From Caldilineaceae bacterium (GTDB taxonomy: Bacteria; Chloroflexota; Anaerolineae; Caldilineales; Caldilineaceae): 62,227 nt of DNA. Under the pieces are notes generated by a model. That model saw nothing but the letters and a program-made list of their open reading frames with translations, was not told the origin of the DNA and ran no database searches. The DNA lies in assembly GCA_022824685.1 (NCBI GenBank), contig JAJDZJ010000198.1:1-62227 (forward strand), read 5' to 3'. Below are positions 1 to 62,227 of this stretch, piece after piece. The position numbers and the translations under genes are program-made. The number at the start of each line of letters is the position of its first letter. Within the stretch, counting starts at the first letter, position 1.

Positions 1-194
1 TCTCGCCGACTGAGGGCCTGATCCGCGGCGTCTTCCCGTCGATATTCAGTAAGCGCAGGGTGATTTCCACTTATTCTCGCTTTCTTCTGGCCACAATTTC
101 AACTGAATCGGCCTACAGATTTAGATGCGATTGCCCTGCCGTTTTACCCAACCATGGCGCCATCGGGTAAACTACAGACAAGGAGCTACATTCA

Positions 195-1046
195 ATGAAG
201 AGTGCGCCTCAACTGTCTCTTGCTGTCCTTCTCGTCGCCGTTCTGCTGGCCGCCTGCCAGGCCATCCCTGCTGTGCCGGTCGGCGATTCAGTTTCCCTGG
301 CCGATGAAATCGCCGAGCGCGGAACCGTCCGCATCGGTGTGCGCAATGACAATCCCCCATTGAGCTTTGTCACGGAAGACGGTGAATGGGTCGGCTTCGA
401 CGTCGACCTCGCCCACGCAATGGCCGCGCAGTTGGGCCTGGAGCCGGATCTGATCGTCGTCGACGGCACCACCCGCATCAGTTTCCTCCAGGAAGGGCGC
501 GTCGACATCTCAATCGCCAGCATGAACCACACCCGCAAACGCGACGACGCCATCGACTTCAGCATCACCTACTTCTGGGACAATCAGTCCTTTCTCATCC
601 GGACCGGCGAATATACCTCAATCGATGAGCTGATGGGGGCAAAGGTCGCCGCCAACGCCGGCAGTTCCGCCATCCCCTCCTGGATCGCTTACAGCGAGGC
701 CCAAGGCGGCCCGGTCCCCGAGATCGTCGAATTCAGCGACAAGCTGGCCGCCATGCAGGCCCTGCGCGACGGAGCCGTCGAAGGCTACACCGAAGACAAC
801 ATCACCATGTTGGCCCTCGCAGCCGGCGACCCAGCCCTGGAACTTCTGCCCGGCGGACACAATCCCGTCCAATTCGGGATCGGCGTCCCCAACAACCAGT
901 CCGCCTGGCGCGATCAGGTCAACTACGCCCTCCAGGAACTCTGGAAGTCCGGTGTCTATCACGAAATCTACGCGCGCTGGTTCGAAGGACCTGATGCGCA
1001 AATCCAACTGCCTCTCGGCGGGCAAATGGAAATCTGGCCGGAATAG
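195..1046 (+). CDS. ABC transporter solute-binding lipoprotein, family 3 (amino-acid-like)
   Basis: Extracytoplasmic substrate-binding protein of 283 aa. Residues 17-21 (LLAAC) form a lipobox after a hydrophobic signal, so the mature protein should be lipid-anchored at Cys21. The segment GTVRIGVRNDNPPLSF followed by VGFDVDLAHAMA is the typical start of bacterial family-3 solute-binding domains, and the length fits one full domain. The start has AAGGAG about 10 bases upstream. The next gene encodes an ABC ATPase, but no permease gene is visible, so the transporter is incomplete here. The true ligand cannot be read from the sequence; the sulfur-related neighbours make a sulfur-containing amino acid or organosulfur compound a reasonable guess. 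Confidence 0.88.
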   Translation: MKSAPQLSLAVLLVAVLLAACQAIPAVPVGDSVSLADEIAERGTVRIGVRNDNPPLSFVTEDGEWVGFDVDLAHAMAAQLGLEPDLIVVDGTTRISFLQEGRVDISIASMNHTRKRDDAIDFSITYFWDNQSFLIRTGEYTSIDELMGAKVAANAGSSAIPSWIAYSEAQGGPVPEIVEFSDKLAAMQALRDGAVEGYTEDNITMLALAAGDPALELLPGGHNPVQFGIGVPNNQSAWRDQVNYALQELWKSGVYHEIYARWFEGPDAQIQLPLGGQMEIWPE

Positions 1047-1064
1047 AACGGCGCCTTCCCTCCT

Positions 1065-1116
1065 GGCCCTTCGTTTCCTGCTTCCCTCCCCGCCGGACGC
1101 AGACAAACGAAAGGCC
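1065..1116 (+). promoter_or_regulatory. Intercistronic stem-loop between binding protein and ATPase genes
   Basis: GGCCCTTCGTTT (1065-1076) pairs with AAACGAAAGGCC (1105-1116), a 12-base stem with one imperfect pair around a 28-base loop. No T-run follows, so it is more likely an mRNA-stabilising or attenuating hairpin than a strong terminator. Such a structure would favour more binding protein than ATPase. Confidence 0.45.
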
Positions 1117-1148
1117 GCGAACCGCATTCCTGTTTCGTTCGTAGAACA

Positions 1149-2192
1149 ATGACTTCTGTCTCGCTGCGCAACCTTTCCGTAACCTACGCCTCCAGTAGCC
1201 CTATACTGCAGGACGTCTCGCTGACCGTAGGACAGGGTGAGCTAATGGTCCTCTTGGGTCCATCCGGCAGCGGAAAGACCACCATCCTGCGGGCCATTGC
1301 CGGTCTGCTGAAACCAAACGAAGGCGATATCCGCTTCGACGAGCGGTCAATCCTCAACGTGCCCCCGGAACGGCGCGGCGCTGTCATGGTCTTTCAGGAG
1401 CATGCTCTCTTCCCCTTCATGGATGTCGGCGCAAATGTAGCCTTTGGTCTCAAGATGCGGCGGATGGATGCCGGAACAATACGCGCCAAGGTGGCCCAGG
1501 CCCTGGCTGCCGTTCAACTGGCCGGCTATGAGTCGCGCCGGCCCGACGAGCTTTCAGGCGGCCAGCGCCAGCGCGTCGCCCTCGCTCGCGCCCTCGTCAT
1601 CGAACCGCGCGTCCTTCTGCTGGATGAGCCTCTCAGCAGCCTGGAACCCGCCCTGCGCGAAGATCTGCGCGCCACCATCCGTACCCTCCAGCAGAAAGCC
1701 GGCATCACCATGATCTTTGTCACCCACGATCAGACCGACGCCGTGGCCGTCGCAGACCGCATCTGCCTCCTCATGCATGGCGCCGTGCGGCAGACCGGCG
1801 ATCCCCGCAGCTTCTTCGAACGCCCCGTCGACAGCGAAGTGGCCCGCTTCTTCGGCGGCATCAACTTCCTGCCCGGCATCAAACGCGGCCGCATCGTCGA
1901 AACCGATCTCGGTCCGCTCGAAGTGGATGACACCGAAAGGCCCGACGGCGACGTCCTCGTCACCATTCGCCCCGAAGCCGTCGAGGTCGGCAAAAATGGC
2001 CACAACAACCTCGTCGGCATGGTCGAGTCCTACACCTTCCAGGGGCTGGTCGCCCGCTGCGGCGCCGGCATCAGCGACACCCAACTGCAGTTGACCGTGA
2101 CACCCTACCAGCGTTTCAGTCGCGGCGAACAAATCCTCCTGCATCTGCCTCGCGAACGCATTCATCTCCTGCCCATAGAGACAGGCCAATGA
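1149..2192 (+). CDS. ABC transporter ATP-binding protein (CysA/PotA/FbpC type, with TOBE-like C-terminus)
   Basis: Nucleotide-binding subunit of 347 aa. Walker A GPSGSGKTT is at residues 37-45, the ABC signature LSGGQRQR near 135-142, Walker B LLLDEP near 156-161 and the switch histidine in VTHDQ near 191. About 110 residues after the ATPase core resemble the TOBE-type regulatory domain of importers for anions, polyamines, iron or sugars. The stop overlaps the start of the next gene (ATGA), so the DoxX gene is translationally coupled. Pairing a family-3 binding protein with a TOBE-type ATPase is unusual, because amino-acid importers normally use shorter ATPases without TOBE. The ribosome binding site is weak. 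Confidence 0.9.
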   Translation: MTSVSLRNLSVTYASSSPILQDVSLTVGQGELMVLLGPSGSGKTTILRAIAGLLKPNEGDIRFDERSILNVPPERRGAVMVFQEHALFPFMDVGANVAFGLKMRRMDAGTIRAKVAQALAAVQLAGYESRRPDELSGGQRQRVALARALVIEPRVLLLDEPLSSLEPALREDLRATIRTLQQKAGITMIFVTHDQTDAVAVADRICLLMHGAVRQTGDPRSFFERPVDSEVARFFGGINFLPGIKRGRIVETDLGPLEVDDTERPDGDVLVTIRPEAVEVGKNGHNNLVGMVESYTFQGLVARCGAGISDTQLQLTVTPYQRFSRGEQILLHLPRERIHLLPIETGQ

Positions 2193-2641
2193 GCATACGA
2201 GCGCCCCTGTGGCCCATCGCCGCTGCCCGCGCCATCATCGGCGTGCTATGGCTCTTCTCTCTGCGCTGGAAGCTGCCGCCTGATTTCATGCCCGCAGAGG
2301 GCCGCGGCCTGATGGATTGGCTGGAGTTGGAAGCGGCCCATGCCGCCTTCCCCCTCTACGGCCTTTTCGTCGAGCAAGTCGTACTGCCCAACTTTACACT
2401 TTTCGCCTGGCTGATCTTCCTCACGGAGTTAGTCGTTGGCCTCAGCCTGCTCACCGGCGCATTCACCCGCTTCGGCGCGCTGCTCGGCTTGGGCCTCTCC
2501 CTGAACCTTGGCATCGGCCTCCTGGAAGTGCCCGGCGAATGGCCATGGAGTTACGCCATGCTTGCCATGTGGCACGGCGTATTCCTCGTCACCGGCGCCG
2601 GTCGCGTCTGGGGTCTGGATGGGCTGGGGAGACAAAACTAA
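2189..2641 (+). CDS. DoxX-family membrane protein (first copy)
   Basis: A 150-aa protein with about four hydrophobic segments, of the DoxX/DoxD family. Members include the DoxD subunit of archaeal thiosulfate:quinone oxidoreductase, although many bacterial homologues have no proven function. Conserved-looking parts are the ELVVGLSLLTGAFTRFGALLG stretch in the middle and the C-terminal GRVWGLDGL. The start overlaps the ATPase stop by four bases. It lies just before a thiosulfate-type transporter gene with a second DoxX gene beyond that, so a role in passing electrons from imported reduced sulfur to quinone is plausible but inferred. Confidence 0.78.
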   Translation: MSIRAPLWPIAAARAIIGVLWLFSLRWKLPPDFMPAEGRGLMDWLELEAAHAAFPLYGLFVEQVVLPNFTLFAWLIFLTELVVGLSLLTGAFTRFGALLGLGLSLNLGIGLLEVPGEWPWSYAMLAMWHGVFLVTGAGRVWGLDGLGRQN

Positions 2642-2768
2642 GGGCCATTGCCATTCCATTCAAACGCCGCCCCCTTCCTGCCGGAAGAGAACGATTCGCC
2701 ACAGGATTTCAGTTGGCCGCCAGCGGCAACCGGCCGCAAACTGAAAACCGCACTCGGAATGCAGTCGT

Positions 2769-3800
2769 ATGACCATCCTGCTGGCTCTTGCCGCCGGTCT
2801 GACGCTCGGTTATCTCCTCGAAAGAGGCGATTTCTGCTTCCATAGCGCCTTGCGCGGCCTCTTCCGACGCCCAAGTCAACTGAACTTGACGCGCGCCTAT
2901 CTGTTGTCCATGCTGATCGCCGTGCCTCTCGTCCAGGGCATGATCGCCCTCGGCTGGATCACGCCTTGGGTTGCGCCATGGGCCTGGCAGGCAAATCTAT
3001 TCGGCGGCCTCATCTTCGGCGTCGGCATGGTCGTCGCCGCTACCTGCGTCACCGGCATCTTCTATAAACTCGGCCACGGCATGCTCGGCACGCTCGTCGC
3101 GCTGGCAACCTGGGCCATCGGCGATCTGCTCGCCTGGCTCGGGCCGCTCAGCCCGCTGCGCTCCGCATTGAACAGCAGCCCCGTCGCGGCAAATGGCGAG
3201 CCAGCTACGCTACTCAATCTGTTTGGCTCCCCTTTGGGGATCGGCATCCTGATCCTGCTGCTCGCCGCCGCCGCCGCCTTCCTCTGGCGCAGTCCCCGTC
3301 CCAGCCAGGGCGAATACTGGTCATGGCTGCCGCTCGGCATTTCCGTAGGTCTGTTCACCAGCCTGGCCTGGCTGCTCGCCCGCGCCGCCGGCGCAAACTA
3401 TACCTTCGGCACATCACGCGTCCCCGCCGCGCTGTATGAGTCGCTGCTCGACGGAGCCGCAACCGGGAACCTGTGGATCCCTGTCGCGCTGATCGCTCTG
3501 CTGCCCGGCGCCTTCATCGCCGCCCGCCGCGCCGGCACATTCTGGGCCAGGGGAGAAACGCCCGCCCGCTACACCCAACTTGCCGCCGGCGGTCTGCTCA
3601 TGGGCATCGGCGCCGGCATCTCCGGCGGCTGCAACCTGGGCCACTCACTGGTAGGCGTCCCCCTCCTCAGCCTCGGCAGCATCACCACCACCCTGGCCAT
3701 GCTGATCGGCGTCTTCCTGGCCGACCGCGTCGTGGAAATCTTGCGGAGCTCGCTGCCGAATCTGAATCGATCAACCCCCACCATTACAACCTCGGGCTGA
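2769..3800 (+). CDS. YeeE/YedE family membrane transporter, TsuA-like (thiosulfate uptake)
   Basis: Integral membrane protein of 343 aa with many hydrophobic segments. It carries the three cysteine motifs typical of YeeE/YedE (TsuA) proteins: RGDFCFHSA near the N-terminus, AATCVTGIFYKLGHG near residue 100 and SGGCNLGHSLVGVPLLSLGS near residue 285. In characterised TsuA the conserved cysteines line the path and relay thiosulfate by S-S-H contacts. All three are kept, so the protein is probably an active sulfur-compound channel or transporter. Flanking DoxX genes support reduced-sulfur metabolism. The C-terminal residues are polar and add no recognised domain. Confidence 0.85.
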   Translation: MTILLALAAGLTLGYLLERGDFCFHSALRGLFRRPSQLNLTRAYLLSMLIAVPLVQGMIALGWITPWVAPWAWQANLFGGLIFGVGMVVAATCVTGIFYKLGHGMLGTLVALATWAIGDLLAWLGPLSPLRSALNSSPVAANGEPATLLNLFGSPLGIGILILLLAAAAAFLWRSPRPSQGEYWSWLPLGISVGLFTSLAWLLARAAGANYTFGTSRVPAALYESLLDGAATGNLWIPVALIALLPGAFIAARRAGTFWARGETPARYTQLAAGGLLMGIGAGISGGCNLGHSLVGVPLLSLGSITTTLAMLIGVFLADRVVEILRSSLPNLNRSTPTITTSG

Positions 3801-3841
3801 CTACTGCCATACCGACACAGAATTGCAACAGGAGCACTGAA

Positions 3842-4327
3842 ATGGAAAAGGCACAGAATACAGCGCAACAGGCAGTCGCCATCCTGCGCATAACGCTAGG
3901 CGTCATACTTGTCGCCACCTGGTACAAAAACCTGCAAGATGGAATCTACACAGCCGATGGCATCGTCGGCCTCTTTAACTATCTCTTCAACGACAACGGC
4001 GGCGGCCCCGCCTTCTATCAAGCGATCATCAGCGCCACAATCCTCCAGGCGCCCGGCCTGTTCGCCGTCTTCCAACTGGTCGGCGAGTTGTTGATGGGGC
4101 TCGGGCTGCTGGTCGGCCTCTTCACCCCTCTGGCCGCCGTCGGCGCCGCCCTCTTCTTCTTCAACCTGTTCCTGGCTTACCTCGGCGGCAACGAGTGGAT
4201 CTGGACCTACGTGTTGCTCACCGTTTCTGCCCTGGTCGTCGGACTCGCTCAGTCCGGCCGCGCCTGGGGTTTGGATAGCCTGCTACTGCGCCGGTTGGGA
4301 GAACCGCCCGGCGGCCCCATTTGGTAA
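3842..4327 (+). CDS. DoxX-family membrane protein (second copy)
   Basis: A 161-aa four-helix membrane protein of the DoxX family. The ATG at 3842 is chosen because GGAG lies just upstream and the homologous region starts there (EKAQNTAQQAVAILRITLG); the same frame is open further upstream but that part overlaps the transporter gene. The C-terminus GRAWGLDSLL matches the GRVWGLDGL end of the first DoxX protein, so the two are paralogues flanking the TsuA-like gene. A role in a membrane sulfur/quinone redox step is inferred from the context only. Confidence 0.8.
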   Translation: MEKAQNTAQQAVAILRITLGVILVATWYKNLQDGIYTADGIVGLFNYLFNDNGGGPAFYQAIISATILQAPGLFAVFQLVGELLMGLGLLVGLFTPLAAVGAALFFFNLFLAYLGGNEWIWTYVLLTVSALVVGLAQSGRAWGLDSLLLRRLGEPPGGPIW

Positions 4328-4524
4328 TGCATCAAGGTTTTCCGCCCGGAACCCCCATCGTTTCTCCCATCTTCCGGAGGGGCGCCAGCGGTACCTGGAA
4401 ACGCGAGTTGCGGGCGCAAACCGCTTGAATATTTGAAATCAACTGATCCCGGCTCTCACGGACTGCCCCCCAGGAGAGTTGACTTGGCAACCTGAGACCG
4501 GATACCGAGAGCTGAGATCTCCGC

Positions 4525-6003
4525 ATGACGGTTCTGAAACTAATCTACATCATCGGCGCTTCGCTGCTGGCCGTCTACGGCCTGCAAGCGCTCCTCCTGA
4601 CCCTGATCGCCCGGCGAACGCTGTTCGACGAAGCCCCAACATCGTCCCCCGCCCCTAATGCGTTTCCCTCCATTACCGTCCAGCTCCCCGTCTTCAATGA
4701 ACGCCACGTCGTGCGCCGCCTCATCGACGCCGTCGCCGCCTTTGACTGGCCTGCGGACCGGCTCCAGATTCAGGTCCTGGACGACTCCACCGACGACACG
4801 AGCCAGATTATCGCAAATAGCGTCGCCTCCCACCGCGGCAATGGCATCGACATCACGCAGTGCCGCCGCACCGACCGCAAAGGCTACAAAGCCGGCGCCC
4901 TCCGCGAAGGGCTTGACGAAGCCCGCGGCGAGTTCATCGCAATCTTTGACGCCGATTTCGTGCCCTCTCCCGACTTCCTCCAGCGCACCATCCACGCCTT
5001 CGACGACCCTTCGGTCGGTTGCGTCCAGGCCCGCTGGGGTCACCTGAACGCCAACGTCTCCCGCTTGACTCTCGCTCAGTCCCTCGGCATCGACGGCCAC
5101 TTCATCGTCGAACAGAAGGCCCGCAATGATCTCGGCGCCCTCCTCAACTTCAACGGCACCGCCGGACTCTGGCGGCGCTCCTGTATGGACGAGGCCGGCG
5201 GCTGGCAGGAGGACACCCTCACTGAAGACCTTGACCTCAGCTACAGGGCCCAGCTGCGCGGCTGGCGCGTCGCCTATCTGCCCGAAGTGACTGTGCCCGC
5301 AGAGATCCCCGTCTCCGTCGACGCCTTCAAACGACAACAGTTCCGCTGGGCCAAGGGCAGTATACAAACCGCCAAAAAACTGTTCATGGCCGTCCTCGGC
5401 TCCTCCCAACCTCTCTGGCGCAAGGCCCTCGGCATCGCCCATCTGACGGGCTACGCCGTCCACCCGCTGATGCTGATCAACCTGCTATTCCTGTTGCCCG
5501 TGATGTCCTCCTTCAGCCCTGCGCTTCAATTCGCATCCCTCCTTTCTCTCTCCGCCATCGGCCCGCCTCTGATGTACTGGACCGCCATGCAGAGCCAGGG
5601 CATTCCCGTCCGGATCCGCGTTCGGCGCCTCATCGTGCTGCTCGGCCTGGGAACCGGTCTCTCCGTCAACAACAGCCGCGCCGTTTTCGAGGCCGTTCTC
5701 GGCGTTCGCAGCGCCTTCAAACGCACCCCGAAATTCGCCGTCACCCGCGCCGGCAAAGACTGGCACACCAGCGCATACGCCCTGCCCAGCGACCCCACCG
5801 TCTGGGCCGAAATGATTCTCGCCATCTACGCCAACGCGCTGCTGGTGTACAGCCTCTTCAATGGCTTCTGGTGGCTTTTCCCCTGGCTCTCCCTCTACGC
5901 CTGCGGCTATACCTATATCTCCTACCTTTCCATTCGCCAGGCCTGGGAAAGACGCGGCGCGCTGCGCCACGGTCTGCCCGCCGTGCAGGAGGCGGGAGAT
6001 TGA
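4525..6003 (+). CDS. Processive family 2 glycosyltransferase, cellulose synthase-like
   Basis: Membrane glycosyltransferase of 492 aa. The GT2 signature is complete: DDS at 86-88, DAD at 142-144, TED at 233-235 and QQFRW at 271-275, the last being typical of processive enzymes that make beta-linked polysaccharide. One membrane segment precedes the catalytic domain and several follow it (about 305-375 and 425-470). No PilZ domain or BcsB/C partner is seen, so this is closer to the CESA-like glucomannan/mannan synthase type than to a full bacterial cellulose operon. It heads a run of glycan genes and overlaps the next start. Confidence 0.88.
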   Translation: MTVLKLIYIIGASLLAVYGLQALLLTLIARRTLFDEAPTSSPAPNAFPSITVQLPVFNERHVVRRLIDAVAAFDWPADRLQIQVLDDSTDDTSQIIANSVASHRGNGIDITQCRRTDRKGYKAGALREGLDEARGEFIAIFDADFVPSPDFLQRTIHAFDDPSVGCVQARWGHLNANVSRLTLAQSLGIDGHFIVEQKARNDLGALLNFNGTAGLWRRSCMDEAGGWQEDTLTEDLDLSYRAQLRGWRVAYLPEVTVPAEIPVSVDAFKRQQFRWAKGSIQTAKKLFMAVLGSSQPLWRKALGIAHLTGYAVHPLMLINLLFLLPVMSSFSPALQFASLLSLSAIGPPLMYWTAMQSQGIPVRIRVRRLIVLLGLGTGLSVNNSRAVFEAVLGVRSAFKRTPKFAVTRAGKDWHTSAYALPSDPTVWAEMILAIYANALLVYSLFNGFWWLFPWLSLYACGYTYISYLSIRQAWERRGALRHGLPAVQEAGD

Positions 6004-6938
6004 CCGCTCAAAACGAAGAGACAGCGCAAATCAGCAGTGGCGGGCAGTCCTTGCCCCATGCAACGGCCCTGCCCGGGAACAGCCCCCTCCTTCGGCCCTC
6101 CATCCCATCCCAGGATGAACATCCCTCCCGCCGCGCCCTCCTTGTCATGGCCAGACAACCCATCGCCGGCAATGCCAAGACCCGCCTCGTCCCGCCCCTC
6201 ACCAGCGCCGCCGCCGCCTCCCTCTACCACTGCTTTCTGCAGGATATCCTCGCAACCGTGCGCGCCGCCGCCCGCGACGTACCCTTCACCCCGGTCATTG
6301 CCTACACACCGGCCGCGGCGCAAGATTTCTTCCGCCGGCTCGCACCCGATTTCTGGCTGATCAACCAGCAGAGCCCCGCTCGAGCAACCGCCCCCGATCC
6401 GCCTGCAGCCGGTCCGCCGCCAGCGCCGAACCCGCGGCCCGCCCCTGCCGCGCCGCAACCTGAGCTGCAGCCTGAGCCGCCCGCTCAACAGCCGGAACGG
6501 TTGGCCGACCGCCTCCAATTCGTCCTCTCCGCTGCCCTGGAACAAGGCTTTCGCCAGGTCGCCGCCATCAACAGCGACAGCCCCACCTTGCCGTCCCACC
6601 TGCTCCGCTCCGCCTTTCACCGTCTGGACGACCCCCGGATTGATGCCGTCTTTGGGCCCTGCGCCGACGGCGGCTACTACCTCATCGGCGTCAAAATGCC
6701 CCCCGGACGTCTCGTTACAGACGTACAAATGTCCACCCCAACCGTCCTGCGCGATACACTTGCCATCGCCGCCGAAGAAGGCATCCGTGTCGACCTCCTG
6801 CCCGAGTGGTACGATGTCGACAGCGCCCACGATCTCGACCGCCTGACAGCCGAACTGGCCTCACATCCGGAATGCGCCCCCGCCGCGAGTGGTTTTCTAA
6901 AAAGTACATGGCCGTCGATGTCATCATCCCAGCCCTGA
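6000..6938 (+). CDS. TIGR04282-type (DUF2064) nucleotide-sugar-transferase-like protein with proline-rich insert
   Basis: A 312-aa protein of the family called rSAM/selenodomain-associated transferase 1. The hallmark ARQPIAGNAKTRL lies at about residues 51-63, and GPCADGGYYLIGVK with the downstream DVDSAHDLDRL completes the fold. The TTG at 6000 is chosen because AGGAGG sits nine bases upstream and it overlaps the previous stop; this leaves about 45 poorly conserved residues before the core, and an ATG at 6148 is the alternative. Residues about 125-170 are a Pro/Ala/Gln-rich linker not expected inside this domain. The exact substrate is unknown; family members resemble nucleotidyl- or glycosyltransferases. 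Confidence 0.78.
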   Translation: MTAQNEETAQISSGGQSLPHATALPGNSPLLRPSIPSQDEHPSRRALLVMARQPIAGNAKTRLVPPLTSAAAASLYHCFLQDILATVRAAARDVPFTPVIAYTPAAAQDFFRRLAPDFWLINQQSPARATAPDPPAAGPPPAPNPRPAPAAPQPELQPEPPAQQPERLADRLQFVLSAALEQGFRQVAAINSDSPTLPSHLLRSAFHRLDDPRIDAVFGPCADGGYYLIGVKMPPGRLVTDVQMSTPTVLRDTLAIAAEEGIRVDLLPEWYDVDSAHDLDRLTAELASHPECAPAASGFLKSTWPSMSSSQP

Positions 6939-7591
6939 ACGAGGCCGGCAACATCGCCCAACTCGTGCGCGAGTCCGCAGCGCAGCCGGTCGCCCGCGTC
7001 ATCGTCACCGATAACGGCTCCACCGACGGCACCGGAACCCTCGCCGCTGAGGCCGGCGCGCACGTGGTCGTCGAGCCCCGCCCCGGCTACGGTTACGCCT
7101 GCGCCGCCGGCGCCGCCGCCGCAAGCGCCGACATCCTCCTCTTCCTCGACGGCGACTTCAGCTCCCTTCCAGCCGAAATGCCCCGCCTCATCAACCCGCT
7201 TCAACAGGGGCGGGCCGACCTGGTTCTCGGCTCGCGGGTGCTTGGCGAAATCCTGCCCGGCGCAATGCCGCCCCACCAGCGCTTCGGAAACTGGCTCACC
7301 TCCGCTCTCATGCGCTCTCTCTACCGCGTCCCCGTCACCGACCTCGGCCCCTACCGTGCCATCCGCCGCGACCTCCTGCTGAAACTGCGCATGCAGGAGA
7401 TGACCTTCGGCTGGCCAACCGAAATGATGGTAAAATGCGCCAGGTTGGGCGTGCCCATTCTCGAAGTGCCCGTCAGCTTCGCGCCCCGCCGCGCCGGCCA
7501 GTCCAAAGTCAGCGGCACCCTCCGCGGCTCCTTCCTTGCCGCCTACTACATTCTCGGCGTCACCCTGCGCTACGCCTTCACCAACCAGTAG
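6908..7591 (+). CDS. Family 2 glycosyltransferase (DPM/TIGR04283-like)
   Basis: GT-A fold transferase of about 227 aa beginning AVDVIIPALNEAGNIAQLV, with TDNGSTDGT (nucleotide-binding Asp) and FLDGDFSSLP (the DxD metal site), then a C-terminal hydrophobic stretch. No long membrane tail is present, so it is probably a peripheral enzyme that loads a polyprenyl phosphate. An in-frame ATG at 6872 would add twelve basic residues. The gene overlaps the preceding TIGR04282 gene by 31 bases in another frame; the two families often occur together, as they do here. Confidence 0.82.
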   Translation: MAVDVIIPALNEAGNIAQLVRESAAQPVARVIVTDNGSTDGTGTLAAEAGAHVVVEPRPGYGYACAAGAAAASADILLFLDGDFSSLPAEMPRLINPLQQGRADLVLGSRVLGEILPGAMPPHQRFGNWLTSALMRSLYRVPVTDLGPYRAIRRDLLLKLRMQEMTFGWPTEMMVKCARLGVPILEVPVSFAPRRAGQSKVSGTLRGSFLAAYYILGVTLRYAFTNQ

Positions 7592-7641
7592 ACGCCTGCC
7601 CATAGAAGAACCGTTTCTCACACCCCACCGGCCACCAGCTT

Positions 7642-7669
7642 ACCACTGACCTCTGACCCCTGACCACTG
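7642..7669 (+). repeat. Degenerate ACTGACC heptamer repeat, copy 1
   Basis: Four heptamer-spaced units of NNCTGAC run up to just before the ATG of the EamA gene, where a Shine-Dalgarno sequence would be expected but is not seen. The same unit recurs at 10678-10705 and 26313-26330. Confidence 0.7.
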
Positions 7670-7674
7670 CCCCT

Positions 7675-8595
7675 ATGTCCCATCGCAAGGCGATCTACTA
7701 CCAGGCCCTCGCTGCCATACTCTTCAGTACAAGCGGCCTCTTGATCAAAGTGATCTCCGTCGAGCCGTTGCCCCTGCTGGGCGTGCGCGGCGCCGTCGCC
7801 GCGCTGGCCATCGCCCTCTACATGGCGCGTCCATTCCTGCAAACCGCGCGCCGGAACCCATCTGACGGCACGCGCCCCCGGCATCAGAAGCCCAGTCTGA
7901 AATTCCGCCTGACGCTCCCAATGCTCGGCGGGGCCATATCCCTCGTCGGCGCCCAGGCCTCCTTCATCATCGCAGTCCGCGAGACCACCGCCGCCAACGC
8001 CATCTTTCTCCAGTACACCGCGCCGATCTTCGTCGCCTTCTTCGGCATTCACTATCTCCGCGAAACGGTGGGCAAACTGGACTGGCTTGCCCTTGCCGCC
8101 GTAGGCGCGGGACTCCTCTGCTTCTACGGCGACGGCCTGACCGCCGGTGGCGCCTTCGGAAACCTCTTCGGCCTGCTGGCCGGCCTGACATTCGCCTGGT
8201 TTCTCCTCTTCATGCGCAAACAGAAGGATACATCGACCATTGAAACCGTCCTGCTCGGCAACCTCCTCTCCGCGCTGCTTGGGCTCCCCTTCCTGCTCGG
8301 CGCCGCGCCAACCATTGCCGACTGGCTGGGAATGCTCTTTCTCGGTCTCTTCCAGATCGGTCTCCCCTCTATCCTCATCGCCGTCGCAATCAAAAAGCTG
8401 ACCGCTGTCGAAGCCATCCTCATCCAGACCCTGGAGCCCGTCCTCAACCCCATCTGGGTCCTTCTCTTTATCGGCGAGATGCCCACGGCTCTCGCGCTGC
8501 TGGGTGGATCCATCGTTGTCGGCGCAGTCACATTCCGCTCCATCCTCTCTACCCGCACGCCGCCCGCGCAGCCGGCCTCCCAGCCCACAGCATGA
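7675..8595 (+). CDS. EamA/DMT-superfamily transporter
   Basis: A 306-aa membrane protein with about ten hydrophobic segments arranged as two EamA repeats. Typical features are AILFSTSGLLIKV at the start of the first repeat, TTAANAIFLQYTAPIFV, and AILIQTLEPVLNPIWVLLFIGE near the end of the second. The family exports or imports metabolites such as amino acids and nucleotide sugars; the substrate cannot be told from sequence. Neighbouring glycosyltransferases suggest a glycan precursor. The start codon directly follows the heptamer repeat, so translation may be leaderless-like or coupled. Confidence 0.88.
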   Translation: MSHRKAIYYQALAAILFSTSGLLIKVISVEPLPLLGVRGAVAALAIALYMARPFLQTARRNPSDGTRPRHQKPSLKFRLTLPMLGGAISLVGAQASFIIAVRETTAANAIFLQYTAPIFVAFFGIHYLRETVGKLDWLALAAVGAGLLCFYGDGLTAGGAFGNLFGLLAGLTFAWFLLFMRKQKDTSTIETVLLGNLLSALLGLPFLLGAAPTIADWLGMLFLGLFQIGLPSILIAVAIKKLTAVEAILIQTLEPVLNPIWVLLFIGEMPTALALLGGSIVVGAVTFRSILSTRTPPAQPASQPTA

Positions 8596-8614
8596 CATCG
8601 CGACCAGGACCACA

Positions 8615-10660
8615 GTGCGCCGACTGAACGCCCCCTTCGAAGCCCGCAACGCGACCGCCTTCGCACGACTGTCTTCGATCCGGCAGCGCATCCGGGCCTC
8701 CTTCCTACCCGAACTTTTCGTCCTTCTCCTGGCCGCTCTACCCCGCCTCTGGCGCCTGGAATACCACAGCGTCTGGTTCGACGAAGCCGTCTCGCTCGAC
8801 TGGGCCAGGCTCGGGCCCGCCCACATCTGGGCGGACACCTTCCAGCTGATCAGAGACAAACATCCCCCCGCCTACTACCTTGCGCTCCACTACTGGCAAA
8901 CGTTGCTGGGATGGCTCGGCGCCGATCAAAGCGACGCCGCCCTCCGTATCTTCGGCGTCCTCTCTGGGATTCTGATGATCTGGGGCGTCCTTCGTCTTGT
9001 GACCCGTCTGAGCGGCCGCGCAGAGGGCCTGCTCGCCGGAGCCTTCACTGCGCTCGCGCCCCTGCTTGTCTGGTACAGCCAAGAGCTGCGCATGTTTCAG
9101 CCCGCCGCGACTGCAATCGTCTGGGCCGCCTTCTTCCTCATTGCCGCCCGCGACGACGCCTCTCACCACGCCGCGTCACTGGGCAGAAGCCCCGCTCGTG
9201 CTCGCCTTCTCTGCTGGGTCGGCCTCATAACGGCCCTGACACTCGCCCTCTACAGCTATCTCTACGCCGCCTTCTTTCTGCCCGGCCTTGGCCTGGCCGT
9301 GTTTCTGCAAGCCCGCCGCAATGGCTCGCTGGACAGGCGCCACATTCTCGAGGCCGTCGCCGTCTTCGCGGCCGTTGCACTCCTCTTCCTGCCACTTGCC
9401 CGCAGCGCCTGGGCCGTCAACAGCGCATCCAGCGCGCCCGGCGCCCCCTTCGCCGATTTCCTGCCCAACCTCTGGCGCCAGCTGCGTCTCTTCACCGTCT
9501 GGCATACCGGCTGGCCCGACGCTGTCCGCGCCGCCGCCGTCCTCTTCTTCGCCCTTCTCGTTCTCGCCGGTCTCCTCCTCCCTCGCCGCGCCGGCCGTGA
9601 TGCACGTCCATACCTGTGGCTCTGGATCAGCGCGCCGCTCCTGATCGGCAGCGCGCTGCTCGCCACCAACGGGGCCATCTTTCGCGAGGACCGCTACTTC
9701 CTCTTTGTCGCCCCCTTCGTCCTCTGGGCCGCGGCCCGCGGCGCAAGCGCGCTCGCCAGATGGAGCCCATCCACAGGCGCTCTTGCTGGCCTCGCCGCGC
9801 TCACCATCCTCGCCGCTTCACTGCCCGTCCTCTGGACGCCGCCGCTCTTCCGCGAAAACTGGCGCGCCGCCGCCGACTATATCGGCGCCTACCAGCAGCG
9901 CAGCCCCCACTCCACCTCAGCCGCGCTCGTCCATCCCTACTTCCTCCTGCCCGCCCTCGACTGGTACCTGCGCCAGCAGCCCGCCGCGGCAGAGATGCCC
10001 GTCTACGGCAACTTCAACGCCCCGCTGACCTCCGAGCAGGCCGATTCCCTCATCGCCGGCCATCTGCACGATCTGTCCGAGGCCAGCGGCGTCGACACAC
10101 TCTGGCTGCTGCAAAGCCACCTCGCCGGCGTCGATGATCACCGCCTGGTTCAGTCCTGGTTGGACGGAACATATCCTCTCGTCACCGAGCAATACCCTGC
10201 AGGCGTGGAAATGCGCGGATATGCGATCCGCTACAGATACCCCGCTCTGCCCGCGCTCTCGCAGGCCGCCCTGCACCCGGGCGCGCAGGTCTTCCCCGGC
10301 GTCAGTCTCGCCGCCTGCGAGATCGTCACCCCCGTCGTCGCCGCGCGCGATATCCTCTATCACCCGCCTAGCGGTTGGGTCCATATGCGGCTGTGGTTGA
10401 GGAAAAATGAAGAAGTGAGCGAAGCGCCCGCTCTCTACGCCCTGGTCCAGGCAGAGGATGGCCAGATCTGGGGACGTTCCCTGCAGCGCGCCGGCGACGT
10501 TCTTTCCATCTACCCGCCCACAATCTGGCAGTTAGACGAATACGTCCGCGTCGAACTGGATGTAAACCTCAATCCCCTGGCGGCTCCCGGCGCCTACAAT
10601 GTCAAAGTCGAAGCCGAAGGCGAACCCGGCGTCCCCTGCGGAACCGTCCAACTCGAATAA
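8615..10660 (+). CDS. GT39/ArnT-like polytopic membrane glycosyltransferase
   Basis: A large membrane protein of about 681 aa. The motif SVWFDEAVSLDWA (acidic pair at about 56-57) in the first extracytoplasmic loop is characteristic of GT-C enzymes that use polyprenyl-phosphate sugars, such as protein O-mannosyltransferase and ArnT. About ten hydrophobic segments follow, then a soluble C-terminal domain of roughly 260 residues. GTG at 8615 is chosen, preceded by AGGA and lying 19 bases after the EamA stop; upstream codons overlap that gene and read as low-complexity sequence. With the DPM-like GT2 gene upstream, it could transfer the lipid-linked sugar to an envelope acceptor. Confidence 0.8.
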   Translation: MRRLNAPFEARNATAFARLSSIRQRIRASFLPELFVLLLAALPRLWRLEYHSVWFDEAVSLDWARLGPAHIWADTFQLIRDKHPPAYYLALHYWQTLLGWLGADQSDAALRIFGVLSGILMIWGVLRLVTRLSGRAEGLLAGAFTALAPLLVWYSQELRMFQPAATAIVWAAFFLIAARDDASHHAASLGRSPARARLLCWVGLITALTLALYSYLYAAFFLPGLGLAVFLQARRNGSLDRRHILEAVAVFAAVALLFLPLARSAWAVNSASSAPGAPFADFLPNLWRQLRLFTVWHTGWPDAVRAAAVLFFALLVLAGLLLPRRAGRDARPYLWLWISAPLLIGSALLATNGAIFREDRYFLFVAPFVLWAAARGASALARWSPSTGALAGLAALTILAASLPVLWTPPLFRENWRAAADYIGAYQQRSPHSTSAALVHPYFLLPALDWYLRQQPAAAEMPVYGNFNAPLTSEQADSLIAGHLHDLSEASGVDTLWLLQSHLAGVDDHRLVQSWLDGTYPLVTEQYPAGVEMRGYAIRYRYPALPALSQAALHPGAQVFPGVSLAACEIVTPVVAARDILYHPPSGWVHMRLWLRKNEEVSEAPALYALVQAEDGQIWGRSLQRAGDVLSIYPPTIWQLDEYVRVELDVNLNPLAAPGAYNVKVEAEGEPGVPCGTVQLE

Positions 10661-10677
10661 GAATTGCCGCCCAGCCT

Positions 10678-10705
10678 CTCACTGACCACTGACCACTGAC
10701 TACTG
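10678..10705 (+). repeat. ACTGACC heptamer repeat, copy 2, overlapping the recJ stop
   Basis: Three near-perfect tandem heptamers (ACTGACC, ACTGACC, ACTGACT) lie between convergent genes. The TAG stop codon of recJ on the minus strand falls inside the repeat, so the array forms the 3' boundary of that gene. Confidence 0.8.
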
Positions 10706-13156
10706 CTTTTCCAATTTCAGCGCCCCTACCTGCGCCCGCTGGAAAAACCGTCTGTACGCGCGCACCTCCGCCAGCAGTTCCTTCAACTCCTCGAGCAAGA
10801 GCGTCCGCGCAGGGCCGTCTCCTTCGCTCCCTGCGCCCGGCCTGACGCGCGCCACATCGCCCTCATTCCATCCCTGCAACTGCAGCAGCCCCTTCCGTTC
10901 CAGCCACAATAGACTGCAGCGAATGATCTCCTCCGTTACGCCGATGCGGGCCGCCAACCTGTCAATTGGAAGAAGGCCCTTCCGGCCTTCTCCGCTCCCA
11001 TCACCTTCCGAATCAGCCTGCAGGGACCACTTCGCCATCCCCGCCACCTGCCTCAACACGTCGTCTGCATGTGCCTCGGCCGTGTCGCGGCCGACCAGAT
11101 ACAGCGCCGAAGGGGCCAGCTCTTCCACCAGCCAGTGGAGCAGTTCCGGCGACGGCGGGCTGCTCCACAGCACCAGGGGATGCCCCGGTCTCGCCTGAAC
11201 CGCCTCCAGGCGCGACTGAAACGGAACATCGCCCAACTGCGTCCCCTCCGCAAACCAGACCGCGCCGTCGATAGTCTGCAGATCCTTCGCGGAGACCAGC
11301 TCGCGTCGCAGGTCATGGATAGCGACTTTCTTCGCCTGCCCGTCAACGACACCCGTCGCGGCGTCCCGGCCCCCACTTCCTTCCGCCGGCCGCACCGCCT
11401 CCAGCGTCAGCTGCCCCGTCCGCTCCCCGCGAAATTCGTTAATGCCCAGCGTATACGCAATGTCAACCAGCCCGCCCGGCAGCTCCACATCCGCGCTGCG
11501 CCACCAGACCGCAGTCTGTCTCCTCTCCTCCTGATCCTGCAACAGCAAACGCCGGTGCGCGCCGTCCCGCCCGATCCGCCTGTCCTGAACAACCGTCAGC
11601 CCGCGGCTCACGAACGTGGGCAGCGGGTTGCCGTTGCCAAAGGGAGCCAGCCGCCCGATCTCTTCCGCCAACGTCAGGCTGAGCTCTCCAAAAGGCAGCT
11701 CCGCGTCAATGCGCAGACCTTCCGGCCCGGCGTCGATTCGATGCAGATCGACCTGCCTGCTCAGCTCCCGCCGAAACCGGTCAATGTTGGCCGCCTCCAA
11801 CGTCACTCCCGCCGCGCCCGGGTGCCCGCCGTGGTGTATCAGCAGCCCCCCGCATCCCGCGATCGCCCCCCCGATATCCACGCCCGCCGTGCTGCGCGCG
11901 CTGCCCCGCGCCGGCTCGTCCGGCGGGCTGCACAGCAGAACCGTCGGCTTGTGGTACGCCTCCACCAGCCGGGCCGCGACGATGCCGATTATCCCCGCAT
12001 GCCAGTTGGGATTCGCCAGAACGATCGCATTGAAGTCCAGCAGAACCGGCTCCCGTTCCAGCATATCAAACGCCGTCTGCGTAATCTGGCTGGTCAGCAG
12101 CCGCCTCTCGTTGTTCAGCCTCTCCATCTGCGCGGCAAGCTGCCCCGCGCGCGTCGCGTCGTCCGTGGTCAGCAGCTCCACCGCCGCCGTCGCATCATCC
12201 AGCCGGCCCAGCGCGTTCATGCGCGGCCCGATCTGAAATCCGATCGACTGGGCATCAACGCTTTCCAGCAATAGGCTGGCGCTCTCCATCAGTGCCTTCA
12301 GCCCGACCCGTTCTGTCCGCCGCAACCTGTCCAACCCGACCTGAAGCAGGTAACGCGTGTCATGCGTCTGCTCAGCCACGTCGGCAACAATCCCCAGCGC
12401 CACCAGGTCCAAGAACTGCGACGCGCCCTCGGCGTCGCCAGCCAAACTGTACAGCTCCTGCGCCAGCTTGTAGGCTACACCCACCCCGGGCAGCGTACGC
12501 AGCGGATCGCCCTCGGCCAAAAATTTGGGGTTCACGATCGCGTCCGCCCGCCGTACGCTCTGCGCGCCGGCAACCTCCGCTCCCTCGCCGCAAGGCGGCT
12601 CCTCGCCCGGTTCCGCGTCCGCGAATTCAGCCGGCAGGTCATGGTGGTCCGTAACCACCACCGTCAGCCCGGCATCCTTCGCCATCCCGATCCCTTCCCC
12701 GTCGCTGATGCCCGTGTCGCACGTCACCAGCGCCTGCGGTCTGAAACTCGCATCGTCCAGCAACGCCTGCAGCTTCGCAGGGCGGATGCCGTGCCCTTCG
12801 CTGAAACGATTCGGCACATGAAACCGCACGCGCGCCGGCCCGGCCAGCTCCCGCAGAGCCGCCGTAAGCAACGTCGTGCTCGTCTGTCCATCTACGTCGA
12901 AATCCCCCCACACGAGAAAATTCTTCCCTTGCCCTATCGCCTCGAACAGCGTATGCGCCGCCCGCTCCAGGCCCGCCAACGCCCGAGGCGGCGCAGGCGC
13001 ATACGACGCGCTGTCCAGAAATGGAAGCGCCTTCTCCGGCGTGTCAAACGCCCGCTGCGCCAGCAGCCGCGCCACCAGCGGATGCCCGCCCACCGCATCC
13101 AGCAGCGCCGCCGAAGGCTCAACTTGAGATCTCAGAATCCAGGGTTGGGGGGGCAT
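10700..13156 (-). CDS. recJ: Single-stranded-DNA-specific 5'-3' exonuclease RecJ
   Basis: A DHH/DHHA1 phosphoesterase of 818 aa that degrades single strands 5' to 3' in recombination and repair. Motif DFDVDG is at residues 85-90, DHH at 170-172, and the DHHA1 motif HHGGHPGAAG near 455. An OB-like segment follows, and the C-terminus has a long extension ending in a winged-helix-like region (IDRLAARIGVTEEIIRCSLLWLERKG). Many RecJ proteins are nearer 570 aa, so this belongs to the long class. ATG at 13156 is chosen because the DHH-family homology starts there. It is the last of five co-directional genes, 37 bases behind the TOPRIM-like gene. Confidence 0.93.
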   Translation of the reverse strand: MPPQPWILRSQVEPSAALLDAVGGHPLVARLLAQRAFDTPEKALPFLDSASYAPAPPRALAGLERAAHTLFEAIGQGKNFLVWGDFDVDGQTSTTLLTAALRELAGPARVRFHVPNRFSEGHGIRPAKLQALLDDASFRPQALVTCDTGISDGEGIGMAKDAGLTVVVTDHHDLPAEFADAEPGEEPPCGEGAEVAGAQSVRRADAIVNPKFLAEGDPLRTLPGVGVAYKLAQELYSLAGDAEGASQFLDLVALGIVADVAEQTHDTRYLLQVGLDRLRRTERVGLKALMESASLLLESVDAQSIGFQIGPRMNALGRLDDATAAVELLTTDDATRAGQLAAQMERLNNERRLLTSQITQTAFDMLEREPVLLDFNAIVLANPNWHAGIIGIVAARLVEAYHKPTVLLCSPPDEPARGSARSTAGVDIGGAIAGCGGLLIHHGGHPGAAGVTLEAANIDRFRRELSRQVDLHRIDAGPEGLRIDAELPFGELSLTLAEEIGRLAPFGNGNPLPTFVSRGLTVVQDRRIGRDGAHRRLLLQDQEERRQTAVWWRSADVELPGGLVDIAYTLGINEFRGERTGQLTLEAVRPAEGSGGRDAATGVVDGQAKKVAIHDLRRELVSAKDLQTIDGAVWFAEGTQLGDVPFQSRLEAVQARPGHPLVLWSSPPSPELLHWLVEELAPSALYLVGRDTAEAHADDVLRQVAGMAKWSLQADSEGDGSGEGRKGLLPIDRLAARIGVTEEIIRCSLLWLERKGLLQLQGWNEGDVARVRPGAGSEGDGPARTLLLEELKELLAEVRAYRRFFQRAQVGALKLEKQ

Positions 13157-13193
13157 TGTATGCACTATCAGCTGAGGAGTTTGACGGACGAGG

Positions 13194-13838
13194 TCAGTTG
13201 GCCCAGTTGTTTGCCTGAATCGCGTTGCTGACCTCTTCTTCCAATGCAGTAAACGCACTGAGCTGTCGTAAGGGCGAAAAATCCTCAACGAACTCAGTGA
13301 CGAGCCGCGCGCGTCTCGCTACAGGGAAACTCCTTTGGCGACGTCGACTGAGGTCGCTGGCTTGAATGAGTAACCTGTATAAGAGATCCTTCGGATCTGA
13401 AACCAATTCCAAATTTTTTGCAGTAGGGAGCTCTAGCTCGCCAGCGTATCGTCTGTTTCCCGCGGCGGTCTTAATGGCAGTTTCATCAATCAAGAGCCAT
13501 GTTTCCTGCATCCGAACGGGAATGACGCAGACAAACACTGGTGACAAGGCCTGGGGCAAATCAGCTATTGCTTGACTGATCTCTTGGACTCGACTTTCCC
13601 GGGTCGCCCTTTCGGCGTCTCGATGCACGAAGAGGAGGTCGCAGGGGTAGTAAACAAGGCTGCTTCGGATTCTGTCCGGCAGTCTTCGCCTGTCTTGTGT
13701 GCGTAGCGCTGCAAGATCTGCCCAAGTTGGTTGAATGGGACAGCGTATGCCATTCTCAGTGAGGATCCAATTCAGAATTGGAATTAGTGCTGTGTCGCTG
13801 CTGCCGTCGGTAACCAACGTATATCTAAGTTCATCCAT
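13194..13838 (-). CDS. TOPRIM/DUF4276-like protein paired with the AAA ATPase
   Basis: A 214-aa protein not firmly assigned. Residues 8-15 (LVTDGSSD) resemble the first TOPRIM acidic motif, with Asp where Glu is usual; LLFVHRDAE (69-77) resembles the DxD motif; and VRMQETWLLID (108-118) looks like the EAWLLAD-type motif of DUF4276. These acidic residues suggest a metal-dependent nuclease. The start lies three bases after the ATPase stop, so the two are co-translated. A split ATPase plus TOPRIM protein is the logic of OLD-type and PARIS-type defence systems. Base composition looks lower in GC than in recJ. A non-nuclease function is possible if the altered first motif is inactive. Confidence 0.6.
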   Translation of the reverse strand: MDELRYTLVTDGSSDTALIPILNWILTENGIRCPIQPTWADLAALRTQDRRRLPDRIRSSLVYYPCDLLFVHRDAERATRESRVQEISQAIADLPQALSPVFVCVIPVRMQETWLLIDETAIKTAAGNRRYAGELELPTAKNLELVSDPKDLLYRLLIQASDLSRRRQRSFPVARRARLVTEFVEDFSPLRQLSAFTALEEEVSNAIQANNWAN

Positions 13839-13841
13839 TCT

Positions 13842-15275
13842 TTAGTGCAAATCCGGATTTTCCATGGGTAGGCCGAGTTGGCTGTCTCTGTCCGGATTGG
13901 GACTCAAATAGGCCAAGAGGCGTCCCATGATCACCGGTTTTTCTGCAGGAGAAGCTGCGCTTCGCCATGTATTAGGACGCCATCTGAAAGCGGCCTTCTG
14001 AAAGCGTTTGTCACGATGTATAGCTTGTTCTGTTTCTGCGATGAGTAAACTATCCGGCGGAACCAAATTCACGACCCCAGGGGAATGTGTATTGACAATG
14101 ACCTGGCGCAGCGGATTCGTCCTGTCGACAGGTCTGGTGACATCAACCGCTATCTCCTGGAGCAGCGCCAACATGGCTGCGATTCGGCCAGGGTGAATGC
14201 CGTTTTCCGGCTCCTCAAGGCAGATGACGCCCTGTGCAGAGGGGTCAAGCGCCAGCACCGCCAGCGCCAGGAAGCGTAAGGTTCCGTCAGACAATGATCG
14301 GGCTGGAAAAGACGTTCCGTTCCTGTCCTGCACTTGTAGAGTCAGCAGCTGCCGTTTCTCATCCCGGTCTACGTTTACCTCAAAGACTTCATCGATCAAG
14401 TCGGTTAGCCTCAAAGCGACCTGCTCATAGACCCAGCTGTCATCGTCGTCCATATCCGCCTCATTCACAGAATGCGCCAGCGAATAGAGCGTGGCCGGCA
14501 GGCGCGAACCATCCGGACGCATCCCCGGAGGTGTCATGAACTCGTCAGGTTTGCGCAACGACGACGGTTCCAATTGGAGCAGACGCCAAGACTGCATCTC
14601 CCGTCGAGCAAGCAGAACCGTAGGGCTTTCGAGAGCGTTAGCGGTTGACAACACAGTGCGAGGAAGATTTATGGCCGAGAATGACTGGGGCCGTCCACTG
14701 CTTCCGCCGTCCTGGTGCAAGCGGACAACCCTCTGCCCCTCCTGCTCAACGGTAGAAATGAATGGAGCAGCCCTACGGCCCTTGACAACCGAATTCCGCC
14801 AATCCTTGGCCTTATGTTGAAACCTGAGGTGTCTCGACGCTTCACCCAGCTTTATATGTTCCAAGCTCTCTCGCATTAGCTCAAAGGAGCCGGATAGCGG
14901 GAGACTCCCGTCAACTCGATAAGCAAGTTCCAAGGAATATCGCAGAAAAGTGAACGTAGCCTTTGCTTCTTGACCTAGATCGTCTACGCCCTTGTCCGGG
15001 ATAATCATCTCCGCAGTAAACAAAATGGTATCCGCGTACTCGCTTCCAATTCGATGGAACAGGCTCTGAACCGATGACGCCTTGTCCTCTTCGGCTCGAA
15101 TCGACGCCGCGGCATCCACAAAGGTGTCGCTGGCAAGCCTGCCCAGGAACTGTATCGCATCAAACAGGTTGGACTTGCCCGTCCCATTCGCCCCGGCGAT
15201 GCATGTGAAAGGGCCGAATCGGACATCAACATCCACCAGGTTTTTGAAGCCGGATACGTGTAGTCTCGTTAACAT
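13842..15275 (-). CDS. SMC/OLD-like AAA ATPase (AAA_21/AAA_15 type)
   Basis: ABC-class ATPase of 477 aa. MLTRLHVSGFKNLVDVDVRF is the usual opening of RecF/OLD-like ATPases; Walker A GANGTGKS is at 28-35, the signature LSDGT at 328-332, Walker B CLEEPENGIHP around 352-362, and the switch histidine in NTHSPG at 397. No TOPRIM domain is fused at the C-terminus; the next gene supplies a candidate. ATG at 15275 is chosen because the homology begins there. The start lies inside the preceding DUF2283 gene. Composition and wobble use differ from neighbouring high-GC genes, suggesting recent transfer. Confidence 0.85.
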   Translation of the reverse strand: MLTRLHVSGFKNLVDVDVRFGPFTCIAGANGTGKSNLFDAIQFLGRLASDTFVDAAASIRAEEDKASSVQSLFHRIGSEYADTILFTAEMIIPDKGVDDLGQEAKATFTFLRYSLELAYRVDGSLPLSGSFELMRESLEHIKLGEASRHLRFQHKAKDWRNSVVKGRRAAPFISTVEQEGQRVVRLHQDGGSSGRPQSFSAINLPRTVLSTANALESPTVLLARREMQSWRLLQLEPSSLRKPDEFMTPPGMRPDGSRLPATLYSLAHSVNEADMDDDDSWVYEQVALRLTDLIDEVFEVNVDRDEKRQLLTLQVQDRNGTSFPARSLSDGTLRFLALAVLALDPSAQGVICLEEPENGIHPGRIAAMLALLQEIAVDVTRPVDRTNPLRQVIVNTHSPGVVNLVPPDSLLIAETEQAIHRDKRFQKAAFRWRPNTWRSAASPAEKPVIMGRLLAYLSPNPDRDSQLGLPMENPDLH

Positions 15276-15507
15276 AAGGCCCCCATGCCGCCCCTGAAGC
15301 AACTCCCCCGTCACTCTGGTCTCTGCTCGAAATGAATCTTGAGACATCGACATGCTCGCCAGCATGCTCGATCGTAACGCTGACGACTTTTCCGTCGGCG
15401 TCCAGTTCAATCAGAAGATTCTCATTTACATCACGGGTCTCAACGATCTCCCCGTCCGAAAAACTGACCAGCAGCGTATCAGTATCCTGAAAATATCTGA
15501 TGTCCAT
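15226..15507 (-). CDS. DUF2283 small protein
   Basis: A 93-aa protein starting MDIRYFQDTDTLLVSF, then SDGEIVETRDVNENLLIELD and ADGKVVSVTIEHA, the beta-rich pattern of DUF2283. Typical members are about 60-80 aa, so roughly 30 C-terminal residues are extra; they are encoded where the gene runs 50 bases into the ATPase gene. DUF2283 genes occur as small solitary or toxin-antitoxin-like genes without proven function. The overlap makes coupled expression with the ATPase likely. It begins 33 bases after the stop of the RecB-like nuclease gene. Confidence 0.75.
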   Translation of the reverse strand: MDIRYFQDTDTLLVSFSDGEIVETRDVNENLLIELDADGKVVSVTIEHAGEHVDVSRFISSRDQSDGGVASGAAWGPYVNETTRIRLQKPGGC

Positions 15508-15540
15508 TCTGCTAAAGTCCTAGACGTTCAGCCATTCCAC

Positions 15541-16419
15541 TCAAAACGCCAACTCCTGCACCTCCTCCAGCGTGAACTCCAGCGCGCTCTCCAAATCCTC
15601 CTCCGCAAACGCCTCCTCGTCATACTCTTCCAGCTCACCGGCCTCAATGCCTCGGTTGCATCGCGAACGGTAAATGCAGTAACTGCAAAATCGTCTTCTG
15701 TTCTCCTCCGTATCGGGCACTTTAGCGAAATCACTCTCCCGTTCCTTGTTCAGTATCTCAGTCAAAATCTGCTCGAACCGGGCGCGGTTCTCCGTATGCA
15801 GCGCACTGCTATAGCCAAAGGAGACCGCCTCGGCCGGCGCGGCTGTGAACCAGTAGCGCATCTCCACCTGCTCCGGCGCCAGCGGACCCCACGGCATGCC
15901 CGCGCTCGCCTCCACCAGCACGTACGGATACACTCGAGTCTGCATGCGCAGCTGCAGACTCGAGCGCCGCGTCACCCGTTTGTTCGTCTTCCAATCTACG
16001 ATCACCGCCCGCCGCGCCGCGCCCTGCCCGCCAACCGCGATCAGGTCGTATCGGGCTGCCAGCCGGTAGCGCCCGGACCCCGCGGCCAGCGGCGCGCTCA
16101 GCACGCGCTCAACCTCCACGCTTTCCCTGGGCAAATCCGCTGGCCGGTGGCGCAAATAACTCTCGAACCATTCATCCAACGGGTACGTCAGGTCAGTCGC
16201 AAGCAGGTCGGTTGGCACGCCAACCTCCGCCCGTTCCACCAACTGATGAAACTGCCCGCCCAGCCGCATCAGTCGCTCCTGCTCATCGTAGGGCCCAGCC
16301 TCCATCGCCGGCCACGAAAGCCGTTCCACATAGGCCAGCCAAAAGCGTCGCGGGCAGTTCTCGTAGGACTGTAGGCTCGCCTGGCTGAAGGCGAAAGTCG
16401 AGGGGAGTTTCAAAGGCAC
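15541..16419 (-). CDS. RecB-like PD-(D/E)XK nuclease with Cas4/AddB-type cysteines
   Basis: Nuclease of about 292 aa. Core residues are H58 (GGQFHQL), D125 (ARYDLIAV), D142 and K144 (IVDWKTNKR), Q160 and Y164 (QTRVYPY), the order found in the RecB/AddB/Cas4 branch. Cys22 (ENCPRRFW) with Cys245, Cys248 and Cys254 (FCSYCIYRSRC) match the four cysteines that hold an iron-sulfur cluster in Cas4 and AddB. GTG at 16419 is preferred; an in-frame ATG at 16548 would add 43 unlikely residues. No helicase or CRISPR gene is near. It leads the row ending in recJ, which suggests DNA end processing. Confidence 0.8.
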   Translation of the reverse strand: MPLKLPSTFAFSQASLQSYENCPRRFWLAYVERLSWPAMEAGPYDEQERLMRLGGQFHQLVERAEVGVPTDLLATDLTYPLDEWFESYLRHRPADLPRESVEVERVLSAPLAAGSGRYRLAARYDLIAVGGQGAARRAVIVDWKTNKRVTRRSSLQLRMQTRVYPYVLVEASAGMPWGPLAPEQVEMRYWFTAAPAEAVSFGYSSALHTENRARFEQILTEILNKERESDFAKVPDTEENRRRFCSYCIYRSRCNRGIEAGELEEYDEEAFAEEDLESALEFTLEEVQELAF

Positions 16420-16570
16420 GGCATCCCGTTCTCTCTGTTTGTCCAAATTGCCGAATGGCCTCTCGCAACATCCGTCATTGTAGCACACGGGTTCGCCCGC
16501 CTCAATCGAACAGCCGCTTGCATCCCCCTTCCCTCCAGCCCCCGGCACTCATCCACAAATCACAACCCAT

Positions 16571-16654
16571 CCCCCAAATCCCCGTCCAGACAACACACCG
16601 GTCCCTCCCGCCACACCACTATCCACTGCCTTCCAAATCCCCGTCCCGGACAAC
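16571..16654 (+). repeat. CAAATCCCCGTCC intergenic repeat, two copies, in the 16420-16867 gap
   Basis: CCAAATCCCCGTCC followed by GACAAC or GGACAAC occurs at 16574-16594 and 16633-16654. The same motif recurs at 21917-22004. The rest of the gap 16420-16867 is C-rich, pyrimidine-biased DNA with no gene seen; the start of the aldolase gene has TGAGGA upstream. Confidence 0.65.
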
Positions 16655-16867
16655 AGCCCCAACCCGCTTGAGAATCCGCCCCAATGTGCGATACCAATAC
16701 AAGCGATCTTTCGCCGCCCGCTGCCCCTATCCATTCACCCCTTCACAATAAGCCCCTCCGTTTGCGGGAATCGACCTGATCGCATACCATCAGAAAGCCA
16801 TCGCGGCCCAAGAAACCGGACGCGCGCAGCCTTTCCATCCAACGCCACATTCTGAGGAATCCGCTCT

Positions 16868-17665
16868 ATGAGCAGACCCACCCACGACTACGCGGCCATC
16901 GAAGTCCCCTCCGCCGGCGTGCCCTTGCCCATCGACGGCGGCCCCGTTTCCCGTCCCCAACCCGACCAGATCGAGCAGCTGCGCCGAGTGAGCACCGCCA
17001 CCGCCAGCGCCGTCATGCACCGCTTCGGCATTCGCCAAACCTTCATCCAGGGACCGCTGCCCCGCACGCCCGGCGCAAAAATCGTGGGCCCGGCCGTCAC
17101 ATTGGCCTTCATGCCCCAGCGCGAAGATGTATTTTCCGGCGCCGCGCAGGAGGGCGCCGAAAAGCGCGGCGCCCTCTGGGCTGTCTTCGAGACTGTCGAA
17201 AACGGTGACGTGCTCGTCATCCAGGCATTTGCCAGCCGCTACACAGGCTGCGTCGGCGAAATGCTTGCCACCTACTTCAAGGGCCGCGGAGGCGCCGGCA
17301 TCGTCGTCGACGGCTGTGTGCGCGACTGGCCCAACATCCAGCAAGTCGGTGTGCCCCTCTGGACAGTTGGCTTTACCCCCAACTACGCCTCCCAGGCCGA
17401 ACTCTTCCCTTGGGGCCTCAACGTACCCGTAAACATCAGCAATGTCCTCGTCCTGCCCGGAGACGCCATTATCGCCGATGACGACGGCACCGTGGTCGTG
17501 CCCCGCCAGATGATTCCCCTCGTCCTCGAACATACACTCGAACACGAAGAGTGGGAAGTCTTCAGCCGCATCAAACTGGCCGAAGGCGGCGCACTCAGCA
17601 AATACTATCCGCTCAATGACGAGGGTTGGGCCGAGTACCAGGAATGGAAGAAGCAGAACGGATAA
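16868..17665 (+). CDS. RraA-like / HMG-CHA aldolase family protein
   Basis: A 265-aa protein of the RraA-like fold, once annotated as dimethylmenaquinone methyltransferase. GEMLATYFKGRGGAGIVVDG followed by CVRD is the family's core: the Arg and Asp of GCVRD bind substrate and divalent metal in 4-hydroxy-4-methyl-2-oxoglutarate/4-carboxy-4-hydroxy-2-oxoadipate aldolases. The N-terminal 45 residues and C-terminal helices extend beyond the minimal RraA protein (about 160 aa), as in the catabolic branch. It sits directly ahead of an FAH-family gene, which favours a role in breaking down oxo-acids over RNase E inhibition. Confidence 0.82.
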   Translation: MSRPTHDYAAIEVPSAGVPLPIDGGPVSRPQPDQIEQLRRVSTATASAVMHRFGIRQTFIQGPLPRTPGAKIVGPAVTLAFMPQREDVFSGAAQEGAEKRGALWAVFETVENGDVLVIQAFASRYTGCVGEMLATYFKGRGGAGIVVDGCVRDWPNIQQVGVPLWTVGFTPNYASQAELFPWGLNVPVNISNVLVLPGDAIIADDDGTVVVPRQMIPLVLEHTLEHEEWEVFSRIKLAEGGALSKYYPLNDEGWAEYQEWKKQNG

Positions 17666-17709
17666 AACCGGCAATCGCAACCTGCCTGCCAGAGAAGGAG
17701 CAAGCGCCC

Positions 17710-18525
17710 ATGTATCTCACTCGACACAGTACACCCGCCGGGCCGCGCTGGGCGGTCGATGGTAAACTGCTTCCCGCCGGCGTGACACTCAGCACACTGC
17801 TGGCTCTCCCCCAAAGTCAGTTGACGCCCCTTCTGACTGAATGGGCGACCGGCGAGGAGGCAAACGGAGACTTGCTCGCGCCCCTCGACGACCACCAGGA
17901 AGTCTGGGGCAGCGGCGTCACCTACCTCCGCAGCCGTGACGCCCGCAAAGCCGAATCCGAGACCGCAGCCGACGTCTATCAGCAAGTATACGACGCTGAC
18001 CGCCCGGAAATCTTCTTCAAGCAGGTCGGCTGGCGCACCGTCGGCCACGGGCAGCCCGTCCGCATCCGCGCCGACACCACCTGGAACGTGCCAGAGCCGG
18101 AGCTCTGCCTCGTCATTAACGCCGCCGCCCAAATCGTCGGCTACACCGTCGGCAACGACATGTCCAGTCGCGACATCGAGGGCGAAAACCCCCTCTACCT
18201 GCCCCAAGCCAAAACCTACGACGGCTCGGCCGCGGTCGGCCCCGGCATCCGCCTCGCCGCCGCCGGCGCCCTGACCGGCCTGGCCATCAGCCTCGAAATC
18301 GAACGGGACGGAGCCGCCGCATTCGCCGGCGAGACCTCCACCGGCCAGATGAAACGCACCTTCCCCGATCTCGCCGAATACCTGATGCGCGAGATGACCT
18401 TCCCATACGGCGCCCTGCTAATGACCGGCACAGGCATCGTCCCCCCCGACGAGTTCAGCCTGCAAAGCGGCGACATTTCCAGGATAACGATCGACGGTCT
18501 GACATTGGAGAACACGGTTGCCTAA
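17710..18525 (+). CDS. Fumarylacetoacetate hydrolase (FAH) family protein
   Basis: Predicted C-C hydrolase, decarboxylase or dehydratase of 271 aa. The FAH metal-site pattern is visible: EPELCLVIN in the middle and GYTVGNDMSSRDIEGENPLY after it. ATG at 17710 is chosen, with AAGGAG about eight bases upstream; the longer frame overlaps the aldolase gene. The WGSGVTYLRSRDAR segment resembles sugar-acid dehydratases such as 2-keto-3-deoxy-D-arabinonate dehydratase, so a sugar-acid pathway with the aldolase is likely. The exact substrate is not determined. Confidence 0.85.
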   Translation: MYLTRHSTPAGPRWAVDGKLLPAGVTLSTLLALPQSQLTPLLTEWATGEEANGDLLAPLDDHQEVWGSGVTYLRSRDARKAESETAADVYQQVYDADRPEIFFKQVGWRTVGHGQPVRIRADTTWNVPEPELCLVINAAAQIVGYTVGNDMSSRDIEGENPLYLPQAKTYDGSAAVGPGIRLAAAGALTGLAISLEIERDGAAAFAGETSTGQMKRTFPDLAEYLMREMTFPYGALLMTGTGIVPPDEFSLQSGDISRITIDGLTLENTVA

Positions 18526-18570
18526 GACCAGCGGACGAAAGAAATTTGTGTCGCCGGGCGTAACAGGTAC

Positions 18571-18598
18571 TTAGCGAATACGACTGTATGTGTATTCT
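18571..18598 (+). promoter_or_regulatory. Putative promoter with overlapping palindrome upstream of DUF433 gene
   Basis: TTAGCG (18571) and TATTCT (18593) with a 16-base spacer look like -35 and -10 boxes. The inverted repeat GAATAC-N10-GTATTC (18576-18597) lies across them, where a repressor would block transcription. The DUF433 gene starts 38 bases downstream. Confidence 0.45.
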
Positions 18599-18635
18599 GT
18601 AGGGTCTGAGGAAGGACTTTTCGAGGGGAGGTTCA

Positions 18636-18896
18636 ATGGTGGCTTCAACCGGGCGAAACAAGGTTGAGCTGACACAGGTAGTTTCCCGGGATCCCGAAGT
18701 CCACAGCGGCGATTTAGTCTTCTCCGGCACGCGGGTTCCCGTTGAGACATTGGTGGCTTTTCTCATAACCGGTTCTTCGATCGAAGAGTTTCTGGAGTCA
18801 TTCCCAACGGTCGAACGCTGGCAGGTCGAGTCGTACCTCGCACTATCCCTCGAAGTCATCGACCATCTGCTGTTGGAGAGGTTGAGAGCTGCTTGA
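18636..18896 (+). CDS. DUF433 antitoxin-like protein, no partner toxin
   Basis: An 86-aa protein with the DUF433 pattern: VVSRDPEVHSGDLVFSGTRV then PVETLVAFLITGSSIEEFLE and FPTVERWQV. This family has a winged-helix-like DNA-binding fold and is usually the antitoxin next to a DUF5615 PIN-like toxin. No such toxin follows: the next 117 bases hold no plausible gene, then comes the sulfatase. The gene has a good GGGGAGG ribosome binding site and an overlapping palindrome at its putative promoter, so it may be a self-regulated orphan or the remnant of a lost toxin pair. Confidence 0.8.
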   Translation: MVASTGRNKVELTQVVSRDPEVHSGDLVFSGTRVPVETLVAFLITGSSIEEFLESFPTVERWQVESYLALSLEVIDHLLLERLRAA

Positions 18897-19013
18897 CGAA
18901 ATCCTTGGGGCCCACTCACCATCCGCCCAACCAGCCTGACAGCGAAGCCTCGGTATCGAGAACGCCATTCCTGAGACCACGCTACGTCACGCAAACCAGA
19001 CAGGAACATCCAA

Positions 19014-20438
19014 ATGGCCCGCCCCAATATCCTTCTCTTCCTTACCGACGATCACGGCCAGTGGGCCAATGGATGCTACGGCAACCGCGAGCTGCAAACA
19101 CCCAACCTGGACCGGCTCGCAACCGAAGGCGCCCGCTTCGCCGATGCCTTCACACCCTGTCCCGTCTGCTCCCCCGCCCGCGCCTGCCTTATGACCGGGC
19201 GCACCCCCTCACAGGTTGGCATCCACGACTGGCTTCAGGAGGCCGAACCGGTCATCGGCGACTATGACTGGCTTGCAGGCGAAGAGACGCTTCCCCAACT
19301 CCTGTCCCGCGCTGGCTACCACTGCGGCCTTTCAGGCAAATGGCATATGGGCCGCTCGCACCGCACGCCCCCCGGTTTCGACTGGGCCTTCGGCCTCCCC
19401 CGCTGGCAGGGCGCTCACAACGGCCCGTATACCTATCACCTCAACGGCCAGCCCATCGAGCTGACCGGAAACAAGAGCACGCTCATCACCGATCACGCGC
19501 TCCAGTTCCTCGACAACGCGCCCTCGGATCAACCATTCTTCCTCAAGGTAGGCTACATCACCACCCACTCCCCCTACCAGGCTGAAACCCATGACCCGGA
19601 GCTGACCGCCCGCTTCAAAGACGCCGCCTTCACCGACATCCCTCCCTACCACCCCCATCCCTGGCAGCGCAACGAGGGCCTGGCCGGCGGCTTCCAACCC
19701 ACCGACCAGCAGATCCGCACCCGTTACATCGGCTACTACACCGCCGTCGCCGAAATCGACCGCGAAGTAGGCCGCCTGCTGGACCGGCTGGAACAGGATG
19801 GCAGCCTCGACAACACCGTTGTCATCTACACATCGGACCACGGCTGCTCTGTAGGGCAGAATGGCTTCTGGGGCAAAGGCAACAGCACGCGGCCGCTCAA
19901 CATGTACGAGATCTCAACCCGTGTCCCGCTGATGGTCCGCGCCCCGGGTCGAGTGCAACCAAGCCAGGTCAGCCAGCGCTGTGTCGATCACTATGACACA
20001 TTCAGCGCCATCTGCGACTGGGCCGGAATCGAACTCGACCAGAGCCGCAACTATGCCGGCGTCAGCTACGCCCATCTGCTCGACGGCAGCGTCCGCGCCG
20101 CCTGGGACGATACCCGCTACGGCGAGTACGGCGACCTGCGCATGATTCGCACGCGCAAACACAAGCTCGTCAAACGCTATCCGGACGGCCCCCACGATCT
20201 CTTCGAATTGGATTCAGACCCCGGTGAACAGCTCAATCGCGCCGGCTGGGACGAATTCGCCGCGCTCCAGGACGAGCTGGAGCGGCGTTTGGAGGAGTGG
20301 TACAGCCGCCGCCAGGATGCCGCAAGCACCGGCCTGCGCATCAAGTTTCAACGCACACACAACCGCAACGAAGCTTGGCGCGACGGCATCCGCGAACGCC
20401 GCGGGCTGCAAGTGTACGGGAAGTGGCAGGACGCCTGA
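19014..20438 (+). CDS. Type I sulfatase (arylsulfatase family)
   Basis: Sulfate ester hydrolase of 474 aa. The active-site motif CSPAR is at residues 52-56, where Cys52 must be converted to formylglycine; GRTPSQVGIHDW follows. Asp12 and Asp13 (LTDDHG) are metal ligands, and YTSDHGCSVGQNGFWGKG supplies the later metal-binding residues. No signal peptide is seen, so it is predicted cytoplasmic unless exported atypically. The maturase is not in this window. The C-terminal SRNYAGVSY and RKHKLVKRYPDGPHDLFEL blocks are typical of choline-sulfatase/heparan-like sulfatases. The substrate is unknown. Confidence 0.92.
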   Translation: MARPNILLFLTDDHGQWANGCYGNRELQTPNLDRLATEGARFADAFTPCPVCSPARACLMTGRTPSQVGIHDWLQEAEPVIGDYDWLAGEETLPQLLSRAGYHCGLSGKWHMGRSHRTPPGFDWAFGLPRWQGAHNGPYTYHLNGQPIELTGNKSTLITDHALQFLDNAPSDQPFFLKVGYITTHSPYQAETHDPELTARFKDAAFTDIPPYHPHPWQRNEGLAGGFQPTDQQIRTRYIGYYTAVAEIDREVGRLLDRLEQDGSLDNTVVIYTSDHGCSVGQNGFWGKGNSTRPLNMYEISTRVPLMVRAPGRVQPSQVSQRCVDHYDTFSAICDWAGIELDQSRNYAGVSYAHLLDGSVRAAWDDTRYGEYGDLRMIRTRKHKLVKRYPDGPHDLFELDSDPGEQLNRAGWDEFAALQDELERRLEEWYSRRQDAASTGLRIKFQRTHNRNEAWRDGIRERRGLQVYGKWQDA

Positions 20439-20464
20439 GACAGGATAGGGCGCGGGCCGAGCAC

Positions 20465-20484
20465 AGAGGGCGCTTCGCCCCTCT
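20465..20484. terminator. Candidate bidirectional hairpin between convergent genes
   Basis: AGAGGGCG and CGCCCCTCT pair around a two- to three-base loop with one bulged base. It lies between the sulfatase (+) and the helical protein gene (-). No long T-run follows. Confidence 0.4.
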
Positions 20485-20513
20485 ACACGTGTGGACCTGC
20501 TTCAAGACCGGCG

Positions 20514-20993
20514 CTACGTCAAGCCGTGCCAGTTCCCTCCTTTGAACCAGCTCAGAAAAACATTCCGGTCCTCCTCATCGGCAATCGCGTCGCCCGCAAC
20601 CCGCGCCCGGCTTCGGGCCTCGCTCGCGGCATTCATATCCCCTCCCGCCGCGTACGCCCTCGCCAGCGCGTCAAACGCGAAAGCCCTGTCCCAATCTTCC
20701 ATCTCTTCGGGGTGGGCCTCGACGAGGTCCAGGCAGTGCCGGGCGTGACGCAGCGCGGCTTCGCCCAGCCCCGCGGCCGAATAAACGCTCGCAACCGCAA
20801 ACTCCCCTCGCGCGTGATTGGCCGCCGTACCCACCTGCATCCAGTGATAACAACTGGCGTGGACCGCATGAATGTACGGTTCGCACGACTCCGGCGTAAT
20901 CAGTCCGGCGTCCAGAGCGTCCATCGCGCTGTTGTTCAGATCGATGCCAAACCAGCGGTGGGCTCTTTCAACTTCAAACGGCGCTTCAGCCAT
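20514..20993 (-). CDS. Uncharacterised helical protein, 159 aa
   Basis: I do not recognise a named family. The protein is almost wholly helical and rich in Ala, Glu and His/Trp (HAVHASCYHWMQVGTAANHA, then GLGEAALRHARHCLDLVEAH and FAFDALARAYAAGGDM), with a two- to three-unit TPR-like look. ATG at 20993 has AAGGAAG seven bases upstream. The same leader (GGAAAGGAAG then ACGATG) precedes the methyltransferase gene upstream on this strand, so the two may be related in control. The longer open frame upstream is arginine-rich antisense-type reading and is not used. Confidence 0.7.
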   Translation of the reverse strand: MAEAPFEVERAHRWFGIDLNNSAMDALDAGLITPESCEPYIHAVHASCYHWMQVGTAANHARGEFAVASVYSAAGLGEAALRHARHCLDLVEAHPEEMEDWDRAFAFDALARAYAAGGDMNAASEARSRARVAGDAIADEEDRNVFLSWFKGGNWHGLT

Positions 20994-21141
20994 CGTTCTT
21001 CCTTTCCCGCGCAACGCCCGAATTCTCCTGTCTTTCCGGCCGCTGTGCGTATTCCGGAGGCAGCGGATACACCCCGATGCGCGCAGATCCAATGCGGACG
21101 ATGCCGCAGACATCTCCCAATCGCTCTCTTCGCAGCCGGGC

Positions 21142-21792
21142 TCAGACCCCACCCAGCAGGCAGGCGTAGTTCTGCGACGACGTCGCCGCCTCAATCTCCT
21201 CTTCCCAAAGATGCAGACAGCGTCTGTCGGTGAAGCCCGCCTCCAGCAGCAGCTCCAGATGGCGGCCAATCGGGAATCGGCCCGCTTCGAACGGCAGCCT
21301 TGTCCCGTCCGGCTTGATAAAATCACCGTTGAGCAGAACGCCGCCCTCCGGCAGCGCCGCTGCGCAAGCCCGATAGACATGCAGCGTCTGCGCCTCGCCC
21401 CCCAGATCGTGCAGCGCCCACGTAGACACGATCGCTGACGGCGTACGCGCCAGGGCGCCGCCCCAGTTGTCGCCCAGCAGGTCAGTCTGCTGGAACTGGA
21501 CCCGCCCGCCAAACCGGGCCAGGCGGGCAGCCGCCTGCGTTAGCATCGGCTGCGAAAAGTCGACCCCTTCATACGTGATGCGCGGCATCCGCTCCAAAAG
21601 AAACGCCGCCAGATAGGCAGGCCCTATTCCCAGTTCAACAACGTGCCCGTCTGCGGGAACGGTCTCCTGCAGCTGCTGCCAGATCGTTTCGAACAGGTGC
21701 AGCCTCTCCGGCGTCGGCTCAAACCGCCGCGCCCAGTCCTCAGCGTAATCAACATCGTGGAACGCATGCGTCGCCCCGACAACTTCACTCAT
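21142..21792 (-). CDS. Class I SAM-dependent methyltransferase
   Basis: A 216-aa Rossmann-fold methyltransferase. Motif I is VVELGIGPAYLAAFLLE; the acidic end of beta-2 is EGVDFSQPML; VQFQQTDLLGD and SAIVSTWALHDLGG are motifs II/III. The substrate is unknown, and the C-terminal half is too general to place it among small-molecule or tRNA methyltransferases. The ATG is preceded by AAGGAAG. It is followed on the same strand after 148 bases by the helical protein. Confidence 0.85.
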   Translation of the reverse strand: MSEVVGATHAFHDVDYAEDWARRFEPTPERLHLFETIWQQLQETVPADGHVVELGIGPAYLAAFLLERMPRITYEGVDFSQPMLTQAAARLARFGGRVQFQQTDLLGDNWGGALARTPSAIVSTWALHDLGGEAQTLHVYRACAAALPEGGVLLNGDFIKPDGTRLPFEAGRFPIGRHLELLLEAGFTDRRCLHLWEEEIEAATSSQNYACLLGGV

Positions 21793-21916
21793 CGTACTTC
21801 CTTTCCGACTGTAATGCTCGCGAGTACCCTCCGTCCACCGCGAAATCCCACCGCGGCGAATCCCTGAACCTTCCTCAAATGATCACATATATCAACGCGC
21901 CAACCAATTCCGCGCT

Positions 21917-22004
21917 CCCCCAAATCCCCGTCCAAACAACAACTCATCCCCCAAATCCCGAAAATCCCCCCAATCCCCGTCCAGACAATCCCCGTCCCTC
22001 CAAT
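21917..22004 (+). repeat. CAAATCCCCGTCC intergenic repeat, three to four copies
   Basis: Units CCCCCAAATCCCCGTCC (21917-21933), a truncated CCCCCAAATCCCG (21948-21960), CCAATCCCCGTCC (21970-21982) and AATCCCCGTCC (21988-21998) follow each other, some with the trailing GACAAT/AACAAC. This matches the repeat at 16571-16654. The rest of the 339-base gap 21793-22131 holds only the hairpin listed separately. Confidence 0.65.
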
Positions 22005-22009
22005 AGTGA

Positions 22010-22036
22010 GGAGCCGGGCGTCATCGACCCGGCTCC
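22010..22036 (-). terminator. Strong hairpin downstream of the HtrA gene
   Basis: GGAGCCGGG (22010-22018) pairs perfectly with CCCGGCTCC (22028-22036) over a nine-base loop. It lies about 95 bases beyond the protease stop on the minus strand. It lacks a clear T-run on either strand, so termination is likely but not certain. Confidence 0.5.
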
Positions 22037-22131
22037 CCAACTACTATATTGGAGGAAGTATCTGGCATTTGATTGGAGCGGAGGCACGCGTCCCCGTCAG
22101 CGCCGGGACATACAATGCCTCTTCAGTACTC

Positions 22132-23526
22132 TCAGTCCACTTCCAGGCTCAGCACCTCGCCGCTCCCCGCATCAATCAGGACCGTCGCCGTCTTCTCTTC
22201 ACCCTCCAAAGTGACAATCCACACCCTCAGCCCCCCGCGGATTCCGCTCCGCGCCGAGCTTCTGCTGATCCGGCCGATCTCGCCCGATACTTCGTCGACC
22301 GCGATCCCAATCGCCTCCCCACTGCTGATCACCTGCGGAGTAGCCTCGCCGCTCGCTTCCACGGGCGGCCTCGTACCCAGCTCCACCTCAAACGTCCGGT
22401 TTCTCCGCCCGCGCAGGACCTCGATCTCCACGGCCTCGCCCGGCGACTTCTGCATCACCAGGTAACTGATCACGTCCTCGAAATTTCGGACCTCGACTTG
22501 GTCAATCCGCACAATGATGTCGCCATCCCGTAGACCAGCCTCCGCGGAAGGACCCCTCCGCATCACTTGGCCTACAAGAACGCCCAGTACATTCAGGTCC
22601 AGGTCAGCTTCCCGCGCAAGAGGCGCCGAAATCGTCCTTCCGGAAATTCCCAGGAACGGGTAGGTAAACGCGCCATCTTCGATCAGCGCCGGTATCACCC
22701 GCTCGGCCACCATAATCGGAATCGCGAACCCCACGCCCGAATTGACTCCGCGGCCGTTCACGGAACGCTCATCCGTCCGAATCGCGAAATTGATCCCGAC
22801 AACCTCACCCCCCAGGTTCAGCAACGGCCCGCCCGAATTGCCGGGATTGATCGCCGCATCAGTCTGAATCACCTCCGGCAGCGAATAACGCCCAGCGAGA
22901 CCCGGGGTCCCTACCGGCAGGCTTCGGCCCAACGCGCTCACGATCCCCAGTGTCATCGAGTTTTCCAGGCCGAATGGGCTGCCCAATGCAATCGTGTAAT
23001 GGCCCACCTTCGGCAGCCCCTGCGCTCGCGCCAGCGGGCGCAGACTCTTGCCCTCAGGAGCCTCCACCCTCAGCACGGCCAAATCCGACTGGGAATCCTG
23101 CGCAACCAGTTCAGCCTCCGCCCACGTGCCGTCGTAGAAGCTGATAAAGATATCGGCTGCGCTTTCGACAACATGGCTGTTCGTGACGATATGCCCCTCT
23201 TCATCCCAAACCCAGCCGCTGCCCTGCCCCCACATGCCCTCCTCCGGGGCCAGCGTGCGCGAACCGGATCGCCGCACCTGAATACTCACAACCGACTGCG
23301 TTGCCGCGTCATACAGGCCGGACAGCAACGCTTGGTCGGGTAGATCGGTTCCTTCATCCTGCGTAATGTATGTGTACGCCTGCGGCCGGTATTCTGGCGT
23401 CGTCGCCTCTACTGTGGCCGGCTCAATCTGTATCCTGACTATCCCGGCCAACCGGATTGCGAACGCTACTGCTAGAATGCCCACCACAAAGACAAAGGTT
23501 CGCAGTCTAATCGTCCTTGGTAGCAC
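22132..23526 (-). CDS. HtrA/DegP-type trypsin-like serine protease with PDZ and C-terminal PepSY-like domain
   Basis: Envelope quality-control protease of 464 aa. An N-terminal membrane anchor (residues about 9-30) is followed by an S1C protease domain with His118 (TNSHVV), Asp148 (SDLAVLRV) and Ser231 (GNSGGPLL). A PDZ domain follows (LDLNVLGVLVGQVMRRGPSA, DGDIIVRIDQVEVRNFEDV). The last 70 residues (GLRVWIVTLEGEEKTATVLI, DAGSGEVLSLEV) resemble a PepSY-type domain, an unusual addition. The start is GTG with AAGGA upstream. The kinase/regulator genes are upstream on the same strand, and direct repeats at its promoter suggest control by them. Confidence 0.9.
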   Translation of the reverse strand: MLPRTIRLRTFVFVVGILAVAFAIRLAGIVRIQIEPATVEATTPEYRPQAYTYITQDEGTDLPDQALLSGLYDAATQSVVSIQVRRSGSRTLAPEEGMWGQGSGWVWDEEGHIVTNSHVVESAADIFISFYDGTWAEAELVAQDSQSDLAVLRVEAPEGKSLRPLARAQGLPKVGHYTIALGSPFGLENSMTLGIVSALGRSLPVGTPGLAGRYSLPEVIQTDAAINPGNSGGPLLNLGGEVVGINFAIRTDERSVNGRGVNSGVGFAIPIMVAERVIPALIEDGAFTYPFLGISGRTISAPLAREADLDLNVLGVLVGQVMRRGPSAEAGLRDGDIIVRIDQVEVRNFEDVISYLVMQKSPGEAVEIEVLRGRRNRTFEVELGTRPPVEASGEATPQVISSGEAIGIAVDEVSGEIGRISRSSARSGIRGGLRVWIVTLEGEEKTATVLIDAGSGEVLSLEVD

Positions 23527-23608
23527 TTTTCTTTTTCCTTGATCTATAATCCATCTCCTCCCCAGGCAAAGGGAGGGAGGGTCCGTAACGAATACTTCGA
23601 CATCTCAC

Positions 23609-23673
23609 AGTATAGCGATTTCCGGCCCTCGTGTCCTTATCAGAATCCTATGGCAACTTTAAGGCAACCTTAA
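23609..23673 (-). promoter_or_regulatory. Putative promoter and response-regulator site of the HtrA gene
   Basis: On the minus strand two abutting 11-base direct repeats, TTAAGGTTGCC and TTAAAGTTGCC (plus-strand 23663-23673 and 23652-23662), stand upstream of AGGACA (-35, 23632-23637), a 17-base spacer and TATACT (-10, 23609-23614). One-turn direct repeats next to a poor -35 are the usual layout for activation by OmpR-family regulators, and such a regulator is encoded nearby. The rest of 23527-23816 shows no gene. Confidence 0.6.
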
Positions 23674-23816
23674 CACGCGCTTTCACCTCCCGGCCAAGCC
23701 CATCTCCTGCCCTCCCCGCCCCGAACCAGCGAACTCTGGCCGCTGCCCTATCCCCCGGTAAGGACGAATGAGATGAACCAAGCCAACAGTCAGATCTGCG
23801 GACCGACCTCCTCTGG

Positions 23817-25235
23817 TTACCGAGGAAACTCCCGCCGAAGAGTCAGAACCAGCTGCGCTCCCCTGCCCGCAGCGCGATGCTGAGCAGTCAGCGTGCCGCC
23901 CTGCGCCTCCGCCAGCCGCCGCGAAAGCGCCAGTCCAATGCCCATCCCTTCCCGCACCCGCTCCTGGCGCGATGAACGGTAGAGAAAATCAAAAATCCGC
24001 TCCCGTTCCGATGGGTCGATGCCCGGCCCGCTGTCCTCGATAGTCAGCGCGACACGGTCCTCTTCCGAGCCAACCGCGATGCGAATCTGTCCGCCGTTCG
24101 GCGTATACTTGATCGCGTTGTCCAGCAGGTTGCCAATGATCTGGCTGAGGCGCATCGGATCTGCCGCCGCCAAGACCGCCTCCCGCTCAAATTGTGTGGT
24201 GAGCGCGATCTCTTTCTCCTGAACGCGCGTATCATACCGGCCGCACTCTTCCAAAACCAACGCCCCGATTTCAGTGGGCACGACATCAAGCGCCAGGTCC
24301 TGAATGTCGTTCCTTGCCAGCAATGCCAGATCATCCAAAAGACGGCGCAGCTGATCGACCTGGTCGTCAATGCCCGAAGAGAGCTCGACCACCGTCTCAG
24401 TATCCTGACCGTTCTGGCTCACAACCTGCGCGGCCGCCTTGATCGCCCCCAGCGGGCGCCCCAACTCATGCACGACCGCGCTCAGCAGCCTCCTCCTCCC
24501 CTGCTCCAACTCATACAGCCGCTCCGCCATCTCGTTGAATGTGCGGGCAAGCGTGCGCACTTCCGTCGGCCCGTCCTCCTCGACCAGGCCGGGCGGCGCA
24601 TCGAAATTGACCGCGCGGCTGGCCCGCGTCAATCTCTCCAGCGGCTTGTTGAGCGACCGGCTCAGAACGAAACTGAGCGCGATCGACACCAGCAACCCCG
24701 CGCTGACAGCCCCCCAAACCGTCCATCTCAAGACCCTCAAACGATTATTCACCTGCGTCAACTGCTGTGAGAGATGGACCGCCCCCACGATCTCCTGATC
24801 CGCATTGCGTACCGGAACGGCCACGTCCGCGTTGCCCAAACTCACCTGCCGCGCGATCTCCCCGGCCAGCGCCTTCTGCAAAAGCTCCGGATCAGGTTGT
24901 CGGATAGGCACCTCCGTCGATGCCGTCGCCAACCCCCGCCTCACGACGACCTTCCCATTCCGGTCCACAACATAAAACAGAGTGGGAATCCGAAACTGCA
25001 AACGGGCGAAAAGCGCCCCCGCCTGCTCCGGGTCCTCCTGCGCCGCAAGCTCAGCCTGATATAGCCGCGAAATCAGCTCCCCCTGCCCGGCCAGCTCCGC
25101 AGTCGCTTCATCCAGCACAAAGCGCGCCTCGATCAAATAGAAAAGCAGAAAGCTCAACAATGGAACGATCACCAGCAAAGGAAGAAGATGGCTGATCATC
25201 AAACGGCTTTGCAGGTTACGCCACATCAGTCCCAT
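23817..25235 (-). CDS. Sensor histidine kinase with HAMP domain
   Basis: Membrane kinase of 472 aa. Transmembrane helices at about 15-35 and 173-192 enclose an extracytoplasmic sensor of about 135 residues; a HAMP segment follows (SRSLNKPLERLTRASRAV). The phosphoacceptor is His256 in VVHELGRPLGAIKA, where most kinases read HELRTPL. The ATPase has NLLDNAIKYTPNGG (N box), EDSGPGID (G1) and GMGIGLALSRRLAEAQGG (G2). It overlaps the regulator gene by 20 bases, so the two are coupled. The stimulus is unknown; the neighbouring HtrA gene suggests envelope stress. Confidence 0.92.
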   Translation of the reverse strand: MGLMWRNLQSRLMISHLLPLLVIVPLLSFLLFYLIEARFVLDEATAELAGQGELISRLYQAELAAQEDPEQAGALFARLQFRIPTLFYVVDRNGKVVVRRGLATASTEVPIRQPDPELLQKALAGEIARQVSLGNADVAVPVRNADQEIVGAVHLSQQLTQVNNRLRVLRWTVWGAVSAGLLVSIALSFVLSRSLNKPLERLTRASRAVNFDAPPGLVEEDGPTEVRTLARTFNEMAERLYELEQGRRRLLSAVVHELGRPLGAIKAAAQVVSQNGQDTETVVELSSGIDDQVDQLRRLLDDLALLARNDIQDLALDVVPTEIGALVLEECGRYDTRVQEKEIALTTQFEREAVLAAADPMRLSQIIGNLLDNAIKYTPNGGQIRIAVGSEEDRVALTIEDSGPGIDPSERERIFDFLYRSSRQERVREGMGIGLALSRRLAEAQGGTLTAQHRAAGRGAQLVLTLRREFPR

Positions 25236-25935
25236 CCTCCCCGGCCGGCGTCAACCGGTACCCAATCCCCCGTACCGTGAGTAGACGGCGGGGACGGGCA
25301 GCGTCCTCCTCGATCTTCGTGCGCAACCAGCGCACATGGACATACACAGTCTGCGTTTCGCCGACCCATTCAGTTCCCCATACGTTCTTCAGGATGTCCG
25401 AAATCGGGACCGCTTCCCCCGCCCGGCTCGCCAAATAGGCGAGCAGTTCGAACTCCCTGGGTGTTAGCCCTACGGTCCGTCCGCCTACTGTGACCCGGTG
25501 CGCAGAGCGGTCCAACGCCAAGTCGCCTACATAGAGATTCGACGCTCCCGCCTCGCTGCTGTCCCGTCCTCTCGCCTCCGCGCGCCGCAACACGGCCTTC
25601 ACCCTGGCCAGCAACACATCAATGTCGAACGGCTTTGTCACGTAGTCGTCAGCGCCCAACTCCAGGCCCACTATCTCGTCTAATTCCCGCCGCCTGGCCG
25701 TAACAAAGATGACCGGCGCGTCCAACGACTGCTGCAGCCCCCGCAAGGTCTCCAACCCGTCCATCCCCGGCAACCCTATATCCAGTAGCACCAACTGTGG
25801 CCGCCGTTCGCGCGCCTTGACCAGCGCCTCCTCGCCGCTCCCCGCCGTCTCTGTATCGTAGCCTGCCGCCTGCAACCCGATCGACACGCTGCGCCGCATC
25901 AACCGATCGTCGTCCACCACCAATATCATCGTCAC
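25216..25935 (-). CDS. OmpR/PhoB-family response regulator
   Basis: A 239-aa regulator. The receiver domain has the acidic pair in VVDDDRLM, the phosphoacceptor Asp in LLDIGLPGMDG, Thr in FVTARR and Lys in DDYVTKPFD. The C-terminal winged helix is complete (GLTPREFELLAYLASRAGEA, then TVYVHVRWLRTKIEE and TVRGIGYRLTPAG). The GTG start at 25935 has GAGG six bases upstream; an ATG two codons later is possible. It is the first gene of the kinase operon and the likely binder of the direct repeats upstream of the HtrA gene. Confidence 0.93.
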   Translation of the reverse strand: MTMILVVDDDRLMRRSVSIGLQAAGYDTETAGSGEEALVKARERRPQLVLLDIGLPGMDGLETLRGLQQSLDAPVIFVTARRRELDEIVGLELGADDYVTKPFDIDVLLARVKAVLRRAEARGRDSSEAGASNLYVGDLALDRSAHRVTVGGRTVGLTPREFELLAYLASRAGEAVPISDILKNVWGTEWVGETQTVYVHVRWLRTKIEEDAARPRRLLTVRGIGYRLTPAGEDGTDVA

Positions 25936-26047
25936 TGTGGACCTCGAAAAGCCAGTTTAGTCAAAAAGAACTCGACGAAAGCGGGTAACAGCGTAGCCGC
26001 ACTCCATCCATACCCTGCAATGTCCCCTTCACAAGGTCCTCTCGCCG

Positions 26048-26350
26048 CTATCCACCGTCTACTGCAGTTGCGGTCCTCCCCCAACCCCCGCCCGTCAACC
26101 TCTCAGCCTTGCCATTTGTCGGCGCCCCCTCCGCGCCCCGCCCTTCTCGCGCCCCATCGCCATGCCTACCCAAACACACCGCACTAGCCACCCACTCTCT
26201 CTCCCCCACGGGGCGGGGCAGTGCCTGGACCAGGTGACCTTGCGCAGATCCCCGGCGGCAACCACACGCCGCCGGGCCGGGGGACACCCCCGGACCCCCG
26301 CGATCGCCCCGCCACTCACTGACCACTGCAGTTCTATCCACTGCAGTTCC
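26048..26350 (+). repeat. Heptamer-like repeats in the 25936-26355 gap
   Basis: CACTGACCACTG (26317-26328) is copy 3 of the heptamer unit. It runs into a tandem duplication of CCACTGCAGTTC (26323-26334 and 26338-26349); a related CTATCCACCGTCTACTGCAGTT is near 26048. The gap has no believable gene: open frames across it are Arg/Gly-rich and lack start signals. Confidence 0.55.
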
Positions 26351-26355
26351 TTCCG

Positions 26356-26820
26356 TCACTTTACGCCCACGCCGAACTCATAGACCAGTTGCCCGCCCAG
26401 CCAGCCGCTGAGAATCACCAGTCCGATTCCTGCCGCGAGCTGTACTGTCAACCGCCATCTGCCCCAGCGGCCAGCCAGTAGGTCCGTTGCCCAAACGCCG
26501 TCCTCCCCGTCTGTCCCCTTCCGCCGCGTCCATACCAGCCAGCCGCGGTAGATCAGGTCACCGTATAGGACCGCCAGCGCCAGGCCGCTGCCCGTATGCC
26601 AGTTGAGAAAAGGTCGGTAGGGGGCATCCGGCGGCAGAGACCCTTGCGACACGATACCGCTCACGATAGCCGCCAGCAGCGTCACCCATCCTGGCAAGAG
26701 CAGCCCCCACCCTATGATACGCAGTTCCATCCGCGGCCAGCGGTGCAAAGCCCCCAGCAGCGCAAGACTGCCGCAAATCAACAGCGCAATCGGAAAATGG
26801 ACCACGGCGGCATGAATCAC
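26356..26820 (-). CDS. DUF2231-family membrane protein
   Basis: Small membrane protein of about 154 aa with four hydrophobic segments. The VIHAAVVHFPIALLICGSLA opening matches the His-containing helix typical of DUF2231, followed by LNWHTGSGLALAVLYGDLIY. Two histidines facing the membrane suggest heme or metal binding, but function is unproven. GTG at 26820 is chosen (AGGGAAG six bases upstream); an AGGAGG further upstream points instead to a rare ATT at 26844, which would add eight residues. It is divergent from msrP; many DUF2231 genes accompany redox or metal genes. Confidence 0.7.
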   Translation of the reverse strand: MIHAAVVHFPIALLICGSLALLGALHRWPRMELRIIGWGLLLPGWVTLLAAIVSGIVSQGSLPPDAPYRPFLNWHTGSGLALAVLYGDLIYRGWLVWTRRKGTDGEDGVWATDLLAGRWGRWRLTVQLAAGIGLVILSGWLGGQLVYEFGVGVK

Positions 26821-27191
26821 AGTGAGCTTCCCTGACTTCGATACAATTGAATCCCTCCTTCTGCGAGGCAACCTGGTTCCCGGCTCTTCCGCATTCGCCA
26901 GACCAAACTTGCGTGCCTCACGTAGGCCATCCCGCTCCACCTGAAAAGGATACCAGACAACCCGACAACCCTTTGGTACGCTACTTCTCAATTCGCCTCG
27001 CCCGCGCCGACGAAGCGGCGCGATTTTGCCCCTTATCGCAGGTCGGCAGATCGCAAATCCTTTTTCGACTATCTATAACGATCTGATAAGATTCTTGGCA
27101 ATAGTTCCATAATAACTGGGGTCTATACTGGATTGTGTATCAGGATATGGACAACAGGAACCACTCCGAAATGTCTGGGTAAGGCGAAAGG
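26821..27191. promoter_or_regulatory. Divergent intergenic region before msrP
   Basis: About 370 bases separate the DUF2231 gene from msrP. The right part (27060-27150) is distinctly AT-rich (TTTTTCGACTATCTATAACG, then TAATAACTGG and TATACT) and probably holds the msrPQ promoter, but I cannot place a -35/-10 pair with proper spacing. No gene is seen. Confidence 0.4.
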
Positions 27192-28181
27192 ATGAGAAAA
27201 ATGGCACGCATACAGATTCCCAAAGTCCCTTGGCAAGAGATAACGCCTGAAGAGGTCTTCCTCAACCGTCGCAAATTCATGAAAGGCGCCGGACTGGCCC
27301 TGGGCGCGACTGCGCTCGCTGCCTGTTCCATGCCTGAAATGGAGGAGGTAGCCAGCGGGGGAGATACCGAGAGCGCCCAATCCGAGGCCGTATCAGCCGA
27401 GCCCGGAAGCACCGACGAACTTGGCGACCCGCTCAACACGTTTGAGCAGATTACCAACTACAACAACTACTATGAGTTCTCCACCGACAAGCAGGCTGTG
27501 GCGCGCCTGGCCGAAGGCTACCCCACCTCCCCGTGGACCGTTGAGATAGGTGGCCTCGTCAATAATCCCGGTACCTACGATGTCGACGACCTGAAGCAGA
27601 TGTTCGACATCGAAGAACGCATCTACCGGCTGCGCTGCGTGGAAGCCTGGTCCATGGTGATCCCGTGGATGGGTTTCCAGCTCTCCGACCTGCTTGAAGC
27701 CATCGAGCCGACGTCGGATGCGCAGTATGTGCGCATGGAGACGATTCTCGACATGGAAGGAATGCCTGGCCAGAGGAGCAGCAGCTGGTACCAGTGGCCC
27801 TACGTCGAGGGCCTGCGCATTGATGAAGCCATGAATCCGCTTGCGATTCTCGCCACCGGCCTCTACGGCAAGGACCTCCTGCCCCAGAACGGCGCGCCCA
27901 TCCGTCTCGTCGTCCCCTGGAAGTACGGCTTCAAGAGCGTCAAGTCGATCGTCAAAATCGACCTCGTCACCGAGCAGCCAACTTCACTCTGGATGGCCGC
28001 CGCCGGCCACGAGTACGGCTTCTATGCCAACGTCAACCCGGAAGTCAACCACCCCCGCTGGTCTCAGGCCACCGAACGCCGCATCGGCGAACGCGGCCGG
28101 CGTGAAACCCTCATGTTCAACGGCTATGAAGAACAGGTCGCCTATCTCTACGAAGGGATGGACCTGGTCGCAAACTATTAG
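27192..28181 (+). CDS. msrP: MsrP (YedY) molybdopterin methionine-sulfoxide reductase catalytic subunit
   Basis: Catalytic subunit of 329 aa that repairs oxidised methionine in envelope proteins. NRRKFMKGAGLALGATALAA is a twin-arginine signal (Arg26, Arg27) and it ends in LAAC, a lipobox at Cys45, so the enzyme may be a Tat-exported lipoprotein, which differs from the soluble Gram-negative form. RLRCVEAWSMVIPWMGF holds the cysteine ligand of molybdenum. ITPEEVFLNRR just before the signal is typical of the family. The start ATG at 27192 has AAAGG; ATG 27201 is a second option. msrQ follows after 83 bases. Confidence 0.93.
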   Translation: MRKMARIQIPKVPWQEITPEEVFLNRRKFMKGAGLALGATALAACSMPEMEEVASGGDTESAQSEAVSAEPGSTDELGDPLNTFEQITNYNNYYEFSTDKQAVARLAEGYPTSPWTVEIGGLVNNPGTYDVDDLKQMFDIEERIYRLRCVEAWSMVIPWMGFQLSDLLEAIEPTSDAQYVRMETILDMEGMPGQRSSSWYQWPYVEGLRIDEAMNPLAILATGLYGKDLLPQNGAPIRLVVPWKYGFKSVKSIVKIDLVTEQPTSLWMAAAGHEYGFYANVNPEVNHPRWSQATERRIGERGRRETLMFNGYEEQVAYLYEGMDLVANY

Positions 28182-28202
28182 CGATTCCGCGAGAACGATA
28201 TT

Positions 28203-28234
28203 GCTGGCGGTCAGGCCCTGTCTTGGCCGCCAGC
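28203..28234 (+). promoter_or_regulatory. Intercistronic hairpin between msrP and msrQ
   Basis: GCTGGCGG (28203-28210) pairs perfectly with CCGCCAGC (28227-28234). Without a T-run it probably tunes msrP versus msrQ mRNA levels. Confidence 0.45.
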
Positions 28235-28264
28235 CAGTGGTGTTTGATCTCCAGAAGGTGACGC

Positions 28265-28921
28265 ATGAACATCGATAGACTTTTGAGCAAAAACCAGATC
28301 CTCTGGCTGACACATATCGGCGCTCTGATCCCCTTTGCGTGGCTGCTATACCAGGACTATTCAAACGGGCTGAGTGTCAATCCAATCCAGGACTGGACTC
28401 TCCGCACCGGAAAGCCCGCGCTCGTCCTGCTCGTCCTCTCTCTCGCATGCACGCCCCTCAATATCATTCTCGGCTGGCGCAACATCATCCCGGCTCGCAA
28501 ATGGCTGGGCCTCTATGCCTTCAGCTACGCGGCCGTCCATTTCTACGTCTTCATCGGGGTAGATTACGCCTATCAGTGGATCTATATCTGGCAGGATGTT
28601 GGCACAAAACCCTATGTCATCGTCGGGTTTAGCGCCCTGCTGATTTTGCTGCCTCTGGCTCTCACCTCGTCCAAAGCGTGGATGCGCCGCCTCGGCAAGT
28701 GGTGGAAGAAACTCCACCAATGGGTCTATCTCGCCGGTGTCCTCGCAGTATTTCACTATGTCTGGGTCGTAAAGGCCGACTACCGTGAACCGGCTGCCTG
28801 GGGCGTTCTGCTCGGACTCTTCCTTATCGTGCGCATTCCCATCGTCCGCAAGCGCATCGCTCGATGGCGCTCCAAGCTAAGAGGCCCTGCCCAACCAAAG
28901 GCAAGACGATCGGCGGCCTGA
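28265..28921 (+). CDS. msrQ: MsrQ (YedZ) heme-binding membrane subunit
   Basis: A 218-aa ferric-reductase-like membrane protein with about six hydrophobic helices. It passes electrons from the quinone pool or flavin to MsrP. Heme-ligand histidines are visible in SYAAVHFYVF, KKLHQWVYLAG and VFHYVWVV. RKWLGLYAFSYAAVHFY and LTSSKAWMRRLGKWWKKLHQ are the family's strongest blocks. The start has GAAGGTG upstream. The basic C-terminal tail is cytoplasmic. A terminator-like hairpin follows. Confidence 0.92.
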   Translation: MNIDRLLSKNQILWLTHIGALIPFAWLLYQDYSNGLSVNPIQDWTLRTGKPALVLLVLSLACTPLNIILGWRNIIPARKWLGLYAFSYAAVHFYVFIGVDYAYQWIYIWQDVGTKPYVIVGFSALLILLPLALTSSKAWMRRLGKWWKKLHQWVYLAGVLAVFHYVWVVKADYREPAAWGVLLGLFLIVRIPIVRKRIARWRSKLRGPAQPKARRSAA

Positions 28922-28974
28922 CCGGGCCGCGAAGATTAGCCGCCTTTGAACCCTCTTTCAAGCGACTCGAATCT

Positions 28975-29017
28975 GGGGGATGCTCCTCTTGGCCCCATAA
29001 CGGCCGGAACATCCCCC
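28975..29017 (+). terminator. Terminator-like hairpin after msrQ
   Basis: GGGGGATG (28975-28982) pairs with CATCCCCC (29010-29017), with a nested GGCC/GGCC pair in the loop, and a short TTT follows. It lies between convergent genes and could serve msrPQ. Confidence 0.6.
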
Positions 29018-29018
29018 T

Positions 29019-29327
29019 TTAGGTTTCTCTTTCCTGGGCGCACTGGGGGCAAAACTGGGGATCCTCTAACTCGATCAGATGCTCGCTGCAAACGGAAAAG
29101 GTGACCTCCACCCGTTCAGACAGGAAGCGTCTCCGCACCTCAGCTTCAAGCAGAAGAGTTCGGCAATTGCTGGTCAGCAACAACGCGGGCACCGGACAAC
29201 TGTTGCACAACTTCCGTCTCCACGGACGTTTATTGCGGGGACTTGCTTCCAGCAACCGGCATGTCTCCCGCTCGTTGCCTCGGTGATAATCCCCATAGAA
29301 AAATCGGCAGTTTACCCGCTGTGGCAT
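29019..29327 (-). CDS. Cys-rich putative zinc-binding protein, 102 aa
   Basis: No family recognised. The protein has eight cysteines: C-x15-C within VNCRFFYGDYHRGNERETCR, then CNSC in KLCNSCPVP (two), a single one in SNCRTL, one in FSVCSEH, and the pair CPQC near the C-terminus. The pairs suggest one or two zinc ribbons or treble clefs. ATG at 29327 is chosen, with AAAAGG seven bases upstream; the upstream part of the frame is not protein-like. It is downstream of the HARE-HTH-like gene on the same strand, 141 bases away. Confidence 0.65.
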   Translation of the reverse strand: MPQRVNCRFFYGDYHRGNERETCRLLEASPRNKRPWRRKLCNSCPVPALLLTSNCRTLLLEAEVRRRFLSERVEVTFSVCSEHLIELEDPQFCPQCAQERET

Positions 29328-29468
29328 CGGCTGCCTTTTATTGATTCCGCTATTCCGGCGCGTCCCGCAATCGTCCCGCCAAACATGCCAAAAAGGCAAA
29401 AATAACAGAACCGCCGACACCTATCGGCGGCCCTCTGCCCTGCCTGTCCAATCCCCGCCCAACGGCGC

Positions 29469-30716
29469 TCAATTGTTCCAGAACGGGACATCACCATGGT
29501 CGTCCTGGTCCCAATCGCCGCCCAAAAGATAATCAGGATCGATAAAGAGGCGGTCTGCCAGTTCAATCTTGCGTCTCTCCTGCTCCGGCATCAAAGTGCC
29601 AAACTCGTGTTCCAAACTCACGAGCATCTCCAGTTCGGCTTCCAGAAGATGGAACTCCATATGACTAAGTGGCGTACTCCCCGGCGCCGAATCCTCAAGT
29701 TCGCGCAAATAGGCCTCGTACGCTTCACACGTATCCCCTTCACTGTCCTCTGAAGCCGACTCCCCTCGCCCCCACTCCAATGAAGGAAGTCCAGCGTACC
29801 CGTTCCCATGAATGAACTGGTCCAATCCCCCTCCCTCCCAGTTCCCCATCCAGAATCCATACCGGTTCTGAGACGGCTCTTCCGCCTTGGGCGCCGACTC
29901 GCGATCGTGCGGCGCGGCGCTCTCAGCGCCGTCATCCCGGCCGTCGGCCGTGTATCCGCCGTCCTCCAGGAGCCGCAGCGTGCTGTACTCGTGCAGCACG
30001 AGGTGCATATCGTCTGGCGGCACCGCGTCGCTGTAAACCCCCTGACCGATCAAGGCCCCTGCCAGCTCCCACACAGGCATTGCGGCCCGCGACTTCCTGT
30101 CCCTGCCCACGACCGCCTCGGCAGCACGCGACAGCGCGACATTGCGCCCCCGAATCAGTCCCTCCTGCCGCGACTCCTTCGGCTGCAATCGCATCATATA
30201 TTCGCCGCCGACCGCATCCTTCACCTGGATCAGCAGATCGTCGTCGGCCGTGCCCCCAGCCTGATCGACCCACTCCGCGAACGCCGGTCCAAGCCGCAAG
30301 GCCCATGTGCCCCGCGCTATCTCCGCGTGCGCTCGCAAAGTCGGACCACCCATCAACGCAACCGAAATCAGACGCGAGTCCGGTCGGTGATTCTGGAAAA
30401 ACCCGGGAAAGAAGACCGCATGTTCCAACTCATCCAGAAGCAGCGTCCCTTTCCGGATTTCGTTGCGAGCGAGAGGATGTCTGAAAAACTGGTCTTTCAG
30501 CAGACAGGAGAGCCACCCGAACCGTCCCGGTCCGACCGGGATGGCCTGATACAGTTTGCCAACTGCCTGATACACCGCGCTGCGGGCTCCGCTCCCAATT
30601 GGACGATGATGCGCAATGCGGGAAATCAGACTGTCGACACTGAGGGGCGCCTGGGAGTTGCTCAGAATCTCGGCTACACAGGTGAAATAGCTGGGATATT
30701 GCCTATCTTTCGCCAT
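29469..30716 (-). CDS. Uncharacterised protein with HARE-HTH-like N-terminal domain
   Basis: A 415-aa protein. The first 70 residues (YPSYFTCVAEILSNSQAPLS, VDSLISRIAHHR, AVYQAVGKLYQAIPVGPGRF) resemble the HARE-HTH domain, a winged-helix module linked to DNA modification and transcription. Residues about 80-245 are a mixed domain I do not recognise (LLDELEHAVFFPGFFQNHRP; LIQVKDAVGGEYMMRLQPKE). The rest is acidic and low in complexity, ending WDQDDHGDVPFWNN. AGGAGG lies eight bases before the chosen ATG at 30716, better than two upstream starts. It could be a regulator or nuclease partner. Confidence 0.65.
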   Translation of the reverse strand: MAKDRQYPSYFTCVAEILSNSQAPLSVDSLISRIAHHRPIGSGARSAVYQAVGKLYQAIPVGPGRFGWLSCLLKDQFFRHPLARNEIRKGTLLLDELEHAVFFPGFFQNHRPDSRLISVALMGGPTLRAHAEIARGTWALRLGPAFAEWVDQAGGTADDDLLIQVKDAVGGEYMMRLQPKESRQEGLIRGRNVALSRAAEAVVGRDRKSRAAMPVWELAGALIGQGVYSDAVPPDDMHLVLHEYSTLRLLEDGGYTADGRDDGAESAAPHDRESAPKAEEPSQNRYGFWMGNWEGGGLDQFIHGNGYAGLPSLEWGRGESASEDSEGDTCEAYEAYLRELEDSAPGSTPLSHMEFHLLEAELEMLVSLEHEFGTLMPEQERRKIELADRLFIDPDYLLGGDWDQDDHGDVPFWNN

Positions 30717-30869
30717 TCGATATGCCTCCTGCCGGCTATTATCCCATATGAGGAACTGATTGTCCATCACAATGCCCAACGCTGAATGCACGCCCCGTTC
30801 TCTGTACTGAAGCCAAGGCCCAACCAATCCCCAACCTGTTGCGATGAATGCGCGAACCGGAATGCAGGC

Positions 30870-31274
30870 TCAGTCCCCCGCAGCGAAAACCGGCCGAAAC
30901 TTGTATCCATATACGATCTCGCCGCTGTCCCCCTCCTCCCGCAGCTTGCGCGTCACCATCTCCACCGGCATCCCTATTTCGACTTCCTCGTCCGAAATGT
31001 CCGTCAACTGCGCCGTCACCATCGGCCCTTCTTCCAGCTTGACCAGCGCCATCGTATACGGCCGCTGCGCCAAAAAGCCATTCGGCACGTTGAACATCTT
31101 CGTGTAGCTGTAAACCTCGCCCCGCCCGCTCATCGTGTGCAGCGGCCCCGCCGCCTCGCTGCAATGCGGGCAGACATCGCGCGGCGGGAAGATGGCCTGA
31201 CGGCATTCCGGGCATATCTCCCCTTCCAGACTGTATCGCTGTTGTCTCGTTCGCCATAGGCTGGCAATACTCAT
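30870..31274 (-). CDS. DUF35 Zn-ribbon/OB-fold protein, thiolase partner
   Basis: A 134-aa protein of the DUF35 (acyl-CoA-binding OB-fold) family. CPECRQAIFPPRDVCPHC is the rubredoxin-like zinc ribbon; SGRGEVYSYTKMFNVP and PYTMALVKLEEGPMVTAQL form the OB-fold. In characterised archaeal complexes the DUF35 protein bridges thiolase and HMG-CoA synthase and lets acetoacetyl-CoA pass between active sites. It follows the thiolase gene on the same strand. GAGAGG precedes the ATG at 31274. Confidence 0.88.
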   Translation of the reverse strand: MSIASLWRTRQQRYSLEGEICPECRQAIFPPRDVCPHCSEAAGPLHTMSGRGEVYSYTKMFNVPNGFLAQRPYTMALVKLEEGPMVTAQLTDISDEEVEIGMPVEMVTRKLREEGDSGEIVYGYKFRPVFAAGD

Positions 31275-31433
31275 ATCATCCTCTCTGAATCCAATTCCTG
31301 GCAAATTCGCGACTGCGCCGCGATCCTAACCCGACCGGCCTACCAATCTCTACCTGTCGGGGGCCCGAAAGCTGTGCTGATAGTTTCTGACAGCTGTTTT
31401 TCCGCCAATTCGTCCGCCCAGCGGCCCATTTTC

Positions 31434-32597
31434 TCAACTGCCCAATATATGCGTAACGATCGTCGCGCCGCTGCCGCCGATGTTCTGAGCCATCCCAATC
31501 GAAGCATTCGCAATCTGCCCTTCGCCGGCTTCGCCCCGCAACTGTTGCACCGTTTCCACGATCTGGTACATGCCCGTCGCGCCAACCGGATGGCCCCGGC
31601 TCTTCAGCCCTCCCATCGTGCTGATCGGGATCCGTCCATTCGGTCCAATCGCATCGTCGGCCGCCAGATGCCAGCCTTCGCCCCGTCTGGCATATCCGGT
31701 CGCTTCCAAACTGAGCGCGCTCATGATCGTGAAAGCGTCGTGCAGCTCAAAAAAGCTGATGTCCGCCGGCGTCACACCGCTCTCTACATAAGCCTTCTGA
31801 CTGCTGACATAGGCGGCTTCCAGAAAGAGCGGGTCCCTGCGGTCGTGCAGCGCAATCGTGTCGTTCGCGCTCGCGCTCGCCAGAATCTGCACCGCCCCGG
31901 GATGATGCCCCGTCACATAGTCGCCCACTCGCTCCGACGCCACCAGGACGGCCGCCGCGGCCCCGTCACACACCGGGCTGCTGTCCATGATGTTAATCGG
32001 GGTCGCGATCAACGGTGCATTCAGATATGTGTCCAGCGAAATCGGCTTCCGAAACATCGCATTGGCGTTGTGCGCGCCGTTCCGGTGCGCATTGATGCTG
32101 AAACCGGCGAATCCGTCGAGCGGTACGTCAAACTCATACATGTATCGCTGCATGATCAGCGCGTTCAGCCCGACAAAGGTGACGCCGTGGGCCGACTCGT
32201 ACTCCGCGTCCGCAGCCGTAGCCAGGCCGGCCGTCGTGTTTTCCCCCGTCGTGTCCGTCATCTTCTCCACGCCGCACACGACCGCGACATCGTGCATCCC
32301 GCTGGCAACCGCCATGTGCCCCACTCGTAGCGCGGACGCGCCGCTTGAACACGCCGATTCGATCTTCGCGGTTTCCACGTTTCGAAAGCCGCAGAAATCC
32401 GCGATCAGGGTCCCCAGATGTTCCTGGCTCAGCAAGGCGCCGCTAAGCATGTTGCCCACGAACAGCGCGTCTACCTGGTCGGCGCCAGCCTCCTCCAACG
32501 CCGCCGCGATCGCGTGATACGCGATGTGGCGGACCGACAAATCCCAGTGCTCGCCCACCGGCATCTGCCCAATTCCTATAATCGATACATTGCGCAT
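31434..32597 (-). CDS. SCP-x/archaeal-type thiolase family protein
   Basis: Condensing or cleaving thiolase-fold enzyme of 387 aa. The nucleophile is the Cys of ESACSSGASALR, HDAFT is the SCP-x-type motif and GHPVGATGMYQ carries the catalytic His. The C-terminal motif reads NIGGSGATI, so the second catalytic Cys (CxG) of biosynthetic thiolases is absent, as in SCP-2-type members. Together with DUF35 it probably forms an acyl-CoA thiolase complex in lipid, isoprenoid or sterol-like catabolism. ATG at 32597 has GGAAAG upstream. Confidence 0.88.
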   Translation of the reverse strand: MRNVSIIGIGQMPVGEHWDLSVRHIAYHAIAAALEEAGADQVDALFVGNMLSGALLSQEHLGTLIADFCGFRNVETAKIESACSSGASALRVGHMAVASGMHDVAVVCGVEKMTDTTGENTTAGLATAADAEYESAHGVTFVGLNALIMQRYMYEFDVPLDGFAGFSINAHRNGAHNANAMFRKPISLDTYLNAPLIATPINIMDSSPVCDGAAAAVLVASERVGDYVTGHHPGAVQILASASANDTIALHDRRDPLFLEAAYVSSQKAYVESGVTPADISFFELHDAFTIMSALSLEATGYARRGEGWHLAADDAIGPNGRIPISTMGGLKSRGHPVGATGMYQIVETVQQLRGEAGEGQIANASIGMAQNIGGSGATIVTHILGS

Positions 32598-33003
32598 ATC
32601 TGTCTTTCCGCAATAACGTCTGAAGAACCACACTATGTCGGAGGGGACGCGCCCATGTCCCACTCCCTACCGACGCGTGCCGCACTGCCTGCTCCCTCTC
32701 TATCATGGCCCAATCCGGGTTTCATTTGCTACCGGTCGGCGCCCGAATCCTGTCAAAACCTATCGCGGCCCGCCGCCGCCTCCCCTCCCCCGCTCCAGAT
32801 CCTGCGCGACATCAGACTGCCTCCGCTTCCCGGAGGAGTCTGCGACAGACATCCTGCGGTCCGCGCATGAGCGCGAACCGCAAAAGCACCGGCTATGAGC
32901 TTTGAAAATGGGAAAATGCAGGCGCCCCGCTAGAACGACCGTGGACGGCTGCCCAGGGCCCAGCCCGCTCGGAAGCCGGCCAGCGAACTGCCGGCCGCAA
33001 CGA
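32598..33003. other. Intergenic region, no feature seen
   Basis: About 400 bases between the thiolase and the lipoprotein gene (both minus strand). Open frames here lack ribosome binding sites and read as Pro/Arg-rich noise. It presumably contains the thiolase promoter, which I could not locate. Confidence 0.5.
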
Positions 33004-34332
33004 TCACTGTCTCTCCACGCCAATGATTCGCCACTGGTCCGTCGTCCGGCTGCTCAAATCCGACGGGACGTGCTCCAGGGTAAACGCGTACAATCCGCTC
33101 TCAGCGTCACGTCCGGACCCATAGATCAGCGACGCCCACACCGTTGTCGTGATTCGCTGTGATGTGGCCGCTTGACCCGCAAATGTGGGAATCGTAGCCA
33201 TATATTGCAGAGCATCCACCCAGGCAAACTCACCCAGTGTGCGCGGTACCGTCTGACGCGCCTCCTCGATGAGCAGCTGTTCGTTACGGTCAGGCTGCAG
33301 CAGATAGGCCAGCACGACCGCTTCAGGATAGAAGGGCGATTGGGGAATGCCGTAACAGAATATCAGTTTACGCGGCCCTTCCTCATAGTAGACGGCCGCG
33401 CGAAACGCCCCCGCGCTCGTTAAGTTCAGGTCCAGATGTCGCTCAAACCGGGACTCCTTGCATAGCAGGCTCCGGTCATACTGGGGGTAGCGGGCCCGCA
33501 CCGTACGCATGGGCGAACTGTTTGGCGCGCCGTCCCACTTCTCGACGTACAGGCCGCCCGGCGCCGAAATCTGCGTGCTGCCATACCCTTCGCTGAGCGT
33601 GCTCCACCAGAAAATGCTGATGTAAGTCGGCCCCCCGATCGGGCTGTGGCCGCCGTACACAATTAACTCATCGTGCGCAGGCAACTCGTCGGGCGCTTCC
33701 CCCACCGCCTGTCCGCTGGCCGATGCCGGCATCTGCTGGGCCAACACTTCAAAATACCGGTTATCTGTCTCCCGCGCATCTTCTCGTGTGACAACCGCCC
33801 ACTCAGGGCGGCCCGTCTGCCGCGGCGGAGCCACAAAACCAAAGCCCGATCCTTGCCAATAGTTGGGCAGCAGCGCATAGGGCTGCAGCCGGGGAGCGGG
33901 CGGCCTTGAACTATCCTCCGACTCCTCCGGCATTCCAATGGGCGTCTGCGAATCGTATATCACAGCCCCGATCGGACCGCCGATCCCTTCACCGTCGGCC
34001 GTTGTGCTCGCGTCATAACGGTAAAAGAGCAGATACTCCTGTTCAGCGTCAGCGTCTATATTGATCGATTCCCAAGTCGAGACAGCCTCCCACTCCTCGG
34101 GCAATATCATCCCCAAATCGATATTCAACTCCGCGTTGGGCTCCGGCGGAGTGCACCCGCTCAATAGGACCAGCATCCAGACGAAGCGCCACGCCGCCTG
34201 CCCTCTGATTTTTCCAAAACCGGATTGGCCGTCCCTCCCCAAGAGACCGCGTAGCAGCAGCGGACGGAGGAGGGAAACGCCCCCTTCCCTCAATTGAGGC
34301 TTGTTCATCGGGCCTGTTTTCTCGAGGATCAT
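33004..34332 (-). CDS. Uncharacterised lipoprotein, 442 aa
   Basis: A secreted protein of unknown function. WMLVLLSGC around residues 53-61 is a lipobox; because the first ATG lies far upstream, a later start (for example ATG 34308) is possible but still leaves a long N-region. The mature part begins TPPEPNAELNIDLGMILPEE and continues EQEYLLFYRYD, with beta-rich, Tyr/Pro-rich segments and no recognised domain. Its start lies three bases beyond the folC stop, so it is probably co-transcribed with folC, though the link in function is unclear. Confidence 0.65.
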   Translation of the reverse strand: MILEKTGPMNKPQLREGGVSLLRPLLLRGLLGRDGQSGFGKIRGQAAWRFVWMLVLLSGCTPPEPNAELNIDLGMILPEEWEAVSTWESINIDADAEQEYLLFYRYDASTTADGEGIGGPIGAVIYDSQTPIGMPEESEDSSRPPAPRLQPYALLPNYWQGSGFGFVAPPRQTGRPEWAVVTREDARETDNRYFEVLAQQMPASASGQAVGEAPDELPAHDELIVYGGHSPIGGPTYISIFWWSTLSEGYGSTQISAPGGLYVEKWDGAPNSSPMRTVRARYPQYDRSLLCKESRFERHLDLNLTSAGAFRAAVYYEEGPRKLIFCYGIPQSPFYPEAVVLAYLLQPDRNEQLLIEEARQTVPRTLGEFAWVDALQYMATIPTFAGQAATSQRITTTVWASLIYGSGRDAESGLYAFTLEHVPSDLSSRTTDQWRIIGVERQ

Positions 34333-34335
34333 CGG

Positions 34336-35730
34336 TCAAACCGCGCCGTAAGCCGGAGGAAGCGGCGCCAGCGGCGGATCGGTGTTGGCTTCGTGAATCC
34401 AATCATCCGCCGGAAACAGTCCGGGGTGAACCGCATTCCATGCTTCCCGAATCTCTGCTGCGACAAACACGGATCCAGTGCCTACCAAATATCCGTCCGG
34501 CGGCGTGATATCCTGCGCGATCTCTACTGCTGCCTCCATTGACGGCGCCCCAACCACCACTCGCTCCTCGTCAGCCGGCATGGCCTCGATCGCCGCTCGC
34601 AGCTCCGATACCGGCTGCGCCTTCGGATGGCGGCTCTGCACAAGAACTATGCGCGGCGACGCAACAGTGGCCAACCTCAACATCGGCAAAATGTCCTTAT
34701 CACTGCTGACCCCGAAAATAAACGATAACGGACGTCCAGGATGGATAGACCCAATTGTCGAGAGTAGAATCTCCAGGCTGTCTCTGTTGTGGGCGCAGTC
34801 CACAACAATCGGTTTGACCCCGGAAGCCGGCCGCGGCAGCCACTCAATCCGGCAAGGCCATCGCGTCTGAGCCAATCCTTCCGCCACAAGCTGATCATCC
34901 CACCGGGTCAACCCCGCGCCGTGCAACGCCCGCGCCATCTCGTATGCGATTCCCGCATTGATTCGCTGGTGATGCCCAACCAGAGGCAGCGCTGCCCGCT
35001 GATAGGGCTGCGCCACCGTCAAAGGAGCGTCTTTCTCTCCGGCTGCTTCTCTCAGCACTCGCCTCGCGCTCTCCTTCTGGGGCGCGCTGAACACAGGCGT
35101 ATTCGGTTTGATGATACCGGCCTTTTCCCCCGCAATCTCCTCCAGCGTCTCCCCAAGGATATGCATGTGATCTTTGCTGATATGCGTGATGCCGCAAACC
35201 TCCGGCAGCACGACATTTGTGCTGTCCAGCCGGCCGCCTATCCCTACCTCCACCACCGCCCAATCAACTCCTGCCCGGGCGAAGTGCATGAAAGCGATTA
35301 CCGTGATCCGGCCAAAGACCGTCAGGTCGGGCGCGGCTTCCAAAAAGGGAATCGCCTCCTGAATCAGATCGGCGCACGCCTCCTGGCTGATCAGCTGTCC
35401 GTCTACCCGTATCCGTTCCCGGAAAGTATGCAGGTGAGGACTGGTAAACAGACCCGTGCGGTAGCCCAGGTGACGCAGAATCGACTCCGCATACGCGCTG
35501 GTGCTCCCCTTCCCTTTCGTTCCCGTAACGTGGACCGTCCGAAACCGTTCCTGCGGATTGCCCAACTCCTCCAGCAACGCCCGCATCCGCTTCAACCGGC
35601 CTTCCGGATCATTCGACCGCGGCGCGCGACCGTCATACCTGGCATCATGAAAAAGTTCGCCGATTGCCTCCTCATACGAAAGCTGCTTCTTCGCTATGGA
35701 CGCCGGCGCCGGCCTGATCGACACAAACAC
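34336..35730 (-). CDS. folC: Bifunctional folylpolyglutamate synthase / dihydrofolate synthase
   Basis: Mur-ligase-family enzyme of 464 aa that adds glutamate to dihydropteroate and folates. VTGTKGKGSTSAYAES is the P-loop, GGRLDSTNVV and CGITHISKDHMHILG are the family's middle motifs, and VDCAHNRDSLEILL carries the glutamate-ligase region. Length is normal or slightly long. The start is GTG; a second in-frame GTG at 35724 has GAGGAG five bases upstream and may be preferred. It is divergent from gap across a 419-base gap. Confidence 0.92.
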   Translation of the reverse strand: MFVSIRPAPASIAKKQLSYEEAIGELFHDARYDGRAPRSNDPEGRLKRMRALLEELGNPQERFRTVHVTGTKGKGSTSAYAESILRHLGYRTGLFTSPHLHTFRERIRVDGQLISQEACADLIQEAIPFLEAAPDLTVFGRITVIAFMHFARAGVDWAVVEVGIGGRLDSTNVVLPEVCGITHISKDHMHILGETLEEIAGEKAGIIKPNTPVFSAPQKESARRVLREAAGEKDAPLTVAQPYQRAALPLVGHHQRINAGIAYEMARALHGAGLTRWDDQLVAEGLAQTRWPCRIEWLPRPASGVKPIVVDCAHNRDSLEILLSTIGSIHPGRPLSFIFGVSSDKDILPMLRLATVASPRIVLVQSRHPKAQPVSELRAAIEAMPADEERVVVGAPSMEAAVEIAQDITPPDGYLVGTGSVFVAAEIREAWNAVHPGLFPADDWIHEANTDPPLAPLPPAYGAV

Positions 35731-36149
35731 TCCTCGCTTACCCTACTGTTTCGACAACGGCCCTACCCTGAACTCACCCTGCCTGCCATGCCACAGCCTG
35801 CCGCCAACCGTCAATACCCCCGTCAAGAGCCTCTCTCACCCCTAACCCCAAACTCCTAACCCTTGCAGTCCTCCCTCTTCCAATGATTGTAATATCTGAC
35901 CCGTAAGCACGCAAACAAACCACGAAAAGCGGCCATCCCGTACAGCGTTTCCTCCCCCCGCCCATCTCCCGCCAGAGACCCTCCCCACCAGCTGCTATCC
36001 TGAAAATGACCCCACTCCCGCAATTCCTGATTCCCCTATCCCCGCTCCCACAATCCTGACTCGTGGACGGGAATAGTCAGCGATCTCCGCCCGATATGGT
36101 AGAATTGCCATAATTGAGAATCGTCCAATCTTGCAGAGGAGACCCTCAT
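35731..36149. promoter_or_regulatory. Divergent region between folC and gap
   Basis: Holds pyrimidine-rich sequence related to the CAAATCCCCGTCC repeat (for example CCCCTATCCCCGCTCCC near 36033) and the gap leader. TAGAAT near 36102 could be a -10 box, but no convincing -35 stands at the right distance. No gene is seen. Confidence 0.4.
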
Positions 36150-37160
36150 ATGACCACGAAAATCGCCATAAACGGCTTCGGGCGTATCGGGCGCCAGGTA
36201 ACCAAAGCGCTCTTTGAACACCACAAAGACGCTTTCGACGTTGTCGCCGTCAACGATCTCGGCGATCTGGAAACCATGGCCCACCTGTTCAAATATGATA
36301 CCAACTACGGCGTCTTCGACGGCAGTGTTGAAACTGTCGACGGCGGCCTCTCGATCAACGGAGATCAGCTCAAAGTGCTCAGCGAGCGTGATCCAAGCCA
36401 ACTGCCCTGGGGCGAATTGGGCGTCGACATCGTCGTCGAAAGCACCGGCGTCTTTCGCGATCGCGAAACGGCTGCCCTCCATCTCGCCGCCGGCGCGAAA
36501 AAGGTCATCATCAGCGCCCCCGCCAAAGGCGAAGACATCACCATCTGCATGGGTGTCAACAACGACCAGTACCAACCCGATAACCACCACGTCATCAGCA
36601 ATGCCAGCTGCACCACCAACTGCCTTGCCCCCGCGGCCAAAGTTGTAAACGACACAATCGGCATCGAGCAGGGGCTGATGACCACCGTCCACGCCTACAC
36701 AACCGATCAGCGAATCCTGGACTTCGTTCACGAAGACCTGCGCCGCGCCAGGGCTGCCGGCATGAATATCATCCCAACGACAACCGGCGCCGCCAAAGCC
36801 GTTTCGCTCGTCGTCCCCGAACTCGAAGGAAAGTTCGACGGTATGGCCATGCGCGTCCCAACGTCCACCGTCAGCGTCGTCGACTTTGTCGCCAAAGTCA
36901 GCGCCCCAGGCAACACCGAAGACCTGCTGACCGCATTTTCCGAAGCCGCCGCCGGACCCATGAAAGGGATCCTCGACGTCAGCTATGAACCCCTGGTCAG
37001 CTCCGACTTCCAGGGCAATTCCCACAGCAGTGTGATCGATGCCGAGTTTACTGCTTGCTACGGCGACCTCGTCAAAGTCGTCACCTGGTACGACAACGAG
37101 TGGGCCTACAGCGTACGCGTTACGGACCTCGCCGCCTTCGTCGCCAGCCAGGGTGTCTGA
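36150..37160 (+). CDS. gap: Glyceraldehyde-3-phosphate dehydrogenase
   Basis: Glycolytic enzyme of 336 aa. [11 protein letters not shown] near the N-terminus binds NAD, and [12 protein letters not shown] carries the catalytic Cys154. Further typical blocks are [11 protein letters not shown] and [15 protein letters not shown] at 36150 has GAGGAGA upstream. It is the first of the gap-pgk-orf-tpiA cluster. Confidence 0.97.
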
Positions 37161-37191
37161 TTCAAACACCATCCAACAGGGGCTTCGGGCC

Positions 37192-38379
37192 GTGACGCGC
37201 AAAAAGACCATCCGCGATGTCGAATGGCAAGGCAAACGAGCGCTCGTTCGCGTCGACTTCAACGTGCCCTTGGACGGCAACGGATGCATCGCCGACGATA
37301 CCCGCATCCGCGCCACCGTGCCCACACTGCAGTTCTTGCGCAACCGCGGCGCATCCCTGGTTCTGATGAGCCACCTCGGCCGCCCCAAAGGCGAACACGA
37401 TCCCCGTTTCAGCCTGCGCCCCGTCGCCCAGCGGCTCGGTGACCTGCTCGACACACAAGTCCAATTCCCCTGCGCCCTCACCGGTCCCGACATTGAATCA
37501 GCCGCCGCCGGCCTCGGCCCGGGGGACATCCTGCTGCTCGAAAATACCCGCTTCCACCCGGGCGAAACCAGCAATGATCAGGCCCTGTGCTCCGCCCTGG
37601 CCCGCCTCGGCGATCTCTTCGTCAACGATGCCTTTGGCAGCGCCCACAGAGCGCACTCCAGCACGGCCGGCGTCGCCGCACTCCTGCCCTCCGTCGCCGG
37701 TCTCCTCATGGAAAAGGAGCTCTCCTTCCTTGGCGCCGCGCTTGAAAGCCCCGCCCGCCCCTTCATCGCCATTCTCGGCGGCGCAAAAGTCAGCGACAAA
37801 ATCGCCGTCATCGAAAAGCTCCTCCATACGGTAGATGCCATCCTGATCGGCGGCGGCATGGCCAATACCTTTCTCGCCGCCGCCGGCTGCCAGATGGGCG
37901 CCAGCCTCGTAGAGACCGACGCAATCGACCAGGCCGTCGCCCTGCGCAATGCCGGCGAAGACGTCATCCAACTGCCGGTCGATCTCACCGTCGCCGACAG
38001 CTTCTCCGCCGCCGCCGCCGCACGCACCGTCAGTATCACCGACATCCCCCCAGGCTGGATGGCCCTTGACATCGGCGAGGCCACCGTCGCGCACTTTGCC
38101 AATCGACTCGCCGCCGCACGCACCGTTCTCTGGAACGGTCCCATGGGTGTCTTCGAATTTCCCCCCTTTGCCCGCGGCACAAATGCCGTCGCTGAGATCC
38201 TGGCCGCCCTCCCGAACGCCACCACAATCGTCGGCGGCGGCGACTCTGCCGCTGCTGTACAGAAGGCCGGCCTCGTCGAGCGTATCTCACACGTGAGTAC
38301 AGGCGGCGGCGCCAGTCTGGAGTTTCTGGAAGGAAAGGTGTTGCCCGGCGTGGCTGCCCTGGACGACGAGGAGGCCTGA
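37192..38379 (+). CDS. pgk: Phosphoglycerate kinase
   Basis: Glycolytic kinase of 395 aa, the usual length. [22 protein letters not shown] and the C-terminal [14 protein letters not shown] with [16 protein letters not shown] are the signature blocks. GTG at 37192 is chosen, 31 bases after the gap stop, with AGGGG upstream. The frame is open further upstream but overlaps gap. The catalytic Arg/Lys residues appear intact. Confidence 0.96.
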
Positions 38380-38382
38380 ACG

Positions 38383-38760
38383 ATGAGCTTTCTGAAAAAA
38401 CTTGCATCGCTCTTTTCCGGCGGAGGCGGAGGCGACAATCGCTCGCTACCGATCTATGTATTCAGCAACCGCTGCCGCGAACCGATCATGGCTGAAATCG
38501 ATCTGGTCAACAGCCTCAGTCGCGACGACGAAAACGAAAACGAGTTCTACACCCGAAAAGTGCTGCAAGGCAGCGGCCAGAACCGCTGCTTTACCCAGGT
38601 CGAAGTCGAAATCTGGTTCGATCGCAGCAAACGAGTCTCCCGCTATGAAGTAAGTGGCGGTCGTTGGCTTACCCAGGAGGAATACGAAGAGGAGTTGACT
38701 CGCTTCAACGCGCCCCCCGAAGAACAAGACTCCGCCGCGGACGACACCGAGTCGGTCTGA
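38383..38760 (+). CDS. Conserved-looking hypothetical protein between pgk and tpiA, 125 aa
   Basis: I do not recognise the family. It begins four bases after the pgk stop. A short amphipathic start (SFLKKLASLFSGGGGG) precedes a compact beta-rich core (PIYVFSNRCREPIMAEIDLV, QVEVEIWFDRSKRVSRYEV) and an acidic, unstructured tail rich in Glu/Asp. Two cysteines (NRCREP, NRCFTQ) might bind metal or form a disulfide. The N-terminal amphipathic helix suggests membrane or protein association. Its position suggests a role tied to glycolysis, but this is only context. Confidence 0.7.
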   Translation: MSFLKKLASLFSGGGGGDNRSLPIYVFSNRCREPIMAEIDLVNSLSRDDENENEFYTRKVLQGSGQNRCFTQVEVEIWFDRSKRVSRYEVSGGRWLTQEEYEEELTRFNAPPEEQDSAADDTESV

Positions 38761-39085
38761 GTTCCTGTAACAGTCTCTGACATTCCGCGTCCGTCTATGC
38801 CGACGCGAAGCAGTTCACCGGGCGACCTAAGCGGGCCGCCTGCGAACAGGACCAGGCTCTCTCTCGCAAGATCATCGCAGTCCCTTGTCACTGGCGGTCC
38901 CGCTACAGGCCTGGGCCGCCAACTGCCCTGGCCGCATCGATTGCGGTCCAAACCTGTCTCAACCATGCCAGGTCTGGAGAATACGGGCCGCAGATCGGGG
39001 CGTCGCCACCCGCTTCTCCCCGCCCATTCGCTGGAAACATCTTCATTTCGCTGTCTGACACAGCCTCCACTGAGAGAGTCCACAC
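38761..39085. other. Intergenic region upstream of tpiA, no feature seen
   Basis: A 325-base gap in an otherwise tight glycolytic cluster. I see no gene, repeat or hairpin that stands out; a tpiA promoter may lie here. Confidence 0.5.
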
Positions 39086-39853
39086 ATGCGTAAACCGATG
39101 ATGGCCGGAAACTGGAAAATGAACTTGACCGTGGCGGATGCCCTCGCGCTCACGCGGCAAATCGACCAGCTGGCCGGTGACGCGACCGCGGTGGAGCAGT
39201 TGCTCTGCCCACCCTCTGTCTGTCTGCACCCGCTGAAGGAGGCTGCCGCCGCCATGCCTTTCTCACTCGGCGCGCAAAACTGCCACTGGCAGGATAGCGG
39301 CGCCTTTACCGGAGAGATCAGCCCCCCAATGCTGCGCGGCCTGGTCGACTATGTCATCATCGGGCACAGTGAGCGCCGGCAACTTTTCGGTGAGACCGAC
39401 GAATCCGTGAACAAAAAGACCCATGCCGCTCTGGCCCACCAGTTGACCCCCATCGTCTGCGTGGGCGAAAGCCTCGACCAGAACGAGCGCGGCGAAACCG
39501 CCGCCGTGATCACCGCCCAGGTCAGTGCCGCGCTGGACGGCCTCAGCGCCGGCCAGGTCCAGTCTCTCGTTATCGCCTACGAGCCGATCTGGGCAATCGG
39601 TACCGGCAGGGCCGCGACCGCGCAGACCGCCGGCGAAATCTGCGGCCTGGTTCGTGCCGTCCTGCGCCAGTTCCACGGCGCTGCCGCCGCCGACTCGACG
39701 CGCGTGCTGTACGGCGGCAGCGCCAACCCGGCCAACATCAGCGCCATCATGGAACAAACCGATATCGACGGCGCCCTGATCGGCGGCGCATCCCTTGAGG
39801 CCCGCAGCTACGCCGACATGGTGAAAATAACAGCTGAAATCTACGCCCCCTGA
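39086..39853 (+). CDS. tpiA: Triosephosphate isomerase
   Basis: TIM-barrel isomerase of 255 aa. GNWKMN supplies the active-site Asn and Lys, IIGHSERRQ the catalytic His and [12 protein letters not shown] the catalytic Glu; [14 protein letters not shown] is the phosphate-binding end. GAGAGAG precedes the start. Its product or substrate links directly with gap. Confidence 0.97.
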
Positions 39854-39865
39854 CATGCGCCTCTC

Positions 39866-39940
39866 TTGTTCACCTTTTTGAATGGCGAGGTCAAGAGGTG
39901 AGCAACCGGCCGGCCTGAAGGGTGGGATTGAATCCTACCC
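39866..39940 (+). other. Two-hairpin structured intergenic segment
   Basis: TTGTTCACCT (39866-39875) pairs with AGGTGAGCAA (39896-39905) with one mismatch, and GGGTGGGATT (39920-39929) pairs with AATCCTACCC (39931-39940) with one G-T pair. The strand is not certain. It could be a terminator, a small RNA or a remnant of a mobile-element end. Confidence 0.35.
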
Positions 39941-39969
39941 CCTTCTCTATTCGCCCCTCGAACTTCCAC

Positions 39970-40734
39970 ATGTCCCTATTTTCCCCATACCTCTTCTTCG
40001 CCCTCTTCTTCGCCCTCTTCTTCGTCCTGCTCGCCGGTCTGTGGTGGCTCAGTTGGCGCATCGGCCTCCTGATCCAGGAGGTCGTCTATCTGGTCACAGG
40101 CTCCGGTGACTTGGCCATGGTGATTCTGTTCCTGATCTACCTGCCAGGCATTCTGACCCACGAGGCCTCCCACTGGCTCGTAGCCAGAATCCTTGGCCTC
40201 AAAACCAGCAAATTCCGCGTCTGGCCGAAATATTCCCGCAATACCATCGGACTGGGAAGCGTGACAGTTTCCTCCGGAGGCGTAATCTATGACAGTCTGG
40301 TCGGCCTGGCCCCACTCCTGGTCGGGTCGGCGCTCATCGTACTGATAGGCGACCACGTCTTCGACACACAAACTGTCACCTTCGCCTGGCGCACCGGCAG
40401 GCTGCTTGACGGCCTGAACTTTGTCCTCGACGGCCTCGCCCACAGACCGGACAGCCTGCTCTGGAGCTATCTCCTCTTCGCGATCGCCAACGCCATGATA
40501 CCCAGCGCCAGCGACCGCGCGCCACTCAAGTCACTCGGAATCTATGTCATCTTCATCGGCGTGCTGTTTGCGCTCATCGATCAGTCCGGCCGCAACGTCG
40601 TCCTGCTGCTGAACTTCCTCTTCGGTCCAATTCAGCTCTTGACCGGCGCCTTCTTCCTGGTCGTTGCCATCGACATAGCCATCTTCCTGACGCTGCTCGC
40701 CGTCCGCGCCCTCCTGAATACATTCCACGCGTAG
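39970..40734 (+). CDS. HExxH-containing membrane protein (M50-like)
   Basis: A 254-aa integral membrane protein. THEASHWLVA contains HEASH, a zinc-binding HExxH motif in a transmembrane helix, as in site-2 metalloproteases. The rest is five to six hydrophobic helices; no PDZ domain and no clear distal Asp motif (NxxPxxxLDG) is visible, though FAIANAMIPSASDRAPL may be a diverged form, typical of short M50-like proteins. ATG at 39970 is used because upstream residues are poor. A proteolytic role is possible, unproven. Confidence 0.65.
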   Translation: MSLFSPYLFFALFFALFFVLLAGLWWLSWRIGLLIQEVVYLVTGSGDLAMVILFLIYLPGILTHEASHWLVARILGLKTSKFRVWPKYSRNTIGLGSVTVSSGGVIYDSLVGLAPLLVGSALIVLIGDHVFDTQTVTFAWRTGRLLDGLNFVLDGLAHRPDSLLWSYLLFAIANAMIPSASDRAPLKSLGIYVIFIGVLFALIDQSGRNVVLLLNFLFGPIQLLTGAFFLVVAIDIAIFLTLLAVRALLNTFHA

Positions 40735-40779
40735 CCGCTCTTTCGACTCTCCCCTCCGCAAGCTCCCTGCCGCAACCAC

Positions 40780-42150
40780 TTAGAGCGAGGGCACCTTTTC
40801 CAAGCTCGCCCGGATCGCCTCTTCCGGATAGTCGAAATCCTCCAGCTTGTCGGCCAAATGCTGCTCGTAGGCAGCCAGGTCAAAATGGCCGTGCCCACAC
40901 ATGTTGAAGACGATCACCTTGCTCTCGCCGCTCTCCTTGCACGCCAGCGCCTCCTGCATCGCGCCCCAGATCGCATGGGCCGGCTCGGGCGCGGGCAGAA
41001 TCCCCTCCGCACGCGTAAAGGACAGCGCAGCCTCAAAAATCGCCCGCTGCTGAATGCTGACCGCCTCGATCAACCCCGCTTCATGCAGCGCGCTGACCTG
41101 TGCGCTCATCCCATGGTAGCGAAGGCCGCCCGCATGGATCGGCGCCGGCACAAAGTCATGCCCCAGCGTGTGCATCTTGATCAGCGGCGTCATCTGAGCC
41201 GTATCGCCAAAGTCATACGTATACGCGCCGCGTGTCAAACTCGGCGCAGCCGCCGGCTCGACAGCAACAACTCGCGTCTTCTTGCCGCCGCTGATATTCT
41301 CTTTCAAAAACGGAAACGCAAATCCTCCGAAGTTGCTGCCGCCCCCAGTGCATCCAACCAGAACGTCCGGCCAGTCCTCCCCGAAGACTTCCAACCCCCT
41401 GATCACCTCCTGGCCCACCACCGTCTGGTGCAGCAGCACATGATTCAGAACCGAACCAAGCGAGTACTTCGTATCCTCTCGCGTCGCTGCATCCTCAACC
41501 GCCTCCGAAATGGCAATGCCAAGGCTGCCCGTACTGTCCGGCTCCTCCGCCAGAATCTGGCGGCCGGCGTTCGTCTCCGAGCTCGGGCTGGCGACCACTT
41601 CCGCCCCCATGGTCTCCATCAGAACCTTCCTGTATGGCTTCTGCTCGTAGCTGACACGAACCATGTAGACCTTGCACGCCACCCCGAACACCCGGCACGC
41701 GAAACTGAGCGCGCTGCCCCACTGGCCCGCCCCCGTCTCCGTTGCCAGCCGCGCGACTCCCTCCTCCTTGTTGTAGAAAACCTGCGGCACAGCCGTGTTC
41801 GGCTTATGGCTGCCGGACGGGCTGACGCCCTCGTACTTGTAGTAGATGCGGGCCGGCGTATCCAAAGCCTTCTCCCATTCATGCGCCCGGAGCAGAGGCG
41901 TCGGCCTCCAAATGCGGTAAACATCCTGCACGGGCTCGGGAATCTCGAGATACCGCTCCGCGCTGACTTCCTGCATTATCAATGACATGGGAAAGAGCGG
42001 CGCCAAATCGTCCGGCCCAATCGGCTGCCCTGTACCCGGATGCAGGGGCGGCGGAAGCTCGACCCCGGCAGCGGGTAAATCGGCGTTGATGTTATACCAG
42101 TGGGTCGGCATCTCCGACTCATTCAATACCACCTTCTTCTGTCTTGCCAT
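40780..42150 (-). CDS. trpB: TrpB2-type tryptophan synthase beta-like protein
   Basis: PLP-dependent enzyme of 456 aa. Lys116 in SGSHKPNTA forms the Schiff base; [17 protein letters not shown] binds the phosphate; [15 protein letters not shown] and [11 protein letters not shown] are further blocks. It matches the longer TrpB2 class, which often functions without TrpA. Start 42150 is preferred (AAGGA six bases upstream); 42156 is equally good. No other trp genes are nearby, so the role may be indole salvage or another beta-replacement reaction. Confidence 0.9.
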
Positions 42151-42241
42151 CTCCATTCCTTCCTTTCGTGGAATTCGACCAGATTGAAGCCGATACTCCG
42201 CCGCAGGGCCTCTGCCTAACGCCGCGCTCGGCTTCTGGATC

Positions 42242-42273
42242 AAAAAGACCTGCCGCAATCGCAGCAGGCCTTT
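42242..42273 (-). terminator. Rho-independent terminator of trxA
   Basis: On the minus strand AAAGGCCTGC and GCAGGTCTTT form a stem with one imperfect pair, followed by TTTTT. It lies 25 bases beyond the thioredoxin stop. Confidence 0.8.
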
Positions 42274-42297
42274 GTGTCGTTCCAATTCAACTTTGCG

Positions 42298-42627
42298 TCA
42301 ATTCAGATGCGCCTGAATCTTTCCTAGCAGCTGTGCCTTCTGCTGAAACCCGACGATTGTCTCCACCTGCTGACCGTCCTTGAACAACATCAGCGTGGGA
42401 ATGCTCATCACACCGAAAGCCATCGCTGTGCTCTGATTCTCGTCCACGTCCAGCTTGCCGATCGTCAGCTTGCCGTCCAGCTCGGTGGCTATCTCCTCCA
42501 ACACCGGCGCAATCATCTTGCATGGACCGCACCATTCCGCCCAAAAATCAACCAGGACCGGCAACTCCGCCTGGATGACCTCATCCTCAAAATTCGCGTC
42601 CGTGACAACAACCGTGTTTTCGCCCAT
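42298..42627 (-). CDS. trxA: Thioredoxin
   Basis: A 109-aa thioredoxin. WCGPCK at 32-37 is the redox-active disulfide (Cys33, Cys36), and the cis-proline region [13 protein letters not shown] is intact, followed by the usual length. The ATG has AAGGAA upstream. The gene is monocistronic, with its own terminator. It could reduce metabolic enzymes and peptide methionine sulfoxide reductases. Confidence 0.96.
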
Positions 42628-42838
42628 TTCCTTGTCTCCTACTCCTGTATGCGAGCGTCAAAATGCAACGTTACCGCGACTCCGTCCTGTAGCTGCAAGA
42701 CACGTCAAATCCTATCAAATGATGACCGGGTTCGCTGTAAACGAACCTGCAAAATATACTACGTCCAAAGGAAGGCAAAAGTCAAAATACGGGCCCGTCC
42801 GATTCTTGCCGCCGGCAACGCCGCGCCCCTGCAACTGC

Positions 42839-43453
42839 TCACGCATCCTTCTGCCTCCGTCGTAGAAATGCGGCAAATTCCTCCCTGTCCAGGCTTCCGG
42901 ATTCCGGCTGTGAATCCGTTCGCGCCGGTTCAAGCGGAGCCAGATTCTCGCCAGCCTCTCCTCCATCCGCCGCAAGCCGGGCCGCAACGTGCGGGATCAC
43001 GTCCAGGATACTTTCCAGAAACATCGCCGTCAACCCCTCCCCACCCGGCAGATTGACGATCAACGTGCGTCCCCGGATGCCCGCAACCCCTCGATCCAAC
43101 AGCGCCGCCGGATTCGATGCCGCCGCCATGCTCCGCATCCGCTCCGGCAGCGAAGGCACCAGCCGCTCCAACACTTCCGCTGTGGCTTCCGGTACGATCT
43201 CCCCCGCCGACGGACCAGGCGCCGGAAACGTACCGCCCACCGTTAAGATCAAGTCCAACTCCTCTTCATCACTCCACTGCCGCAGCGTCTCCTCCACCTG
43301 GTAGCGAGGCGGCTCCCGATAGACGCGACGCGCCAGCGGGAGGAAACTGCCCCCTCCACCGCCCAGCAGCCTGGGCAGCGCCTCCAGAACTGCATCGGCC
43401 TCCTCCGAATCAGCTGGATCGGCGATGACAAGAAACCCGCACCGTATATGCAT
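42839..43453 (-). CDS. MogA/MoaB-like (MoCF) protein with altered motifs
   Basis: A 204-aa molybdopterin-binding-fold protein. LDLILTVGGTFPAPG corresponds to the VLTTGGTG..RD motif, but the fourth Gly and the RD are changed; VAGIRGRTLIVNLPGGEGLT aligns with the NLPGSPKAV motif but with GGEGLT. The residues used for molybdopterin adenylation are thus partly lost, which may mean another substrate or a regulatory role. Length is a little beyond MogA (about 170-190) with a polar C-tail. A distant AAGGAG (12 bases) precedes ATG 43453. msrP in this window would need the cofactor. Confidence 0.7.
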   Translation of the reverse strand: MHIRCGFLVIADPADSEEADAVLEALPRLLGGGGGSFLPLARRVYREPPRYQVEETLRQWSDEEELDLILTVGGTFPAPGPSAGEIVPEATAEVLERLVPSLPERMRSMAAASNPAALLDRGVAGIRGRTLIVNLPGGEGLTAMFLESILDVIPHVAARLAADGGEAGENLAPLEPARTDSQPESGSLDREEFAAFLRRRQKDA

Positions 43454-43669
43454 GAATGTCGGATTCTCCTTCCACGGCCTGGCGCCTGGCCTGCTGCCCA
43501 TCAGCCCGCTGTACTGCCGTGATTCCCGCCTGCACGATTCCATCTTCTGTGACCGGCGCCGCCCGGGCGCCAACCCCGCGCCTGCAACCGACAAAAGAGG
43601 TTGGTACAAGCAAAAAGCGATGGCATTGCCACCGCTCTTCTTCCTTCGTAAACTCGCGTCGAGCCTGTC

Positions 43670-44059
43670 TCAGCGCTTCGTGTACTGAGGAGCTTTTCGC
43701 GCCCGTTTCAAACCTGGCTTCATCCGCTCCTTCACGCGGGCATCGCGCGTGAGAAATCCTGCCGCCTTCAAAGTGGGCCGGAGATTCGGATCCGCCGCCA
43801 CGAGGGCCCGCGCCAACCCGTGCCGCGCCGCGTGGGCCTGGCCGCCTTCCCCGCCGCCATGGACCTTGATACTGATGTTGTAGCTGTTCTCAGTGCCGGT
43901 CAGGGTCAGCGGCTGTAGAATGACCATCTGGTCCAGCGCACGCCCAAAATATCCGTTCATCGGCAGGCTGTTTACGATGATCTCACCCTCTCCCTCATAC
44001 AGCCGAACGCGCGCCGTAGCGCTCTTGCGCCGTCCAACTGCTTCAATATACTCACTCAT
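43670..44059 (-). CDS. rpsI: 30S ribosomal protein S9
   Basis: A 129-aa protein of the small-subunit head. The C-terminal [12 protein letters not shown] is the conserved tail reaching the P-site tRNA, and [14 protein letters not shown] is the N-terminal signature. The start overlaps the rplM stop by eight bases, the usual rplM-rpsI pair. Confidence 0.97.
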
Positions 44060-44504
44060 ATCTTCTCTCCTGCAGTTCCAGCGCCTTCGGTTTCTGGGCC
44101 TCATGCGGATGATCCGGGCCTGCGTAGACTTTCAGCTTTTTCATCTGCGCGCGGCCCAGCTTGGTCTTGGGAACCATGCCCTTCACCGCTTCAAAAATCA
44201 CCTTTTGCGGCTGTCGCTCCAGCTGCTCGCGCATCGTCCGACTCTTCAAGCCGCCGGGATAGCGCGAATGCCGGTAATAGCGCTTATCATCCAGGCGATT
44301 CCCGGTCACGTGAAACTTTTCGCAGTTGACGACGATTACGAAATCTCCACAGTCCACGTGCGGCGTAAAACTCGGCTTGTGCTTGCCCCGCAACACCTGC
44401 GCTATCTCCGACGCCATCCGGCCAAGCGTCTTGTCCGTCGCATCCACCACCCACCATTCACGTCCGCTCTTCGCCTCGTCATAGCTTAGGCTCAGTGTCT
44501 TCAC
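44052..44504 (-). CDS. rplM: 50S ribosomal protein L13
   Basis: A 150-aa large-subunit protein. [16 protein letters not shown] and [19 protein letters not shown] are typical. The start codon is GTG with GGAG nine bases upstream. It is followed by rpsI and preceded by truA, 58 bases away. Confidence 0.97.
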
Positions 44505-44562
44505 GCTCTAATCTCCTCATTCACAACAACTGACATTCCATCCGCCGTCTACGCCTACCCAC

Positions 44563-45375
44563 TCAGTGCGCAGAAAACAGATCAGAAAACTCTGCATACC
44601 GTACCCGCTCCAGAACAAGCCCGTTGGGTGGGAGCGGCGGGGCGCTGCGGCCGCGGTCTCTTGCCTTCAACGCCGCCGCCAGTTCATCGGCCTGCCACGC
44701 ACCCAGCCCGACCGCCAGCAGCGAACCGGCCACATTACGCGCCATGCGGCGCAAAAAAGCATTGGCCGTCATCGTCAGAACCAGCCGCTCCGCAGGAAAC
44801 GGGTCCAACACCGGCAGCGACTCTTCTACGCGCTCCCAAAAGAGCGAGATGATCCGGCGAACGGTATTGTCTCCCTGCGGCGCCTGCCCAAACGTTGCGA
44901 AATCGTGCGTCCCAATCAACTGCCGGGCCGCCCCGTTCATGGCTTCCACATCCGGGCGCCTCGGCGACATCATCGCAAACCGGTCAGCCAGAGGAAATCG
45001 TCTCTCGCCTTCTCCACCGCACGCCGGCGTCCATATCGTATAGCGATACGTACGCTCCGCGGCGCTGAAACGCGGGTGAAAACCGGGCGGCGCTTCCGTC
45101 AATCGGCGAACCAGTATCGAAGCCGGCAACCGCTGATTCCAGGCTCGCCGCAGCGCTGTCAGCGAATGGCGCCACGGCGCCTCAACCGCAATGACCTGCC
45201 CCCTGGCGTGAACCCCGGTGTCCGTCCTTCCTGCGCCGCTGACCCGGCAAAAAGCCCCGGTCAAATCCGCCAGCGTCTCTTCCAACGCGCCCTGGACAGT
45301 CGGCTCCTGCCTCTGCACCTGAAAGCCGCAAAAATCTGTCCCGTCATACGCGATCAGACCGGCGACCCTGCGCAT
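44563..45375 (-). CDS. truA: tRNA pseudouridine(38-40) synthase
   Basis: A 270-aa modification enzyme for the anticodon stem-loop. The catalytic Asp52 is in GRTDTGVHARGQV; RFSAAERTYRYTIW and FLRRMARNVAGSLLAVG match the family. Its place between rplQ and rplM is standard in Firmicutes-like and Chloroflexota gene order. Confidence 0.95.
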   Translation of the reverse strand: MRRVAGLIAYDGTDFCGFQVQRQEPTVQGALEETLADLTGAFCRVSGAGRTDTGVHARGQVIAVEAPWRHSLTALRRAWNQRLPASILVRRLTEAPPGFHPRFSAAERTYRYTIWTPACGGEGERRFPLADRFAMMSPRRPDVEAMNGAARQLIGTHDFATFGQAPQGDNTVRRIISLFWERVEESLPVLDPFPAERLVLTMTANAFLRRMARNVAGSLLAVGLGAWQADELAAALKARDRGRSAPPLPPNGLVLERVRYAEFSDLFSAH

Positions 45376-45475
45376 CCACGCCCCTCACCAGTGTGGCAAT
45401 CGCCGCCGCGAACCAGATTTCAATCTTGCCGCTACACTTCCCTCATTGCCCATTTCCGGGCGGCAAGATGCCTGC

Positions 45476-45862
45476 TTACTCGCTACTGCCGTCCGCCACC
45501 AACTCGATGACAGCCATGTCGGCTGCATCGCCAAAGCGTTTGCCCACCTTTACGATCCGGGTGTAGCCGCCGTTCCGTTCCTCATAGCGGGGGGCCAGCT
45601 CGTCAAAAACCTTCTTCGCAACCGCCTTGTCATTGAGGTACGCCACAACCTGCCGCTGCGCATGCACCCGGTCGACCTTGCCGGCAAGACCGTGCTTTGC
45701 CTTGGTAATCAACTTCTCGGCATCGCCCCGCATGGCGCGTGCCTTGGCCTGCGTCGTGGTTATCCGTTCGTGAATGTACAGCTCTCGAATTAAACTGCGA
45801 AACAGGGCCTTGCGCTGCGCCGCATTGCGGCTCAACTTTCGCCCCGCGATCTGGTGTCGCAT
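45476..45862 (-). CDS. rplQ: 50S ribosomal protein L17
   Basis: A 128-aa protein. MRHQIAGRKLSRNAAQRKAL is the invariant start; ITTTQAKARAMRGDAEKLIT follows. ATG 45862 lies four bases past the rpoA stop. Its C-terminus (VIELVADGSSE) is short and acidic. Confidence 0.96.
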   Translation of the reverse strand: MRHQIAGRKLSRNAAQRKALFRSLIRELYIHERITTTQAKARAMRGDAEKLITKAKHGLAGKVDRVHAQRQVVAYLNDKAVAKKVFDELAPRYEERNGGYTRIVKVGKRFGDAADMAVIELVADGSSE

Positions 45863-45866
45863 CGTC

Positions 45867-46925
45867 CTATTCCTCCGGTAGCGGCGAAAGACTCGCTTCG
45901 TCGACGATTTCAATTGCCTCTGCCGCTTCGGCCAATATCTCCTCGCCTTCCGTACCGTTCCCTCCACCCAGATAAGCGCTGAGATCGACGCCTATCACAT
46001 TCATGTAACCCTTCTCGCTCAACTTCTCGACCAACTCATCCAGCGACTTCTTGCCAAAGTTGCGAATGGCCAGCATCTCGTCCTCGCCCTTCTCCATCCG
46101 CTTCAGGATCTCTCCAACCTTCGTGATGCCGGCGCGCTTCAGACAGTTGTATGCCCGCACCGTCAACTCCAACTCCTCGATCGGCGCCTCGGCGACACGG
46201 CTCGGAATGCTCTCCTCCTCCTCCTCCGGCATCTCGATAATCGTCGTCCGATCCCCGACAAACAGGCTCAAATGCTGGACAAGGATGTCCGCGGCCTGAC
46301 GCATCGAATCCTCAGGCGAAATCGTGCCGTCGGTCCACACCTCCAGATTCAGCCTGTCATAGTCGGTCTGCTGCCCAATGCGGGTCCGTTCCACCCGGTA
46401 GGACGCCTTCTTCACCGGACTGAAGATGGCATCCACAGGGATCTCTCCCAGCGGCAACTGCACCCGCTCCTCAGCCGGACTGTAGCCCCGACCCTGCTCC
46501 ACCACCATCTCAATGTCAAGGTCCACATCATTCGAGTCGGCAAACAAAAGATACAGATCCGGGTTGACAATCTCTATCTCGGGCGGGCAGTTCAAATCCC
46601 CCGCCGTGACCGGACCTTCATGGTATACCTCAACCGAAACGCGCACAGGTTCCGGGCTCTCGCTCCGAAATCTGATCTGTTTCACATTCAATATCAGGCG
46701 AGTGGCATCCTCCAGCACGTTGTCTATCGTGGAAAACTCATGATGCACACCACTTACCGAAATCGACGTAACCGCCGCGCCCGGCAAACTCGACAACAAG
46801 ACCCGGCGCAACGAGTTCCCAAGCGTAATCCCATATCCGCTTTCCAGCGGGCTGATGACAAAATGACCATAGTTCTGAGAACTGGCCTCTACTTCTATCT
46901 TCGGCAAAACTAGATTGTTAAGCAA
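45867..46925 (-). CDS. rpoA: DNA-directed RNA polymerase alpha subunit
   Basis: A 352-aa protein with alpha-NTD (PLESGYGITLGNSLRRVLLS, assembly) and alpha-CTD (LELTVRAYNCLKRAGITKVG, promoter UP-element and activator contact), joined by an acidic linker. An acidic C-terminal tail extends beyond the usual end by about 20 residues. The start is TTG at 46925, with GGGAGGGG upstream; no ATG lies before the homology, so TTG is real. Confidence 0.95.
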   Translation of the reverse strand: MLNNLVLPKIEVEASSQNYGHFVISPLESGYGITLGNSLRRVLLSSLPGAAVTSISVSGVHHEFSTIDNVLEDATRLILNVKQIRFRSESPEPVRVSVEVYHEGPVTAGDLNCPPEIEIVNPDLYLLFADSNDVDLDIEMVVEQGRGYSPAEERVQLPLGEIPVDAIFSPVKKASYRVERTRIGQQTDYDRLNLEVWTDGTISPEDSMRQAADILVQHLSLFVGDRTTIIEMPEEEEESIPSRVAEAPIEELELTVRAYNCLKRAGITKVGEILKRMEKGEDEMLAIRNFGKKSLDELVEKLSEKGYMNVIGVDLSAYLGGGNGTEGEEILAEAAEAIEIVDEASLSPLPEE

Positions 46926-47049
46926 CGGCTACCCCTCCCGGCTGTAATGCAGTGTCTACCAAACATCGTGTGGCGACAGACAATCGTCGCAGCCCTACCA
47001 AGTACCCGTCTACCCGACCTGGCAAGGCAACGAACCTGTACCGTGTCAG

Positions 47050-47685
47050 CTAACGACTGTAGTACTCAACGATCAACTGTTCATTAAGGAGAACGCCGAT
47101 CTCATCCCGTTCCGGCGCCGAAGTCACCGTCCCGCTGAGATTGGACGCATCCAGACTAAGCCACGTAGGGGGGGACGCACTGCCGAGAATCTGGGCTCGT
47201 TCACGAAAATAGGTTTTGCCTCGACTCGTTTCCCGAACGGAAATCTGGTCGTTCGGCGACACCAGATAGGATGGTATATCCGTCTTGCGCTCGTTTACCG
47301 CAAAATGGCCGTGACGCACCAACTGTCGCGCCTGCGCCCGGCTATCAGCAAATCCCAACCGGTACACAACATTGTCCAGCCTGCTTTCCAGCAACTCCAG
47401 TAACGTGCCTCCGGTCAGCCCCTTGCGCCGCGATGCCTCCTTGAAATAGCGCCGGAACTGCCGTTCCATTACCCCATACATGCGACGCGCCTTCTGCTTC
47501 TCGCGCAACTGTATGCCGAAATCCGAAACACGCCGCCGCATCACATTGCGCCGCCCTGCCTCGCCCGGTGGAAATGGACGCCGATCAACCGCACACTTGG
47601 GGCTGACACAGCGTTCGCCTTTCAAAAATAACTTCTGCCCTTCTCGTCGACAGAGCTTGCAAACCGCATCTGTGTATCGTGCCAT
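47050..47685 (-). CDS. rpsD: 30S ribosomal protein S4, zinc-binding type
   Basis: A 211-aa assembly protein. Cys9, Cys12, Cys26 and Cys31 form the zinc motif of the C+ form; the S4 domain is at about 100-165 ([20 protein letters not shown]). ATG 47685 has GGGAGGAAAG upstream. It lies between rpsK and rpoA with gaps of about 300 and 124 bases. Confidence 0.96.
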
Positions 47686-47989
47686 CTTTCCTCCCAGTCG
47701 CCTATCGCCCGCAACCTTCTGCCCCATTCAAGGCCGCGCCGTAGCTCGTTATCCCTATGCCTCCGCCGAAACGGCCAGAGGGCAATCGCATCCCCTCATT
47801 CGCGCGGCCCGCATCTTCTCCACCAGGCGAACCGCCGCATATGTCTTCGATCACCCCCGCGGCATTCCGCGGCTATGCAAAACAAGCGGCATCGCGCAAA
47901 CACGATGCCTCTCTCTTTCCGGCAGGTCAATCCCTTTGTCGCGCAACCCCCTCAAACCGAGACTTCCGAGGCAACGCGTCTTCTGTCCC
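47686..47989. other. Gap between rpsK and rpsD
   Basis: About 304 bases without a gene. I see no promoter, repeat or structured RNA I can support; it is unusually wide for this cluster and may hold an S4 control leader. Confidence 0.4.
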
Positions 47990-48394
47990 CTAAACTCTTC
48001 GCTTGCTCGGCGGCCGTACACCGTTGTGTGGGATCGGTGTAATATCCGCGATCGATTTAACCGTCAAGCCAGCCGGGTTCAATGCCCTCAACGCGCTCTC
48101 GCGGCCCGGGCCCGGCCCCTTGATAAATACCTCCACTTCTCGCATGTTAAACTCACTCACAGCTTGGCGAGCCGCCGCCGAAGCCGCAAGCTGGGCCGCA
48201 AACGGCGTACTCTTGCGGCTCCCCTTGAACCCGGCTGTGCCCGAACTCGCCCAACACAGGACTGCCCCCTGGGGATCCGTTACCGTGATAATCGTATTGT
48301 TAAATGTAGCGCGGACATGAATCTGCCCGCTCGGTACGTGCTTCCGCTCCCCCCGGCCCGATCGACCGCCCCGCCGACGTTGTGTTCGAGGCAT
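47990..48394 (-). CDS. rpsK: 30S ribosomal protein S11
   Basis: A 134-aa platform protein. [20 protein letters not shown] and [18 protein letters not shown] are diagnostic. The gene lies downstream of rpsM, 57 bases away. Confidence 0.97.
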
Positions 48395-48451
48395 CGTTTC
48401 TCCTTAACCTGGTGCGCCTGCTTGTAGACCGTTCAATTCGCCCATCAGCCG

Positions 48452-48829
48452 CTACTTGCGCGCCTGCTTCTTGCCGGCGACCGTCTTCTTTACCCCCCGC
48501 CGCGTGCGAGCATTCGTGCGCGTCCGCTGCCCGCGGCTCGGTAAATTGCGGCGATGGCGCAGTCCGCGATAGCTGCCTATCTCCATCAGGCGCTTGATGT
48601 TCATGTTTACTTCGCGCCGCAAATCGCCTTCCACTCTGCAGTTGCGCTCAATGTAGTCACGCAAGGCCACCAACTCATTCGTGTCCAAGTCTTTGACCCG
48701 CTTGTCCACGTCAATTCCGGTCGCCTCCAAAATCTCCTCACTGACCGACCGGCCGATCCCATAGATGTAGGTAAGTGCGATGACAACCCGCTTGTCTCGA
48801 GGAATGTCCACGCCCGCGATACGTGCCAT
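48452..48829 (-). CDS. rpsM: 30S ribosomal protein S13
   Basis: A 125-aa head protein. [34 protein letters not shown] and [20 protein letters not shown] are typical, ending in a lysine-rich tail that touches tRNA. It follows rpmJ at 22 bases. Confidence 0.97.
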
Positions 48830-48851
48830 GGCTTTTTGCCCCCTTGGGTTC

Positions 48852-48965
48852 TTATCCCTGTCGCTGTTTGTGTTTCGGGTTCTGACAAATCACGTACACA
48901 ACGCCTCGCCGGCGTACTACCGTACACTTTTCACACATCTTCTTGACCGATGGCCGCACTTTCAT
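48852..48965 (-). CDS. rpmJ: 50S ribosomal protein L36
   Basis: A 37-aa protein. It begins [14 protein letters not shown] and contains the zinc motif C-x2-C ... C ... H ([23 protein letters not shown]). GAAGG lies directly upstream. The gene lies 54 bases past the map stop, where infA would normally come first. Confidence 0.95.
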
Positions 48966-49019
48966 CCTTCACCCCTTCTATACATAGACGTAACGCAATT
49001 CCACAAGTGTATCACAAGG

Positions 49020-49868
49020 CTATAGGCGCGTCAAGATCTCCGGCCCTCTGTTTGTTACCGCTACCGTATGCTCAAAGTGAGCGCTCAGGCTATGATCCTC
49101 GCTGATTACCGTCCACTTGTCGCGCAATGTTTCGGTCCGCCACGTGCCCATCTGAACCATCGGCTCAATCGCAATCACCAGCCCCGGACGCAATCCTACC
49201 CTTCCGTCAGTGTCGTCCGATACATAGTTCAAGACCTGCGGCCCCTCGTGCATCGCCCGACCCACACCGTGGCCGGTGTATTCCCGCACGACGTGAAATC
49301 CGCTCGGCTCGACGCTCCCTTGCACGGCCGCGCTGATATCCAGCACGCGATTGCCCGCACGTGTCGCTTCGATTCCGGCGTAAAGGCTCTCCTCCGTTAC
49401 CTGCAACAAGCGCGCAGCCGCCGGCTCGATCGCGCCCACAGGATACGTCCAGCCGCTGTCCCCCACAAAGCCGCGGTAAAACACGCCGACATCGATGCTG
49501 ACAATGTCACCCTCCCGCAGCACTCGCGCCCTGTCCGGGATGCCATGCACCAACTCTTCATTGATGCTCGTGCATATATTCGCCGGATAGCCGCGGTATC
49601 CAAGAAAACTGGACTTCGCATTGTGGCTGTGAATGATCGACGAAGCCAGCTCGTCCAACTCCCACGTGCTGACACCCGGCCTGACAGCCTCTCGAAACGC
49701 CTGATGCACCCTGGCTACAATGCGGCCCGCCTCCCGCATAATCTGTATCTCTCGCGGGCTCTTGTATACCGGCGCAGGACGCTCCTGCTCCTGTCTTCCC
49801 CGAAGACGCCGCTGCCCGTTTCGATGCAGCCGCCGGCGCAGTCTGGTCATCATACTCTCGTCGTTCAT
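49020..49868 (-). CDS. map: Methionine aminopeptidase type I
   Basis: Removes the initiator Met; 282 aa. Metal ligands are in SIDVGVFYRGFVGDSGWT (two Asp), YTGHGVG (His), IEPMV (Glu) and FEHTVAVT (Glu). An Arg/Gln-rich extension of about 30 residues precedes the core PVYKSPREIQIMREAG, which starts most family members, so a start near 49850 is possible. Confidence 0.93.
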   Translation of the reverse strand: MNDESMMTRLRRRLHRNGQRRLRGRQEQERPAPVYKSPREIQIMREAGRIVARVHQAFREAVRPGVSTWELDELASSIIHSHNAKSSFLGYRGYPANICTSINEELVHGIPDRARVLREGDIVSIDVGVFYRGFVGDSGWTYPVGAIEPAAARLLQVTEESLYAGIEATRAGNRVLDISAAVQGSVEPSGFHVVREYTGHGVGRAMHEGPQVLNYVSDDTDGRVGLRPGLVIAIEPMVQMGTWRTETLRDKWTVISEDHSLSAHFEHTVAVTNRGPEILTRL

Positions 49869-49907
49869 CTCGCACCCGCCGCCAACGACTCCCGCGCCGC
49901 GCACTGA

Positions 49908-50594
49908 TCAGACACGGACCGAACACCCCGCCGCCTCGATATTCCGGGCTGCCAGCTGCCCCAGCAGCTGCTCCTGTATCTCCTGGATCGATCCCGCGCC
50001 GTCTACCTCTACCAACAGTCCCTTCGCGAAATAATACCCAATCAGCGGCGATGTCTGCTTGTAATAGATAAATAAACGGTTTTGGACCGTCTCCGGTTTG
50101 TCATCATTGCGCAGGTAAAGCTCGCCTCCGCAGCTGTCGCACCTTTCGCCCCGAGGAGGATTGAACGTCGTGTGGTAGACCCTGTCGCACCGGCGGCACA
50201 GCCGCCGGCCGGTGATCCGCATCGTAACAACATCGTCGTCCAACTGGATCATCGGCACAATGTCGACACCGCCATGGCGCGCAGTCATCTCGTCCAGCGC
50301 CTGGGCCTGAACCAGATTGCGCGGAAAGCCATCCAGAATCGCGCCCTGGGCCGCATCCTCCTGCTCCAAACGCGCCTCCACCATCCGAATCGTCACCTCA
50401 TCGGGAACCAATTCGCCTTTGTCGTAATAGCTCTGCGCCAGCTTCCCGAGCTCCGTCTGGTTCTTCAAGTTGTACCGGAAAATCTCTCCCGTCGACACCT
50501 GGGGGAGGCCCAATTTCTCCTGCAACAACTGCGCCTGTGTTCCCTTGCCCGCGCCAGGCGCCCCCAATAGAACCAGATACTTTCGGTCGCTCAT
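49908..50594 (-). CDS. adk: Adenylate kinase, zinc-LID type
   Basis: ATP + AMP to 2 ADP; 228 aa. P-loop GAPGAGKGT; DGFPRNLVQAQAL is the AMP-site motif. The LID has CRRC and CDSC, the zinc-binding four-cysteine form. ATG 50594 has AAGG upstream; the longer frame adds unrelated residues. The gene sits between secY and map as usual. Confidence 0.96.
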   Translation of the reverse strand: MSDRKYLVLLGAPGAGKGTQAQLLQEKLGLPQVSTGEIFRYNLKNQTELGKLAQSYYDKGELVPDEVTIRMVEARLEQEDAAQGAILDGFPRNLVQAQALDEMTARHGGVDIVPMIQLDDDVVTMRITGRRLCRRCDRVYHTTFNPPRGERCDSCGGELYLRNDDKPETVQNRLFIYYKQTSPLIGYYFAKGLLVEVDGAGSIQEIQEQLLGQLAARNIEAAGCSVRV

Positions 50595-50648
50595 CAGCAC
50601 CCTTTCCTCGCGCTGTGAAGCCTGCGAGCCAATCAACGCAGCAGCCGG

Positions 50649-51986
50649 CTACCGGATAAAGCCCTCGTAATTGCGCATCATCAACTGCGCCTCGATCTGC
50701 TTCATCGTATCCAACACAACACCCACAACGATCAACAGACCAGTGCTGCTGATGATCAACGTATTGAAACTGCCTACGCCTCCACCGAATACCACGCCCG
50801 CCAGAAAGGGCAGCACCGCGACCAGGCCCAGGAAGAGCGCGCCGACTAACGTGATTCGCCCCAACACGCCGTTCAGATACTGTTCCGTACGCGGCCCCGG
50901 CCGAATTCCGGGGATAAAGCCCCCCTGTTTCTGCAACGTGTCGGGCAGATTCTGCTGCCGAAACATGATGTCCGTATAGAAATAGGTAAAGGCGACCGTC
51001 AGCATGAAATAGATCAGCCAGTAAAGGAAATTCTGTGGACTGAACGAAGTGAAAAAGAAATTCGCCACAGAGCCGATCCAGTCACTGCGAAGAATAAAGT
51101 AGGATGCCAGTGTGTTTGGCAGAATCAGCAAACTCTGAGCAAAGATCAGCGGAATCATCCCCGCAGTGTTCACCCGCATCGGCACGTAGGTGCTCTGTCC
51201 GCCCACCATCATCAGCCGGTTGCCTCGCATCGTGCGCACCCGCTTGCCATACTGCACCGGTATGCGCCGCTGGCCCTCCTGGACCCATACGATCAGGGCG
51301 ACCGTCAGAACCGTAATCACACTGAATATCAAGAGCTGCGTGACGCCCTGCTGCGCCAGCAGCCGCACTTGGCTCGGCGCCGATGCCACGATGCCGGCGA
51401 ATATGATCAACGATACGCCGTTGCCAATGCCCTGCTCCGTCAGCAACTCCCCCATCCACATGGCCAGCATCGTGCCCGCGGTCAAGCTGATCAGAATCGT
51501 CAGAGAGGGAAGCAGCGCCTCACCCGTGAAGCCCCACTGCTCAAGTACCGCCCCTGTCGCCGCGCCGCCTACGGGACGGCTCAGCAGAGTCGCCTGCCCA
51601 AATGCCTGCAAGAGCGCCAGCGGAACGGTCATATAATGCGTATACCTGTTCAGCTGCTGCCGCCCCTGTTCCCCCTCCCGGCTCAGCTCCTCCAGTTGGG
51701 GAACGATCGGAGTCAGCAACTGCATGATAATCGTGGCGGTAATGTATGGGTATACACCCATCGCCATCACGCTGAACTGCGCCAGCGCCCCGCCGCTGAA
51801 AAAATTCAACAAACTCAGAAGGATATTCTGATCAGTCGAACGAAATATCTGATCCAGTACCTCCCGATTCACCCCGGGAAGCGGGATATGCGCGGCGAGC
51901 CGGTAGGCCACCAGAATCAGAAACGTATAGAGCAGCTTCTGACGCAAATCTGGCAATCTAAAGGCATTGCGTACGGCTTCAAGCAT
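50649..51986 (-). CDS. secY: Protein translocase subunit SecY
   Basis: Channel of the Sec translocon; 445 aa with ten hydrophobic helices. Plug region and TM2 are visible in FSVMAMGVYPYITATIIMQL, the cytoplasmic loop reads EGQRRIPVQYGKRVR and the C-terminus IEAQLMMRNYEGFI is standard. Start 51986 follows rplO after 83 bases. Confidence 0.97.
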   Translation of the reverse strand: MLEAVRNAFRLPDLRQKLLYTFLILVAYRLAAHIPLPGVNREVLDQIFRSTDQNILLSLLNFFSGGALAQFSVMAMGVYPYITATIIMQLLTPIVPQLEELSREGEQGRQQLNRYTHYMTVPLALLQAFGQATLLSRPVGGAATGAVLEQWGFTGEALLPSLTILISLTAGTMLAMWMGELLTEQGIGNGVSLIIFAGIVASAPSQVRLLAQQGVTQLLIFSVITVLTVALIVWVQEGQRRIPVQYGKRVRTMRGNRLMMVGGQSTYVPMRVNTAGMIPLIFAQSLLILPNTLASYFILRSDWIGSVANFFFTSFSPQNFLYWLIYFMLTVAFTYFYTDIMFRQQNLPDTLQKQGGFIPGIRPGPRTEQYLNGVLGRITLVGALFLGLVAVLPFLAGVVFGGGVGSFNTLIISSTGLLIVVGVVLDTMKQIEAQLMMRNYEGFIR

Positions 51987-52069
51987 GAAAATTCTCCGGT
52001 AGAGATCCGGCCCGGTCTGGCCGCCTGTTCGGCAGCCAACCCGACCGCTCTACAGTTTGGACTATGCAG

Positions 52070-52549
52070 TTAGGACCGCGGCAAATTCCTGTTCACCTCA
52101 AAGGGCAGAATCTCGACCGTACCGCCGGCAGCCTCGATCTTCTCCCTCGCGCTCCTGCTGATTCGATGAACCTGCAAGTGGAGCGGCTTATCTACCTCGC
52201 CCCGCGCCAGCACAACCACAGGCTGCTTCGCGTCCCCCAACAGTCCCGTGTCAAAGAGCGACGCAGGCGTCACCTGCGCTTCAGCCTCAAAACGCTCGCC
52301 CATATTATCAAGATTCACCGGCGTATAGGTCACTTTGAAGCGGTTATTAAATCCCCGCATCCTGGGCAACCGGCGAAGAAAACTGAACTGACCTCCTTCA
52401 AAGCCGGCCCTGCCTCCCTTGGCGGAACGGGCATTCTGGCCCTTCGTGCCGCGCCCGGCCGTCTTGCCCCGTCCGGAACCTGTGCCCCGCCCGATTCGCT
52501 TTCGGTTTCGCGTCGCGCCCTCGTTCGGACGCAGTTCGTGCAATTTCAT
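52070..52549 (-). CDS. rplO: 50S ribosomal protein L15
   Basis: A 159-aa protein with the glycine/arginine-rich start KRIGRGTGSGRGKTAGRGTK and GGQFSFLRRLPRMRGFNNRF. It lies between rpmD and secY. Confidence 0.96.
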   Translation of the reverse strand: MKLHELRPNEGATRNRKRIGRGTGSGRGKTAGRGTKGQNARSAKGGRAGFEGGQFSFLRRLPRMRGFNNRFKVTYTPVNLDNMGERFEAEAQVTPASLFDTGLLGDAKQPVVVLARGEVDKPLHLQVHRISRSAREKIEAAGGTVEILPFEVNRNLPRS

Positions 52550-52622
52550 ATTCCCGTTACTCCAGCCACTTGGAAAAGGTCCCGACTGCTTGCGACAGCT
52601 CCGAACGGGCTGCTGCGCCCGC

Positions 52623-52814
52623 TCATCCCTCCGTCTTCTCCACCACCTCCACAAGATGAGAGACCTTGGCAATCATGCCCCGCACCGTCGGACTGTCCGC
52701 CTTCTCAACCGTCTGATTCATCTTCCTCAGGCCCAATGCCTGCACTGTCGCCTTCTGCCGTTTACTGTAACCAATCGGACTCTTGACCAGCTTCACCGTG
52801 ATCTTCTTTTCCAT
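52623..52814 (-). CDS. rpmD: 50S ribosomal protein L30
   Basis: A 63-aa protein: [20 protein letters not shown] then [10 protein letters not shown]. It follows rpsE by four bases (ATG 52814) and precedes rplO. Confidence 0.95.
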
Positions 52815-52818
52815 GGGT

Positions 52819-53361
52819 CTAATCTTCCTGATACCAGAACGGGCGCAACTTTTCAGGATCAACACCCCGGCGCCTCGCCTCGACTCTGTAGTCCTGCAAC
52901 TGCCTCAACGAAGCGAAGGTCGCCTGCACCACATTCAATATGTTGTCGCTCCCCAGCGACTTGGACAAGATGTCCTTTACCCCGGCGGCCTCGACCACAG
53001 CGCGCACACCGCCGCCGGCGATTACACCGGTCCCCGGGCTGGCAGGCCTCAACAAGACCTCGCCGGCGCCAAAACGGGCCTGGCTCGCATGAGGTATCGT
53101 CGTACCCAGCAGATTCACGTCGACCATCGTCTTGCGGGCCGTGTCACTCGCCTTGCGAATCGCATCCGGAACCTCGCGCGCCTTCCCCACGCCCACGCCT
53201 ACGCGCCCGCTGTTGTCTCCTACCACCACCACGGCGCGAAAAGCGAACCTGCGTCCACCCTTCACTACCTTTGCCGTGCGCGCGATATGAACGACCTTCT
53301 CATCAAGTTCATCCTTCTCTTCTTCCTGCTCGCGGTTCCGTCGACGATCCCGACGTCCCAT
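52819..53361 (-). CDS. rpsE: 30S ribosomal protein S5
   Basis: A 180-aa protein. [19 protein letters not shown], the [19 protein letters not shown] motif and [20 protein letters not shown] are diagnostic. The charged N-terminus (about 20 residues) is longer than the E. coli form. Confidence 0.96.
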
Positions 53362-53382
53362 TTCCTTCTCTCCTTGCTCTAA

Positions 53383-53748
53383 TTAGAAGACGAGGCCGCC
53401 CTCTCGACTGCCGTCGGCAACCGCTTTCACGCGGCCGTGATAACGGTACCCGCCGCGATCAAATACCACCTGTTCAATTCCGGCTGCCTTGGCGCGCTCG
53501 GCAACGACCTTGCCGAGCTCCTTCGCCTGGTCCACCTTCAGCTTGTCGGCCAAAACATCCCGCAGGTCAGCTTCCAGAGTGGAAGCGGAAACGATCGTAT
53601 GGCCGGCCTGATCATCTATCACCTGTACATTTAAATGCTTCAGGCTGCGAAATACATTCAATCGCGGCCTCGCCGCCGTCCCTGAAACCTTGCGCCGTAC
53701 ACGCATGTGCCGGCGCTTTCGCGCTCTCGCTCGTGACACTCTTGCCAT
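53383..53748 (-). CDS. rplR: 50S ribosomal protein L18
   Basis: A 121-aa protein contacting 5S r[23 protein letters not shown] and [20 protein letters not shown] are typical; the C-terminus is normal. Confidence 0.96.
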
Positions 53749-53769
53749 GGTTCACTATCCCTCACCCAT

Positions 53770-54324
53770 CTATACCGCAGCCGCCCCGGCCTTGCCTGCC
53801 TTGGAACGCACATATTCGCCCTGGTAGCGGATGCCCTTGCCCTTGTACGGCTCCGGCGGCCGCTCCTTGCGAATCTTCGCTGCCAGTTCACCAATCTTCT
53901 GCTTGTTGATTCCCGAAATCGTCACCGTGCGCCCATCTCGCGACACCTCAAACTCCACATCCGGGCTCGGCGGCGCATACTCAACAGGATGACTCTTCCC
54001 TAGCTGCAAAACCAGGTTATTCCCCTCCTGCTGAGCCCGATATCCAACGCCGTGTATCTCCAAAGTCCTCTTGAAACCGTCAGTGACACCAACCACCATG
54101 TTGTTGAGCAGCGATCTTGTAAGTCCGTGCATCGCGCGATGGTGACGTTGGTCCGTAGGCCTGTTAACGACGATCTCGCCATTCTCCCACGAAATCCTCA
54201 TATCCCGATTGAACTTCTGGCTGAGCTCCCCTTTGGGGCCCTTCACTGTGACCACGTTGCCTGTCACAATATCAACCGTGACACCGGCAGGCACAGGAAT
54301 CGGCGCCTTCCCGACTCGTGACAT
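53770..54324 (-). CDS. rplF: 50S ribosomal protein L6
   Basis: A 184-aa protein: SRVGKAPIPVPAGVTVDI at the start, LQLGKSHPVEYAPP in the middle, and RPPEPYKGKGIRYQGEYV at the end, all classic for L6. Confidence 0.97.
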   Translation of the reverse strand: MSRVGKAPIPVPAGVTVDIVTGNVVTVKGPKGELSQKFNRDMRISWENGEIVVNRPTDQRHHRAMHGLTRSLLNNMVVGVTDGFKRTLEIHGVGYRAQQEGNNLVLQLGKSHPVEYAPPSPDVEFEVSRDGRTVTISGINKQKIGELAAKIRKERPPEPYKGKGIRYQGEYVRSKAGKAGAAAV

Positions 54325-54339
54325 GTTCTCCTCCCAACT

Positions 54340-54735
54340 CTACCAAACGTTGCACATTATCTCGCCGCCAATCCGCTCGCGCCGTGCCTGGCTGCCGCTC
54401 ATCACTCCCTTCGGCGTCGAAACAATGTTTATCCCCAGGCCGCTCCGAACAAGCGGGATGTTGCGATAGCCGGTATAGGTGCGCCGGCCAGGTCGGCTCA
54501 CCCGCTCCATGCCGGTAATGACCGGTTGGCCCTTCTCGGAATACTTCATCCCCACAATCAGATTCGGCCGCGACTTTTCACCCGTCACCGAATAGCCGCT
54601 GATAAAGCCCTCCTCCGCCAATATCTTGGCAAGAGCGACCTTTACCTTGGAGCTGGGCATCACCGCACGCCGATGCCGGGAGTTTGACGAGTTGCGGACC
54701 CGCGTCAGAAAGTCCGCGATTGGATCGGTCATCAT
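54340..54735 (-). CDS. rpsH: 30S ribosomal protein S8
   Basis: A 131-aa protein: MTDPIADFLTRVRNSSNSRH and GLGINIVSTPKGVMSG are diagnostic. The start is ATG 54735 or 54732. It follows rpsN by 81 bases. Confidence 0.96.
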   Translation of the reverse strand: MMTDPIADFLTRVRNSSNSRHRRAVMPSSKVKVALAKILAEEGFISGYSVTGEKSRPNLIVGMKYSEKGQPVITGMERVSRPGRRTYTGYRNIPLVRSGLGINIVSTPKGVMSGSQARRERIGGEIMCNVW

Positions 54736-54816
54736 AACCAGTGCTTCCTCTTGTATCTTGCAGCGCAACCTGTGCCGCCAATCTCTACGGCAGCGATCAC
54801 GCCGTAATCGGGTCGG

Positions 54817-54999
54817 CTACCAACTGGACTTGACTACGCCCGGCAAATTGCCCAACAGGGCTTCCCGTCGAAAACAGATGCGGCACAGGCCAAAACGGCG
54901 CATGTACGCACGCGGACGCCCACACTTCGCGCAGCGGTTCCGCACGCGCACTTCATACTTCCGCTTCGACTCCCGCAAAACAATACTTTTCTTAGCCAC
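54817..54999 (-). CDS. rpsN: 30S ribosomal protein S14, zinc-type
   Basis: A 60-aa protein of the short type Z form. Cys23/Cys26 and Cys39/Cys42 (CAKC, CRIC) bind zinc. The start is GTG with GGAGAGG upstream. Confidence 0.96.
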
Positions 55000-55053
55000 A
55001 GCCCGTCCTCTCCTTCATTCTCGTAGCCGATTTATCTTTCGCTGCCGCTGGCC

Positions 55054-55626
55054 CTATCGCCGCTGAAACGGCATGTCCATCATCGCCAGCAGCCGGCGGC
55101 CCTCCTCATCAGTTGCCGCCGTCGTGACGACCGTTACTTCCATTCCCCGCACCTTGTCAATTTCATCGTAGTCAATCTCCGGAAAGACCAGCTGCTCACG
55201 CAGGCCCAGGCTGTAATTGCCCCGGCCGTCGAAAGAATCCGGCGATATACCGCGAAAATCCCGCTGGGCCGGCAACGCGATGCTGATCAAACGGTCCAGA
55301 AAGTCCCACATCCGCCGGCCGCGCAACGTCACCTTTACCCCGATCGGCATCCCTTCCCGCAGCTTGAAGGTGGCGATCGACTTGCGGGCCCGCGTCACAA
55401 TCGGCCTCTGCCCCGTGATTATCGTCAGATCCTGGCTGGCGCGCTCGATCGTCTTGCCATCCGTGATCGCCTCCCCCATGCCAATATTGACGCTGATCTT
55501 CTCAACCCGCGGCACCTGCATGATGTTCGTATAACCAAATTCCGTCATCAGCGCCGGCGCAATCTCACTCTCAAATCGTTCTTTCAACCGCGGCTTCGGC
55601 GCCGAACTTCCGGTCGCTTCGCTCAT
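55054..55626 (-). CDS. rplE: 50S ribosomal protein L5
   Basis: A 190-aa protein binding 5S r[36 protein letters not shown] and [20 protein letters not shown] are typical. About ten Ser/Pro-rich residues precede the usual start. Confidence 0.97.
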
Positions 55627-55704
55627 TGCTCTCCACTCCTCGCCCGCAATGGCCGCACGCAGCGGCTTCAGGCCCTCTATCTGTCCCGTGTCCCAACTCT
55701 CGTT

Positions 55705-56064
55705 CTAACTCTCGCTTGCCGTGGGCAGCGGCTCCTTGGTGCGCCTGTCAATCCGCAGCTTGTCTTCGCCTTCAAAACTGTACCCGGCGCGAGTCACCTC
55801 GTTATCCGTACCCACCAGCGCCACGTTGCTTATATGCACCGGCGCCTCAAGCTCGATGCGGCCCGTCTGCGTCCGCACTGTCGGGCTCCGACGCTGGTGC
55901 TTCGTAACAAAGTTCGCCCCCGCCACAACAACATACACCCGATTGGGATCGTAGCGGCCCTTTTTGTCCTTCTTGCGGATTACGCTCTGCACTTCACCAC
56001 GGTGCCCCTTGTCATTGCCGGCGATCACTTCAACGAGGTCACCCTTCCTGATCTTTACACTCAT
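55705..56064 (-). CDS. rplX: 50S ribosomal protein L24
   Basis: A 119-aa protein with a KOW motif (GDLVEVIAGNDKGHRGEVQS) that helps start 50S assembly. It lies between rplN and rplE, with a 72-base gap to rplN. Confidence 0.95.
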   Translation of the reverse strand: MSVKIRKGDLVEVIAGNDKGHRGEVQSVIRKKDKKGRYDPNRVYVVVAGANFVTKHQRRSPTVRTQTGRIELEAPVHISNVALVGTDNEVTRAGYSFEGEDKLRIDRRTKEPLPTASES

Positions 56065-56136
56065 CCCTCATCTCCTCAATTCCTGTACGATCCGTCCGCC
56101 GGCTCGCCCTTCCTGAAGCCTGTCCGCCAGCTGCCC

Positions 56137-56505
56137 TCAAAGCACCTCCGGCGCCAGCGACACAATCTTCATATAACCGTGGTCCCGTAACTCCCGCGCA
56201 ACCGGGCCAAAAATGCGAGTGCCCCGTGGATTCCTGTTGTCATCTATCAGAACAGCCGCGTTCTCATCGAACCGAATGTAGCTGCCGTCCTTCCTCCGGA
56301 CCGGACGCCGTGTGCGCACAATGACCGCCCGCACTATCTCGCCCTTCTTCACCGACGCCGTCGGGCTGGAAGATTTGACCGTCGCCACGATGACGTCTCC
56401 TATGCCGCCGTAACGGCGCGTACTCCCCCCCCGAACTCGTATCGTCAACAGCTCTTTCGCGCCCGTATTGTCGGCCACCCGCAGCCGGCTCTCCTGTTGA
56501 ATCAT
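56137..56505 (-). CDS. rplN: 50S ribosomal protein L14
   Basis: A 122-aa protein: [19 protein letters not shown] and [17 protein letters not shown] are the invariant ends. It follows rpsQ by 36 bases. Confidence 0.97.
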
Positions 56506-56541
56506 AGCTCCATACCTCTTCTCTTGCCGTCCCGTCTTGTC

Positions 56542-56799
56542 TTAGACGACAACCGCACGGTCAAGTATTTCAGAAACGTAGAATCTCTTGTCTTTGCTCA
56601 GCGGCCGGCATTCACGAATCTGGACCGTGTCTCCCACCCGACAAGAGTTTTCCGGATCGTGGGCCTTGTATTTCTTATGCGACTTGACAACCTTGCCATA
56701 CAAGGCATGGCGCGCCGTGCGCCCCACTTCGACAACCACAGTCTTATCCATCTTGTCGCTGGTGACCACGCCAACCAACACCCGTCTTCGCTCGCGCAT
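56542..56799 (-). CDS. rpsQ: 30S ribosomal protein S17
   Basis: An 85-aa protein: RRVLVGVVTSDKMDKTVVVE and ECRPLSKDKRFYVSEIL are typical. It follows rpmC by five bases. Confidence 0.96.
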   Translation of the reverse strand: MRERRRVLVGVVTSDKMDKTVVVEVGRTARHALYGKVVKSHKKYKAHDPENSCRVGDTVQIRECRPLSKDKRFYVSEILDRAVVV

Positions 56800-56804
56800 T
56801 CCCC

Positions 56805-57014
56805 TTACTCCTCTTCCTCTTCGGCCATCAACTCCCGCTCACGCAAAATCGTCTTGATCCGCGCGATCTCTCGCCGAACCTGACCCTTGCGCGCCGTATT
56901 TGTCAACTGCCCGGTCGCTTTCTGAAAGCGCAAATTGAACAACTCCTGATACCCCTCGTCCAACCGGGTATACAGTTCACTCTCCGTCAGCGGGCGCAAC
57001 TCATGTGCTTTCAT
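56805..57014 (-). CDS. rpmC: 50S ribosomal protein L29
   Basis: A 69-aa helical hairpin: [20 protein letters not shown] is the family core. The acidic tail EEEE is extra. An in-frame GTG precedes ATG 57014; AGGAGG fits either. Confidence 0.95.
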
Positions 57015-57038
57015 CACTCTATCCTCCTCGCCTCCGCG

Positions 57039-57452
57039 TCAAATATCCTGTCGGGCAACAAACTGCGTGCCCATCGGCAACTTGTGCGCGGCCAGGCGGA
57101 AGGCCTCACGCGCCTGCTCTTCATCTACACCGGCGATCTCAAAAACCATCCGGCCCGGCTTCACCACCGCAACCCAATGGTCGACATTCCCCTTGCCAGA
57201 ACCCATACGGGTCTCGGCCGCCCGCTCCGTTACCGGCTTGTCCGGAAAGATGCGAATCCACACCTTGCCGCCGCGCCGCACATAACGAACAATCGCCCGA
57301 CGGGCCGCCTCAATCTGGCGGCTCGTAACCCAACACGGCTCGGTTGCCTGCAGGCCATATGTGCCAAAATCAATCCGATTGCCCCGCGACGCCATGCCTC
57401 GCATCCGGCCGCGGTGCATCTTGCGATATTTAACCCGCTTTGGCATCAACAT
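57039..57452 (-). CDS. rplP: 50S ribosomal protein L16
   Basis: A 137-aa protein: [38 protein letters not shown] and the usual C-terminus. It follows rpsC by 60 bases. Confidence 0.97.
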
Positions 57453-57512
57453 TGTCTACTCTCCGTCCCGCTTCATATTGGTCCGGCCGCCGCCTGTCTT
57501 GGGCAGTTGCCT

Positions 57513-58187
57513 CTACTCGCTCGCAGTCATCTCCGCATACCGTGCATGGTACTCCTCGCCCGGCAGCACTTCTCCGTGGTAGACCCATGCCTTCACGCCA
57601 ATCAGGCCGTATGTCGTGTTCGCCTCGGCGGTCCCGTAATCGATCGACGCCCGCAACGTATGGCGCGGCACCTGCCCGTCGCGAATCGTGTCCACGCGTC
57701 CCATCTCGCTGCCGCCCAGACGCCCGGCCACCTGGATCATGATCCCTTCGGCCCCGGTCCGCATCGCCCGTCCCGCCGCCTGTTTCATCGCACGCTTCCA
57801 GCTGATGCGGCGCTCCAGCTGCTCTGCCACATTCTCCGAAACCAGCTGGGCGTCCGTCTCCGGCTTGTCAATCTCGCGCACGTCGATCTTCACCTTCTTG
57901 TTCGTCAACTCCTGCAGATTCACCCGCAGCACATTCACATTCGCGCCCTTGCGCCCAATGATGATCCCGGGCTTGGCCGTATTGATGATCACGTGAACCT
58001 GGTTGGGCTGACGTTCTATCTCGATAAAACTGATGCCCGCTCGCGGCGCATCCCGGTGAATCATCGCCCGGATCTCCCGATCCTCACCAAGCTGATTCAC
58101 ATAATCATGCCCCGTGGCAAACCATCGACTCTTGTGTTCCTTGATGATGCCCAGGCGAAAACCGGTCGGATGTACTTTGCGTCCCAT
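57513..58187 (-). CDS. rpsC: 30S ribosomal protein S3
   Basis: A 224-aa protein. The KH motif [20 protein letters not shown] and [12 protein letters not shown] are in the N-half; the C-half [18 protein letters not shown] is intact. The start ATG is at 58187. Confidence 0.97.
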
Positions 58188-58245
58188 TGGGCCTCCTTGC
58201 GCGGCGCCGGTTGCCCCGTCAGACCACCCCGCCGCTGTCTGTCGA

Positions 58246-58590
58246 CTACTCGTCGTCCAAACGCTCTTCCAGAACTACCGTAATATGGGAGGAGCGGCGA
58301 ATCCATGGCTTGAACCGGCCACGCGCCCCAAATCGCCGCCAGCGCCGGTTCGGCGCCTGATCAGCATAGATCCTGCTAATGTACAGCTCATCAGCTTCCA
58401 GACCGAAATTCTCAACGCCGTTGGCGATCGCGCTCTTCAATGTCTTTGCAACCACCCTCGCCGCCTGTTGAGGCATGAACTGCAACAACGTCAACGCCTC
58501 CTCGGCCGGCCGCCCACGCATCTCATCCAATACCAGGCGCGCCTTCTGGGGGCTTATCCCTGTATATTTGGTAACTGCTCGAACTTCCAT
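58246..58590 (-). CDS. rplV: 50S ribosomal protein L22
   Basis: A 114-aa protein: [20 protein letters not shown] and the tunnel loop [19 protein letters not shown]. It lies 58 bases ahead of rpsC. Confidence 0.97.
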
Positions 58591-58652
58591 CGTACGCGCT
58601 CCCCAATCTCCAGGATGGAGGAAAATGCAACTATCGACTCAAAACCGAAACC

Positions 58653-58934
58653 CTACAGCTGGCGGGTGCTTCTTTCCGACCTGATATGGCCGCGGAAGAA
58701 TCGTGTCGGCGCAAACTCACCCAACTTGTGCCCCACCATGTTCTCCGTAATGTAAATCGGCACATGCCGCCGCCCATCGTGAATCGCCAGCGTATGCCCG
58801 ACAAACTGCGGAAAAATCGTCGATGACCGCGACCACGTCTTGAGCACCTTCCGCTCACCGGCCCGGTTCATATCCTCAATCTTCTTCAATAACCGCGGCT
58901 CAACAAACGGTCCTTTCTTCAGGCTGCGTCCCAT
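58653..58934 (-). CDS. rpsS: 30S ribosomal protein S19
   Basis: A 93-aa protein: [37 protein letters not shown] and the C-terminal FRGHIRSER are standard. Confidence 0.97.
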
Positions 58935-58964
58935 CGATTCCCCTCCACTTCTCCAGGTTTTCCT

Positions 58965-59798
58965 CTATCGACGCTCACTGCCGCGCCGCACAATGAACTT
59001 GCCCGTCCTCTTGTTGCGCCGCGTTCGCTTGCCGCGCGCAGGCTGACCCCACGGTGTCTTCGGCCCAGGCATCCCAATCGGCGATCGTCCCTCGCCGCCG
59101 CCGTGCGGATGGGATGCCGGATCCATCGCAACACCCCGCACCGACGGCCGGAAGCCCAGCCAGCGCCGCCGGCCGGCCTTGCCAATCGATATGTTGCTGT
59201 GGTCCGGATTCGACACCTGTCCAATCGTCGCCAAACAGTCCATCTCAATGTAACGAACCTCGCCGCTCGGCAACCGTACCTGCGCACGCGGCCCCTCTTT
59301 GGCAACCAGCTGCGCCGAAACGCCCGCGCTGCGCACCAACTGCGCGCCGCGGCCAGGGTACAACTCGATGTTGTGTATCTGCGTTCCCGGCGGAATGTTG
59401 CGTATCGGCAGCGCATTGCCCGACCGTATGTCGGCGTTCGGGCCCGACTCCAAAACGTCGCCTACCTGAACGCCCAACGGCGCAACAATGTACCGCTTTT
59501 CACCATCCTCATAGGTCAACAGAGCAATGCGTGCACTGCGATTCGGGTCGTATTCGATCGACGTGACCCGCGCCGGAGCCCCCCATCTGTCCCGTTTAAA
59601 GTCGATGACGCGGTAAAGCCGCTTGTGGCCGCCGCCGCGATGTCGGACGGTGATCCGCCCCTGGCTGTTGCGCCCGCCTGTCCTGTGCAAAGTTTCAGTC
59701 AGCGACCGCTCCGGCTTCTTCCGCGTGATCGTCTCAAATGTCGAGACACTCATGTCCCTTCGCCCCGGAGACGTGGGACGGTATATCTTCACTGGCAT
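58965..59798 (-). CDS. rplB: 50S ribosomal protein L2
   Basis: A 277-aa peptidyl-transferase-region protein. [16 protein letters not shown] carries the conserved His, and [19 protein letters not shown] is typical. ATG 59798 is chosen; the longer frame adds unrelated residues. Confidence 0.97.
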
Positions 59799-59872
59799 AA
59801 AATCAATCTCCGTTCGACAAAAGTTTGAAGAGAGAAACCATCGCGCCCGTCTCTCATCTCCCATCCCGACCG

Positions 59873-60163
59873 CTAAACACCCTCAAAGAACTGGATGCTG
59901 TCGCCTTCACCCAACGTCACAATCGCCTTCTTCCACGGCGACTTCCGCACCACTTTGCGTCGACCCCGCATCCCCGTCTTGGCCGGCATCATCATCACCC
60001 GTACGTCTACGACGCTCACCCTGAATGCTGTCTCCACCGCATCGCGTATCTGATGCTTATTGGCGCGCGTATCGACCTCAAATGTGTACTGATTGTAAAA
60101 ATCAGCCGCATCGTACGACTTCTCGGTAATGACCGGACGTTTTATCACTTCATAAACGTGCAT
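59873..60163 (-). CDS. rplW: 50S ribosomal protein L23
   Basis: A 96-aa protein at the tunnel exit, docking site for SRP and trigger factor. [20 protein letters not shown] and [17 protein letters not shown] are diagnostic. Confidence 0.96.
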
Positions 60164-60241
60164 CTTCTTCTCCTCATATCGGACACCGACCCGCACCCTC
60201 GCAACGCTGCCAACTGCCCGTCGCGCCGAACCGCCCCGCAG

Positions 60242-60865
60242 CTATGCAAGCCAGTCGTGAATCATCTCGACCGAAGTCTGCGGCAAGAGAAGCGTGTCAT
60301 GGCCCAGCAGATCCTGTATATTCAGATTGCCGCTGAGAGCCGTTTTCGCCTGCGGCAGATTGCTGATCGACTTCTCCACAGCCGTGTCCCGCGCCGGCAA
60401 TACAACCAGCACACTCCCGCTGTCCAAGCCCAAATCGGCCAGCGTCCGCACGAAATCCTTCGTCTTCGGCGCTTCCATCGCCAGCTGCTCCAGCACCACG
60501 ATCTGTTCCGCGCCCGCCTTGACGCTCAGCGCGCTCCGCAACGCCGCCCTGCGCATCTTTTTCGGCATCTTCTTGGTATATTTGCGAGGCGTCGGCCCAA
60601 ATGCCGTCCCGCCGCCAACCCAGATGGGTGACCGGATCGAGCCATGCCGCGCCCGCCCCGTGCCCTTCTGACGCCAGGGCTTGCGTCCGCCACCGCGAAC
60701 CTCGCTCCGAGATTTCGTCTTGTGCGTTCCCGTCCGGGCGTTCGCCAACTGCCTCACCAGCGCCTGGTGCATCAGCCCCCGGTTGACCGGAGCGGCAAAT
60801 ACCGTGTCCTCCAACTCCATCTGACCGACCTCTTCACCGGCCATATTCTTGATTGGCACTTCCAC
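60242..60865 (-). CDS. rplD: 50S ribosomal protein L4
   Basis: A 207-aa protein. GGGRKPWRQKGTGRARHGS is the conserved tunnel loop. The start is GTG with GGAGG six bases upstream. Confidence 0.97.
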   Translation of the reverse strand: MEVPIKNMAGEEVGQMELEDTVFAAPVNRGLMHQALVRQLANARTGTHKTKSRSEVRGGGRKPWRQKGTGRARHGSIRSPIWVGGGTAFGPTPRKYTKKMPKKMRRAALRSALSVKAGAEQIVVLEQLAMEAPKTKDFVRTLADLGLDSGSVLVVLPARDTAVEKSISNLPQAKTALSGNLNIQDLLGHDTLLLPQTSVEMIHDWLA

Positions 60866-60925
60866 CGTTTCGCCTCCGTACCAGTAGCCGCCGGCTCGTC
60901 TATCTACGAACCACCCGCAAAAATC

Positions 60926-61555
60926 TTACGCCTTTACCGCCGTCCGTACCATCACCAACCCCCGATTCGGACCAGGGATCGAACCTTGAACAGCAATCAG
61001 ATTTCGCTCCGCATCAACCAGGGCAACCTTCAAATTCTGCACGGTTACCCGCTCATTTCCCATCTGTCCAGCGCCCTTGCTGCCGGGAAACGTATGCCCC
61101 GGGTACGTGCCCGCTCCGCGCGAGCCGGGCGCCCTGTGCCGGTCCGACTGGCCATGCGTCTTGGGACCGCCGCGGAACCCGTGACGCTTGACGCCGCCGG
61201 CAAAACCCTTCCCCTTCGACGTGCCGGTCACATCCACCAGCTCGCCCTCGGCAAATACGTCCGCCTTGATCACATCGCCCAGCGTATGGCCAGCCTCACT
61301 CTGCAGGCGAAACTCACGCACAAATCGCAGCTTCGGCACGTTCGCCTTCCTCAAATGACCGAGCTGACCCTGGGTCAACTTGCGCTCCGGCAACTCCTCA
61401 AAGCCAACCTGAATCGCATTGTAACCATCACTATCTTCAGCCTTCACCTGTGTCACATAACAGGGACCGGCCTCAATGACCGTAACCGGCACCACCTCGC
61501 CGCTCTCGTCAAACAGCTGGGTCATTCCTACCTTGCGGCCCAATATACCTTTCAC
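60926..61555 (-). CDS. rplC: 50S ribosomal protein L3
   Basis: A 209-aa protein. MKGILGRKVGMTQLF and TSKGKGFAGGVKRHGFRGG are diagnostic. The start is GTG with GGAGGAG upstream. It is the second gene of the S10 operon. Confidence 0.97.
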   Translation of the reverse strand: MKGILGRKVGMTQLFDESGEVVPVTVIEAGPCYVTQVKAEDSDGYNAIQVGFEELPERKLTQGQLGHLRKANVPKLRFVREFRLQSEAGHTLGDVIKADVFAEGELVDVTGTSKGKGFAGGVKRHGFRGGPKTHGQSDRHRAPGSRGAGTYPGHTFPGSKGAGQMGNERVTVQNLKVALVDAERNLIAVQGSIPGPNRGLVMVRTAVKA

Positions 61556-61689
61556 TTGCTCCTCCAGAATCGACAGCGCGCCCGATCACGCTCGACCGGC
61601 TGCCGTATCGCCCAACCAGGCCCATCGCCCGCCGACCGGCCCGATGCCGTCACGAACGATCCTCGCCGCACGCCACCGCAACTTGAGCC

Positions 61690-61998
61690 CTATAGCTTGA
61701 TCTCAATATCGACACCGGCGGGCAAATTCAGACGAGTCAGATTCTCAATCGTCTTGTTGCCTGGATCCACCACATCGATCAAGCGCTTGTGAGTTCGTAT
61801 CTCGAACTGCTCACGGCTGTCCTTGTCGATGAACGGCGACCGCATCACCGTGAACTTCTCGATCCTCGTAGGCAGAGGCACAGGCCCTACCACCTGGGCG
61901 CCCGTCTGCTCGGCAGCAGTGACGATCTGCTGTGCCGACGCATCCAGGACGCGGTGATCGTATGCCTTGAGCTTGATCCGGATCTTCTGCTTTGCCAT
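61690..61998 (-). CDS. rpsJ: 30S ribosomal protein S10
   Basis: A 102-aa protein, also Nus[21 protein letters not shown] and [20 protein letters not shown] are typical. It starts the S10 operon; tuf is upstream, with a terminator between. Confidence 0.97.
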
Positions 61999-62031
61999 GT
62001 ATTTCGTCTCTCTTGTCGTGGCCCAGGAACC

Positions 62032-62062
62032 AAAAAACTGTGGCGAGTGCATCCACTCGCCA
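62032..62062 (-). terminator. Rho-independent terminator of tuf
   Basis: On the minus strand TGGCGAGTG-GATG-CACTCGCCA forms a perfect nine-base stem with a four-base loop, followed by CAG and TTTTTT. It lies 15 bases past the tuf stop. Confidence 0.9.
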
Positions 62063-62076
62063 CCTACCACTCTACT

Positions 62077-62227
62077 CTATTCGATAATCTCGGTAATCGC
62101 GCCGGCAGCGACGGTGCGGCCGCCTTCGCGGATGGCAAAACGTCCGCCGGTCTCAATGGCGACCGGCGAAATCAACACCACGTCCATCGTCACATTGTCG
62201 CCGGGCATCACCATCTCCACGCCCGCA
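62077..62227 (-). CDS. tuf: Elongation factor Tu, C-terminal part (cut by window end)
   Basis: Only the last 49 or so codons are in the window. [19 protein letters not shown] and [19 protein letters not shown] are the C-terminal domain III of EF-Tu. The gene continues beyond position 62227. It lies ahead of rpsJ, the str/S10 order. Confidence 0.95.

Follow-up and report, generated by a model that had tools for sequence, protein, structure and literature searches.

We describe here a 65-bp element that is probably (at roughly 80%) an activator-dependent promoter of an htrA gene in a Caldilineaceae bacterium. Judged from sequence comparisons, the response regulator (RR) encoded in the same cluster, once phosphorylated by its kinase, would bind an array of repeats in this element as two tandem dimers and raise HtrA. 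The window, i.e. the whole stretch of DNA analyzed (62,227 nucleotides), sits in a 5.23-Mb genome assembly. Our computations revealed a four-unit array, its conservation, a fixed promoter geometry, co-occurrence and adjacency of the array with one clade of RR, and downstream genes that are mostly envelope-related.

The htrA locus and its promoter

The genes of the cluster follow each other on the minus strand in the order DUF2231 membrane protein, RR, sensor histidine kinase (HK), a gap of 290 bp, HtrA-like protease (with PDZ and PepSY domains) and methyltransferase (Table 1), which bears out the preliminary description of a regulator encoded two genes upstream of htrA. No terminator was found in the HK-htrA gap, so read-through from RR-HK is possible. 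A search of the htrA leader for RNA elements gave no Rfam match. The protease carries its PepSY/YpeB domain at the C-terminus, after the protease and PDZ domains; this unusual addition could be a regulatory tail, and the HtrA homologues of other Caldilineaceae genera (G018, G021, G022 and G034) also align across it. Divergent from the DUF2231-RR-HK-HtrA cluster lies a methionine sulfoxide reductase pair, MsrP/MsrQ, of which MsrP is a constant neighbor of the cluster in the genus. Envelope protein repair next to the control of an envelope protease suggests a common oxidative-damage theme.

The element is located in the HK-htrA gap, the htrA start codon being 83 nt past the -10. It consists of the -10 and a 44-bp array of four 11-bp units, TTAAGGTTGCC TTAAAGTTGCC ATAGGATTCTG ATAAGGACACG, the third of which is a weak copy. 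The preliminary description had reported two abutting 11-base repeats upstream of a poor -35 and a good -10 at 17-base spacing. Both repeats (units 1 and 2) and both promoter hexamers (AGGACA and TATACT, 17 bp apart) were recovered, and the span it gave, 23609-23673, is exactly the array plus the -10; however, the site has four units and not two, as ATAGGATTCTG and ATAAGGACACG, which extend the 11-bp register into the -35, had been missed. The promoter scores 9/12 unaided. Taken alone, the repeat pair is at chance level for the window: the 62 kb contain a single tandem 11-mer pair with no more than one mismatch, against a mean of 1.01 in dinucleotide shuffles, and a pair falls inside the 290-bp HK-htrA gap in 0.2% of shuffles. 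Consequently it is conservation, and not the repeat itself, that carries the case for this feature.

Table 1 Position and supporting evidence of the features of the htrA locus in the window.
Feature	Position	Strand	Evidence and remarks
htrA	22132..23526	-	S1C-type protease, PDZ, C-terminal PepSY (Pfam/NCBIfam); presumed target gene
-10 element TATACT	23609..23614	-	Sequence; 17 bp after the -35
Array plus -10	23609..23673	-	65-bp element
Array	23630..23673	-	44 bp, four 11-bp units
Array unit 4, ATAAGGACACG	23630..23640	-	Overlaps the -35; core pairwise identity 0.96
-35 element AGGACA	23632..23637	-	Sequence; GAC conserved in the genus and the class
Array unit 3, ATAGGATTCTG	23641..23651	-	Weak copy; core pairwise identity 0.92; in-register motif class-wide when left unspecified
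Array unit 2, TTAAAGTTGCC	23652..23662	-	Sequence; core pairwise identity 0.98 (16 genomes)
Array unit 1, TTAAGGTTGCC	23663..23673	-	Sequence; core pairwise identity 0.90 (16 genomes)
Sensor histidine kinase (HK)	23817..25235	-	HAMP, HisKA, HATPase_c (Pfam); extracytoplasmic domain predicted
OmpR/PhoB-type response regulator (RR)	25216..25935	-	Pfam; predicted array binder; orthologues co-occur with and adjoin the array
DUF2231 membrane protein	26356..26991	-	Invariant upstream neighbor within the genus
MsrP/MsrQ	27192..28921	+	Methionine sulfoxide reductase pair

Conservation of the array and its link to the regulator

The relatives sampled within the genus are metagenome assemblies of Caldilineaceae bacterium (Chloroflexota). 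All 16 of those that have the RR-HK-HtrA cluster contain the array and promoter between HK and htrA (16/16), usually as the sole site in the genome. Alignment of the 16 gaps gave the block TTAAGGTTGCC TTAAAGTTGCC ATAGGATTCTG ATAAGGACxxx, followed by a variable spacer and then usually TGCTATGCT; unit 4 reads TTAAGGAC in two members of the genus. Only the unit cores and the -10 were conserved: pairwise identity over the 16 genomes was 0.90 to 0.98 for the six-base cores (Table 1) and 0.89 for the -10, against 0.47 for the -35/-10 spacer and 0.31 just upstream of the array. The chance level of the repeat pair would suit an accidental repeat beside an ordinary constitutive promoter, devoid of regulatory meaning, but this explanation is refuted by the contrast between the cores and the upstream gap and by the identical layout in other families, and we give it practically no weight. 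A 17th genome of the genus, G009, is without RR, HtrA and array, three features that one assembly gap could remove together.

No array was found upstream of the RR gene in the genus, so autoregulation, which is common in such two-component circuits, is not seen here. For the genome of the window itself we also rejected a wider regulon: the search returned one real site and one 3-mismatch match, with up to four matches for the reversed control. A second array-like site is common to two members of the genus (G010:C45:67494-67558 and G012:C28:52638-52702). In the sister genus g7 no array was found near RR-HK, though the RR is 71-72% identical, which implies that the site diverged or moved there. 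Within the genus, the expectation that the repeats are kept where the regulator is kept was borne out; in g7 and some other members of the family no array was found despite retention of the RR.

Outside the genus, two genomes (G051 and G049) were first spotted only through the RR and a TTAA-N7-TTAA pair, and all four units with the same promoter spacing were found in them later. G051, which belongs to another family, has the order RR-HK-array-HtrA, with the array TTAAGCATATC TTAAGCTTTTC TTGGGATTCCC TTAAGGACTGG and TATAAT 17 bp after the -35; its HtrA is just 40% identical, and the layout is the same nonetheless. G293 has this order as well, and in G049 an orphan RR and the array accompany a NEW3-domain protein and an ABC ATPase. 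Of 396 genomes of the class searched with a pattern built from these sites, 57 had a match, compared with about 9 matches for the reversed control. In all, about 13 further Anaerolineae families have the array in this promoter geometry, and unit 4 reads (A/T)TAARGAC class-wide. Beyond the class, matches, mostly weak, came from 5 of 220 genomes. These include family f76, another Chloroflexota family (G446, G462 and G532), which has a distinct conserved four-unit TTAA array, TTAAGCTGATA TTAACCTTATG TTAAGGGAATG TTAAATACACT, with other spacing and a different distance to the likely -10.

The search was also run with parts of the site left unspecified, near-identical sites being removed manually before the counts. 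With unit 3 unspecified, 56 sites from RR-positive genomes had A at position 4 in 46 cases, G at position 5 in 36 and T at position 7 in 40; the motif kept the exact register, with a z of 15 relative to shuffles and far worse scores in other registers, and the T at position 7, which was never specified, emerged in units 1, 2 and 3. With the -10 also unspecified, 57 sites were obtained against 3 control matches, and TAnnnT was found 17 or 18 bp from the -35 in 48 of 51 sites against 1.9 in shuffles. This unprompted emergence of unit 3 and of the -10 points to a unit made of TTAAGnT plus four mostly free bases, set in a promoter of fixed geometry.

To relate the array to the regulator, the 396 genomes were also searched for the RR clade. 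Outside the genus the array (at most 2 mismatches) was present in 21 of 64 RR-positive genomes and in 1 of 317 RR-negative genomes (Fisher p = 5e-17), the lone exception being G355, whose assembly is 81% complete; other genomes of its genus carry the RR. Array and RR are within 4 kb of each other in no fewer than 13 of the genomes from outside the genus (chance about 1e-23); both this value and the Fisher p are too small because they treat related genomes as independent, but about 14 families are represented among the sites. The search without a specified -10 added four cases of an array beside the RR (G046, G280, G299 and G175). Most genomes are metagenome assemblies. Among RR-positive genomes from outside the genus, half gave no array at up to 3 mismatches.

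The array could alternatively be read by another OmpR/PhoB paralogue (PhoB-, WalR- or MtrA-like), the neighboring RR-HK pair controlling something else. TTAA-rich 11-bp direct repeats fit many regulators of this type, paralogues at 41-50% identity are present in these genomes, no array was detected in g7, which has the RR, and eleven RR-negative genomes have 3-mismatch matches. However, such paralogues are found in almost every genome, with or without an array, whereas the presence of the array tracks the RR clade, arrays adjoin the RR, and both are missing in G009. We therefore hold a paralogue to be a quite unlikely reader of the array. Since the array is conserved across many Anaerolineae carrying the neighboring two-component regulator, it is very probably, on this comparative evidence, the landing site of that regulator. 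The earlier proposal of an OmpR-family regulator acting on one-turn repeats to control htrA is, given the conservation, co-occurrence and adjacency, most likely correct.

HtrA proteases are encoded behind the array in the genus of the window and in G051, G293, G216, G355 and G067. Many other arrays precede a NEW3-domain protein with an ABC ATPase, or an ABC ATPase alone, and the remaining downstream genes code for MoxR ATPases, secreted-repeat lipoproteins, a PRC-barrel protein, HEAT-repeat proteins and a Rieske protein. In G021 a Crp-type regulator is encoded downstream of the array, after RR-HK, and in G237 the array precedes the RR itself. Most members of the genus have one site and some other genomes five or six. 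Some single sites may be due to chance; the theme of the targets would be membrane and envelope upkeep. In several Anaerolineae the secreted NEW3-domain protein recurs behind the array as a pair with a DrrA-like ABC ATPase (L049:4227-6424; L181, L182 and L184), possibly an uncharacterised exporter tied to envelope stress.

Regulator and protease identity and comparison with described systems

Both the receiver (PF00072) and the winged-helix Trans_reg_C domain (PF00486) of the RR were above the Pfam cut-offs, which places it in the OmpR/PhoB family. In its translation the acidic pocket, the phospho-acceptor Asp and the Thr and Lys are present as usual, and the HK translation contains the phospho-acceptor His. 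The RR was below the cut-off of every NCBIfam model among the matches listed, the nearest curated models being MtrA (214 bits, cut-off 300) and YycF/WalR (211 bits, cut-off 340), and no CssR model was among its 25 best NCBIfam matches. PhoP of Mycobacterium tuberculosis forms the second group of its PDB matches. The structure model of the HK is weak (mean pLDDT 67), and its top PDB matches are mainly kinase cores. In the RR clade the recognition-helix stretch GExQxxYVHxRWLR is near-constant and differs from that of the paralogues (SRTVDVHVRWLREK), as expected if the binding site is constant too. The protease scored 273 bits against the HtrA/DegP model TIGR02037 (cut-off 416) and was above the Pfam cut-offs for the protease and PDZ domains; it is classed here as HtrA-like.

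A circuit resembling CpxRA or CssRS had been predicted for this locus. CpxRA of Enterobacteria is an envelope-stress system whose OmpR-family regulator controls the HtrA/DegP protease, and the likeness lies in the combination of such a regulator with an HtrA/DegP-type target. Membership of the RR in CpxR was ruled out, however, by a score of 137 bits against a cut-off of 341 (NCBIfam PRK10955), the HK reached 120 bits against 486 for CpxA (PRK09470), and the genus has no autoregulatory array. The circuit would work like CssRS or CiaRH. CssRS of Bacillus and CutRS/CssRS of Streptomyces are likewise two-component systems controlling htrA-type proteases, but Streptomyces CutR reads TAWATAAA and not TTAAG arrays (PMC12802291).

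In site and target CiaRH can be taken as the closest described match: in Streptococcus htrA is a main CiaR target, and the CiaR box, NTTAAG-N5-TTTAAG, shares with the array the TTAAG half-sites, the 11-bp period, the direct repeat and a fixed distance to the -10 (PMC3091779). Half-site and period agree in units 1 and 2; the G essential to CiaR is A in unit 2 of the genus but G in 44 of 56 sites class-wide. In CiaR sites there are two units, and 10 nt separate the end of the second from the -10, whereas the array has four and its last core ends 20 nt before the -10, so that it departs from the CiaR rule and lies one helical turn further up. The two systems also belong to different phyla and differ in the recognition helix (VVEVYVSKVRKKL against TVYVHVRWLRTKI). 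No small-RNA family match was found at the array site. The likeness to CiaRH and CssRS would be one of function and site form.

Other members of the family offer parallels for the site. PmrA recognizes YTTAAK repeats, a related half-site (PMC10927774). The 7-bp motifs of M. tuberculosis PhoP are strictly spaced by 4 bp, three or four of them in a row are bound more tightly, and the tandem dimers of PhoP extend to tetramers (PMC4832192); the array has this form of motif and spacer, but the PhoP motif is TCACAGC and not TTAAGnT. E. coli ArcA gives a 44-bp footprint on four 11-bp direct repeats (PMC3798270), yet the number and spacing of ArcA repeats vary by site, whereas here there are four units at a constant promoter distance.

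Proposed control of htrA and significance

Tandem dimers are the form in which OmpR/PhoB regulators occupy direct repeats. We infer RR binding, its dependence on phosphorylation, activation rather than repression and the nature of the stress signal as follows. The HK encoded just upstream would phosphorylate the RR. Two tandem dimers of the RR would then line up on the same face of the DNA helix, covering four half-sites of 11 bp (TTAAGnT and a 4-bp spacer) in head-to-tail order. The subunit on the fourth half-site, over the weak -35, would touch RNA polymerase and thus increase transcription from the -10. Damaged extracytoplasmic proteins would in this way lead to more HtrA protease. The same RR could instead act with the opposite sign, covering the -35 and repressing htrA until a signal frees the promoter, as ArcA often does: unit 4 overlaps the -35, the promoter scores 9/12 unaided, and multi-repeat ArcA sites that overlap promoters at the polymerase site often repress (PMC3798270). 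Repression, however, has no need of the class-wide fixed distance from array to -10 (17-18 bp from the -35), a spacing that favors an activator touching RNA polymerase. The -35 is moreover kept as (A/T)TAARGAC and not as TTGACA, which suggests that it belongs to the activator site. We consequently regard repression as unlikely and retain activation by the phosphorylated RR.

On a broader scale, we find it reasonably probable that the arrays belong to an undescribed two-component system of about 14 Anaerolineae families, which uses one portable four-half-site promoter module before differing envelope-maintenance genes. Across lineages the module precedes genes for HtrA proteases, ABC exporters with NEW3-domain proteins, MoxR ATPases, secreted-repeat lipoproteins and the RR itself. 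A full-text search of the available literature returned nothing relevant on a described Anaerolineae system of this kind, and the system is apparently an undescribed form of envelope-stress control. Stress regulation is little studied in the Anaerolineae, which are mostly uncultured. Here a clade of regulators was obtained together with the rule by which they likely bind and a first regulon, making the regulon predictable from Anaerolineae genome sequence. Finally, an OmpR/PhoB promoter with four strictly fixed repeats offers a natural test of the number of dimers needed and of their spacing to RNA polymerase.
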